Made by a program: the position numbers and the translations under genes. The notes under the pieces are model-generated. The model was not told where the DNA came from and did not search any database. It saw only the letters and a list, made by a program, of their open reading frames with translations. Shown here one piece after another: positions 1 through 48,530 of a stretch of DNA of 48,530 nt; position 1 is the stretch's first letter, and each line of letters begins with the position of its first letter. The DNA is from an uncultured Clostridia bacterium (GTDB lineage Bacteria > Bacillota > Clostridia > TANB77 > CAG-508), in the NCBI GenBank assembly GCA_947630185.1, contig CANRGT010000013.1, positions 1-48,530 on the forward strand, given 5' to 3'.

Positions 1-131
1 AGTTCGTGTCGATAAGTTTTTTCACAAATTTTTAAACTTACACTATCAAGGCTTTTCAACTAGCGAAAAAATTCAAAGATTAATAGCAGATAATCTCTTA
101 TCCGCTATCTTATGTATGTTTCATCAACTAT

Positions 132-428
132 TTATTGTTCACATGTTTTTTGTTTATTAGCTGAAACAAGCTTAATTCCACCTTTTAAATCAAATTCAGA
201 ACTTAATTTATTGCATGAATCACAAGCAGGCACAATATATTCACCTGGTACATTATTATTAATGATATGTGCACCTAATGTAGCTGAATTATTACAACCT
301 AAAATAGAACATCTATCTGGCCATTTTTCTCCTGAATTATTAATCCAATGATTTTTCCATGAACCACAATTACAAGTACGATTACTTGTTCCATTTTTAT
401 TTTTCCATCCTTTATTTGTTACTGACAT
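132..428 (-). CDS. small HNH-like zinc-binding protein
   Basis: A 98-residue protein with paired cysteines: C19/C21, C40/C45 and C69/C72. A 'GAHI' motif (His54) and the C-terminal 'IVPACDSCNK' follow. The order Cys pair, Ala-His-Ile, then C-x2-C-Asn resembles the zinc-stabilised HNH (beta-beta-alpha metal) nuclease fold, with the last catalytic His replaced by Asn73. The start is supported by a GAAAGGAGAA ribosome site just upstream. It follows the 42-residue basic protein gene by 23 bp, so the two are probably co-transcribed. Nuclease activity is an inference; a zinc-binding adaptor without catalysis fits equally well. I recognise no named family. Confidence 0.7.
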   Translation of the reverse strand: MSVTNKGWKNKNGTSNRTCNCGSWKNHWINNSGEKWPDRCSILGCNNSATLGAHIINNNVPGEYIVPACDSCNKLSSEFDLKGGIKLVSANKQKTCEQ

Positions 429-451
429 AACAATGTTCTCCTTTCAAACTA

Positions 452-580
452 TTATTTTTTTGCTCTATTTCTTAAAGCACTTGCTGCAACAGATTTTTGA
501 ATTTTAGAAGTTGTATTACTTCTTAATTGTTTACTTGCTTTCTTTGCTACAGTTTTAGATGTTCTAACTTTATTTGCCAT
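452..580 (-). CDS. 42-residue basic protein, unknown function
   Basis: The frame stays open upstream to 691, but the convincing start is the ATG at 578-580, preceded by GGAAAGGATATAAC. The 42-residue product begins MANKVRTSKT and ends ALRNRAKK. It is rich in Lys, Arg, Ser and Ala and has no acidic residue. The pattern TSKxVAxxASxxLRxxxTSKxxKSVAASAL looks conserved rather than random; from memory, short proteins of this pattern occur in many bacteria, which I could not verify. High basicity suggests nucleic-acid or ribosome binding (inference). It lies 178 bp downstream of the protease gene and directly upstream of the HNH-like gene. Confidence 0.6.
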   Translation of the reverse strand: MANKVRTSKTVAKKASKQLRSNTTSKIQKSVAASALRNRAKK

Positions 581-613
581 GTTATATCCTTTCCAGAGCT
601 TATATATATTAGA

Positions 614-622
614 ATTATAGCA
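614..622 (-). promoter_or_regulatory. extended -10 promoter of the small-protein pair
   Basis: Read on the minus strand, TG-C-TATAAT forms an extended -10 element about 34 nt upstream of the 42-residue protein start. No good -35 is visible. It would let the two small genes be expressed independently of the protease. Confidence 0.45.
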
Positions 623-694
623 CTTTACAAATTTTAAAATTTGCTTTATAATATAAGTGTATAAGATGTTCGAAATTTTTATACGCTTCATTAT

Positions 695-724
695 GGGCTA
701 TATTTTAATATAGCTCTTTTTTTG
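695..724 (+). terminator. intrinsic terminator, plus-strand polarity
   Basis: GCTATATT and AATATAGC form a stem with a two-base loop, extended by two more pairs, followed on the plus strand by a run of seven T. It lies between the protease stop and the small-protein promoter. On the minus strand no U-tract follows, so its polarity opposes the flanking genes. It may block antisense transcription into the protease gene. Confidence 0.5.
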
Positions 725-758
725 GTTTCTTTAATGACTAACTCTTAAAAGTCAATTT

Positions 759-3014
759 TTAGTCTTCAAATTTAATTTCTTCTTCTGCTACATTATAAAT
801 GTCAAATTTATTTTTAATATCAACTTCTTCAACAAACCATTTATGAAATGAACACTGATGAATAAACTCATCAATTCTATTCTTTCCATGAATCTCTTTT
901 AATGTAATAACAACTCCAAATCTTAAATTTTTACCATCCTCTGAATTTATTCTATTTTTAGTTTTTATACTAATTCCCCATAAAGGATTATCATACATTT
1001 TTTTATCCCTTACTTTAGAATTAAATTTTTCTTTAATACATTTTGTGTTATCCCATTTTCTAAATTCACTTCTAGCATCCTCTTCATTTGTAAAACTTCC
1101 TTCAATATCCTGAACATCATTATTTATTCCAATAATATCATATTCGTTAGATTTCTTATTAAATTTTAATCTCCCTAATTTCAATTCAAATTCTGTGTTT
1201 GTATAGTCTACTCCTTGACTTCTTGTACATTTTGGAAAATAGCACATTGTCGCTTTTACAACAAACGGATATTTTTCTTTGTCTAATGGAATTGGAAGTT
1301 GATAATTGTAAGTATCATATTTTTCAGATACTCCTGAAATGACGAATTTTATTTCATCATTATTAGTTTTAACTATTTTATCTATGTGAGTCGGAACAAC
1401 CCCATGTCCAATTAATTTACTATTCTTGCTTTTATTAGACCAATCTTCACCAGAATCAACGATTAAAGCTTTTGCTTCTTCTCTAGAGAATCCTAAAATA
1501 TGAATTAAATAAGCTAGTTTTCTAGCTATCCATGGTGCAGAGTATGAAGTACCTTTAGTTAAATGTTCTACATTTACATTGTCACATATATTCATGTAAC
1601 AATCCATTTCGGTTCCATTATCTCCACCAAAATAACTAACGTCTGGTTTAATATAAAATGATAATACCTCTCCTTCTCTGCTATATGAAGCCACATTGTC
1701 ATTTTTATCTACGGCATTAACTACTAATGAATTAATTGAGTCTGCTGGAGCTCCTATTTTCATATTTTTCTTGTTAACTTCCTTAGGAATATTAGTTCCT
1801 GCTATTACAAAAATAACATCATATTTAGTTTGGAGTTCATCTAAAAAAGCCGCTTCTGGTGATATAAAATTTGGGTCAATTTCCTTGTCAGCTCCTAATG
1901 ATAAGTTCCAAACTTTTATATCTCTATTTGCTTCTATAATTTTTTCTATAGCTTGAATTACTCTAAATGAGCTAAATTTATTGCCTATTGCAACACCAAA
2001 ATGTCTTACTTTAAAATTTCCACAACCATCATTATGTAATGGATTTAAATTTTGTCCATCTACAATAATAGATGTTACCCCTGTACCATGATTATAATCT
2101 TCATCTACTATTAATTCTTCTGGAATATCAATATTTTGACTTTCTACCCATTCACTAAAATAAACACTGTTTCTAAATGGCTTGTCAATAACACCTATTG
2201 TTGGTTCATTACTTGGACTTTTTATAAATCTATTTAATATTGGTTTATCATTTTCCTTTTTTTCTTCAATAGGCATTTTAGAAATGTCTATTACCGACAT
2301 CGCAATTAAATATGATGCACATTTATTTAATTTTTCTAAATCAGTTTTATCTAATAATACTGTATTATTAGATAAAATATTTCTTTTATCTATTTCTATT
2401 TCTAATGCATTCATTAATTCAGTTATATTTTTCTCCGTTTCATATATAGATACAATTGTTTTATCTTGTATTATCTTTGTATTTTCTTCAACATTGAATT
2501 TTTCTACGTTATTAGCATCAACTATTAATTGTAAAAATTTAGTTTTCTTTATCTTACAATTGCTGAAATCAATAATTTTATCAATTTTTTCAAAATCAGT
2601 ATCACTAATTCCATTAGGAAATTTCTTTAATAGTAGTTCTTTGACTATATTTACTTCTTCAATTGTTTTTTCTATTGCTTCTTTAGCAACATAATAAGTT
2701 ATAATATGTTGCTTTTTATCATGAGAAAACTTGGCACCTACAATCTTTTTATTCATATCGGCACTATCACATTTAAAAAATGCTACTATTCTTCTTGTTT
2801 TAGGAATAATATCTTTGTAATGTGCTGAGAAAAAAATCCCATCAACATATTTAGGTTTGTTTTTCCAGTATAAATCTATTTTCCTTATATCATTTAACAA
2901 TTTATCTATTTTTTCTATTTTTACTATAGTTCTTTTAGGTAAAGTAGGTGGTCCAAAAGTATTAGGATGAGACTTCTGTGTAAAAGAACCTTTTAGCTTC
3001 AATATATTATTCAT
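759..3014 (-). CDS. S8 family (subtilisin-like) serine protease partnered with AAA ATPase
   Basis: A 751-residue protein with a complete subtilase triad: Asp277 (GVIDKPF), His309 (YNHGTGV) and Ser490 (KGTSYSAPW). The oxyanion-hole Asn408 sits in VIAGTN. No signal peptide is visible, so it should act in the cytoplasm. About 270 residues precede the catalytic domain and about 220 follow it; I recognise neither. The start codon lies inside the end of the upstream ATPase gene (8-bp overlap), which implies translational coupling. Subtilases coupled to AAA ATPases are seen as regulated-proteolysis pairs in bacterial accessory regions; a defence or stress role here is inference. Confidence 0.88.
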   Translation of the reverse strand: MNNILKLKGSFTQKSHPNTFGPPTLPKRTIVKIEKIDKLLNDIRKIDLYWKNKPKYVDGIFFSAHYKDIIPKTRRIVAFFKCDSADMNKKIVGAKFSHDKKQHIITYYVAKEAIEKTIEEVNIVKELLLKKFPNGISDTDFEKIDKIIDFSNCKIKKTKFLQLIVDANNVEKFNVEENTKIIQDKTIVSIYETEKNITELMNALEIEIDKRNILSNNTVLLDKTDLEKLNKCASYLIAMSVIDISKMPIEEKKENDKPILNRFIKSPSNEPTIGVIDKPFRNSVYFSEWVESQNIDIPEELIVDEDYNHGTGVTSIIVDGQNLNPLHNDGCGNFKVRHFGVAIGNKFSSFRVIQAIEKIIEANRDIKVWNLSLGADKEIDPNFISPEAAFLDELQTKYDVIFVIAGTNIPKEVNKKNMKIGAPADSINSLVVNAVDKNDNVASYSREGEVLSFYIKPDVSYFGGDNGTEMDCYMNICDNVNVEHLTKGTSYSAPWIARKLAYLIHILGFSREEAKALIVDSGEDWSNKSKNSKLIGHGVVPTHIDKIVKTNNDEIKFVISGVSEKYDTYNYQLPIPLDKEKYPFVVKATMCYFPKCTRSQGVDYTNTEFELKLGRLKFNKKSNEYDIIGINNDVQDIEGSFTNEEDARSEFRKWDNTKCIKEKFNSKVRDKKMYDNPLWGISIKTKNRINSEDGKNLRFGVVITLKEIHGKNRIDEFIHQCSFHKWFVEEVDIKNKFDIYNVAEEEIKFED

Positions 3015-4062
3015 TTACTTCCCCCTTTAGCATTCTTGAAACATTACTTTTTGGCATTCCTGTTAATTTTTCAATATCTCTTACTGTAAATCCTTTATCT
3101 TTTAATTCTTTTATTGACATATCTTTAATTTTTTCTTGCAATAATATAGCATTGTATAATCGTTTTAAATAATCAAATTCACTATTAGGTTCGCTAAAAG
3201 CAAGTGCAGTTTTTATTATATTTTTTAATTCACCTGGATATGGAATACTTGTTAATAGTGACATTATCTTTCTAAATAGTTTTATATCTCTTCCAGCATT
3301 TTCAAATTTAGGTAAATATTCATTTAATATAGATTCAGATATATCTAACAAATCCTCTTTTGAATACCTATCAAAATTAACAGTTGCATCAAATCTTCTT
3401 GTTAAAGCTTTATCTAAATTTTTATATAAATTTGTTGTAGCAATAAAAATAACTCTTACATCTAAATTGTCTAATTCTTTTAATATACTAGATGTAACTC
3501 TTCCCATTTCTCTTATATCTTGTGAATTAACTCTATCCATTGCAATTGCATCAATTTCGTCAAACAAAATAATAACATTACTTGGATTTGGCAACATTTT
3601 AATTTCGGAAAAAACTTCTGCCATATTTTTCTGTGTTTGTCCTAATTTACTATCTATAATCGAACTAAAATCAACACTATATAAATCTCTAGAAAGTATT
3701 CTTGCTACTTGCTTAACACTCTCGGTTTTTCCTGTTCCTGGAGGACCTTCAAATAGAAATTTATTTATTCCAATATTATGATTAACAGCATTTATAATTC
3801 CATATATATCATCTATAATTACTTTAGGCAATGGCAAACTTGTATTTCCAATAGGCACTTTTTCAAAATAATTTAAATTAAAATTATCTCCCTGTGGGAT
3901 AAAAACATTAGCATTAGACAACAATCCCATTATATAATCTCCTACTAAATTCTCACCGTTGTCAAAAAAATACTTTGCTATCTCTAAAGCTTCAGCTCTA
4001 AAAGCAGTTTCGTTCTTTTCTTCGTGATATCTTATTAAGTTAATTACATTTTTTTTCTTCAT
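3007..4062 (-). CDS. AAA+ ATPase with C-terminal helix-turn-helix, protease partner
   Basis: A 351-residue AAA+ ATPase. Walker A is GPPGTGKT (106-113), Walker B ILFDEID (165-171), sensor 1 ATTN (208-211), and an arginine-finger-like TRRFD lies at 221-225. The last 30 residues (KGFTVRDIEKLTGMPKSNV...) read as a helix-turn-helix of the type that ends some recombinases and sigma factors. This suggests DNA contact by the ATPase or a binding element for its partner. The start is fixed by GGAGGTG seven bases upstream. It is first in a two-gene operon with the overlapping subtilase and probably unfolds, loads or licenses substrates for it. Distinct from FtsH, Lon or Clp. Confidence 0.87.
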   Translation of the reverse strand: MKKKNVINLIRYHEEKNETAFRAEALEIAKYFFDNGENLVGDYIMGLLSNANVFIPQGDNFNLNYFEKVPIGNTSLPLPKVIIDDIYGIINAVNHNIGINKFLFEGPPGTGKTESVKQVARILSRDLYSVDFSSIIDSKLGQTQKNMAEVFSEIKMLPNPSNVIILFDEIDAIAMDRVNSQDIREMGRVTSSILKELDNLDVRVIFIATTNLYKNLDKALTRRFDATVNFDRYSKEDLLDISESILNEYLPKFENAGRDIKLFRKIMSLLTSIPYPGELKNIIKTALAFSEPNSEFDYLKRLYNAILLQEKIKDMSIKELKDKGFTVRDIEKLTGMPKSNVSRMLKGEVNE

Positions 4063-4280
4063 AAGTGCACCTCCAAAATTATATTAACACACTTGAAACA
4101 AATATACAATAGTTTGGGACAAATTTTAATAATTTTATTTGATATTAATATAAATGTCTGCAATATGAAATCATTTATATTAGCCAGTCGCAAAAATATT
4201 ATATATTGAAAGGGAACTTTTTGTCCACCTCACCACTAAAGCTTTATTGAACCCATAACCTAGCTAGGGGTTTTAGATAA
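4063..4280. other. AT-rich gap between ATPase gene and tRNA terminator
   Basis: No open frame or tRNA-like fold is convincing here. The ATPase promoter should lie in it; TATAAT occurs only three bases before the Shine-Dalgarno site and has no properly spaced -35. A short imperfect palindrome (AACCTAGCTAGGGGTT) sits at about 4257-4272. No direct repeat of the tRNA-Gln 3' end was found. Confidence 0.4.
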
Positions 4281-4307
4281 CAAAAAGACCGTTTCTTTTG
4301 AAACGGT
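4281..4307 (-). terminator. intrinsic terminator after tRNA-Gln
   Basis: ACCGTTTC and GAAACGGT pair around a four-base loop. On the minus strand the hairpin is followed by CTTTTTG. It lies 86 bp past the tRNA 3' end and would end the eno/tRNA-Gln transcript. Confidence 0.75.
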
Positions 4308-4392
4308 TTAAGTTTTTGTGTTCATCAAACTTCTTTAATTCTTGAAATCAAGTTGTATCAATCATTTCGAAAAGTTCGACGAAAACTATTTT

Positions 4393-4468
4393 TGGCTGGG
4401 GTACTAGGATTCGAACCTAGGAAATGCCTGAGTCAGAGTCAGGTGCCTTACCGCTTGGCTATACCCCA
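4393..4468 (-). tRNA. tRNA-Gln (anticodon CTG)
   Basis: A full cloverleaf can be drawn by hand. The 7-bp acceptor is TGGGGTA with TACCCCA, and the D-arm contains AGCCAAGCGGTAAGGC. The anticodon stem CCTGA/TCAGG encloses loop CTCTGAC, giving anticodon CTG. The T-arm is CCTAG-GTTCGAAT-CCTAG, and the discriminator G is followed by an encoded CCA. The 5' TGGGGTATAGCCAAGCGG start is typical of glutamine tRNAs. It lies 80 bp downstream of eno, with a G/C hairpin between, and is probably processed from its transcript or from a local promoter. Confidence 0.95.
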
Positions 4469-4475
4469 ATATTTT

Positions 4476-4495
4476 CCCCCTTATTTAAAAGGGGG
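4476..4495. other. GC hairpin between eno and tRNA-Gln
   Basis: CCCCCTT and AAGGGGG pair around a six-base loop in otherwise AT-rich DNA. No U-tract follows on the minus strand. It may protect the eno mRNA 3' end or mark a processing site ahead of the tRNA rather than terminate transcription. Confidence 0.5.
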
Positions 4496-4548
4496 ATTAT
4501 TTTTAAATTTCTTTTATTAAAAATTGCTCAATGCAATATTTATGCAAA

Positions 4549-5851
<1,303 letters not shown>

Positions 5852-6035
5852 AACTTTACCTTGCTTATGTTTATTTTAATAAACATACCTTTCTTTTAAT
5901 ATTTTTTATGTGATTTTTATTATTGCTTATTTTTTTGTTTTTAATGTTAATATTTATGTTTTTATAAAGTACTTAAATAGTTATTAATTATATTTTATAC
6001 TATTAGTTGTCATTATAATTATTTTTGCTCATTAA

Positions 6036-7565
6036 TTATTTTTCTATTAAGCTTTCTCCAGTCATTTCTTCTGGTTTTGGAATTTCCATTAAATCTAACA
6101 TTGTAGGTGCTAAGTCTGCAAGTTTTCCTACTTTTAATTTAACACCTTCTGCACCAATTAAAACAAGTGGAACTGGATTTGTTGTGTGTGCTGTATGTGG
6201 TTCTCCAGTTTTGTAATCTATCATTTGCTCTGCGTTTCCGTGGTCTGCTGTCATTATTATCATTCCGTTTTTTTCTTCTACGGCATCTACCACTTTTTGT
6301 ACGCATTCGTCAATAGCTTCTATTGCTTTAATTGCAGCTTCTAGATTTCCTGTATGCCCAACCATATCTGGATTTGCATAGTTTAGAATAATGCAATCAT
6401 ATTTATCAGATTTAATTGCTTCTACTACTTTATCTGTTACTTCATAAGCACTCATCTCTGGCTTTAAATCATAAGTTTCTACTTTAGGAGATGGTACTAA
6501 AATTCTATCTTCTCCTTGATACTGCTTTTCTTCTCCACCATTAAAGAAGAATGTAACATGGGCGTATTTTTCTGTTTCTGCTATTCTTAATTGTGTTAGA
6601 CCTTTCTTTGAAACATATTCTCCAAAGGTATTTTTTAATGCTTCTGGTTTAAAGGCAATGCTTACATTTGGAATTGTTTCATCATATTGTTTAAAGCATA
6701 CATAATGTAATTTTAATTTTTCTGTTTCAAATCCATCAAACTCAGGATCTACTAAGCTTCTTGTAATTTCTCTTGCTCTGTCTGGTCTAAAGTTAAAGAA
6801 TATAACTGAGTCATTGTTTGAAATTGTTGCAACTGGCTCTTCTCCATTGCATATTACAGTTGGCACTACAAATTCATCAAATACTTCTTTTTGATAAGAT
6901 GCTTCTATTGCTGATATTGCACTTACTGCTTTTTCTCCTTTTCCTCTAACTATTGCATCATAAGCTTTTTGTACTCTTTCCCATCTTTTATCACGATCCA
7001 TTGCATAAAATCTTCCAGAAATAGTTGCTATTTTTCCTACGCCTTTTTCTTTTATTTTTTCTTCTAATTTTGTAATATAGCTTTCGCCAGATGCTGGTGG
7101 TGTATCTCTTCCATCCATAAAGCAATGAATATATACTTCATCAAAGTCTTTTCTTTTAGCAAGCTCTAATAAAGCAAATAAATGCCTTATATGACTATGA
7201 ACTCCACCATCTGAAAGAAGCCCCATAATGTGCAATTTTGAATTGTGTTTTTTACAATTTTCAATTGCTTCTGAAAATTCCTTAATGCTAAAGAAGTCTC
7301 CTTCTTCTATTGTTTTAGTTATTCTTGTTAGGTCTTGATATACAATTCTTCCTGCCCCAATATTGGTATGTCCTACTTCTGAATTTCCCATTTGTCCATC
7401 TGGTAAGCCTACATTTAAACCACTTGTGTAAATAGTAGTTGTTGGCCATGTTTTCATTAGTTTATCTATATTAGGTGTATTTGCTAATTTTACTGCATTT
7501 GCTTTTTCATTTTCGTTTATTCCAAATCCATCTAATATCATTAGCATCATAGGTTTTCTTCTCAT
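6036..7565 (-). CDS. gpmI: 2,3-bisphosphoglycerate-independent phosphoglycerate mutase
   Basis: Manganese-dependent interconversion of 3- and 2-phosphoglycerate. The alkaline-phosphatase-like metal site begins at LDGFG (Asp12). The phosphorylated serine lies in [15 protein letters not shown] (Ser62), and GHTGNLEAA and [10 protein letters not shown] supply further ligands. I place the start at 7565 (MRRKPMM, 509 residues) because GGAG stands ten bases upstream and the length matches the family; an in-frame ATG at 7592 would add nine residues. It lies between tpiA and eno, with 188 bp upstream. Confidence 0.96.
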
Positions 7566-7753
7566 TTTTTTATTTCTCCATTTCCTTTTCATTTTGTCAA
7601 ATTATTTCAACAATCTATAGCTTAATCTTTAATATAAAGAATTTAATATGTTGTTCATTTTAAGTTTACTATGATAATTAAAGTTTGATAATTATAAATT
7701 TTGTATTTTTATTTTATATAGTTTACTTTTTCGTATAATTATATTGTTAAAAT

Positions 7754-8503
7754 TTATACTGACAAACAAATTTTAGCAAATTCCTCTGGCTTTAAGCTAG
7801 CACCACCTACTAATCCTCCGTCTATGTCTGAAGTAGAGAATAATTCTTTGCTATTTTCTGATTTTACACTTCCACCATATAGAATGATTATTTCATTTGC
7901 AACTTCATCACCATAAAGATTTCTAATTTCATTTCTTATAGATTTTATAGCTTCGTTTGCATCTTCTGATGTAGCTGTTTTGCCAGTTCCTATTGCCCAA
8001 ATTGGTTCATAAGCAATCATGCATTTTTTTACTTGATTGCTGTCTAGTCCTTCTAGTGCAAGTTTTGTTTGCTCTGTAATAATTTCTGTTTGTTTGCCTT
8101 GCTCTCTTTGTTCTAAACTTTCGCCTACACAAATAATAGGTTTTAGTTCATGTTGTAAAGCTGATTTTATTTTTTTGTTTACTGTTTCGTCTTTTTCTGC
8201 AAAATATTGTCTTCTTTCAGAGTGCCCTATAATAACATATTCTACTCCAATTGATTTTAACATTTGTGCAGATACTTCTCCTGTGTAGCCTCCTTTTTCT
8301 TCCCAATGCATATTTTGAGCTCCTATTTTGATGTTTGTATTTTGTACGCCAAGTAAGCAATAAAATAAATCTGTATAAGGAACACAAAGTATAACTTCAT
8401 TTTGAGTACTTTTTACCATTGGTGTAATTTGTTCAATAAATGTCATTGCTTCATTTGGAAGCATATTCATTTTCCAATTTCCTGCAATTACTTTCCTTCT
8501 CAT
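7754..8503 (-). CDS. tpiA: triosephosphate isomerase
   Basis: Interconverts dihydroxyacetone phosphate and glyceraldehyde 3-phosphate. At 249 residues it is of normal length. Catalytic residues are all visible: Lys11 in AGNWKMN, His94 in IIGHSERR and Glu166 in AYEPIWAIGTG. The phosphate-gripping LYGGSVKSEN and GGLVGGASL are near the C terminus. It starts 29 bp after pgk, so the two are surely co-transcribed. Confidence 0.98.
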   Translation of the reverse strand: MRRKVIAGNWKMNMLPNEAMTFIEQITPMVKSTQNEVILCVPYTDLFYCLLGVQNTNIKIGAQNMHWEEKGGYTGEVSAQMLKSIGVEYVIIGHSERRQYFAEKDETVNKKIKSALQHELKPIICVGESLEQREQGKQTEIITEQTKLALEGLDSNQVKKCMIAYEPIWAIGTGKTATSEDANEAIKSIRNEIRNLYGDEVANEIIILYGGSVKSENSKELFSTSDIDGGLVGGASLKPEEFAKICLSV

Positions 8504-8532
8504 TTTTGCCTCTTTCTATTTTTATTTAATAT

Positions 8533-9879
8533 TTACATAGTTTTTTGATTTACATAGTCTTTGGGTGTACCTTCACCTTTACTTTGTATGGGTGTTTTTT
8601 CATCTAATGCAGCAATTCCTGGTAAAGTTTTTCCTTCTAAGAATTCAAGTGATGCTCCACCACCTGTTGATAAATAAATATTATCAAAATCTTTCTTATC
8701 TTTACCTTTATTTACTTCTGCTTTAATGATTTTCTTAACAGCTGAAACTGAGTCTCCACCACCTATTACACATTTTGCTTTTGTTCCTGCAATAACATTT
8801 GCAACTCTTGCTGTTCCTAAATCAAATGGTGGTACTTCTGTGAAGCCTAAAGGTCCATTCCATGCTATTGTTTCAGCATTTTCTATGCTATCTGCAAATT
8901 GCATTTGAGTATTGTTTCCAATATCTAAGATTTGGTAACCTTCTAGACTTTCTCCTTTTCCTTCAGCTATTTCTTTTTCTGTATATAATTTAACTTGTTT
9001 TTGCTCTGCATTGTCTATATTTTCTTTTGTTAACTCTTCACCTTTTGGTAATTTTGCAACTCTAGCATCTTTTGGAAGTACAATTTCTACACCTTGCTCT
9101 GTTGCTTCTTTCATAATGTCTTTTGCTAATTGTAATTTATCTTCTTCATATATTGAAGAACCTATATCATATCCTTTTGCTTTTAAGAAAGTATTTGCCA
9201 TTGCTCCACCTATCAAAATTGTATCTACTTTATCTAATAAGTTTTCAATAACACCTATTTTATCAGAAACTTTTGCTCCTCCTAAAATAGCTACAAAAGG
9301 TTTTTCAGGTTTTTCAAGAACAGCTCCTAATGCATTTATTTCCTTTTCCATTAAAAGTCCTGCTACTTTATCTCCTTCTACATAGTGTGTAATTCCTTCT
9401 GTAGAGCTATGTGCTCTATGAGCTGTACCAAATGCATCATTAACATATATTTCAACGCCTCCACCTAATCTTGCTAAGGCTTTGCTGAATTCTGGGTCGT
9501 TTGCTTCTTCCCCTGGATTAAAACGTAAATTTTCTAATAATCCAACATCGCCATCACCTAAACTACTTGCCATGGCTTGTGCATCTTCTCCTATAACGTC
9601 TCCTGATAATTTTACATTAGCAGATAATTTTTGAGATAGGCTTTCTGCAACCGGCTTCATTGAATATTTTGGATTAACTTCTCCCTTTGGTCTACCAAAG
9701 TGAGATGCTAATATTACTCTAGCTCCTTTTTCTTTTAAAAGACGAATTGTAGGTAATGCGGCTTCTATTCTAGTGTCATCTCTAATTGTTCCGTCATCAT
9801 TTAATGGAACATTAAAGTCGCAACGAACAAAAACTAATTTTCCTTTAAAATCAACGTCATTTATAGTTTTCTTTTCCAT
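8533..9879 (-). CDS. pgk: phosphoglycerate kinase, slightly long form
   Basis: Makes ATP and 3-phosphoglycerate from 1,3-bisphosphoglycerate. Substrate-binding RCDFNVPLNDDG and RIEAALPTI, HRAHSSTEG, the nucleotide-site GGAKVSDKIGVI and GGGDSVSAV are in order. At 448 residues it exceeds the usual bacterial 390-415. About 20 of the extra residues follow the normal LPGIAAL ending, and small insertions (for example around EVNKGKDKKD) add the rest. AGGAG seven bases upstream fixes the start. Between the DUF1653 gene and tpiA. Confidence 0.97.
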   Translation of the reverse strand: MEKKTINDVDFKGKLVFVRCDFNVPLNDDGTIRDDTRIEAALPTIRLLKEKGARVILASHFGRPKGEVNPKYSMKPVAESLSQKLSANVKLSGDVIGEDAQAMASSLGDGDVGLLENLRFNPGEEANDPEFSKALARLGGGVEIYVNDAFGTAHRAHSSTEGITHYVEGDKVAGLLMEKEINALGAVLEKPEKPFVAILGGAKVSDKIGVIENLLDKVDTILIGGAMANTFLKAKGYDIGSSIYEEDKLQLAKDIMKEATEQGVEIVLPKDARVAKLPKGEELTKENIDNAEQKQVKLYTEKEIAEGKGESLEGYQILDIGNNTQMQFADSIENAETIAWNGPLGFTEVPPFDLGTARVANVIAGTKAKCVIGGGDSVSAVKKIIKAEVNKGKDKKDFDNIYLSTGGGASLEFLEGKTLPGIAALDEKTPIQSKGEGTPKDYVNQKTM

Positions 9880-9987
9880 ACTTTCACTCCTAACTTTTAG
9901 TTACTATTAAAATTTTATATTTGCTCTTTGTTGTGTAATTTTATTATAGTCTATTTATTTACACTTTTAAATTTTTCAAATTCAAAT

Positions 9988-10239
9988 TTATTTAACATTT
10001 ACACTTTTAATATCTTGTAATTCAAATCTATATTTTTGTTTTACTTCTGGATATTTTTCTCTATCAACTTCTGATGCAAACATATCATAAGGTCTAATAT
10101 ATAAATTAGTATCGCCATATAAAGCTCTATATACAACATATTTTTCTTTTGTTTCACTGTGTATAGCAATATCTTCTACTATATAATAGTCTCCTTTGAA
10201 ATGTTTATATATTCCATGTACCTTAATTTCTCTTTCCAT
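9988..10239 (-). CDS. DUF1653-family protein
   Basis: An 83-residue protein. [20 protein letters not shown], the [17 protein letters not shown] stretch and a terminal region including [13 protein letters not shown] are the hallmarks of the DUF1653 family of small all-beta proteins of unknown function. I choose the ATG at 10239 because GGAGAAG, which overlaps the alternative ATG at 10254, stands nine bases before it. Lying inside the gap-to-pgk interval, it is probably carried on the glycolytic transcript, but nothing in the family ties it to glycolysis. Confidence 0.85.
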
Positions 10240-10265
10240 TTTTATCTTCTCCATTTAATATACAA

Positions 10266-10310
10266 TAATCATGTAGTTATTTAGAATATTTCTATATAAC
10301 TACATAATTA
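10266..10310. repeat. 15-bp inverted repeat between gap and DUF1653 gene
   Basis: TAATCATGTAGTTAT and ATAACTACATAATTA pair with one G-U position around a 15-base loop, starting ten bases after the gap stop. No U-tract follows on the minus strand, so a processing or mRNA-stabilising hairpin is likelier than a terminator. Confidence 0.6.
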
Positions 10311-10319
10311 TATATTCAT

Positions 10320-11351
<1,032 letters not shown>

Positions 11352-11353
11352 TT

Positions 11354-11402
11354 ATTATACATTTTATTTTTTGATTAGTATTTGCTAATTTTTTTATTAG
11401 CA
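11354..11402 (-). promoter_or_regulatory. gap promoter region with upstream palindrome
   Basis: A TATAAT -10 (11354-11359, minus) lies 33 bp before the gap ATG, with no clear -35. The palindrome TGCTAAT-N6-ATTAGCA (11383-11402) sits where the -35 would be. It could be an operator for an activator or repressor of the glycolytic cluster (inference). Confidence 0.4.
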
Positions 11403-11525
11403 TTTTTTATTAATAGTTAAATTTTATTAATATTTTATTATTATTTCCTAATCAGTGCTATTCTATATCAAAAATATTTATTTTTCAAGTATTCTTTGTG
11501 ATTTTGTAGTTATTTCTTACAAATA

Positions 11526-11554
11526 TTGATTTTTACATAATAATATGCTAAAAT
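11526..11554 (+). promoter_or_regulatory. sigma-A promoter for the gene at 11640
   Basis: TTGATT and TAAAAT are separated by 17 bases on the plus strand, with the -10 preceded by ATGC. Transcription would start near 11561, giving a leader of about 80 bases. Confidence 0.65.
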
Positions 11555-11639
11555 ATAACTACAATTTTTATTTGTCTTGCCAAGCGCAAGTTTATATATA
11601 TACACCTTAAAGAATAATTTTATAAGGAGGTTTGCAACT

Positions 11640-12089
11640 TTGGAGAAGGCATTAGTAAAATTACGTTACGATGTACCTTTAAAAATTTTCAATTTGCCTA
11701 TTATAAGGAAAAAGACAAAAGAAGTTTTTGAAAGTTTAGGTACACAAAAAGCTATTAAAGAAAGAGAAGAGGAAATGTTAGCTGTCATAGCATTAGAGCC
11801 TACTGAAGATTTTTCTTATGAAAATATAGTTGAAAAATTCAAGCCTTATTTTTATAAAGAAATCTTACAGCAAGCCCTCGAAATGGCAATCACTCAAAGT
11901 AATAGATTTAATATCGTAAGCAATATTTTAACTTTGCTTCCTTCTGAATACACCATGAAAAAAGCTATAAATGGAAATGCTTTTTATTGTGCAATGGAAG
12001 ACGTTATTAAAGAATTACCTATAAGTATCCATGAGAAGTCCCAAAAAATCATACTTTTGCAAAAGTCTTTCTACAATAGCTCAGAGTAA
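11640..12089 (+). CDS. hypothetical protein, 149 residues, TTG start
   Basis: I do not recognise this protein. The start is taken as the TTG at 11640 because AAGGAGG stands nine bases before it; the frame also has an upstream ATG at 11577 with no ribosome site. The product (MEKALVKLRY...) is charged, looks mostly helical, and lacks signal peptide, membrane segment or metal-binding cysteines. It is the only plus-strand gene between 1 and 27 kb, has its own promoter, and converges on groEL with a shared terminator. Role unknown. Confidence 0.75.
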   Translation: MEKALVKLRYDVPLKIFNLPIIRKKTKEVFESLGTQKAIKEREEEMLAVIALEPTEDFSYENIVEKFKPYFYKEILQQALEMAITQSNRFNIVSNILTLLPSEYTMKKAINGNAFYCAMEDVIKELPISIHEKSQKIILLQKSFYNSSE

Positions 12090-12092
12090 AAT

Positions 12093-12119
12093 AAAAAAGA
12101 TGGCAATGCCATCTTTTTT
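12093..12119. terminator. bidirectional terminator between 11640 gene and groEL
   Basis: AAAAAAGATGGC and GCCATCTTTTTT flank a tiny loop, giving a hairpin with a U-tract on both strands. It lies between the convergent stops of the plus-strand gene and groEL. Confidence 0.9.
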
Positions 12120-12122
12120 ATT

Positions 12123-13820
<1,698 letters not shown>

Positions 13821-13902
13821 TTAGACTTTTTTAATATGTTTTTGCTGTGTGAAATTAGCTATTTTATGTTCTGGTAATTGTTAATACTTTATTATAAATG
13901 CT

Positions 13903-14223
<321 letters not shown>

Positions 14224-14267
14224 TTATATGCTAACTTAGCCATTTTAGTATTATTTTAAGGTTAAAA

Positions 14268-14294
14268 TTAGCAGTCTCTTTTGGAGACTGCTAA
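14268..14294. promoter_or_regulatory. CIRCE-like operator (HrcA site variant)
   Basis: TTAGCAGTC-N9-GACTGCTAA is a perfect 9-9-9 inverted repeat between the groES promoter and its ribosome site, exactly where CIRCE lies. The standard element is TTAGCACTC-N9-GAGTGCTAA, so both arms differ by the same symmetric C/G exchange. Repression by HrcA is expected; no hrcA gene is in the window. Confidence 0.8.
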
Positions 14295-14297
14295 TAC

Positions 14298-14324
14298 TTT
14301 ATACCCTTTTTACTAAATTGTCAA
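14298..14324 (-). promoter_or_regulatory. groESL promoter
   Basis: TTGACA (14319-14324) is followed by TATAAA (14298-14303) at 15 bases, or by TAAAGT at 17. The CIRCE-like repeat starts four bases downstream of the -10, so a bound repressor would cover the transcription start. Confidence 0.75.
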
Positions 14325-14426
14325 TACTACCAATTTATTTTTCACATATTTTTCACAATTTCATTTAACTTTTCACCTGAAATATTTTTCACAATTATTT
14401 TCATTTTTTATTTGGATTTTCTAAAT

Positions 14427-15629
14427 CTATACAAATTCTTCCCACACTATATTTGCAAAGTCTAAACCTTTATCAGTTAGCTTAATTACATCTCCATCTA
14501 CTTCTATTAGCTCCTCATTTACTAATTTTTCTAGTTGCTCATGGTATAAAAATACTGGGTTTGCAACAAATTTATTTTTAAATTCTTGTATGCTTACACC
14601 ATCTATTTTTCTTAAGCCCAATAGCATGTATTCCTTTTGCCTTTCTTCCATATTTTGCTTTTCTTGGACAATGTAATTTTTTTCTATCATTCTATTTTCT
14701 ATATTCTCAATGTATTTTTCTACATCTTCTATGTTAGAATATCTAACCATATTTATATATGAATGTGCTGCACTACCAAATCCAATATACTCTTCTTGAT
14801 TCCAACAGTCTAAGTTATGTTTTGATGCATATTTTAATTTTAAATTATTGCTTTCCTTATGTTCATCTTTTGCGAAATTTTCCATCTTTGCAAAGTTAGA
14901 TATTTCATAATGCTTATATCCATTTTCTTCAAGAACTTTCTTTACTTGCCAATACATTGCTCTTTCTTCATCTTCAGATGGCAACTCTAAAATTTTTTCT
15001 TTTACTTGTTTTTCTAGATTTGTACCTTCTTCTAATATAAGAGAATATACTGAAATATGTTCTGGCTCTAGTGAAATTATCTCTTCTAGAGCATCATTTA
15101 CATCTAATAAAGTTTGATTTGGCAAACCTATCATTAAATCTACATTTATATTTTCAAAACCAACATTTCTTGCAAAACGGTATGTATCTAAAAAATCATA
15201 ATATGTATGTATTCTTCCTAACATTTTAAGTAAATCAGGTTTGACTGCTTGAAGCCCAATGCTAAGTCTATTTATTCCAATTTGCTTATAATGTTCTAGT
15301 TTTTCTAAATTAACAGTTCCAGGATTTACTTCTATTGTAATTTCTGCATTTTCGTCTACTTTATAGTTTGACTTTATCTCATTTAAAATTTGCTCTATAT
15401 ATTTACTGTCAATTGATGATGGGGTTCCACCACCTATGTAAATTGTTTTTACATTTTGGATTTGTAATGTTTCAAGTTTTTTTACTGCAAATTTTATTTC
15501 TTCACATACACTTTTTGTATATCTCGCAGATAAGCTTTCTTTTCCTGCATAGGAGCAAAAGTCACAGTAGTTACATTTCTGTTTGCAAAATGGAATATGT
15601 ATGTAAATTCCTATATTTTTTGTGTTCAT
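14427..15629 (-). CDS. hemW: radical SAM heme chaperone / coproporphyrinogen III oxidase-like protein HemW
   Basis: A 400-residue radical SAM protein with the cluster motif Cys15-x3-Cys19-x2-Cys22 followed by DFCSYAG. IYIGGGTPSS and TIEVNPGT fit the HemW/HemN family, as do the INRLSIGLQ, LMIGLPNQT and HYEISNFAK motifs. HemW proteins deliver heme rather than oxidise coproporphyrinogen, and the third-position Cys-Xaa-Phe pattern (CDFCSY) suits that class. It starts 25 bp after whiA ends and is probably co-transcribed with prmC and whiA. Confidence 0.9.
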   Translation of the reverse strand: MNTKNIGIYIHIPFCKQKCNYCDFCSYAGKESLSARYTKSVCEEIKFAVKKLETLQIQNVKTIYIGGGTPSSIDSKYIEQILNEIKSNYKVDENAEITIEVNPGTVNLEKLEHYKQIGINRLSIGLQAVKPDLLKMLGRIHTYYDFLDTYRFARNVGFENINVDLMIGLPNQTLLDVNDALEEIISLEPEHISVYSLILEEGTNLEKQVKEKILELPSEDEERAMYWQVKKVLEENGYKHYEISNFAKMENFAKDEHKESNNLKLKYASKHNLDCWNQEEYIGFGSAAHSYINMVRYSNIEDVEKYIENIENRMIEKNYIVQEKQNMEERQKEYMLLGLRKIDGVSIQEFKNKFVANPVFLYHEQLEKLVNEELIEVDGDVIKLTDKGLDFANIVWEEFV

Positions 15630-15653
15630 ACTATTTACTATACCCTTCTTTGT

Positions 15654-16520
15654 TTATATTATATCTTCTGATATTTTTATAATAGTTTTTAATCTGTGAT
15701 TTACACCCGATTTTCCAAGTGGTTTTGAAAGCATTTGACCTAACTCTGTAAGTGATGCTTCTGGATTATTTATTCTTAATTCTGCAATTTCTTGTAAATT
15801 AGCAGATAATGTTTGATACTTTCCTTTTTCTTTGATTTTTTTAATTGCTTCAATTTGCTTTACTGCTGCATCAACAGTTTTATTTAAATTTGCAGTTTCG
15901 CAGTTTACTAATCTATTTACATTATTTCTTTTATCTCTATATACTCTAATATCTTCAAATTTAAGCATTGATGAAGTTGCTGAAACAAAGGCTAAAAAGC
16001 TTGATATTGTTTCTCCATCTTTTGAATATATTGAATAATAATTTTGTTTTTCTAATAGTTTAAATTCAATATCATATTTATTTAATATTTCTAAAATAAA
16101 TCGTGCAATTTCCTTCTCTCTTAATTTTATTTCTATATGATATTTATTTTCTGGGTTGTTTATCGAACCGCTTCCTAAAAAGCTTCCTCTTACAAATGCT
16201 TTTTCCTCTATGTCATTTTCAAATTTAATATTTTCTAATTTTTCACTTTGTAATAGCTGAATTATATTTTTATTTTTAGTTTTTATGGTATATTTTTTTC
16301 CTTGAAAACCTATTTCATAATCTTCTACATTTAAGTTATTTAATAACTTTCCAAATCTATTTATGTTATATTCACTTTCAGTAGAAAATCTAAGTACATT
16401 TTTTTGAACTACTACATTTATGCTTTTGCTATACCCTAAAAATTCTAACTTTACACATTTTTTATTTGCTAAATTGCTAAGTTTACTTAGTTCTTCTTTT
16501 ACATCTGTTGAAAAAGACAT
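15654..16520 (-). CDS. whiA: WhiA-family DNA-binding protein
   Basis: A 288-residue WhiA homologue. It has an N-terminal domain starting SFSTDVKEELSKL and a middle LAGLIDADG-like region containing GSFLGSGSINNPE. The C-terminal helix-turn-helix holds RINNPEASLTELGQML and SKPLGKSGVNHRLKTI. The LAGLIDADG-like fold has lost nuclease residues in this family. WhiA proteins affect cell division and chromosome segregation in Firmicutes and sporulation in actinomycetes. It lacks its common neighbours rapZ and yvcK and instead lies between prmC and hemW. Confidence 0.93.
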   Translation of the reverse strand: MSFSTDVKEELSKLSNLANKKCVKLEFLGYSKSINVVVQKNVLRFSTESEYNINRFGKLLNNLNVEDYEIGFQGKKYTIKTKNKNIIQLLQSEKLENIKFENDIEEKAFVRGSFLGSGSINNPENKYHIEIKLREKEIARFILEILNKYDIEFKLLEKQNYYSIYSKDGETISSFLAFVSATSSMLKFEDIRVYRDKRNNVNRLVNCETANLNKTVDAAVKQIEAIKKIKEKGKYQTLSANLQEIAELRINNPEASLTELGQMLSKPLGKSGVNHRLKTIIKISEDII

Positions 16521-16574
16521 TTAATAGCCCCCTTCATTATTAAATTTTAATTTAGTTCATATATTTATGCTTAC

Positions 16575-17453
16575 TTATTTTTTAATTTTAATTACCCTGT
16601 CATTATCAGCTAAATCTTTAATGCAAGTAATATTTTTATAATTTTCTTCAAATATTTTAGTAACACTTTCTTTTTGGTTGTAGCCAATTTCTAATAAAAT
16701 ATGTCCATCATCATTTAAGTATTTTGGACTTTCTTTATTTATTATTTTATAAAAATCTAGACCATCTTGTCCACCATCTAATGCAATTATAGGCTCACTT
16801 TGCACTTCTTTTGAAAGCGTAGAAATTGTTTTTGTTTCTATATATGGTGGGTTTGAAACAATTATATCAAACTTTAAATTATTTAATGCTTCAAACATAT
16901 TTGATTGTATAAAATTTATTTTTGCATCATTATCTTTTGCATTTTTCTTTGCTATTTCTAATGCTTTTTTGCATATATCTATGGCATATATTTCTATTTG
17001 TTCTTTTATATTTTTTTGCAATGTTTTATTATCTAGATTTTCAATATATTTTGCAATAGATATTGCAATAGCTCCACTTCCTGTACAAAGGTCTAAGATT
17101 TTTATATTTCTATCTAAATATTTTTCTTTTATAAGTTTTAAAGTTTCCTCTACCAAAATTTCCGTATCTGACTGTGGTATTAGCACATTTTCATCCACAT
17201 AAAAATTAAGCCCCATAAATTCTTGGCTTTTGGTAATATATTGAATTGGTTTCCCTTGTATTATTTCTTCTAATGAGCTTTCATAACTTTGCTCATTTTC
17301 TCTTGATACTTCTTTTAAAGAGTTTATAACTAATTCTTCTTTGCTCTGATTTAAAACATGTTCTAAAAGCTTTTTTGCCTTTATATATGCATCTTCTACT
17401 TGATTTCGCTTTAAATTATTTTCTCCTAAAAGAAGTAGGTCTTTTTGGTTCAT
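16575..17453 (-). CDS. prmC: peptide chain release factor N5-glutamine methyltransferase
   Basis: Methylates the GGQ glutamine of release factors RF1 and RF2. The 292-residue protein has a helical N-terminal domain, the SAM-binding motif ILDLCTGSGAIAIS (119-132) and the substrate motif SNPPYIE (200-206) that defines this family. LEIGYNQ is near the end. It is downstream of the 6S-like RNA and upstream of whiA; prfA, the usual neighbour, is absent. Confidence 0.94.
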   Translation of the reverse strand: MNQKDLLLLGENNLKRNQVEDAYIKAKKLLEHVLNQSKEELVINSLKEVSRENEQSYESSLEEIIQGKPIQYITKSQEFMGLNFYVDENVLIPQSDTEILVEETLKLIKEKYLDRNIKILDLCTGSGAIAISIAKYIENLDNKTLQKNIKEQIEIYAIDICKKALEIAKKNAKDNDAKINFIQSNMFEALNNLKFDIIVSNPPYIETKTISTLSKEVQSEPIIALDGGQDGLDFYKIINKESPKYLNDDGHILLEIGYNQKESVTKIFEENYKNITCIKDLADNDRVIKIKK

Positions 17454-17480
17454 ATTTATTCCTACCTATTTTTTATATAC

Positions 17481-17677
17481 AAAAATCCCCCGCCTTAGCC
17501 GTAAGATGAATGAAATTTTAAGAGCCTGCTTTCACAGGTGGGTGTCTTGTTGAATGCTCCTGGGTTTCTTATAACATTTATATGGTATAAGCATACACGC
17601 CACATTCAAAGGCGGACTCCCGTTTAAAATTTGTTGGTTCTAAAATTCCAGTCTACACGCACTATGCAGGGATATTT
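17481..17677 (-). ncRNA. ssrS: probable 6S RNA
   Basis: A gene-free stretch of 197 bases folds by hand into the 6S layout. A long interrupted closing stem is built from AUCCCUGC with GCGGGGGAU, GUAGA with UCUUAC, and UGGAAUUUUAG with UUAAAAUUUCA. A large central bubble has a small hairpin (CCUG...CAGG) on its 3' side. An apical arm is closed by UUGAAUG with CAUUCAA. GAAUGUGGCG matches my memory of a conserved 6S segment. It has its own promoter and ends in GGGGGAUUUUU. 6S RNA sequesters the sigma-A holoenzyme. Family assignment needs a covariance-model search. Confidence 0.6.
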
Positions 17678-17698
17678 ATTTTTATTTATTTGTTATTA

Positions 17699-18646
17699 TT
17701 ATTTTACCACAGAAATGTTATTTTTGCAAATGATTTTTCTTTTTAATAGTTTATTTTTTACAACACCTACACCAAGCCATTTTCCATTTTTTATTTGTAT
17801 TTGGTATGTTCCATCTGGCTTATTTGTAGATAAATTTACCCCATTTAAAAATAACTTTAGTTTATTTTCTTCCAAACAAATAGTAGTATATTTACTAAAA
17901 AATTCTTGAATTGTAATAATGTGCTTTTTTAGAAATTCAATATTAGCATTACTTTCTAAGTTTTGCTCATTTCCTATATTTTGATTTTTTTTAATACTCT
18001 GCCCATTTTCTTCTATTTCTTTTAAAGTTACAGCCTGATTTATTTCATATTCTCCTACTTTTACTCTCTCTAATTCTTTCATGTAGCCTATTGTTCCTAA
18101 TTTTATTGCAACATCTTCACATAAACTTCTTATATAAGTTCCTTTTGAGCAATGTACCTTAAATAAAATTTCATCATTTTCTATTTTTAATAATTCAATT
18201 TCATAAATTTCTATTTCTCTTTCAGGGACTTCTACTTTTTTTCCTTCTCTGGCATATTGATATAATTTTTTTCCTTTTATTTTAATTGCAGAATACATCG
18301 GAGGTGTTTGTTTTTGTTTTCCTAAAAAAGTTTTTAATACTTTATTTACATTTTCTGTACTTATTTTTTTAAAATCTACTTCTTGCTTTTCTATTATTTT
18401 TCCTTCTGAATCTAAGGTATCTGTTTTTATTCCTAATTTGATTGTTGCTATATATATTTTATCATGATTTGTTATATATTCTGAAAGCTTTGTTCCTTCT
18501 CCTATAAGTAGTGGCAAAACTCCTGTTGCCATTGGGTCTAGTGTGCCAGTATGCCCTACTTTTTCTTTGCAAATTTTTTTTACTTTCGCTACAACATCAT
18601 GTGATGTATATTCTTTTGGCTTATTTATAATTATTATTCCGTCCAT
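17699..18646 (-). CDS. truB: tRNA pseudouridine(55) synthase TruB
   Basis: Makes pseudouridine 55 in the T-loop of tRNAs. The 315-residue protein starts MDGIIIINKPKEYTSHDVV, has the catalytic aspartate in HTGTLDPMATGVL, then KQTPPMYSAIKIKGKKLYQYAR and the VHCSKGTYIRSLCED motif. A low-complexity Lys/Asn/Gln linker precedes a C-terminal PUA-like part. It is the last gene of the translation cluster, 27 bp after nrnA. Its 3' end contains the promoter of the 6S-like RNA. Confidence 0.96.
   Translation of the reverse strand: MDGIIIINKPKEYTSHDVVAKVKKICKEKVGHTGTLDPMATGVLPLLIGEGTKLSEYITNHDKIYIATIKLGIKTDTLDSEGKIIEKQEVDFKKISTENVNKVLKTFLGKQKQTPPMYSAIKIKGKKLYQYAREGKKVEVPEREIEIYEIELLKIENDEILFKVHCSKGTYIRSLCEDVAIKLGTIGYMKELERVKVGEYEINQAVTLKEIEENGQSIKKNQNIGNEQNLESNANIEFLKKHIITIQEFFSKYTTICLEENKLKLFLNGVNLSTNKPDGTYQIQIKNGKWLGVGVVKNKLLKRKIICKNNISVVK
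17701..17729 (-). promoter_or_regulatory. promoter of the 6S-like RNA, inside the truB 3' end
   Basis: TTGCAA (17724-17729) and TAAAAT (17701-17706) are 17 bases apart on the minus strand, with TG shortly before the -10. The predicted start is about 17 bases upstream of the base-paired 5' end of the RNA, which allows for trimming. Confidence 0.6.
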
Positions 18647-18673
18647 TTTTGATTTATTATCTCCTAAAGGCTG

Positions 18674-19624
18674 TTACTTTAATAATCTAGTTACTTCTTT
18701 TAATATGTTTTCTTTTGCTTGTTCAAGGGTTCCTGGAATAGTACATCCTGCTGCTTTTGGATGGCCTCCACCACCAAAGGCTACACAAGCATCTGATACA
18801 TTCATATAGTCATTAGAACGAAGTGAAACTTTCCAGCCTTTTGCTGTTTCACGAAGAAATACTGATACTTCTACACCCTCAACATCTCTACCATTTTCCA
18901 CTATGCCTTCATAATCACCATTTTGTGCTCCAACTTTTTCTTCATCTTCCTTTGTAATATATGTGTATGCGATTTTTCCATTTTCTAAAAATTCTATTCT
19001 GTTATTTGCTATACGATGTAACTCAAAATTAGGTCTTGTTTTTGTTTGTAACACTTTGCGATAAATATTTGATATATTAACGCCTTTATTTAAAAGCCAT
19101 GCAGCGAATTCAAAGGTTTCTGCTGTAACGCTTTGATATGCAAATCCACCAGTATCTGTGATTATTCCGGCTACTATGCAAGTACCAATTTTCTTTGTAA
19201 CTTCTATTCCAAAATATTCTAACATTACTAATAGAATTTGACTGCAAGCTGGTGAGTCTGGATTTACATAGTTATAGTCACCAAACATTGTATTTGTACC
19301 ATGGTGGTCAATGCAAACTTTTGATTTTGCATTTTCAAAATAATTAGAAAATCCATTTAACATTTTTATTGTAGCACAATCTAGTGCTATTGCTAAATCG
19401 TAATGTTCAATATCACTTTCTTTTTTTATTTCTTCTATTCCTGGTAAACAATCAAATATCTTAGAATGTTCTGGAATGATTATATCTGGTTTTTTTCCAT
19501 ATTTCTTTAATGCATGATACATAGCTAAGCTACTTCCCATCGCATCTCCATCAGGATTTTCATGTGTTAAAATCACAATTGTATTAGCATTATTTATTTG
19601 TTCTAAAATATCATCTAAAGTCAT
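18674..19624 (-). CDS. nrnA: DHH/DHHA1 phosphoesterase, NrnA-type nanoRNase/pAp phosphatase
   Basis: A 316-residue member of the DHH superfamily. The metal site is built from THENPDGDAMGSS, ALDCA, and VCIDHHGTN (the DHH signature). DTGGFAYQS follows, and the DHHA1 domain ends in FGGGGHPKAAGCTI. NrnA enzymes degrade 2-5 nt RNAs and dephosphorylate 3'-phosphoadenosine 5'-phosphate. Placement between rbfA and truB matches other Firmicutes. It begins 116 bp after rbfA. Confidence 0.93.
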   Translation of the reverse strand: MTLDDILEQINNANTIVILTHENPDGDAMGSSLAMYHALKKYGKKPDIIIPEHSKIFDCLPGIEEIKKESDIEHYDLAIALDCATIKMLNGFSNYFENAKSKVCIDHHGTNTMFGDYNYVNPDSPACSQILLVMLEYFGIEVTKKIGTCIVAGIITDTGGFAYQSVTAETFEFAAWLLNKGVNISNIYRKVLQTKTRPNFELHRIANNRIEFLENGKIAYTYITKEDEEKVGAQNGDYEGIVENGRDVEGVEVSVFLRETAKGWKVSLRSNDYMNVSDACVAFGGGGHPKAAGCTIPGTLEQAKENILKEVTRLLK

Positions 19625-19740
19625 TTACATACCTCTCATTTCATTTTATTTTTAACTTTGGTTTTTAATTCACACTTTTTATTTTTCAATGCACAATTAT
19701 ACTTTAAACTTTATATTTTTAACTTTATTCATATAAGTAT

Positions 19741-20145
19741 TTATATGTTATCTTTATTATCTTTGTTTTCCATATTTTCTGTTTTAACTTCGTTATCCTT
19801 GCTCTTTAACTCTTTTAAAATATTATCAATTTTAGCACCATAATCTAAAGAGTCATCTATTTCGAAATCAAGTTCTGGTGTGATTCTTAAGTTAATATTT
19901 TTTGCTATCTGGCTACGAATAAAACCAGATGATTCCTTTAAGCCTTCCATTGTTTTTGCATTACTTTTTGAATTTAATATACTAACAAAAATTTTAGCAT
20001 ACCTAAAATCTGGAGTTATCTTTACTTTTGTAACACTAACCAAACCTGTTACTTTTGAATTTTGAAGTTCAAAAGTAAGTATTCGGCTAATTTCTTTTTT
20101 AAGTTCTTCATTAACTCTATTTAATCTTGCCTCATTTTTAGGCAT
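19741..20145 (-). CDS. rbfA: 30S ribosome-binding factor RbfA
   Basis: Late 30S-subunit maturation factor with a KH-like fold. The start at 20145 (MPKNEARLNRVNEELKKE, 134 residues) is preferred because AGAAAGGA stands ten bases before it and it matches homologues; the frame opens at 20166. VTGLVSVTKVKITPDFRYAKIFVS and the ITPELDFEIDDSLDYGAKI stretch are diagnostic. The normal infB-rbfA adjacency is interrupted by a 180-bp structured repeat. The C terminus is a charged Asn/Lys/Asp tail. Confidence 0.94.
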   Translation of the reverse strand: MPKNEARLNRVNEELKKEISRILTFELQNSKVTGLVSVTKVKITPDFRYAKIFVSILNSKSNAKTMEGLKESSGFIRSQIAKNINLRITPELDFEIDDSLDYGAKIDNILKELKSKDNEVKTENMENKDNKDNI

Positions 20146-20206
20146 TTTCACTTCATCCTTTCTCATTTTTTATATATTATATCATTTTTTTAAGTTAATA
20201 TAATAT

Positions 20207-20386
20207 TAAATAAAAAATATAGTAGTTAGATAGCACCGCGTAGCGACCAAGCAAAGCTTCGCTTGTGAAGCTTTGTGCGATTGAAGCAGCCTTCTATGAT
20301 ATGTAATAAATTGTCGTTCTTACGGCAATTTATTACATAAAATGGCTGCGACAACAAGGTGCAATAACTACTATATTTTTTATTTA
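20207..20386. repeat. structured interspersed repeat, copy A (infB-rbfA gap)
   Basis: The element is bounded by a perfect 22-bp inverted repeat (20207-20228 with 20365-20386). Inside it GCACC pairs with GGTGC, CGC-GTA-GCG can form a mini-hairpin, and CAAAGCTTC pairs with GAAGCTTTG. GCAGCC (20286) pairs with GGCTGC (20344), enclosing ATGTAATAAATTG with CAATTTATTACAT (20301-20338). The plan recurs at 34208-34372 with compensatory changes. It lies within an operon, so it is transcribed with it. A copy of TAGTAGTTA from the outer arm recurs just outside at 20391. Confidence 0.85.
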
Positions 20387-20417
20387 TTTATAGTAGTTAA
20401 ATTTATAATTTTAAGCT

Positions 20418-23400
20418 CTATCTTTTAACTTCTTCCATAATGTAAAATTCCAAAGTATCTTCTTCTTTTACATCATCATATCCATCAATTTGAAGTCCAC
20501 ATTCAAAGCCCTTTGATACTTCTTTTGCATCGTCTTTGAAACGTTTTAAAGAAATAAGTTTTCCATCATGTATAACAACATTTTCACGTATTACACGTAC
20601 GCCTGCATTTCTTTCTACTTTTCCGTCTAATACATAAGCACCTGCAATTGTACCAACACCTGAAACTTTGAAGGTTTGTCTTACTACTGCATTTCCTATT
20701 ACTCTTTCTTCGTAGATTGGGTCTAACATTCCTTTCATAGCAGCTTCAACATCTTCTATTGCTTGGTAAATTACTGAGTATTGCTTAATTTCTACATTTT
20801 CTTTTTCTGCCATGTCTTTTGCAGTATTTACTGGTCTTACATTAAATGCAATAATTATGCATTTTCCTGCTTTTGCAAGTTGTACATCTGATTCTGTAAC
20901 TGCTCCTGCCACTGCATGAATAACTCTTACTTTTACTTCATCATTTGATAATTTTTCAAGTGATTGTTTTAATGCTTGTGCAGTTCCTTGTACGTCTGCT
21001 TTTACAATTATATTTAATTGTTTTAAGTTTTCGCTTTCCATTTTTTCAAATAGATTGCTTAATGTTACTTTACTGTTTTCGTTTATTGCATTTTCTCTTT
21101 CTTGGCGTTTTCTTCTTTCAATTAAGTGTTTTGCCATTTTTTCATCTTTTACTTCGTAGAAGGTGTCGCCTGCTTCTGGTACTTCTGTTAATCCCATTAC
21201 TTCTACTGGTGTAGAAGGTCCAGCTTTTTTAACTCTTTGACCTTTATCGTTTTTCATTGCACGAATTCTACCAATTGATTTTCCAACTACTATTGTGTCT
21301 CCCTCATCTAATGTACCTCTTTGTACTAAAATAGATGCGATTGGTCCTTTTGCTTTATCTAGTCTTGCTTCTATAACTGTTCCTTTTGCTTGTTTGTGTG
21401 GATTTGCTTTTAGTTCCTTCATGTCAGCTACTAATAATACCATTTCTAATAAGTTATCTATGTTTAACTTTTTCTTTGCAGAAATTGGAACATAGATGGT
21501 ATCTCCACCCCATTCTTCTGGAACTAATTCGTATTCCATTAATTCTTGTTTTATTTTGTCTATGTTAGCTCCTGGAAGATCTATTTTGTTTATTGCTACA
21601 ATTATTGGAATTTCTGCTGCTTTTGCATGGTTAATTGCTTCTACTGTTTGTGGCATAACACCGTCATCTGCTGCTACTACTAGGATTGCAACGTCTGTAA
21701 TTTGAGCACCTCTTGCACGCATAGCTGTAAATGCTTCGTGTCCTGGTGTATCTAAGAAAGTAATTTCTCTTCCTGCTATATTTACTTTGTATGCACCAAT
21801 ATGTTGTGTAATTCCTCCTGCTTCTCCTTCTATTACATTTGTACTACGAATTGCATCAAGAAGTGATGTTTTACCATGATCTACGTGTCCCATTACAACA
21901 ACTACTGGTGGCCTTGGCTCTAAGTCTTCACTTGAATCTTCTGTTTCGTCAAATAAAATGTCTTCTTCTTTTACTTCTTCTTTCTTATATGCTGTAATTC
22001 CAAATTCTTGTGCTACTAAAAATGCTGTATCAAAATCGATGCTATTATTTATTGTTGCCATAATTCCATAATTAAACAATTTTTTTATTACTTCTCCACT
22101 TGTTTTTTTCATTTCAGTAGCTAAATCTTTAACTGTAATGTTCTCTGGAATTTTTATTTCTTTTAATTCAAATATTTTTTGTTTATTTCTTTCTTCTTCT
22201 TTTTGTGGTTTACGTTTGTTTTTCTTTCCTCTTTCTGTTGTTAAATCATAGTAATCAAGCATTCCACCATCTTGCTCATTAAACATATATGATAGTCTAT
22301 CTACTTGTTTTAAGTCTTTTAATTTTCCTTCATTGAAGTTTTCGTCAAATCGGTCATTCTTCTTTGCCTTTGTTCCTTTTTTAGCTTTATTGTCTTCATA
22401 ACGATTTGCTTTTTCTTTGTCTATTGCTCTTGTGCTGATATCTCTTTTATCTTCTTTTTCAACTATTTCTGAAGAAATTATATCTTTAATGTTACGGTCA
22501 ATTCCACGGTTATCTAGAGGTCTATTTCCGTTTCTTCCAAAACCTCCCCTTTGATTATTTCCGTAAGCACTTTCGCCTTGACGACCACCAAACCTACCTT
22601 CTCCTTGGCGATTACCAAAACGATTATCTGCACCTTGACGACCTCCAAAACGATTGTCTCCATTTTGACGACTACCATCAAAACGATTATCTGTACTTTG
22701 ATGATTACCAAAATGATTATCTCCTTGACGTCCACGATTTTGGTTTTCTCCTGATTGACGATAGTTATTTGCTTGATTATTTTTATTATATTGTTTATTA
22801 TTGTTTTGATTATAACCATCTTCACGATTATAGCTATTTTGTCTGTTTTCAGAACGATTTTTATCAAAACCATTTGCTAATTTATTGTCTGCATTATTTT
22901 GATTTGATTTAACTTCTGCCTTATTTGTATTTGATTCGTTTTGTGTTACTCCATTTTTTTGTTCTACATTAATTGTTTCTGATTTATTTGCACTATTTTC
23001 TACCGTTTTAGTAACTTCTTTTTTAGCTTCTTCTTTTTTATTAGTTTTTAAACCAAATAGCTCACTAACTGTCATTGGCTTTACAGGTTGTTTTCTGTAT
23101 ACAATATTAAAATCTTGGTTTTTCTTTCTCTCAACAAAACCAACATCTTTTCTATCTACTCTATCTTCCTTTTTTGTTTCTTTATCTTCATCAGCTAAAA
23201 TCACTTCACGTCTAATAATGACTGGTGTAGTTTTTTGTTTTTCTTCTCTTTTATCTTTTTTATTTTCTTGTTTTTCTGTTTTTGCTTCTTTATTTTTCAT
23301 ATCTTGCTTATTTTCTTTTACTCCTTTATTTTGTTGTGTTCCTTTTTTTCCAAGGCTACTTTTTATTTTTTGTACTGCATCCTCTTCTATTGAACTCAAA

Positions 23401-23501
23401 TGACTTGTTACCTCCACTCCTAATTCTTTTGCTTTCGCTATTAGATCTTTGCTTTCTATTCCCAACTCTTTGGCAACTTCATGTACTTTTAACTTACCCA
23501 A
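20418..23501 (-). CDS. infB: translation initiation factor IF-2, with long low-complexity N region
   Basis: GTPase that places initiator tRNA on the 30S subunit. The 1027-residue protein starts with an IF2-N domain ([19 protein letters not shown]). A Lys/Glu-rich stretch follows, then an Asn/Gly/Arg/Gln-rich repeat region (about 225-335) with units like [10 protein letters not shown] second IF2-N domain precedes the G domain: GHVDHGKT near 534-541, [15 protein letters not shown]. Domains II to IV end in [11 protein letters not shown]. It overlaps ylxQ by 8 bp. The repeat region is longer and more Asn/Arg-rich than I expect for Clostridia. Confidence 0.97.
22530..22770 (-). repeat. degenerate coding repeat in infB N region
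   Basis: Units of roughly 30 bases encode variants of (D)NRFGGRQG ([40 protein letters not shown]). The nucleotide units resemble each other, including recurring 'ttgacgacc' and 'aaacgatta' on the plus strand. Unit number could vary between strains. Confidence 0.6.
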
Positions 23502-23817
23502 TCACTTCACCCCCATTTATGATTTTCTTAATTTGTTCTGCAAATCCATTTTCTTTTATTCCAATAATCGCTTTGTTTTGCTTTCCTATTGCATTACTTA
23601 TTTCTTCTATCGATAATATCTCATATACAACAACATTAAATTGCTTACATTTCTCATTTATTAACTTTTTCGTTCTTTCCGAAGCATCTGTGGCTATTAG
23701 CACTAATTTAATATTTCTCTTTTCTATTCCTTCTAAACAAGCTTCAGTTCCTGCTGTTAATTTACCAGCTTTTGTTGCTAGTCCTATTATTCCATATAAT
23801 TTTTGGAAATTGTTCAA
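23494..23817 (-). CDS. ylxQ: L7Ae-family RNA-binding protein (YlxQ)
   Basis: A 107-residue protein of the L7Ae/L30e fold. [26 protein letters not shown] and [13 protein letters not shown] are the family signature, so binding to kink-turn RNA is expected. It overlaps infB by 8 bp and follows ylxR by 13 bp, the invariant position of this gene in Firmicutes. Its precise RNA target is not established. Confidence 0.9.
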
Positions 23818-23830
23818 TACATTACACCTC

Positions 23831-24097
23831 TTATTTTTCTATTTCATTTTTAAGTTCATCATAAACTGATTGTTCTATTGATGTTTCAAAACATCTTTCT
23901 AGCTTTTTTGAACGAATTGCTTTATTTAAGCATTCTATGTTATTACAAATATATGCTCCTCTACCTTGCATTTTTCCTGTTCTATCAACACTTATTTCTC
24001 CACTTTTATTTTTTACAATTCGTATTAATTCATTTTTTGTTTTTTGCACTCCACATCCTATGCAAGTACGACCTGGCAATTTTTTCAAAATGTCCAC
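23831..24097 (-). CDS. ylxR: YlxR/RnpM RNA-binding protein
   Basis: An 88-residue protein with the YlxR core: RTCIGCGVQKTKNELIRIV, then a DRTGKMQGRGAYIC stretch. Members have been reported to bind RNase P RNA and modulate it, hence the newer name RnpM. The two cysteines in CIGC plus YIC may support a small fold. Located between nusA and ylxQ as expected. Confidence 0.93.
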   Translation of the reverse strand: MDILKKLPGRTCIGCGVQKTKNELIRIVKNKSGEISVDRTGKMQGRGAYICNNIECLNKAIRSKKLERCFETSIEQSVYDELKNEIEK

Positions 24098-24136
24098 TTC
24101 CTTTATTTTAAATGTATTTGCAAATTTTATACATTA

Positions 24137-25258
24137 TTACTCTTGTTCTTCATTTTCTGTTTCTTCTTGAGCTTTACTAATCATTTCTCTAAATTGAGAT
24201 TCACTCTTAATATCAATTTTCCATCCTGTTAGTCTTGCAGATAATCTAGCATTTTGTCCTGATTTTCCAATTGCTAAAGATAATTGGTCATCTGGTACAA
24301 TTACTTGGGCAAACTTTTCATCTTCATGAACATCTACTGCCATAACTTGTGCTGGAAGTAATGCTGCTGAGATGAATATTGATGGATCCTCATTCCATTC
24401 AATTACATCTATTTTTTCACCATGTAATTCGTTTATAATATTTTGAATACGAATTCCTTTTTGACCTATACAAGAACCTACTGGATCTATGTTTGCATTT
24501 GGAGAATATACTGCTACTTTGCTTCTGCTTCCTGCATCTCTTGAAACACTTTTTATTTCAATTACTCCTTCATAAATTTCTGGAATTTCTAGTTCAAATA
24601 ATTTTCTTACAAATTCTGTAGATGCTCTTGAAACTGTGATTTGTGGTGAACCCTTTGCTCCTTTTTCAACTTGTGAAATGCATGCTCTTATTTTATCATT
24701 TACATGATATCTCTCTGTAGGAATTTGCTCTTTTGCTGGCATAACTGCTTCTAACTTTCCTAAGTCTAATACCACAATATTTCCATCTGCCTTTTGAACT
24801 ATACCACTAACAATTTCACCTTTTTTGTTATCAAATTCTTCAAATAAAACATTTCTAGATTCTTCTCTAATTTTTTGAACTATAACTTGTTTTGCAGTTT
24901 GTGCTGCAATTCTACCAAAGTTCTTTGGTGCTAGCTCAATTTCTGCTTTGTCCCCTACTGCAAACTTTTTGTCTATTTTTTTAGCATCTTCTAGTAATAT
25001 TTGTGAATTTTGATTTTCTACATTTTCTACTACATCTTTTAATGCGTAAATATGAACTTCTCCTGTTTTTTTGTCCATTGTTACTTTTACATTTTCTTCT
25101 GAATCAAAATTTCTTTTGTATGCTGTTACTAAAGCACTTTCAATTGATTCTAATAAACATTCTTTCTTTATTCCCTTTTCCTTTTCTAATTCTTGTAATG
25201 CTATCATTAATTCTGTATTGTCAATTGCTGGTGTAGCTACGTTTGTTTTCTTTTTCAT
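24137..25258 (-). CDS. nusA: transcription termination/antitermination protein NusA
   Basis: A 373-residue NusA. The N-terminal RNA-polymerase-binding domain carries [16 protein letters not shown]. The S1 domain has [27 protein letters not shown] in two stretches. Two KH domains follow, with [18 protein letters not shown] and [19 protein letters not shown]. The C-terminal acidic repeats of proteobacterial NusA are absent, as is normal for Firmicutes. It follows rimP by 24 bp. Confidence 0.96.
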
Positions 25259-25282
25259 TTTTCTAAATCTCCTCCTTAAAAA

Positions 25283-25786
25283 TTACCAATTATATTTTAA
25301 TTTCATATTTGAAATATTTTTTCTTTCTATTATTAGTTCTTTGTTTTCTACTATTAAGCAAATTTCATTTTCATTAAAGCTTTTTAAAATTCCATCTATT
25401 TGTTTTAATGATTTAGACTTTTTTAATTTACCATTTGTTTCTTTAAGATTTTCTTCTAAATTTATTGGCTTAAATAAATTAACTGTTATTTCTTTTTCTA
25501 AACTTTCTTCAAGATGCTTATTCTTTCTTATTACTCTTTCTATTCCCGGTGAAGAAACTTCCAAAAAATATGCATCTTTTATATAGTTTGCTTCATCTAG
25601 TATATCTGATATGGCATCATTTACTTTTTCGCAGTCTTCTAAACTAATTCCTGTTGGCATGTCTATAAAAATTCTCAAGTAATAGTCTTTTGCTTCTTTT
25701 TCATAAATGACATCATATAGTTCATAACCTAGATTTTCAATAGTGGGCTTAAGCAAGCTTTCTACTTTTTCTTCTATATTTGCCAT
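25283..25786 (-). CDS. rimP: ribosome maturation factor RimP
   Basis: Needed for 30S assembly. The 167-residue protein has LGYELYDVIYEKEAKDYYLR, RIFIDMPTGISLEDCEKV and SPGIERVI, which are the RimP signatures. It is first in the rimP-nusA-ylxR-ylxQ-infB-rbfA-nrnA-truB operon. The promoter should lie in the 70 bases between the hairpin at 25877 and the start, but I see no strong consensus there. Confidence 0.93.
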   Translation of the reverse strand: MANIEEKVESLLKPTIENLGYELYDVIYEKEAKDYYLRIFIDMPTGISLEDCEKVNDAISDILDEANYIKDAYFLEVSSPGIERVIRKNKHLEESLEKEITVNLFKPINLEENLKETNGKLKKSKSLKQIDGILKSFNENEICLIVENKELIIERKNISNMKLKYNW

Positions 25787-25876
25787 GTTGCTTTCGTATT
25801 AAGTTTTTACCTTAATACTTCCCCCTTTCGTAGAATTTTTTTATCATCTTAATTTAATATGTTTAATATACGACAC

Positions 25877-25901
25877 GAGAGTGGGATTTGTTCCCACTCT
25901 C
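25877..25901. terminator. strong hairpin between the FGE-like gene and rimP
   Basis: GAGAGTGGGA and TCCCACTCTC form a perfect 10-bp stem with a five-base loop. Neither strand shows a proper U-tract. It probably ends or stabilises the transcript of the FGE-like gene at 26005. Confidence 0.5.
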
Positions 25902-26004
25902 TTAGTAATTATTTATGCAAGTATTATTATAAACTAGTTTTCCAAATATTGCAAGTGTTTTTTTATTTTTTATAAATTTTATTTTTTATATGAATACTTA
26001 AAAT

Positions 26005-27456
26005 CTAAGGTGCTAATATAACTCTAAAGCCATATTTTTCATTTTTAGCATCTCCCAAATTTTTGCTTACTGAATAAATACCGGCTAACTCTGTACAAGA
26101 ACCTCCTCTATATATAATTGGTTCATCAGTACATGGGAAATCTATAAAATTATCATGCCAAGCAAAATCACCTTTTTCTTCTGAATTTGATTCTAAATTA
26201 GAAGTTTCCCATACTGCATCTCCGTACTTATCTTTATTAGCTATATAATTACTTTTTGAGGTATCTTGTGTATTTGCATAATATACATCTTTTGCATAAT
26301 TTGGTGCATTTTTTAAACTTTGAGCATAGATTTCTAGGCTTTCTTTTCCTTTTTCGTTATTTATATATGACGCTGTTTCTTCCCAAGCTCCACCAGCCAT
26401 ATCATATATTCCATATATATTTCCTGTGGTACTTGCTTGTACTCCATAAGTTTGATTATCATAATTGTATGTTTGAATAGTGCTATATTGTAAATATTCT
26501 GTTCCTGCTTGTCCAGTTATATAATTACTGTTTGGATTTGTCCATATTACATCATTTTTTCCATAAACACTTTCTGCTAAATATGCTACTGCACCCCATT
26601 CAGTACTTTTAGTTAAATGGCTATTTAATTCTTTTCTATAATTTAAACATACTGTATAAGCTGTTCCTACTGAAATATATCTCCAACTCTGTTTTCCTGG
26701 TTTTATTTGTAAAGTTTTAGTTATGGTATCATCACCTTCTGGCATGTTCATATTTCCTTGAACACTGCTTGCCTCAAACTTTGCCACCCAAATTCCTTCT
26801 ACAGCTCCATTATATTCAAATGCAGGATGTATGTTCCAATTTTTCTCTCCAGATTTGTTATTCCAAACAATTCTTCCTTTTGTACTTATATCAGTTGTGC
26901 CTATCATAAAATCAATATTTACTACTCCAACCGAATTGCTATGATATCTGCTTTCTATTTGATATGCATACCTTGGAATCCACACAAACATACTTCCTTC
27001 TTCAAGTACTTTTTCTCCTTCCATTTCAGAAAGATAAGCTTTAGAAGCATCAGGCACACCATCTACTTTAAGTCCATCCCTTAGCATTATATTAGCCCAT
27101 TTTTTCTTACTATAATCAAACCATTCACTATCTTTACTATTTGTTACAACCCACGAATTTAATGCTTGATTCCATTTTACAGGTACCATTTCTTCTGTTA
27201 ATTTTGGTGGATTTGCTCCACTTGAATCTTTCCAAACATCTTCTGTATCTGCACCTGTTGGTCCTATAACATCATTAGTATTATTTTGCTTACCTATTTG
27301 ATCATTCTCGTTAATCTCGTTTGTTTTTCCAAAAAACTTACCATTTCCAATTACAATACAAATTATTATTACAATTACTAATATAATAATGGCTGATATC
27401 CACCATATAAAAGGTGGTATTTTTTTTCCTTCTTCTAAATTCTTTTGTACTATCAT
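26005..27456 (-). CDS. membrane-anchored formylglycine-generating-enzyme-like (SUMF1) protein
   Basis: A 483-residue protein with one N-terminal membrane segment (about residues 15-38, IPPFIWWISAIIILVIVII) and the rest probably outside the cell. The C-terminal part has the FGE/SUMF1 fold signatures: EGSMFVWIPRYAYQIESRYH, IWVAKFEASS, a YGIYDMAGGAWEETAS stretch, and the ending IYRGGSCTELAGIYSVSKN...YGFRVILAP. Many family members are non-enzymatic binding domains, and the paired catalytic cysteines of true FGE are not evident, so a surface-ligand-binding role is likelier. GAGGAAAT precedes the ATG. It stands alone between mutS2 (divergent) and rimP. Confidence 0.8.
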   Translation of the reverse strand: MIVQKNLEEGKKIPPFIWWISAIIILVIVIIICIVIGNGKFFGKTNEINENDQIGKQNNTNDVIGPTGADTEDVWKDSSGANPPKLTEEMVPVKWNQALNSWVVTNSKDSEWFDYSKKKWANIMLRDGLKVDGVPDASKAYLSEMEGEKVLEEGSMFVWIPRYAYQIESRYHSNSVGVVNIDFMIGTTDISTKGRIVWNNKSGEKNWNIHPAFEYNGAVEGIWVAKFEASSVQGNMNMPEGDDTITKTLQIKPGKQSWRYISVGTAYTVCLNYRKELNSHLTKSTEWGAVAYLAESVYGKNDVIWTNPNSNYITGQAGTEYLQYSTIQTYNYDNQTYGVQASTTGNIYGIYDMAGGAWEETASYINNEKGKESLEIYAQSLKNAPNYAKDVYYANTQDTSKSNYIANKDKYGDAVWETSNLESNSEEKGDFAWHDNFIDFPCTDEPIIYRGGSCTELAGIYSVSKNLGDAKNEKYGFRVILAP

Positions 27457-27534
27457 ATTTATTTCCTCACTTTATAAAAATTTAAAATATATAAATTTTA
27501 TATAAATTTGTTCTATACATTTTTCTATCATTTA

Positions 27535-27563
27535 TTGTATTCTGTCCATTTTTGTGGCATAAT
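27535..27563 (+). promoter_or_regulatory. mutS2 promoter
   Basis: TTGTAT and CATAAT are 17 bases apart on the plus strand, with TGTGG before the -10. The predicted leader is about 100 bases. Confidence 0.5.
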
Positions 27564-27667
27564 ATTAGTGTAACTTTATTTTGAAAGGGCTTTTTAGCTT
27601 AAAAATAATTGTTAAAATTTTTATTTTTAATAAAAACTTTACTCCTTAGAAAGGAATGTAAGTAAAA

Positions 27668-30070
27668 ATGGACTTAATTTTATCTAAATTAGAGTACAAT
27701 CAAATTATACAAATAATCGAAAAATATTGCAATACATATATAGGAAAAAAACTTTGTGAAAATTTATATCCCTATTTTGAATTTTCTAAGGTAGAGCATA
27801 CTTTACTTGAAACAAGCGAAGCTACAACAATTTTATATCAAAAAGGGCTACCTCCATTTTTTGAAATTGATGAAAATTTGGAGCATTTTTTTAAAGTTTT
27901 AGAAAGTGGCCAAAGCTTATCTGCTAAGGGCTTACTTTCTATTGCACATTTTTTAGAATTATCAGCTTTACTATATAACTATTTTTATGCAGAACCAGTG
28001 TCTTCAGAAAATTCTGTATTGGAGCCATATTTTTCTAATTTGTATAAAAACCCTAGTATTCAAAAAAATATTTTAGATAAGATTATAGATGAAGTGAATG
28101 TTGCAGATGATGCATCTTCTAATTTGTCTAATTTAAGAAAAAATAAAAAGAATTTAGAACTTCAAATTAAAGATAAGCTAAATTCATACATTCACTCTGG
28201 TACCTATGCTAAATACATTATGGACCCAATTATAACTATTAGAAATAACCGTTATGTAATTCCTGTTAAGGAGGAATACAGAGATAAAATTAAAGGTTTT
28301 ATACATGACACTTCTGCAAGTGGCTCTACTCTTTACATTGAGCCCACTAGCATTTTTGATTTGAATAATAAGATAAACCATATTGAAATTGAAGAAGAAT
28401 TAGAAATAGAAAAAATTTTACAAGAGCTTTCTAGCTTACTATTCCCTTATGTTAAAGAATTAAAGCAAAACTTAGAATATATTGCTTTAATTGACCTTAT
28501 TTTTGCAAAAGCTACTTATGGAAAAGAAAATAACGGAATTTTTCCTCATTTAAATAATGAAAAATATTTTTCTTTTTATCAAGCTAGACACCCATTAATT
28601 GCAAAGGACAAGGTTGTTCCTATTGATATCGGAATTGGTAAAGACTATGAATGCTTACTTATTACTGGTCCTAATACTGGTGGTAAAACAGTTGCTTTAA
28701 AAGCTATGGGGCTTTTGCTTTTAATGGCTTATTCTGGCATTCCAATTCCTTGCAAAGAAAATACTAATATATGTGTATTTTCTAAGATTTTTGTAGATAT
28801 TGGAGATGAGCAAAGCATTGAGCAATCTTTAAGTACCTTTTCTGCTCATATTTTAAATATAGTTAATATTACAAATGAAATAAATGAAAATAGCTTAGTT
28901 CTATTAGATGAATTAGGCTCTGGTACTGACCCAGTAGAAGGCTCTGCTTTGGCTATTAGCATTCTAAATTATTTAAAAGAAAAAGGCGCTTTAATTTGCT
29001 CTACCACTCACTTCCCTGAGCTTAAAGAATTTGCTTTGGTTACAGATGGCTTTGAAAATGCTAGTTTTGAGTTTGATTTAGAAAACTTAAAGCCTACCTA
29101 TCATTTACTAATGGGAATCCCAGGCAAAAGTAATGCATTTGAAATCAGTAAAAAATTGGGCTTAAATTCTAATATTTTAGAAAATGCTTCTTCTTTTTTA
29201 GAAAAAGATAAAGTTTCTTTTGAGGAATTATTAAAAAACATTTATGATGATAAACTACTTATTGAAAAAGAAAAAATTGAAACAGAAAAGAATTTAAATC
29301 AAATTACTATATTAAGGCAAAACTTAGAGGCTGAACAAACCAAACTAAATGAAACTAAAAAGGATTTAGTAGATAATGCAAAAATGGAAGCTAGAAGTAT
29401 TTTATTAGAGGCTAAAGAAGATGCTCAAGATATGATAAAAGAATTACAAAATATGCAAGAACAAGCTAAATTAAATTTTAAAAATGTTGAAGATAGCATT
29501 AGTTTAGGTAAAGCAAATGAAATAAGAAATAAAATAAATGATAAAATTAAGAATTTGAAATCTGATGAAGATTTACTTGAAAATTCTAATGCTAAAGGCT
29601 ATGAAGTTTTAACTGAAAAAGATTTAAAAGAAGGCTTAATCGTATGGATTCCATCTTTGGAGACTTCTGGAACTATCTTAAACCCTCATGTTAACAAATC
29701 TTCCGAAGTTTTTGTGCAAGTTGGGCTTGCTAAAATGAATTTGAAATTGAGTAATCTTAGTAAAATGCATAATAATTCATATGAGCATGGCAGTGTTCAC
29801 ACTATTGCTAGCTCTAAGTCACAATTTGTTTCCTCAGAAATAAATGTAATTGGGCAAAATGTAGATGATGCTATATATATAATTGATAAATATATTGATA
29901 ATTGTAGTTTAGTACAGCTTTCTCCTATTCGTATTGTTCATGGTAAAGGTACTGGAAAATTAAGAGAAGGAATTCATAATTATTTAAAGAAAAATCCACA
30001 CGTAAAGTCTTTTCGTTTAGGCACTTTTGGAGAAGGCGAAATGGGTGTTACTGTGGTTGAACTAAAATAG
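27668..30070 (+). CDS. mutS2: endonuclease MutS2
   Basis: An 800-residue MutS2. There is no mismatch-recognition domain. The clamp/core region is followed by an ABC-type ATPase with Walker A GPNTGGKT (334-341), then LVLLDELGSGTDPVEGSALA and STTHFPELKEFA. A long coiled coil follows (about 510-620), and a C-terminal Smr nuclease domain runs from about residue 725, including PIRIVHGKGTGKLREGI. MutS2 restrains recombination and, in some Firmicutes, splits collided ribosomes. AAAGGA lies upstream of the ATG. Monocistronic. Confidence 0.97.
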   Translation: MDLILSKLEYNQIIQIIEKYCNTYIGKKLCENLYPYFEFSKVEHTLLETSEATTILYQKGLPPFFEIDENLEHFFKVLESGQSLSAKGLLSIAHFLELSALLYNYFYAEPVSSENSVLEPYFSNLYKNPSIQKNILDKIIDEVNVADDASSNLSNLRKNKKNLELQIKDKLNSYIHSGTYAKYIMDPIITIRNNRYVIPVKEEYRDKIKGFIHDTSASGSTLYIEPTSIFDLNNKINHIEIEEELEIEKILQELSSLLFPYVKELKQNLEYIALIDLIFAKATYGKENNGIFPHLNNEKYFSFYQARHPLIAKDKVVPIDIGIGKDYECLLITGPNTGGKTVALKAMGLLLLMAYSGIPIPCKENTNICVFSKIFVDIGDEQSIEQSLSTFSAHILNIVNITNEINENSLVLLDELGSGTDPVEGSALAISILNYLKEKGALICSTTHFPELKEFALVTDGFENASFEFDLENLKPTYHLLMGIPGKSNAFEISKKLGLNSNILENASSFLEKDKVSFEELLKNIYDDKLLIEKEKIETEKNLNQITILRQNLEAEQTKLNETKKDLVDNAKMEARSILLEAKEDAQDMIKELQNMQEQAKLNFKNVEDSISLGKANEIRNKINDKIKNLKSDEDLLENSNAKGYEVLTEKDLKEGLIVWIPSLETSGTILNPHVNKSSEVFVQVGLAKMNLKLSNLSKMHNNSYEHGSVHTIASSKSQFVSSEINVIGQNVDDAIYIIDKYIDNCSLVQLSPIRIVHGKGTGKLREGIHNYLKKNPHVKSFRLGTFGEGEMGVTVVELK

Positions 30071-30109
30071 AAAAAAACTGCTCACTTCATTTGAATGAAC
30101 AGTTTTTTT
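30071..30109. terminator. bidirectional terminator between mutS2 and Rpn gene
   Basis: AAAAAAACTG and CAGTTTTTTT close an imperfect stem containing TCA/TGA and two mismatches. Both strands carry a U-tract, matching the convergent gene ends at 30070 and 30117. Confidence 0.85.
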
Positions 30110-30116
30110 GTTATAT

Positions 30117-30968
30117 TTATTTTAAATTTAGTATTTCTTCTTTTTTTAATTCTGTAATTTCAATAATTGTTTCTATTGGTATACCTTTTGCTAGCATTTT
30201 CTTTGCTATTTCTAATTTTTCTTGTTTAATTGCGTGCTCTTTTAAGCTCATTTCATCCATTTTTCTTAGCATTCTTTGGTCATATAGCCATCTTTCTTCA
30301 TAGCTCATACTCATTCTTTCTAGGACTTCTGATGCTTCTTTTACTTTTTCATTTTCTTTCTTCGCCATTTCTACTTTTCCCCCTTCTTCTCCGCATATAA
30401 GCCACAGCCACTGTTCTAGTTTTGTTTTTACCCCTGGATTCTTCTTTATAAACTTTGGTAACTCTATGTAATGTACTTCTAAGTCTTCCGTTACATATTC
30501 ATCCTCTTTGTCATATTCCATATCTACATATTTTTCTTTCTCATCTTTTTCAAATTTTATTCTTGCTATTGAATGGTATGCATTTCTTTTGAAAAAGTTA
30601 AAGTTTAATATGTTTATTGATATTGTTTTTAATGGCTTTTCGTATTTATCTCCTACTTGTAATTGGTCTGAATACATTTTTGTTAAATAGCCTATTGACC
30701 TTTTGTCTATATTATTATAGTCTTCTACTTGCATCTCCACATCTATTATACTATTATTATTTACTCTTGCTCTTATATCTAATACTTCTCGTTTTGCTTC
30801 TTTACTTTCTTTTGTCATTTCTGGATTTTTTATTTCTATTTCTTTTATCTCTATATTTAATATTGCTGATAATAAGTCTTTTAATAAATCTTCTTCTCCA
30901 TCTTTTGTAAATACTCTTTTAAATACATAATCATTTGTTAGTGGTAATAATTCTACTTTTTGTTCCAT
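30117..30968 (-). CDS. Rpn family PD-(D/E)XK nuclease / recombination-promoting nuclease
   Basis: A 283-residue member of the PDDEXK_2 family, often labelled 'transposase' though it is a nuclease. The N terminus LLPLTNDYVFKRVFTKDGEEDLL is typical. VLDIRARVNNNSIIDVEMQVEDY supplies the D...E-x-Q active site. It ends in a helical segment, EKLEIAKKMLAKGIPIETII..., shared with the second copy at 38473. There is no flanking inverted repeat or partner transposase. It has its own promoter. Family members promote RecA-independent recombination in E. coli, but the role in Clostridia is unknown. Confidence 0.87.
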   Translation of the reverse strand: MEQKVELLPLTNDYVFKRVFTKDGEEDLLKDLLSAILNIEIKEIEIKNPEMTKESKEAKREVLDIRARVNNNSIIDVEMQVEDYNNIDKRSIGYLTKMYSDQLQVGDKYEKPLKTISINILNFNFFKRNAYHSIARIKFEKDEKEKYVDMEYDKEDEYVTEDLEVHYIELPKFIKKNPGVKTKLEQWLWLICGEEGGKVEMAKKENEKVKEASEVLERMSMSYEERWLYDQRMLRKMDEMSLKEHAIKQEKLEIAKKMLAKGIPIETIIEITELKKEEILNLK

Positions 30969-30988
30969 TTAAGTTTTTTCCTTTCTTT

Positions 30989-31018
30989 ATTTTACCATAT
31001 TAATTCTTACTTTATCAA
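30989..31018 (-). promoter_or_regulatory. promoter of the Rpn gene at 30117
   Basis: TTGATA (31013-31018) and TAAAAT (30989-30994) are 18 bases apart on the minus strand, with TGG before the -10. The start codon follows the -10 by only about 20 bases, so the leader is very short. Confidence 0.6.
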
Positions 31019-31200
31019 CACTATTGGTAAAATTTGTTTTATAGTTTTAAGCAAAAGTGCTAACTATTTTATTACCACCTCCTGTTCTTTTTTATTTTGT
31101 TTTCTTCTCTTTACCTTTTGGGATTTCTTAATTAAATAGATTTTTAAATGATTTAAAAATATTTAGAAAAGTTATTTAAAATATTTTTGAAATAAAAAAT

Positions 31201-31237
31201 ATAAAGAAAGAACTTTTGCTTAAGTAACTTTCTTTAT
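31201..31237 (-). terminator. terminator downstream of the pilin-like gene
   Basis: ATAAAGAAAG and CTTTCTTTAT form a 10-bp stem with an inner ACTT/AAGT pairing. On the minus strand it is followed by ATTTTTTATTT. It lies about 110 bp past the extended stop of the pilin-like gene. The rest of 30995-31346 is AT-rich with no gene. Confidence 0.65.
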
Positions 31238-31346
31238 ATCACATTTTCAGCTATTTTTCAAGCATTTTCGTTCGTCAAACTTCGAGCTAATTCGACATAT
31301 AAAAATTTATAAAATCATTATTTTGATAATATCTATTTAAAAATTA

Positions 31347-32716
31347 TTATACACCTAAATTCCATGTATCGTTTTCACCTTTAGTGAATGTAACATTAGG
31401 TTTTAATAAAACTACTGCTACTACGGGTCCACTAACTTCAATTTCTTCCCCACAAGAAGTAAATAACCCTCTTGTACCAACACTGAAGTACCCATAACCG
31501 TTTTAAATTAAAACAAATTTGAAAGAACTTGAAAAAAGCTCCAAAGTTATGACCATCTTTCATCAATGTGAAAGTCGTGATAGCGGTATTAGCAAGTGCA
31601 GTATAATTTTCCGAACCAGTAGGCGTTTGTAAACCATCCGATCCAAATAGATTTTTCATTCGATCACTTAATGCATTACGATATGAACAATCTATGCCTT
31701 CTTTAATGAAGTCTACGACAGAGTTTCCATAAAGGTATTCGAATCCTCCATTTTCGATTGTAATTGTTGAAATGCCATCTCCTAGTATTCTACCGTCCGC
31801 ATGTTCGAAAGATTTTATATCTGTTGTTGTTAATGATTGTCCATTTGAGCATTGATATTCTAAGTTTCCTTCTTCATTTAATTTAAAGGTTACTTTTGTG
31901 CCATATTCCGCTACCGTATTTTTTCCATACTTTTCTACTTTTTCTGGATTTTCCGGATTATAATCTGTAATTTTATTAATATCTTCTACTTTTAAGCTTC
32001 TTGCACTTTCAGCTCCTGTACCTGTACCATATTTCTTACATTCTTTATTTAACTTCGTTTCAAGCTTTAGAAAATCATCTTTACCTTTCAATGTAAAGTT
32101 TTTATTAACGGGATCAGAAGACATAAGCAAAATTTGTCCATTTTCTATTCCTAAGACTTTCCAAGTTCCATTGTATTCATCAACACTATCTTGATAGTTT
32201 ACAGTATCTCCTATTTTTATGTCCTGTCCATACTTCTCTTTTATTTCTTTTTCCATTGAGTATTCTCCAAATGTTTCTGTTTCACTTATTTTTCCCTGTA
32301 ATTTTGCTAATTCATATTCATATCTTAATATTGTATTTTGTTCATCTTCTGATGCTTTTTCTGTCTTCTCTCCTGCTTCTTTGGCTAACTGCAATATTCC
32401 ATTATCTCCAAATATCACCGTTATACTTACTGATGCCAAAATCAAAAGCACTACAATTGTTACTACTAAGGCTATTAGTGTTATTCCTGACACTGCATTT
32501 AATATACTTTTCTTGCTATTACTTTTTCTATTGTTTTGCATTTCTAATATATTGTTTGCATTATCATTTACACTTCTGCCTTGCGTAAGCTTTGTAGTGC
32601 ATATAAATAACGGTCTATTTTTGCTATATAAACCTTCCTTTTCTTCTATTTTTCTTAAATTACGGCTCTCTCTCTCTCTCTCTCTCTCTAGAGCCACAAG
32701 CGTTTTTACTTTTCAT
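31347..32716 (-). CDS. pilin-like secreted protein, frame broken at both ends (AG repeat and C-terminal indel)
   Basis: The main open frame (31438-32697, GTG start, 419 residues) has the type IV prepilin-like segment VSGITLIALVVTIVVLLILA (about residues 68-87). An extracellular domain follows with GTWKVLGIENGQILLMSSDP, as in clostridial DUF6273-type surface proteins. Two breaks are visible. First, the good start (AAGGAGG, ATG at 32716) is out of frame because of an AG(12) repeat; 13 or 10 units would restore it. Second, near 31501-31504 an A4 run appears one base long. Shifting there gives GYGYFSVGTRGLF... to a stop at 31347, the expected ending. Phase-variable gene, pseudogene or assembly error remain open. 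Confidence 0.75.
32666..32689 (-). repeat. AG dinucleotide microsatellite (12 units) in the pilin-like gene start
   Basis: Twenty-four bases of uninterrupted CT on the plus strand (AG on the coding strand) encode alternating Arg-Glu. They lie about 27 bases after the ATG with the strong ribosome site. The run is flanked by GGCTCT and AGAGCC, so it can also form a hairpin. Slipped-strand change by one unit alters the downstream frame. Confidence 0.9.
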
Positions 32717-32891
32717 CTGTTTTCCTCCTTCTTTTAGACAATACTTCATAATTTTATCTAATTACTTTCGTAACTTAAATTATTTCATATTATCTATTTG
32801 TTTCTCTATTTTTCTTCTTTTAGTATTATGAGTGTTATTTTTTATTCTATTCATCAATTATAATTGTTTTCACACTCATGTGTATAAATAA

Positions 32892-32920
32892 TTTATAATA
32901 TAACTATTATTTTTTGTCAA
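32892..32920 (-). promoter_or_regulatory. promoter of the pilin-like gene
   Basis: TTGACA (32915-32920) and TATAAA (32892-32897) are 17 bases apart on the minus strand. The leader to the ATG at 32716 is about 170 bases and begins with an 8-bp inverted repeat (ATGAGTGT at 32828 with ACACTCAT at 32872). Confidence 0.65.
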
Positions 32921-33057
32921 TATTTTTTATAAAATTGGCATTACAAAATTTAACTTTAAATTTTCACTTGATGTTTTTATCATATAATAATAAAATTTCA
33001 AAAAACACTAGCTTTTTTTTCAAAGTATGTTATAATCTCTAACGATGGCTAATAATT

Positions 33058-33085
33058 TTGATAAATATCATCATTATGCTACAAT
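33058..33085 (+). promoter_or_regulatory. arginase promoter
   Basis: TTGATA and TACAAT are 16 bases apart on the plus strand, with ATGC before the -10. The ATG at 33133 follows by about 47 bases. No arginine-repressor box was recognised. Confidence 0.55.
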
Positions 33086-33132
33086 AGTAAAATAAAGGTA
33101 CTTTGTATATCGCAAAACAAACGGAGGTTATC

Positions 33133-34173
33133 ATGAAAAAATTTGCAATTTTAAATGCTTGCACTGATTTAGGGGTAAATGTAGATGGTGCAGAACTTGC
33201 TCCACAAATTCTAACAAAAGATTTAATTTCTAATAACATATCTAATACTTATCTTTTAAAACAAGAACATATAAAAGAGAAAACCGATTTAAAAAATCCA
33301 AATACTAATAAAGAAACTATTGATGATTTTGTGAAGGAACTTGATGCACTTTTGCTTAAAATGCATGAACTTCACTTTGAACATAAGATGAGTCAAAATG
33401 AAATGAATATTTATTTTGAAAAAATGCAAAATTTAGTTTTAGCTGTCAAGGCACTAGATACTAAAAACGAGAAAAGAAATTTAAATTCTATTAATGAATT
33501 TAATCAAGCACTTTATAACTTAGTTTTAAATGCAATTGATAAAGATGAATTTCCTATTACTGTTGGTGGAGACCATATTGTTACTATCGCATCTAGCTTA
33601 GCTTCTATTAAAAAGAACAAAAACTTAGGTATTATTTGGTTTGATGCTCACGGAGATTATAACACTTATGAAACTTCTGTTACCGGTAATTTACACGGTC
33701 TTCCTTTGGCAGTTGCTACAAATTATGAAAAAAATATTTTATCTGATTTCCACAATGGTCCATTCTATAATCCTAAAAATACTGTTATCGTTGGTGGTAG
33801 AGATATTGACCCTTGGGAATGGGGTAACATTATAGATGCAGGTGTAACTGTATTTTCTACTAATGATATTAAAGAACAAGGTGTTGAAGCTATTTGTAAA
33901 AAAGCTTTTGAAATTGCTTCTAATGATACAAATGGCGTACATGTAAGCTTTGATATAGATTTAATTGATCCTCAAGTAGCTCCCGGTGTTTCAACACCAG
34001 CAAATGATGGAATTAATTTAGAAGAAGCCTATAAGCTTGTAGATGAAATTACAAAATATTCTGATGTAATAAAATCTGCTGATTTAGTAGAGTTTAATCC
34101 TATTTTTGATATAAATCATTCTACTGAAGAAATTGGTAAAAACATATTAAAAACTTGGGTTGAAAAGCTTTAA
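33133..34173 (+). CDS. arginase (ureohydrolase family)
   Basis: A 346-residue binuclear-manganese ureohydrolase, probably splitting arginine to ornithine and urea. Metal ligands are His148 (VGGDHIV), Asp171/His173/Asp175 (FDAHGDYNTY) and Asp274/Asp276 (SFDIDLIDP). TGNLHGLPLA matches the arginase pattern SGNxHGxP better than agmatinase or formimidoylglutamase. An extra charged helical segment (about 45-120) precedes the first metal motif. The start at 33133 has CGGAGG seven bases upstream; the frame opens at 33103. Monocistronic, with no other arginine-pathway gene nearby. Confidence 0.85.
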   Translation: MKKFAILNACTDLGVNVDGAELAPQILTKDLISNNISNTYLLKQEHIKEKTDLKNPNTNKETIDDFVKELDALLLKMHELHFEHKMSQNEMNIYFEKMQNLVLAVKALDTKNEKRNLNSINEFNQALYNLVLNAIDKDEFPITVGGDHIVTIASSLASIKKNKNLGIIWFDAHGDYNTYETSVTGNLHGLPLAVATNYEKNILSDFHNGPFYNPKNTVIVGGRDIDPWEWGNIIDAGVTVFSTNDIKEQGVEAICKKAFEIASNDTNGVHVSFDIDLIDPQVAPGVSTPANDGINLEEAYKLVDEITKYSDVIKSADLVEFNPIFDINHSTEEIGKNILKTWVEKL

Positions 34174-34207
34174 ATAAATCAATTAAAAAAATTTAAAATA
34201 TAGTATA

Positions 34208-34372
34208 AAAAGAACAATATGTCTTTTGTGAAGTCACCGCGTAGCGTCCAAACGGAACGAAGTGAAGTGCGTTTGGAGCAACCAACATACTATGTAATAA
34301 ATTGTAGTCATACAATTTATTACATAAAAGGTTGCGTGGGCAAGGTGCAAACAAAAAACATATTGTTCTTTT
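34208..34372. repeat. structured interspersed repeat, copy B (arginase-pheT gap)
   Basis: Same plan as the copy at 20207. The outer stem is 15 bp (AAAAGAACAATATGT at 34208 with ACATATTGTTCTTTT at 34358), plus TTTTGT/ACAAAA. CACC (34235) pairs with GGTG (34344), and CCGCGTAGCG is identical. A CCAAACG/CGTTTGG hairpin follows. GCAACC (34278) pairs with GGTTGC (34330), enclosing the same TATGTAATAAATTGT hairpin (34291-34326). Stem sequences differ from copy A but pairing is kept. It lies between convergent gene ends. Confidence 0.85.
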
Positions 34373-34401
34373 AAAATATTTTTATTATTTCATCATTTTT
34401 A

Positions 34402-36813
34402 TTATTTTCTTAATTCTGCTCCTAGGCTCTTTTCTAACTCTGATACTATTTCCTTCATAACCCCATTTACTTCTTCATCTGTTAAAGTTCTATCTGGAAG
34501 TCTGAATTTTAAGCTATATGCTATGCTCTTCTTGTTTTCTCCTAATTTTTCGCTTCTATAAACATCAAATAATTTTGCTTCTTCTAATAATTTCTTTGCT
34601 TTCTTTTGAATTATCTTCTCTATTTCTCCTACTTCTATGCTTTCGTCTATTACCATAGCAATATCTCTTTCTAGTACTGGATATTTTGTAATAGGTGAAT
34701 ATTTTTTGTTTCTTCTTGCATAAACTGAAATTTTATCAATGCTTATTTCTGCTAATAATACTCTTTGTGTAATGTCATAGTTTTTAGTAAGTAGTGGATT
34801 TGCTTCTCCAAATGTTGCAATTATATCATTTCCCACTTTTAAGTTTGCGCATCTTCCTGGATGATACATTTTATTATTCTCTTCTTTTTTAATTTCATAT
34901 TTTGAAACACCTGCTACTTCTAAAATGTTTTCTACTAAACCTTTTAAAGTATAGAAGTCTTCACTTTCATTATATATTCCAATTGTTAAAACATTGCTTT
35001 CTTCTGGTAAATTACCATTTTCTATTGCATTTTGCTTGTTTTTATATACTCTTGATAAATCGAATAATCTTACTTCTTTATTTTTATAATTATTGTTGTT
35101 TGCAAGCATTTGCATCATTGTTGGAACTGAAGTAGGCTTCATTATTGTATAATCTTCACTTAATGGATTTTGAATTTTTACTGTTTCTTGCATATACTCA
35201 TTATCTTTTGAGATATTGCATTTTTCTAAGTCTTTTTCACTTATAAATCCATAAGTACAAATTTCTGATAAGCCACTATTTACTAACAATTCTGATATTG
35301 AATCTGCTATTTTTTGCTCTTTATTTTTTCCACCTAAGGTTGTTTCTGCATTTATTAAAGTTGTTCCTAATTTATCATATCCATAAAATCTTAAAACTTC
35401 TTCTGCAACATCTGCTATTCCTTCTACATCTTGTCTGAAATATGGTGGAATTACAACATCATTTTCTACCTTCATGTCTAATTTTTCTAATGTCTTAATC
35501 ATTTCTTCTTTGCTTAAATTTGTACCTAATAAAATGTTTATTCTTTCTACATTTAATGGTATTCTATTTTCTTTTTGTTTTGCTGGGTAAACATCTACTT
35601 TTCCATCTACTGCTTCTCCTGCTCCTAATAACTCTACTAATTCAACTGCTCTATTTATACTGCGAAGTGCATTTTCTGGAGATAAGCCTTTTTCATAACG
35701 GCTAGATGCTTCTGTTCTTAGTCCTACTGCTTTTGCAGTTTTTCTAATATTTCCGCCGTAGAATACTGCTGATTCAAATACTACAGTTTTTGTGTCGTTT
35801 TCTATTTCAGAATTTTGACCACCCATTACACCAGCTATTGCAACTGGCTTTTTTTCGTCTGCTATAACTAGCATATCTTCTGTTAAATTTCTTTCTTGAT
35901 CATCTAATGTAATAATTTTTTCACCTTTGTTTGCTCTTCTTACTGTAATATGTTTTCCTTCAATTGAATTTATATCAAATGCGTGCATTGGTTGACCTAG
36001 CTCTAACATAACATAATTTGTAATATCTACAATGTTATTTATAGCTCTTACACCACAGCTATTTAATCTTTTTACCATCCACTCTGGTGATGGTCCTATT
36101 TTTACATTTTTAACTACTCTTGCTATATAACGATAGCATAAGTCTGGTGCTGTTATATCTACTTTTATTCCTTCAACGCTGTCTTTGTCTTGAACTTTCA
36201 TTTCATCTAGATTTTTGCGTGGATTTTTGAAAGGTTCATTTAAAGAAACGGCAGTTTCTCTACCTAAGCCTTCAATAGATAAACAATCAGGTCTATTAGG
36301 TGTAATTTCAAAATCAATTACAGTTTCCTTTAAACCTAGTACTTCTGTAATGTCTGCTCCTAGCCTGTTTTCTAAATCTTTTGATAAAATCATAATTCCC
36401 ATTTCAATTTGGTCTGGATAACTATTTATATCTAAGCCTAACTCTCCAACAGAGCACATCATTCCACAGGATTCTACACCTCTTAGCATACCCTTTTTAA
36501 TTTCTACGCCACCTGGTAACTTTGAGCCGTCTTTTGCTATTGGAACGATATCTCCTTCTTTTATGTTGTTAGCACCTGTTACTATTTGTAAGATTTCTCC
36601 GCCTCCAACATCTACTTTAGTTACTACTAAATGGTCTGAATCAGCATGTGGTTTAATTTCTAATATTTTTCCAACTACTACATTTTGAATATCTTTTCCT
36701 TGTTCTTCTATTGTTTCTACTTTTGAGCCTGTCATTGTAAGAATATCTCCTAATTGTTTTGGCTCTACATTTATATCAGCATATTCGCTTAGCCATTCTA
36801 TACTTGCTTTCAT
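34402..36813 (-). CDS. pheT: phenylalanine--tRNA ligase beta subunit
   Basis: The 803-residue editing and structural subunit of the alpha2-beta2 enzyme. The N-terminal tRNA-binding domain contains VVVGKILEIKPHADSDHL and VTGANNIKEGD. The B3/B4 editing region has NCxxN-type ITPNRPDCLSIEGLGRE and ALRTEASSRYEKGL-like sequence. The B5 domain and a C-terminal ferredoxin-like anticodon-binding domain (SPITKYPVLERDIAMVID ... LPDRTLTDEEV) close it. It follows pheS by 85 bp under the same T-box. A partial copy of the pheS/groEL leader motif lies about 18 bases before the start. Confidence 0.97.
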   Translation of the reverse strand: MKASIEWLSEYADINVEPKQLGDILTMTGSKVETIEEQGKDIQNVVVGKILEIKPHADSDHLVVTKVDVGGGEILQIVTGANNIKEGDIVPIAKDGSKLPGGVEIKKGMLRGVESCGMMCSVGELGLDINSYPDQIEMGIMILSKDLENRLGADITEVLGLKETVIDFEITPNRPDCLSIEGLGRETAVSLNEPFKNPRKNLDEMKVQDKDSVEGIKVDITAPDLCYRYIARVVKNVKIGPSPEWMVKRLNSCGVRAINNIVDITNYVMLELGQPMHAFDINSIEGKHITVRRANKGEKIITLDDQERNLTEDMLVIADEKKPVAIAGVMGGQNSEIENDTKTVVFESAVFYGGNIRKTAKAVGLRTEASSRYEKGLSPENALRSINRAVELVELLGAGEAVDGKVDVYPAKQKENRIPLNVERINILLGTNLSKEEMIKTLEKLDMKVENDVVIPPYFRQDVEGIADVAEEVLRFYGYDKLGTTLINAETTLGGKNKEQKIADSISELLVNSGLSEICTYGFISEKDLEKCNISKDNEYMQETVKIQNPLSEDYTIMKPTSVPTMMQMLANNNNYKNKEVRLFDLSRVYKNKQNAIENGNLPEESNVLTIGIYNESEDFYTLKGLVENILEVAGVSKYEIKKEENNKMYHPGRCANLKVGNDIIATFGEANPLLTKNYDITQRVLLAEISIDKISVYARRNKKYSPITKYPVLERDIAMVIDESIEVGEIEKIIQKKAKKLLEEAKLFDVYRSEKLGENKKSIAYSLKFRLPDRTLTDEEVNGVMKEIVSELEKSLGAELRK

Positions 36814-36898
36814 TTATTTTTCCTCCCCGTATTTTAGGTTTTTATATATATTAAAAGATTTCTCAACTTAAAAATCAATTTTTAAGTTATTTTCGATG

Positions 36899-37918
36899 TT
36901 AAAATTGTTTTAAAAATCTTACATCATTTTCATATAATAGACGCATATCATCTATTCCAAATTTAGCCATTGCAATTCTTTCTACACCAAATCCAAATGC
37001 AAAGCCTGTGTATTCGTCTGGGTCTATTCCACAATTTCTTAATACATTAGGATGAACCATTCCACATCCAAGTAACTCTATCCAGCCTTCACCTTTACAT
37101 ACTCTACAACCTTTTCCTCCACAAACAAAGCAAGATACATCTGCTTCTGCACTTGGCTCTGTAAATGGGAAATGATGTGGTCTAAATCTAATTTCTGTTT
37201 TTTCTCCTAAACATTTTTTAGCAAACATTGCAAGTGTTCCTTTTAAATCTGCCATTGATATATTTTTATCAATTACTAATCCTTCGATTTGATGGAATAC
37301 AGGAGAGTGTGTAGCATCTACACTATCTGAACGATATACTGCTCCTGGGCATATAATTTTAATTGGTGGTTTTGTTCCTTCCATAACCCTTGCTTGAACT
37401 GATGATGTTTGAGAACGAAGTATTATTTCGTCTGTAATATAGAAGGTGTCTTGTATATCTCTTGCAGGGTGGTCTGGTGGAGTATTTAATTTATCAAAGT
37501 TATATGTAGCAAGCTCTACTTCTGGACCATCTGCTATTTCATAACCCATTCCTATAAATATTTCTTTTACATCATTTATAACTTGTGTAATTGGATGTAC
37601 ACTTCCTAAGCTAGTTTTTTTGCTTGGCATAGTAACATCAAGGTTTTCTTCTTTTAGCTTCTTTTCTATTTCTAGATTTGCGAAACTATCTTCTCCCTCT
37701 TTTATTTTTGCTTCTAATTCATCTCTTACTTCATTTACTAAACTACCTATTACAGGTCTTTCTTCTGGGCTTAATGCCCCCATTCCTCTTAGAACTGCTG
37801 TTAGTTCTCCTTTTTTTCCTAAGTATTTTACTCTTACATCATACAAGCTTTTTGCATCTGAAGCTTTTGCAATTTCTTCTAAAGCATTTGCTTTAATTTT
37901 TTCAATTTGCTCTTTCAT
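36899..37918 (-). CDS. pheS: phenylalanine--tRNA ligase alpha subunit
   Basis: The 339-residue catalytic subunit charging tRNA-Phe. The N-terminal coiled coil (to about residue 85) is followed by a class II catalytic domain with [19 protein letters not shown] and [39 protein letters not shown] is motif 2, and [18 protein letters not shown] is motif 3. Four cysteines ([12 protein letters not shown]) form a probable zinc knuckle seen in many Gram-positive enzymes. Expression is governed by the upstream T-box. Confidence 0.97.
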
Positions 37919-37940
37919 TGTCTTCTTCCTTGCTTTTAAT

Positions 37941-37973
37941 ATATTTAGGTTTTTATGGAATTACCTATAAACC
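37941..37973 (-). promoter_or_regulatory. hairpin motif in pheS leader, shared with groEL leader
   Basis: On the minus strand it begins GGTTTATAGGTA, has a short spacer, and ends TAAAAACCTAAATAT. GGTTTAT can pair with ATAAA-CC. It sits 22 bases before the pheS ATG, after the T-box terminator. It matches 13781-13820 in both flanking blocks but not in the spacer. Confidence 0.5.
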
Positions 37974-38053
37974 ATTTATAATTTTATACTTTTGAATAGT
38001 ATAATTTGTTAACTAGAGTTATAATTTTATTTTGTAAAATTTGAAATTTGAGC

Positions 38054-38406
38054 AACAAAAAATCCATTTGCCCTATAACTTTTAGTATAGGACGAAATGG
38101 ATTCGTGGTACCACCTAATTTTATTAATATTTTTATATTAACCTCATTTATTGGCTGTAACGTAGCTAGCGTCTTTTCCTACTATTTTTCAAAAAAGAAC
38201 CTCAAAAGTGAAATTTCAATAAAAGTAGTAATAATAAACTTTCAGCTAATGTTTATCTCTCTTTCTTACCTTTTCTTTTATTTACTTTGCTTTTTCAAAG
38301 GTGTTTTTGTATTGTTTAATATTTTTGTTAATGCTTTTGTACTTGTTTAATACTTTTCTAATTTTTTTAATATTTTTGCTAATGTTTTTATTTGCTTTTT
38401 CTAATG
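38054..38406 (-). promoter_or_regulatory. T-box leader (tRNA-Phe responsive) of pheST
   Basis: The T-box antiterminator sequence GGTGGTACCACG lies at 38104-38115. It overlaps a terminator stem (AATCCATTTCGTCCTATAC with GTTATAGGGCAAATGGATT) followed by TTTTT (about 38054-38103). Upstream, AAAGAGAGA, GCTGAAAG and TTTCACTTTTGAG match Stem I features. The specifier is probably TTC at 38210-38212, a Phe codon fitting the downstream genes. Uncharged tRNA-Phe would favour read-through. The first ~110 bases of the transcript are A-rich and apparently unstructured. Confidence 0.88.
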
Positions 38407-38412
38407 CTAATT

Positions 38413-38441
38413 ATTTTAACACCTTTTTTGCATAAAATCAA
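38413..38441 (-). promoter_or_regulatory. pheST promoter
   Basis: TTGATT (38436-38441) and TAAAAT (38413-38418) are 17 bases apart on the minus strand. It lies within 35 bp of the stop of the upstream Rpn gene and starts the T-box transcript near 38406. Confidence 0.65.
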
Positions 38442-38472
38442 GAGGAATTGTAAGTTATTTTTAAGGTTTTAT

Positions 38473-39297
38473 CTATTTTTTTAATATTTCTTCTTTGGTT
38501 AATCCTGTCACTCTTATAATAGTTTCTATATCTATATTTTCTTCTAACATTTTCTTTGCAGTTTCTAACTTTGCTTCTTTTATTCCCTTGTTATAACTTT
38601 CACTTAATCTACTATTTTCATCTAATATTTTCTTTTCTCTTAAATCTGCTATTCTCTCTAAATATTCATCTTCGCTCATTTCTTCTAGCTTATTTACTGC
38701 TTCATTTAGTTCTTCATTTTCTTTCATTTTTTCCTTCACCCTCTCCGATTTAGGATTTTCCAAAAATGATAACCAGTCTATTAGCTCACTTCTTGCTTCG
38801 TCTTCTATTATCTTTGGCAACTCTATTATAATAAATTCTAATTTATCTGTCAATATTAACTTCCTGTTTTTCTCTTCTATTATTTTCCATTTTGTTATAT
38901 ATTCTAACTCTTCTAATCCTTCTACTTTAAAATCTGCTATTAATATTACTATCGTTTTTTGTAAATTTTCATATTTATTTCCTTTTTTTATTTGCCTACT
39001 ATATACCCTGCTCCAATAGTATAGTATTCTTTCTTTTATTGTTGTCTCTGACTCTAACTGCATCTCTATATTACATTTTTCTTTTCCATTTATTGTTGCT
39101 ATTACATCTAATATTCCTAACTTGTCTAATACTTTTTCTCGCCTTAATATTTGATTTTTGCTTAAATCTATACTATCTATCTTTTGTTCTAAAATACTTT
39201 CTAAAAATCTTTTAGTTATTCTTTCGCTTCCTACTTCTCCAAATAATACTTGAAATACTACATCTATTTTGGGAGATAATAATTTCTTTTCGTTCAA
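38473..39297 (-). CDS. Rpn family PD-(D/E)XK nuclease, second copy
   Basis: A 274-residue PDDEXK_2 protein. It begins LLSPKIDVVFQVLFGEVGSERIT, has the active-site strands KLGILDVIATINGKEKCNIEMQLE, and ends in LETAKKMLEENIDIETIIRVTGLTKEEIL. The ending is close to that of the copy at 30117, while the nuclease halves are diverged, so this is a paralogue from another subfamily rather than a recent duplicate. No mobile-element ends flank it. Confidence 0.86.
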   Translation of the reverse strand: MNEKKLLSPKIDVVFQVLFGEVGSERITKRFLESILEQKIDSIDLSKNQILRREKVLDKLGILDVIATINGKEKCNIEMQLESETTIKERILYYWSRVYSRQIKKGNKYENLQKTIVILIADFKVEGLEELEYITKWKIIEEKNRKLILTDKLEFIIIELPKIIEDEARSELIDWLSFLENPKSERVKEKMKENEELNEAVNKLEEMSEDEYLERIADLREKKILDENSRLSESYNKGIKEAKLETAKKMLEENIDIETIIRVTGLTKEEILKK

Positions 39298-39724
39298 ATA
39301 TTCCTACCTTCTTTCGCTTATAAATTAAACTGCTAATTTGCAATAGATAATTTTAACTACTCCTCCTTTCACTTTTTATTTTCACATTTCATTTGGATTT
39401 TTCTTTAAAGAATAAATTTTTAAGATTTTAAATTTTTAATTTGGATTTTTCCTTTTAAGAATAAATTTAAATTTTTGGATTAAATATAGATAAATAAAAT
39501 ATTTTTAAATCTAAAATAAATTAAAATAATTTTTAAATAAACTTAAATATATAAAATATTAAAAATAAATAATTTATTGCAAACTGCAATTTGTATTATT
39601 AAATCACACATTTTGCTATATTGCAAGATAAATCGTTAGACATATTTTTTTATTTTTCGACAGATTGTTATTATTTTATCTTGTAATAAAATAATAACAA
39701 TAGAAAATTATTATTGCTTTAAAT
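39298..39724. other. AT-rich gap with a 15-bp perfect hairpin
   Basis: No gene is seen. Runs of A/T with several TTTAAATTTT-type blocks fill most of it. A perfect 15-bp hairpin (TTGTTATTATTTTAT at 39665 with ATAAAATAATAACAA at 39686) lies just past the stop of the small membrane protein gene and may end its transcript. A small repeat, TTGCA-AAC-TGCAA, is near 39578. Confidence 0.45.
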
Positions 39725-40072
39725 TTATGCTTTCTTGCCACTTTCATCTGTCCATCTATTAACTCTAATATTTTGATATGCTTGCAACACTTGTGAATAT
39801 TTTTGATATTCTTCTTCCCACACCATACTTGGAATTTTATCATACGCACTAAAAACTTTTTCTGCTTCTGCTAAAAATATGATTTGCTCTTGTGGGCTCA
39901 TCATTTCATATTTTTTAGAAAATTTATACAATTTATCTAGCATTTCGTTTGCTTGAATAAAACCCCAAAAGTCTTTTATCTTTATGCCTGCTGATCGTAT
40001 TTGAAATACAGAAAAAGCAATTAAAACAAATATAACGAAAACTAGCAAATATATTATTGTTAAAATTCCCAT
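39725..40072 (-). CDS. hypothetical protein with N-terminal membrane segment
   Basis: A 115-residue protein I do not recognise. Residues 4-24 (LTIIYLLVFVIFVLIAFSVFQI) are a single membrane helix. The remainder is soluble and mostly helical, with MMSPQEQIIFLAEAEKVF in the middle. AAGGAAA precedes the ATG and a consensus promoter stands upstream. It is divergent from the cation transporter, so they may share a control region. Confidence 0.7.
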   Translation of the reverse strand: MGILTIIYLLVFVIFVLIAFSVFQIRSAGIKIKDFWGFIQANEMLDKLYKFSKKYEMMSPQEQIIFLAEAEKVFSAYDKIPSMVWEEEYQKYSQVLQAYQNIRVNRWTDESGKKA

Positions 40073-40104
40073 TTAACTTTTTCCTTTCTTCTTTTGCTTT
40101 TTTC

Positions 40105-40133
40105 ATTATAGCATTATTATTTTTTTTATGCAA
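40105..40133 (-). promoter_or_regulatory. promoter of the 39725 gene
   Basis: TTGCAT (40128-40133) and TATAAT (40105-40110) are 17 bases apart on the minus strand, with TGC before the -10. Confidence 0.65.
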
Positions 40134-40280
40134 CTTTTAATTTTTTTATTTTTTGCTTTTCACATTTGCCTACATTTATTTTAAGTTTTATCTTTTTTTA
40201 TTAAAATATTGTGATATAATTAATTATACATTAAAATATTAATAAGATTATATAGTAATTCATTATATAACATAAATATA

Positions 40281-40303
40281 GGAAGGAGAATATGATTATT
40301 TAA
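40281..40303 (+). promoter_or_regulatory. strong ribosome site driving a three-codon ORF ahead of the CDF gene
   Basis: GGAAGGAGAA is followed by ATG-ATT-ATT-TAA at 40292-40303, encoding only Met-Ile-Ile. The transporter start at 40333 has no ribosome site of its own. TG-A-TATAAT at 40212-40220 is the likely promoter of this leader. Confidence 0.5.
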
Positions 40304-40332
40304 GTTATTAAATATATCATATAAGTTTATAT

Positions 40333-41190
40333 ATGGATCGTTTTGAAGAAACTAAAAAAGTTGGCTTATTTGGAATTATCGGAAATTTATTTTTGCTTAT
40401 TATTAAAGGTTCTGCTGGTCTTATTTTTAAAAGTCAGTCTATGATTGCTGATGCTGTTAATAGTGCTAGTGATATTTTCGCGTCTTTAATGACTTTTATT
40501 GGCAATAAAATTGCAAGTGAGCCACAAGATAATAGCCACAATTTTGGTCATGGAAAAGCAGAATATATCTTTTCTTTGCTTATTGCTATTTCTATGGTTT
40601 TAGTTTCTTTTAAAGTATTGTATGATTCTATTTATACCATAATTTATGGAAGCGAACTTAAATTTTCATGGCTTTTAGTAGTTGTCTGTGTAATTACAAT
40701 TATCACTAAATTAATACTCTATATTTACACACATAAGCTATCTAAAAAATACACTAATATTTTATTAGATGCTAGTAAGAAGGACCATAGAAATGACTGC
40801 ATTGTAACAACTTTTACTTTTGTATCTATTCTACTTACTCTAGCAAATATTTATTGGTTTGATGGAATTGTAGGTATTGGTATTTCTGTATGGATTTGTT
40901 TAACTGGTGCTAAAATTTTTATTGAAAGCTATAATGTTTTAATGGATATTTCTATTGATGAACATACGACAGAGATAATTTTAGATTTAGCACATAATTA
41001 TAAAGAAATTAAAGAAGTTGAAAGCATTTCTTCTGCTCCTGTTGGTTATCAGTTTATTATAGTTTTAACTATTTGTGTAGATGGAAATATGTCTACCTTT
41101 GATAGTCACAAGCTAGCAGACCAGTTAGAAAAAGATATTACAGCCTTAGATAAAGTTTATAATACTTTCGTTCATGTAAATCCGGTTTAA
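40333..41190 (+). CDS. cation diffusion facilitator family metal transporter
   Basis: A 285-residue inner-membrane exporter of divalent metals. The first membrane helices surround the site SMIADAVNSASDIFAS, where many CDF proteins have His-x3-Asp and this one has Asn-Ser-Ala-Ser-Asp. Metal preference may therefore be Mn or Fe rather than Zn (inference). The loop HNFGHGKAEY follows, then a second site, DASKKDHRNDCIVT. A cytoplasmic ferredoxin-like domain ends it (VHVNPV). The start matches family N termini (MDRFEETKKV), but no Shine-Dalgarno stands before it; the nearest serves a tri-codon ORF 41 bases upstream. Confidence 0.9.
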   Translation: MDRFEETKKVGLFGIIGNLFLLIIKGSAGLIFKSQSMIADAVNSASDIFASLMTFIGNKIASEPQDNSHNFGHGKAEYIFSLLIAISMVLVSFKVLYDSIYTIIYGSELKFSWLLVVVCVITIITKLILYIYTHKLSKKYTNILLDASKKDHRNDCIVTTFTFVSILLTLANIYWFDGIVGIGISVWICLTGAKIFIESYNVLMDISIDEHTTEIILDLAHNYKEIKEVESISSAPVGYQFIIVLTICVDGNMSTFDSHKLADQLEKDITALDKVYNTFVHVNPV

Positions 41191-41191
41191 T

Positions 41192-41222
41192 TTAAGACAT
41201 TGGGACGGGGTTTTTGTCTTAA
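41192..41222 (+). terminator. hairpin after the CDF gene
   Basis: TTAAGACA and TGTCTTAA pair across a 15-base loop containing GGGACGGGG and five T. It begins two bases after the transporter stop and probably ends its transcript. Confidence 0.5.
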
Positions 41223-41346
41223 GGTTTCAGAATTTTAAAATTATTTATAATTTTAATTGACATACAAAATAAATAGATATATAATAAGCCCACTTCCACT
41301 TTATGGAAGTTTACATATAATGAATGTCCCATGTATATGGGCATTC

Positions 41347-41376
41347 AAAAGGGAGCCGAGTAATATTCGGCTCCTT
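41347..41376 (-). terminator. clpC terminator
   Basis: GGAGCCGA and TCGGCTCC pair around a seven-base loop. On the minus strand the stem is followed by CTTTTG. Two further hairpins (GAATG/CATTC at 41322-41346 and ACTTCCA/TGGAAGT at 41292-41310) follow, giving three stacked hairpins between the convergent genes. Confidence 0.75.
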
Positions 41377-41392
41377 TCTAATATATATAATC

Positions 41393-43843
41393 TTACTCAA
41401 CCACAATCTTTTCCTCTTCTGCTTTTATTACGGCCTTTTTATTTGGTTTTATATTCCCGTCTAAAATTTCCTCTGCTATTCTATCTTCTAATACATTCTG
41501 AATTGCTCTTTTTAATGGTCTTGCTCCATAATTTGTGTCAAAGCCTTTTTTAGAAATTAACTCTTTAACACTATCGTCTATTTCTAATTGAATATTTTGC
41601 TTTTGCATACGGTCTTGTACTTGTTTTAACATTATATCAATAATTTGTTTTACGTCATCATCTGTTAGTTTATGGAATACTATAATTTCATCAATACGAT
41701 TTATAAACTCTGGTCTGAACTGTCTTTTTAACTCTCCCATTACATCTTTTTTGATGCTTTCATATTCTTTTTGTGCTTCTTCTTTTTTGTCACTTGATAC
41801 TGTAAAACCTAATGTATTTTTGTCTGTAATCATTCTAGCTCCAACATTTGAGGTCATGATTATAACTGTATTTTTGAAATTTACTGTTCTTCCCTGTGCA
41901 TCTGTTAATCTACCGTCATCTAAAATTTGAAGTAACATATTCATAACATCTGGATGTGCTTTTTCTATTTCGTCTAATAGAATAACTGAATATGGTTTTC
42001 TTCTAATCTTTTCAGTAAGTTGTCCTCCTTCATCAAAGCCTACATATCCTGGAGGAGAACCAATTAATTTAGAAACTGAGTGTGGTTCCATGTATTCTGA
42101 CATATCGATACGAATCATAGCATCTTCATTTCCAAATAAGCTTTCTGCTAGTGCTTTTGAAAGCTCTGTTTTTCCTACACCAGTAGGTCCTAAAAATAGA
42201 AATGAGCCTATTGGACGATTAGGGTCTTTTAAACCTACTCTACCTCTCCTTATTGCTTTTGCTACTGCCTCTACTGCTTCATTTTGACCAATTACTCTTT
42301 GATGCAAAGTTTGCTCTAAATTCTTTAACTTTTCATTTTCACTTTGAGTTAGTTTTTTAACTGGAACGCCTGTCCAATTTGAAACAACCTCTGCAATATC
42401 TTCTTCTGTTAATGCTGTTACACTTTTTGTGTTTCTGCCTTCCCATTTTTCTTTTTCCTTTTGCAATTTTTCTTTTTCTTCTTTTTCTTTATCACGAAGA
42501 CTTGCGGCCTTCTCAAAGTCTTGCACACGAATTGCATCTTCTTTTTCTTTATCTAATGAAGCTACTTTTTCTTCCAACTTTTTAAGAGAATCTGGTTGTG
42601 TATAATTTTTCATTTTTACTCTTGATGCTGCTTCATCTACTAAATCTATGGCTTTATCTGGTAGAAATCTATCATTTATATATCTTGTAGATAGCTCTAC
42701 TGCGGCTTTAATTGCTTGGTCTGAAATTTTTACATTATGATGCGCTTCATATTTATCACGAAGCCCTGTTAAAATGCTTATAGTTTCTTCTGTTGTTGGC
42801 TCGCCTATTGTTACTGGGCTAAATCTTCTTTCTAATGCACTATCTTTTTCAATATATTTACGATATTCATTTAATGTAGTTGCTCCAATTACTTGTACTT
42901 CGCCTCTTGCTAAAAGTGGCTTTAAAATGTTTGCAGCATCTACTGCACCTTCTGCTGAGCCTGCTCCAACGATTGTATGAACTTCATCTATGAATAATAT
43001 TACGTCTCCTGCTTTTTTAACTTCTTCTAAGCATTTCTTAATTCTTTCCTCAAAGTCACCTCTATATTTTGCACCTGCTACCATGCTTGCAATATCTAGG
43101 CTTACAACTCTTTTGTTTTTTAGCATTTCTGGTACATCTTCTTGTACAATTTTTTCTGCTAATCCTTCTGCAACTGCTGTTTTACCAACACCAGGTTCAC
43201 CAATTAAGCATGGGTTATTTTTTGTTCTTCTTGATAAAATTTGAATAACTCTTTCAATTTCTTGCTTTCTACCAATAACAGGGTCTAGCTTTCCTTCTCT
43301 TGCTTTTTTTGTTAAGTCCCCACCAAATTGATTTAAAGTTGGTGTTTGATTATAGCTTCCCTTTTGTTTATTGTTTGCTTGTTTATCATTGTTATTTGCA
43401 GTTTCATCTTCGTTTATTACTTTTATAATTTCATTATATAACTTTTGAGGATTTACATTTAAATCCATCATAATTCTAACAGCTACACTATCGCCTTCTC
43501 TCATAATGCCTATTAGCAAATGCTCTGTTCCTATAAATTCAGAATTTAATTTTCTTGCTTCTATAAAAGCATTTTCAATTACTCTTTTGCTTCTAGGTGT
43601 AAAGCCAATGTCGACATCATTTTCTGCCTTCTCTCCTTTTCCTATTAAGCTTTCAATTTCTTCTGCAATTTTTTCGGCAGTTATATCTTGCATTGTAAGT
43701 ACTTGGCTTGCAACTCCACTTCCTTCTTTTACTAAACCATATAAAATATGTTCTGTTCCTATATAATTATGTCCAAATTCTGTTGCTAATTCACCGGCAT
43801 ACTCTAATGCTTTTTCTGCACGATTTGTAAATTTATACATCAT
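41393..43843 (-). CDS. clpC: ATP-dependent Clp protease ATP-binding subunit ClpC
   Basis: An 816-residue Hsp100 unfoldase that feeds ClpP and degrades arginine-phosphorylated proteins. The N domain is a double repeat ([39 protein letters not shown]). Walker A motifs are GEPGVGKT (near 215) and GPTGVGKT (near 555), and a UVR/M-domain coiled coil lies between them. [12 protein letters not shown] and [12 protein letters not shown] are normal. Unlike the usual ctsR-mcsA-mcsB-clpC operon, a plus-strand gene separates it from mcsB. The likely promoter has TATAAT near 43874; no CtsR box is seen upstream. Confidence 0.97.
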
Positions 43844-43979
43844 CTTTATACACTTCCTTTTTTATTTTTTAATTATACTCTTTGATTAAACTAATTTATA
43901 TTAAAATGTGTCTAATAATTTTTAACTATATTTAATAAAAATTAATTTTGCTTTAAAACTCTACTTTAATAATACAAAT

Positions 43980-44008
43980 TTGCACTTTATGTTTATTTAT
44001 GGTACAAT
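43980..44008 (+). promoter_or_regulatory. promoter of the small membrane protein gene
   Basis: TTGCAC (43980-43985) and TACAAT (44003-44008) are 17 bases apart on the plus strand. The leader of about 75 bases contains TGTCAACTGACAG, a short palindrome near 44050. Confidence 0.65.
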
Positions 44009-44090
44009 ATAAATATCATACATATATAGCCATTTTAGGCTAGACCTTAACTGTCAACTGACAGTACAACCATTTTGGAGGATTTATAAA

Positions 44091-44327
44091 ATGGGACCTT
44101 ATGAAACTAGCAAATATGACTGGATAATGGGTGTTACTACCTTCGTACCTATAGTTGCATTCATAATAGCTTCTCTCATTACATCAATATTCGTTGAAAA
44201 CAACGAAGTTTCTTTTTCCTTCATATTACTCGCTTTTTGTTCATTTCCTGCGGGTACAATGATAGGTGGAATAATCGCTGGTCTTCTAGAATATCGCGAT
44301 GAAAAGAAAGCTCAAAAAAATATCTAA
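44091..44327 (+). CDS. small two-helix membrane protein, unknown function
   Basis: A 78-residue protein with two membrane segments, about 13-34 (MGVTTFVPIVAFIIASLITSIF) and 43-66, and a charged C terminus. TTGGAGG stands before the ATG, and it has a clear promoter and terminator of its own. I do not recognise it. It is inserted between mcsB and clpC in the opposite orientation and breaks the usual operon; it may or may not have anything to do with heat shock. Confidence 0.75.
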   Translation: MGPYETSKYDWIMGVTTFVPIVAFIIASLITSIFVENNEVSFSFILLAFCSFPAGTMIGGIIAGLLEYRDEKKAQKNI

Positions 44328-44333
44328 GTCAAT

Positions 44334-44357
44334 CCTCCCAAATGGGAGGTTTTTTAT
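44334..44357 (+). terminator. terminator of the small membrane protein gene
   Basis: CCTCCCA and TGGGAGG pair around AA, followed by TTTTTTT. It ends at the stop codon of the convergent mcsB gene. Confidence 0.9.
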
Positions 44358-45364
44358 TTTTCTTTAATAATTTGTTTTATAACTTCAGGTCTTTTAATAT
44401 CTCTTTCATATCCATCTAAAACTTTTCCTACATATTTTTGTAAATTTGCTGGTTGATTATACAAATACATTTTTGAAACCTTGCTATCTGTTAACTCTTT
44501 AATAATTCCTAAGTCAGTTCCTAGTTTTACATATGAAAGCAATTTTTTGCATTCATCAGAAGAAAGTTTTGTTGCATAACTAAGTGTTCCATAAGCACGA
44601 TAAACTCTATCTTCTAAATCTATTGAATTTTTAGCTAAATATTTTCTTGCCATTCTTTCTTGCTGAATTACCTTTTCTGTAATGGTATTTAAATTTCTAA
44701 TAATATCATTTTCAGTTAGACCTAAGGTTTGGTTATTTGAAATTTGGTAAATATCACCTTGGCTTTGTGTACCTTCTCCATAAATTCCACGAATATTCAT
44801 TCCAAAGCCATTTACTATATTTAAAATTTTGTTTATATTACCTGTCATTGTTAGTGCTGGCAAATGCACCATTACAGATGCTCTCATTCCAGTACCAACA
44901 TTAGTAGGGCAAGCCGTTAAATAACCATATTTTTCATGAACTGCATAATGTAACATTCCATCTAACTTTTCATCAATTTCAATTATTAAATTCTTTAAAT
45001 TTTCTAAGTCTAAGCCTGAAGCAAATACTTGCATACGAATATGGTCTTCCTCATTAAGCATCATACAAATATTTTCTTCTTCATTTATAAGCATTGCACC
45101 ATTTTTACTTGCTACAAATTCTGGGCTTATAATATGTTTTTCTACTAAGCTTACTTTTGTAATATCATCTAAATCGCTTAAATTAACAAATTTTAAACCA
45201 TAACCAATACTTGGTGTTATTTCTTTTATTTTTTCTAATACTTCATTTGCTCCTTGCTTTGAAAGCCTAGTTGGGAATGGATATTCTTCTAAGTTTCTAG
45301 CAAGCCTTACTCTTGAACTAATTACTACATCAGAATCTTTACCATTTTGCAAATACCAATTCAT
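44354..45364 (-). CDS. mcsB: protein-arginine kinase McsB
   Basis: Phosphorylates arginine residues on proteins, marking them for ClpCP, and acts on CtsR. The 336-residue protein belongs to the phosphagen-kinase family: SDVVISSRVRLARNL, NEEDHIRMQVFASG and the active-site CPTNVGTGMRASV (Cys152). I choose the ATG at 45364 because AAGGAGG is eight bases before it; the frame opens at 45403. It follows mcsA by about 70 bp. Confidence 0.95.
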   Translation of the reverse strand: MNWYLQNGKDSDVVISSRVRLARNLEEYPFPTRLSKQGANEVLEKIKEITPSIGYGLKFVNLSDLDDITKVSLVEKHIISPEFVASKNGAMLINEEENICMMLNEEDHIRMQVFASGLDLENLKNLIIEIDEKLDGMLHYAVHEKYGYLTACPTNVGTGMRASVMVHLPALTMTGNINKILNIVNGFGMNIRGIYGEGTQSQGDIYQISNNQTLGLTENDIIRNLNTITEKVIQQERMARKYLAKNSIDLEDRVYRAYGTLSYATKLSSDECKKLLSYVKLGTDLGIIKELTDSKVSKMYLYNQPANLQKYVGKVLDGYERDIKRPEVIKQIIKEK

Positions 45365-45435
45365 TATTTTTTCCTCCTTTTTGGACCACGTTTCATTTAC
45401 CATTTTTAGTATATTTTGGACAGGTCACAATATTT

Positions 45436-46080
45436 TTATTTTTCTAATTCTTTAATTTCATCTCTTATTTTAGCTGCATCTTCATAGCGTTCTTCTTTAA
45501 TAGCTTGCTTTAAACTTATATTTAAATTTTTTATTTTTTCTTGTTTTTCATTTTCTTGATTTTTCTTTTTTAACTCTGAAGCTTTTGCATTTTGATTTGC
45601 CTCATTTTTATCATTTTCTTTATCATTTACATTTTTGTCATTTGCTTTATTTTTCTCTTCTCTTGCTTTTTTAACATCTTCTTTAACTTTGTTCTTTTCT
45701 GCTGAAGTTAGTCTGCTTCTTCTTCCTACATGTGTGTCTGATCCATGAATGTTTTTAAGTACATTATTTAATCCCTCTGAAAATACATCATAACAATTGC
45801 TACATCCAAATTTTCCAGTATTTATAAATTCATCATAAGTCATTCCGCAATTATCACATTCTATAGTTCCTTGCTTTGTAAAGCTTGGTAATAAATCTAA
45901 GCCTTCATCAAAGAAATCCCCTAAAAAGCTAGAAAAGTTAATTGGCATATTAAAATCTAAGCTTTCTAGTCCTAAACTTTTTGCACATTTATCGCAAAGT
46001 GCCATCTCCTTTTTTACACCATTTATAACTTGTGTATAACGAAAGTTGACCTCATTTTTTCCACAATTTTGACATAACAT
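45436..46080 (-). CDS. mcsA: McsA, activator of McsB
   Basis: A 214-residue zinc protein. Four C-x2-C pairs are visible (CQNC, CDKC, CDNC, CSNC). A long Lys/Asn/Glu-rich linker (about 135-180) precedes a C-terminal UVR motif (LKQAIKEERYEDAAKIRDEI). McsA activates the McsB kinase and modulates CtsR. The linker is longer and more Asn-rich than I expect. Second gene of the ctsR operon. Confidence 0.93.
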   Translation of the reverse strand: MLCQNCGKNEVNFRYTQVINGVKKEMALCDKCAKSLGLESLDFNMPINFSSFLGDFFDEGLDLLPSFTKQGTIECDNCGMTYDEFINTGKFGCSNCYDVFSEGLNNVLKNIHGSDTHVGRRSRLTSAEKNKVKEDVKKAREEKNKANDKNVNDKENDKNEANQNAKASELKKKNQENEKQEKIKNLNISLKQAIKEERYEDAAKIRDEIKELEK

Positions 46081-46154
46081 AAAAATTACCTCCTTATAAT
46101 TATTTCTATGTTTTTAATATTTCTATTTTACTTGTAACTATTGTCTTTAGTAAT

Positions 46155-46607
46155 CTAATCCTCTACTAAATTTATAAGCATATTCTTAAATATTTTTGCT
46201 CTTATAAAATCTCTATCTGGCTGTGAAATTGTTAGCACATTGTCACTTGTTGCTACCTTTAATAGTTTTGCCTCTGTTTCTGAAATAATATCTTCTGATA
46301 AGAAGTTACTTATAAAAATATCTACTTCTTGTGATGTTATTTTGTCGCCAATACTGCTAATTGCATGCATTAAATAATTGCTTTTTGTAATGTTGATTTT
46401 TTTAATTTTAATGTGACCTCCTCCACCTCGTCTGCTTTCTACATAGTAGCCTTGTGATGGATTAAACCTTGTTGCTATTACATAGTTTATTTGTGATGGT
46501 ACACAATTGAAATGCTCAGCTAAATCGTTTCTTTGAATTTCTATTGATTCTTCATCATCAGAAAACATATCTTTAATAAATTCTTCTATCATGTCAGATA
46601 TTCTCAT
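46155..46607 (-). CDS. ctsR: CtsR, repressor of class III heat-shock genes
   Basis: A 150-residue repressor starting MRISDMIEEFIKDMF. The helix-turn-helix (RNDLAEHFNCVPSQINYVI) is followed by the glycine-rich wing RRGGGGHIKI, whose arginine is the one phosphorylated or displaced in Bacillus-type CtsR. The C-terminal dimer domain is normal. It is first in the ctsR-mcsA-mcsB operon and surely autoregulated through the operator at 46760. Confidence 0.96.
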   Translation of the reverse strand: MRISDMIEEFIKDMFSDDEESIEIQRNDLAEHFNCVPSQINYVIATRFNPSQGYYVESRRGGGGHIKIKKINITKSNYLMHAISSIGDKITSQEVDIFISNFLSEDIISETEAKLLKVATSDNVLTISQPDRDFIRAKIFKNMLINLVED

Positions 46608-46664
46608 TTCATCACTTCCTTTTTATTTTTAAAGGTTTTAGAAAGTTTTTCTTTTAAGTTTAAA

Positions 46665-46736
46665 ATTGCTTTATTCCATATATTTTAAGTAATAATTTAT
46701 ATTGCTTTATCTCCTATATTTTAAGTCATTATTTAA
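46665..46736. repeat. two-unit 36-bp tandem repeat in the ctsR leader
   Basis: Unit 1 (46665-46700) and unit 2 (46701-46736) both read ATTGCTTTAT, then six variable bases, then TATTTTAAGT and an AT-rich end; about four-fifths of positions agree. They lie between the ctsR promoter and its ribosome site. The remaining sequence from 46737 to 46907 holds the operator and promoter and no gene. Confidence 0.7.
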
Positions 46737-46759
46737 TGTTTCAAATATTGGTTTTAGAC

Positions 46760-46776
46760 TTTGACTTTCTTTGACC
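46760..46776 (-). promoter_or_regulatory. CtsR operator
   Basis: GGTCAAA-GAA-AGTCAAA on the minus strand is an exact match to the CtsR heptad repeat (A/G)GTCAAA-N3-(A/G)GTCAAA. It begins ten bases after the -10, over the transcription start of ctsR. Confidence 0.93.
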
Positions 46777-46785
46777 TACAATTAT

Positions 46786-46813
46786 ATTATACTCCCTTTA
46801 TTTCGTTTGTCAA
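46786..46813 (-). promoter_or_regulatory. ctsR operon promoter
   Basis: A perfect TTGACA (46808-46813) and a perfect TATAAT (46786-46791) are 16 bases apart on the minus strand. The leader to ctsR is about 170 bases. Confidence 0.85.
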
Positions 46814-46907
46814 TACATTTTTTGTGAATATTTTGTGAACTAGTTTAAAATTATAATTACCTTTACTTTCTAGCTTCTCTATTTGTATTTTAAGTATAAA
46901 CTAATAT

Positions 46908-47135
46908 CTATTTGTTTTTCCTATCTATTTCTTCCATTCTTTTAGCTAATTGCTTTTGTCTTTCCAATGTCATCCATGCAAAATATGAAGAAATAAATTC
47001 ACCATATTTTGTAGCATCTTCCATCTCCCCTATTTCTTCTTTCATTTTACTAGTTTCAGATTTTCTATTATTTTCCATTTCAATTTTTTTACTTAACTCA
47101 TCATTTTTTGTAGCAACTTTATCATTTTTATTCAT
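46908..47135 (-). CDS. small hypothetical protein, charged helical
   Basis: A 75-residue protein rich in Lys and Glu and likely helical through most of its length (NRKSETSKMKEEIGEMED; ERQKQLAKRMEEIDRKNK). It has one aromatic patch, YGEFISSYFAWM. I do not recognise it. TAGGAG is about 12 bases before the ATG, a little far. It lies between the Cof phosphatase and the ctsR promoter on the same strand. Confidence 0.6.
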   Translation of the reverse strand: MNKNDKVATKNDELSKKIEMENNRKSETSKMKEEIGEMEDATKYGEFISSYFAWMTLERQKQLAKRMEEIDRKNK

Positions 47136-47211
47136 AAAAAATACACACTCCTATTTAATATAGTTATGTGCATTTTTTTATTTGTTATTCAATTTTATAT
47201 TTATTTTCGCT

Positions 47212-48084
47212 TTAAATTACATATTCCTCTATCACTTTTGCTACACCATCTTCATTATTGCTACTAGTAACAATTTTAGCCACTTGTTTAATGTATGGTG
47301 CACTATTTTCCATTGCAACACCAAGCCCGGCATTTTCAATCATTGTTTTATCATTTATATTGTCTCCTATTGCAATTACATCTTCTTTTGAAATTCCTAG
47401 TTTATCTATTAAATATGAAACTGCTGTCCATTTGTCTACATTCTTACTCGAAACCTCTGTATAAAAGTATTCAATAGAAAATTCTTCTGTTCCAGACTTT
47501 AAAATTTTTCTAGACATATGCCCCACATCTAGCACGTCTATATCTTTTACAATTTTTAACTTTTTTATAATACTTTTAAAAATAATATTATCACTATCGC
47601 ATATACATAGTTTGATATAATCTGTTTCTTGTCTATTTAAGATATAATCATAAATATTTTCTACTAAATATATATGTGTTTTTTTGTTGTCTGGTTTATT
47701 TGCATTTTCATGATGATAAAAAAGAACATTGTAATTTAAATTTTTTGTAATAATACTATCTCTTGTGTAAATACTATAATATATGCTATTTTCTTCACAA
47801 ATTTGAACTAGCTGTAATACTTTTTTTTGGCTTAAAAAATTTTCATATATTAGCTTGTCTTCTTTAAAATCATAAATCATAGAACCATTTCCACAAATCA
47901 TGTAATGATTTGCTCCTATGTCATTTGCCAAGTTTTCTACTGATTTAGCCCCTCTACCTGAGGTTAAAACAACCTCTACTCCGCTTTGAACTGCCTTTTG
48001 AACCGTTTCCTTATTCTTTTGTGATATTTGTCCATAAGAGTCTAAAAGCGTTCCATCTAAATCTATTGCTATTAGTTTATACAT
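47212..48084 (-). CDS. Cof-type HAD-IIB family phosphatase
   Basis: A 290-residue haloacid-dehalogenase phosphatase. Motif I is AIDLDGTLLDS (nucleophile Asp8), motif II is VVLTSGRG, and motifs III/IV lie in the IAIGDNINDKTMIENAGLGVAM stretch. The cap between them is the type C2B of the Cof/YidA group, which dephosphorylates sugar phosphates, phosphate-containing cofactors or flavin precursors; the substrate cannot be read from sequence. It has a strong promoter of its own. Confidence 0.92.
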   Translation of the reverse strand: MYKLIAIDLDGTLLDSYGQISQKNKETVQKAVQSGVEVVLTSGRGAKSVENLANDIGANHYMICGNGSMIYDFKEDKLIYENFLSQKKVLQLVQICEENSIYYSIYTRDSIITKNLNYNVLFYHHENANKPDNKKTHIYLVENIYDYILNRQETDYIKLCICDSDNIIFKSIIKKLKIVKDIDVLDVGHMSRKILKSGTEEFSIEYFYTEVSSKNVDKWTAVSYLIDKLGISKEDVIAIGDNINDKTMIENAGLGVAMENSAPYIKQVAKIVTSSNNEDGVAKVIEEYVI

Positions 48085-48155
48085 GCTTTTTTCTCCTCTT
48101 TATTTTTATTATTAATTCAAATTTTTATAAATATAATAATTTTTATTACATAAAT

Positions 48156-48185
48156 ATTATATGCTTTTCTTTTTAAAAATGTCAA
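48156..48185 (-). promoter_or_regulatory. promoter of the Cof-type phosphatase gene
   Basis: Perfect TTGACA (48180-48185) and perfect TATAAT (48156-48161) are 18 bases apart on the minus strand, about 70 bases before the start codon. Confidence 0.75.
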
Positions 48186-48426
48186 TGTATTTTTTGCCAT
48201 TTTTTATGCATATATGCAATTGTATCTGCATATTTTTTTACATTTTTTATGCAGAAATTATATTTAACTATCTTTTATTATTAGCTATAAAATTAAAAAT
48301 ATTTTTATTTAAATAAATTCTAAAATTTCCCAGTTTAAAAAAATTTTTATTGCACAATATATATACTGAAAAAACAAATCGTTTTTTCGATATAGAAAAA
48401 CAATCACATTCTAGGAGGTGAAAAAC
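48186..48426. other. leader region of the SASP gene
   Basis: No gene. It holds the palindrome TGCATATATGCA (near 48208) and a hairpin GAAAAAAC/GTTTTTTC (48368-48388). The TAGGAGGTG ribosome site lies at 48411-48420. CACAATA at 48353 resembles a sigma-G -10 element, but I find no matching -35. Confidence 0.45.
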
Positions 48427-48530
48427 ATGGCAAATTCAAACAACAGTAACAGATCTGTAGTTCCAGAAGCTAAAGAAGCACTTAACAAATTCAAATATGA
48501 AGTTGCTAGCGAAGTTGGTGTTAACTTAAA
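48427..48530 (+). CDS. alpha/beta-type small acid-soluble spore protein (partial)
   Basis: The frame starts at ATG 48427 after TAGGAGGTG and runs off the window end after about 34 codons. MANSNNSNRSVVPEAKEAL and NKFKYEVASEVGV match alpha/beta-type SASPs, including the EVA-SE/G-V germination-protease cleavage region. These proteins coat and protect DNA in the dormant spore. This is the main direct evidence that the organism sporulates. Only the N-terminal half is visible. Confidence 0.93.
   Translation, partial: MANSNNSNRSVVPEAKEALNKFKYEVASEVGVNL

Follow-up and report, generated by a model that had tools for sequence, protein, structure and literature searches.

A dispersed hairpin repeat family in uncultured Clostridia with a conserved core and variable, complementary arms

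Comparison of an uncultured Clostridia genome (G000) with its relatives revealed many intergenic copies of a hairpin repeat, with insertion polymorphism between species and a conserved, asymmetric core. The hairpin repeat is a new family, built inside-out relative to REPINs in that its ends vary and its centre is conserved. With moderate confidence, and reasoning from sequence comparison, we regard it as a mobile DNA element, dispersed and probably non-autonomous, whose working form is folded DNA. The matched arms, the inversions and the strand polarity described below together point to single-stranded DNA during replication.

Copies, anatomy and distribution

Two copies lie in the window, that is, the whole 48,530-nt stretch of contig that was analysed (Table 1). 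Copy A is located between infB and rbfA; copy B is flanked by an arginase-family gene and pheT. With up to two mismatches allowed, CACCGCGTAGCG matches twice in the window, both times exactly (at 20234 and 34235; shuffle mean 0.04). An earlier sequence-only reading had noted a paired change in the inner stem, from GCAGCC/GGCTGC in copy A to GCAACC/GGTTGC in copy B (34278-34283 / 34330-34335), as well as 22 bp of perfect self-complementarity in the outer arms of copy A, and both are present in the sequence. The two strands of copy A fold with z-scores of -11.7 and -10.3, with 0 of 200 shuffles as good. Given its place between infB and rbfA, transcription of copy A is plausible; its modelled strand is antisense to both genes, so that the mRNA would carry the reverse complement.

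Table 1. Coordinates of the two copies and of the genes flanking copy A, numbered in the window
Feature	Position	Strand	Basis or remark
Copy A, whole element	20207-20386		perfect outer arms, basal stem, conserved core, inner stem, internal hairpin
Copy A outer arm, 5' side	20207..20228	+	22-bp perfect inverted repeat
Copy A basal-stem CACC strand	20234..20237	+	partner 20358-20361; fold; helix 3 covaries (42 sequences)
Copy A conserved GCGTAGCG	20238..20245	+	kept across the family
Copy A second hairpin region (divergent variant) and TTGA(A/G)GC-like entry to inner stem	20246..20285	+	fold; comparison with other copies
Copy A inner stem P3, 5' side, GCAGCC	20286..20291	+	helix 8 covaries
Copy A optional A/T-rich internal hairpin	20300..20339	+	18-bp arms, 94% complementary; several copies lack it
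Copy A internal hairpin arms	20300-20317 / 20322-20339		inverted repeat
Copy A inner stem P3, 3' side, GGCTGC	20344..20349	+	helix 8 covaries
Copy A conserved GACAACAAG	20350..20358	+	GCGACARCAAG: 24/24 genome matches inside model hits
Copy A basal-stem GGTG strand	20358..20361	+	fold; covariation
Copy A outer arm, 3' side	20365..20386	+	22-bp perfect inverted repeat
Copy B, whole element	34208-34372		same plan as copy A, paired changes
Copy B outer arm, 5' side	34208..34229	+	
Copy B core, CACC to GGTG	34235..34347	+	internal hairpin 34291-34326
Copy B outer arm, 3' side	34351..34372	+	one C.A mismatch with 5' arm
rbfA, downstream of copy A	19741..20166	-	TIGR00082, 114.6 bits
infB, upstream of copy A	20418..23501	-	TIGR00487, 824 bits

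The two elements of the earlier reading proved to be members of a much larger set. BLAST with copy A found many relatives within the same genome, and a covariance model built on 11 copies found at least 35 copies there (E < 1e-4), a lower bound in that 150 of 2,629 first-look candidates were scored. This rules out a chance resemblance of two copies. The two weakest-scoring of these copies look truncated, and all 34 places examined in G000 are intergenic. Rfam gave nothing over the element at the gathering threshold and, at a relaxed threshold, best scores of 26 bits against a cut-off of 60 and 17.7 against 75, which rules out a known RNA family and agrees with the earlier failure to place the repeat in one. 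Two other stretches of the window do exceed Rfam gathering scores, a T-box leader upstream of genes including pheT (38085-38307, minus strand) and 6S RNA (17483-17675, minus strand).

Elements are about 100-180 bp long. Outermost are A/T-rich arms of ~20 bp that differ among copies yet are complementary, followed inward by a covarying 4-bp basal stem (CACC/GGTG, TGAC/GTCA, TGTC/GACA, GTTC/GAAC and others) and by a conserved core of the form GCG(C/T)AGCG ... CAA(A/G)CG ... AAG(T/C)GCG. At the centre TGGAGC and GCGACA enclose the inner stem with an apparent tandem G-A step, and an internal hairpin (TATGTAATAAATTGT) is optional among copies. REPIN hairpins have a GT(A/G)G tetranucleotide at their foot; among the copies here, some carry GTAG ahead of the basal stem and others different NNAG forms. 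The list of invariant parts drawn up from two copies had therefore to be shortened, since CACC/GGTG covaries and the TATGTAATAAATTGT hairpin can be missing; what stays with more copies is GCG(C/T)AGCG, CAA(A/G)CG, AAG(T/C)GCG, TGGAGC and GCGACA..CAAG, each with exceptions. Across 595 copy pairs in G000, the core averages a pairwise identity of 0.85 and the arms 0.60. Rather than being unrelated, as had been thought, the arms of different copies are divergent versions of one A/T-rich arm.

This gradient bears on the idea of an ordinary MITE of some insertion sequence, whose terminal inverted repeats would be the arms. Inverted ends, a size of 100-180 bp, many copies and insertion polymorphism all fit such an element, but its ends are here the least conserved part and its centre the most, the aligned empty sites described below show no target-site duplication, and half-elements are ruled out, as all 24 matches of one 3' core motif fall inside model hits. 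We consider an ordinary MITE unlikely, and the earlier rejection of a MITE with fixed ends holds, in that the arms vary with compensation. ERIC, RUP and Correia repeats have conserved ends, whereas the ends of the hairpin repeat are its most variable part; bcr1 is a further MITE-like repeat of bacteria. In the available parts of PMC2229807, these MITE-like repeats share with it their size, intergenic location, inverted ends and predicted secondary structure.

A further likeness is to REPINs and REP sequences, which in the portions available of PMC3116915, PMC3733652 and PMC6006769 are likewise small, intergenic, hairpin-forming, dispersed in one genome and subject to compensatory changes. They are mobilised by RAYTs and have been proposed, by analogy to IS608, to move as single-stranded DNA (PMC3116915, PMC6006769, in the same portions). 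As described there, a REPIN has conserved ends and a middle that covaries, while the hairpin repeat has variable outer arms (0.60) and a conserved centre (0.85), its arms being ~20 bp, A/T-rich and set around a branched core.

With the 11-copy model the close congeners G009 and G013 yielded 26 and 37 copies, respectively, and 20 genomes from four other families of the order yielded none. A second model, built on 42 diverse copies, gave hits in 42 of the 117 genomes that were sampled within the family, in 19 of 39 genera, and, across the order, in 57 of 191 sampled genomes, all 57 again within that family. Detected copy number ranges from 0 to 37 within one genus, absence meaning no hit in an incomplete assembly. 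An exact core pattern recovered 52 stretches; the named records are uncultured Clostridia assemblies, most with 'Lapin' (French for rabbit) in the isolate name, from which we infer rabbit-derived samples. Two exact core patterns had no match in viral contigs, nor did one copy in a blastn search of plasmid and phage records, and we rule out carriage by phages or plasmids on these searches. Word-based literature searches of open-licence papers found no description of this hairpin repeat family.

Covariation and the scarcity of G-U pairs

The earlier reading had proposed a structured interspersed repeat with compensatory stems, to be followed up by a covariance-model search of the genome and related Clostridia and by a covariation test. 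The searches gave the copy numbers above for G000, G009 and G013, and the test was likewise positive. In an alignment of 42 diverse copies, 92.1% of cells are paired and 26 of 37 pairs have changed on both sides, the alignment being fitted to the model so that absolute pairing figures lean towards structure. The covariation score was 0.484, compared with 0.152 in shuffles, and 0 of 500 shuffles reached the observed values; sliding the stem partners of the same alignment against each other abolished the signal.

Covariation of this kind would ordinarily argue for an RNA. As a control we used 6S RNA of the same clade. G-U occupied 2 of 788 cells in P1 (outer plus basal stems) and 2 of 246 cells in P3 (inner stem), as against 173 of 1485 in 6S RNA (27 of 30 sequences used, two loci being cut by contig ends and one a partial match). 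Restricted to pairs with at least two Watson-Crick types, the figures were 2/754 for P1, 1/197 for P3 and 12/348 for 6S RNA (Fisher p of 4e-5 for P1 and 0.04 for P3). In a second set of 34 copies the counts were 8/668 for P1 and 0/204 for P3. Mismatches in P1 showed no consistent preference for wobble pairs, with 2 G-U and 12 A-C in the first set and 8 G-U and 2 A-C in the second. Proposed P2 pairs held 59 G-U, 16 A-C and 46 other non-pairs in 355 cells, and P2 is poorly supported. Where a stem is maintained for pairing in RNA, G-U should be tolerated on the strand that is transcribed, and its near-absence therefore indicates covariation that is not RNA-like. Nor does the hairpin repeat resemble GTAG-REP stems in this respect, where GT pairing is often observed according to the available text of PMC3733652.

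A structured RNA, either cis-acting or small, with stems kept by selection on pairing, is in our judgement improbable. It would account for the strong covariation against both controls, for the conserved core with its apparent tandem G-A step, for the very stable fold and for the location of copy A between infB and rbfA. It accords poorly with covarying stems that, unlike 6S RNA, nearly lack G-U, and with outer-stem mismatches in which G-U does not consistently exceed A-C. As detailed below, 23 of 57 ortholog pairs show an inverted core, at tandem sites the modelled strand is mostly antisense (51/61 and 22/29; the opposite strand could be the RNA), and orientation tracks inferred replication at convergent sites. 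Of the two options left by the sequence-only reading, a structured RNA or a cruciform DNA element, these observations speak against the former. A resemblance to ribozymes or retrons, suggested by motif likeness, was dropped. The family is a trap for RNA discovery, since covariation alone would file it as non-coding RNA, and a simple test of DNA versus RNA is whether G-U is nearly missing by comparison with a genuine RNA of that clade.

Inversions between matched arms

The 36 places compared from G000 included one that proved to be of a different repeat family; G009 and G013 supplied 58 of their 63 copies, and orthologous sites were matched through both flanks (mean flank identity 94.8%). Among 57 ortholog pairs, 34 have the same orientation and 23 are inverted (same/inverted 13/5 for G000-G009, 13/9 for G000-G013 and 8/9 for G009-G013). 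One tandem locus (L092/L108/L122) contributes 8 of the 57 pairs, and without it 30 are the same and 19 inverted (n=49). At this locus G000 (L092:880-1103) and G009 (L108) have two same-strand tandem elements, the weaker-scoring apparently truncated, and G013 has a single, inverted element. At the base level the outer arms are intact and the core and inner linkers are reversed between them, over segments of about 60-130 bp. For example, the core of copy B is inverted between its arms in G013, while copy A has the same orientation in G009. In another example (L035/L124) the inverted piece takes an arm mismatch along, so that the switch point falls within about the outermost 13 bp. All these genomes are fragmented assemblies, and the inversions, like the apparent core exchanges below, are known from assembled sequence, not from reads.

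A flipping segment between inverted repeats, with both orientations seen between species in those 23 of 57 pairs, is also what a recombinase-driven inverton switching its neighbouring genes would give, and resolvase-family genes occur in 22 of 23 genomes. We find this reading very improbable: the arms differ among copies, so that one recombinase would hardly recognise them; convergent genes flank 11 of 49 unique sites; the genome G117 has 11 element hits and no resolvase hit; and 28 of 33 copies share one orientation.

The arms themselves carry a record of correction. Between orthologous copies 926 arm pairs are unchanged, 46 show a one-sided change, 12 a two-sided change with Watson-Crick pairing kept and 2 a two-sided change otherwise; some events enter these counts through two genome pairs, and poorly aligned copies (L052/L110 and L092) account for a few of the one-sided changes. 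Set aside in this comparison were 100 arm positions that had no aligned partner and 2 pairs lacking a usable arm. The 14 two-sided changes compare with about 1.4 expected if the sides mutated independently, and their being outnumbered by one-sided changes indicates that arm correction is slow.

Template switching between inverted repeats both homogenises arms and inverts spacers, according to the available part of PMC8604942, and in the corresponding part of PMC8794818 it has been proposed to create and maintain perfect stems. Both products of such quasipalindrome mutation, arm homogenisation and spacer inversion, are seen here, although in the accessible text of these papers it is a mutational process rather than an element family, and the spacer inversions published for yeast genes span a few bp rather than the 60-130 bp of the hairpin repeat. 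The earlier claim that pairing is selected over sequence is consequently not proven, since template switching as described in that part of PMC8604942 also yields matched arms together with spacer inversion; arm matching by selection plus compensation could nonetheless contribute. With its arm matching and its inversions of ~100 bp between species, the family looks like a natural, many-copy record of bacterial template switching.

At three orthologous sites (L048/L114, L045/L109 and L115/L123, among G000, G009 and G013) long-form cores stand opposite short-form cores, at L048/L114 between the same arms. It is as if cores had been exchanged between copies at these sites, or the assemblies were chimeric there.

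Orientation, mobilisation and empty sites

With genes called as simple open reading frames, copies flanked by tandem genes have the modelled strand antisense to those genes in 17 of 22 cases in G000, 15 of 16 in G009 and 19 of 23 in G013 (51/61); at 33 unique tandem sites the modelled strand is always antisense at 24, mixed at 9 and always sense at none. To relate orientation to replication, whose direction was inferred from GC skew and gene strand, we used contexts of up to 12 kb per side for 33 of the at least 35 G000 copies, the two weakest being omitted. The gene-strand majority agreed with the leading direction from GC skew in 33/33 contexts. Orientation was opposite to the inferred leading direction in 28/33 (p 7e-5), comprising 19/24 tandem and 9/9 convergent or divergent sites.

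The bias is weaker outside G000. For 34 hits in other genomes, orientation was opposite in 22/30 with clear skew (p 0.016) and in 3/5 at convergent or divergent sites, and further genomes had the element antisense to genes at 22/29 tandem sites (p 0.008). The set from these further genomes, 50 loci in all, gave 26/37 opposite overall and 6/10 at convergent or divergent sites when judged by 3-kb skew. Of its 19 convergent or divergent loci, 17 were examined in larger contexts (the other two, on short contigs, were omitted); 14 were clear and 10/14 opposite (p 0.18). Five of the 14 were reclassified as tandem (2/5 opposite), leaving 8/9 opposite at truly convergent sites, a post hoc class refined after the larger contexts. 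Convergent sites of clear direction across the three sets are 8/8 (G000), 1/2 and 8/9 opposite, pooling to 17/19 (p 0.0007), or to 16/18 (p 0.001) without L268, which is the same site as L087 and is unclear on the full contig. As transcription gives no direction at convergent sites, the bias seen there indicates that it follows replication rather than transcription. The five G000 copies that have the rare orientation all face the other way in one congener or more, which is what the dilution of an initial bias by flips would produce. Folding predicted with DNA parameters differs between the strands: in 33 of 34 copies the core is slightly more stable as the modelled strand than as its complement (means -18.1 and -16.6 kcal/mol), an asymmetry that could matter to an enzyme or a polymerase.

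An orientation bias against inferred fork direction, together with the intergenic position of all 34 examined G000 places, might also reflect a replication-polarity signal that serves the host, with hairpins recognised by a protein of the fork, of restart or of segregation, and with selection against flips. We doubt this reading, as detected copies range from 0 to 37 in one genus, sites are polymorphic and flips are common.

For the mobile folded-DNA element that we favour, we postulate that during fork passage one strand would fold on its arms and the polymerase would switch template between them. Such a switch would copy one arm onto the other, keeping complementarity while the sequence drifts, and would sometimes copy the core in reverse, giving an inversion. 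New copies would arise strand-specifically through single-stranded DNA at the fork, in a REPIN-like manner, which would generate the orientation bias, and later flips would dilute it. The lagging-strand template would then carry the minus strand of the core, and the conserved core may be the recognition structure of an enzyme.

We looked for such an enzyme among known families. The Y1 transposase domain (PF01797), required by the REPIN/RAYT system and found in neither G000 nor G013, was also missing from G073 and G114, all four copy-rich, in a search of 27 genomes; it is present in 9 of 13 copy-rich genomes and in 12 of the 14 in which no copies were detected. A search of 23 genomes for RVT_1 gave no hit in G009 or G117, and G117 is also the one copy-bearing genome noted above without a resolvase hit. 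Presence of these enzymes and copy number were unassociated (27, 23 and 23 genomes for Y1 transposase, reverse transcriptase and resolvase), and mobilisation by a resident member of any of the three was rejected. IS200/IS605 elements such as IS608 and ISDra2, and their non-autonomous derivatives, are not known to have long complementary ends. Their transposase family, PF01797, is absent from the search results for several copy-rich genomes here, and their replication-strand-biased insertion is matched at the level of the orientation of resident copies (28/33, 22/30 and, at convergent sites, 17/19 or 16/18). A bolder idea, to which we give little credence, is a class of selfish DNA needing no transposase, in which hairpin-induced template switching would repair the arms, flip the core and copy the element strand-specifically to new sites on the lagging-strand side. 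The orientation bias makes the spread of small palindromic DNA testable, with some of the copy-richest genomes having no detected Y1 (RAYT-type) enzyme.

Insertion polymorphism was examined by searching G009, G013 and G014 with the flanks of 14 sites, 11 of which were aligned. Neither arm is present at L032, L034 and L090 in G013 or at L041 and L089 in both G009 and G013, and these sites are the best candidates for true empty sites. At L031, L043, L050, L054 and L056 one arm, whole or partial, is left in G009, G013 or G014, and at L091 in G013 both arms are kept and the core is gone. Several 'empty' sites with exactly one arm look like deletions. No target-site duplication is visible in the 11 filled/empty alignments, in which A/T-rich DNA makes boundaries ambiguous, and the absent stretches usually reach ~9-35 nt of A/T-rich flank past the perfect arms (little at L090); the two together leave the transposed unit undefined. 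A pre-existing palindromic target is ruled out by the five sites without either arm in at least one congener. That the arms are inverted copies of the target, as one-arm empty sites might suggest, is less likely, since in several cases nearby flank is lost too, in the manner of a deletion.

Several orthologous sites hold other sequences. The G009 site orthologous to L032 (L217, contig C11, 10500-15600) has ~4.5 kb of extra DNA with a 1227-aa open reading frame, in which the covariance model found no element. At the site of copy A, G013 has the 3' outer arm as the sole arm present, plus an unrelated hairpin repeat. Across the genus this rbfA-infB spacer (window 20167-20417) contains different palindromic repeats in different species, including GGGACGTCCC-type REP-like units and other hairpins, or almost nothing, and looks like a repeat hotspot. 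A second repeat family of similar plan occurs at L094:1001-1141 (G000 contig C25) and in the G013 rbfA-infB spacer (L150, L178), with A/T arms AATAATATAATATTTTT and a core of GGCTGTGGGGACC, TACAGTCTGT / ACAGACTGT and GCGAAGTAGGG that is unlike the core of the first. Lastly, the L034 element of G000 lies between convergent genes, and the orthologous G014 site (L205) shows what looks like an ordinary terminator hairpin, AATGATTC..GAATCATT with T's after it; elements may thus sit at or replace terminators.
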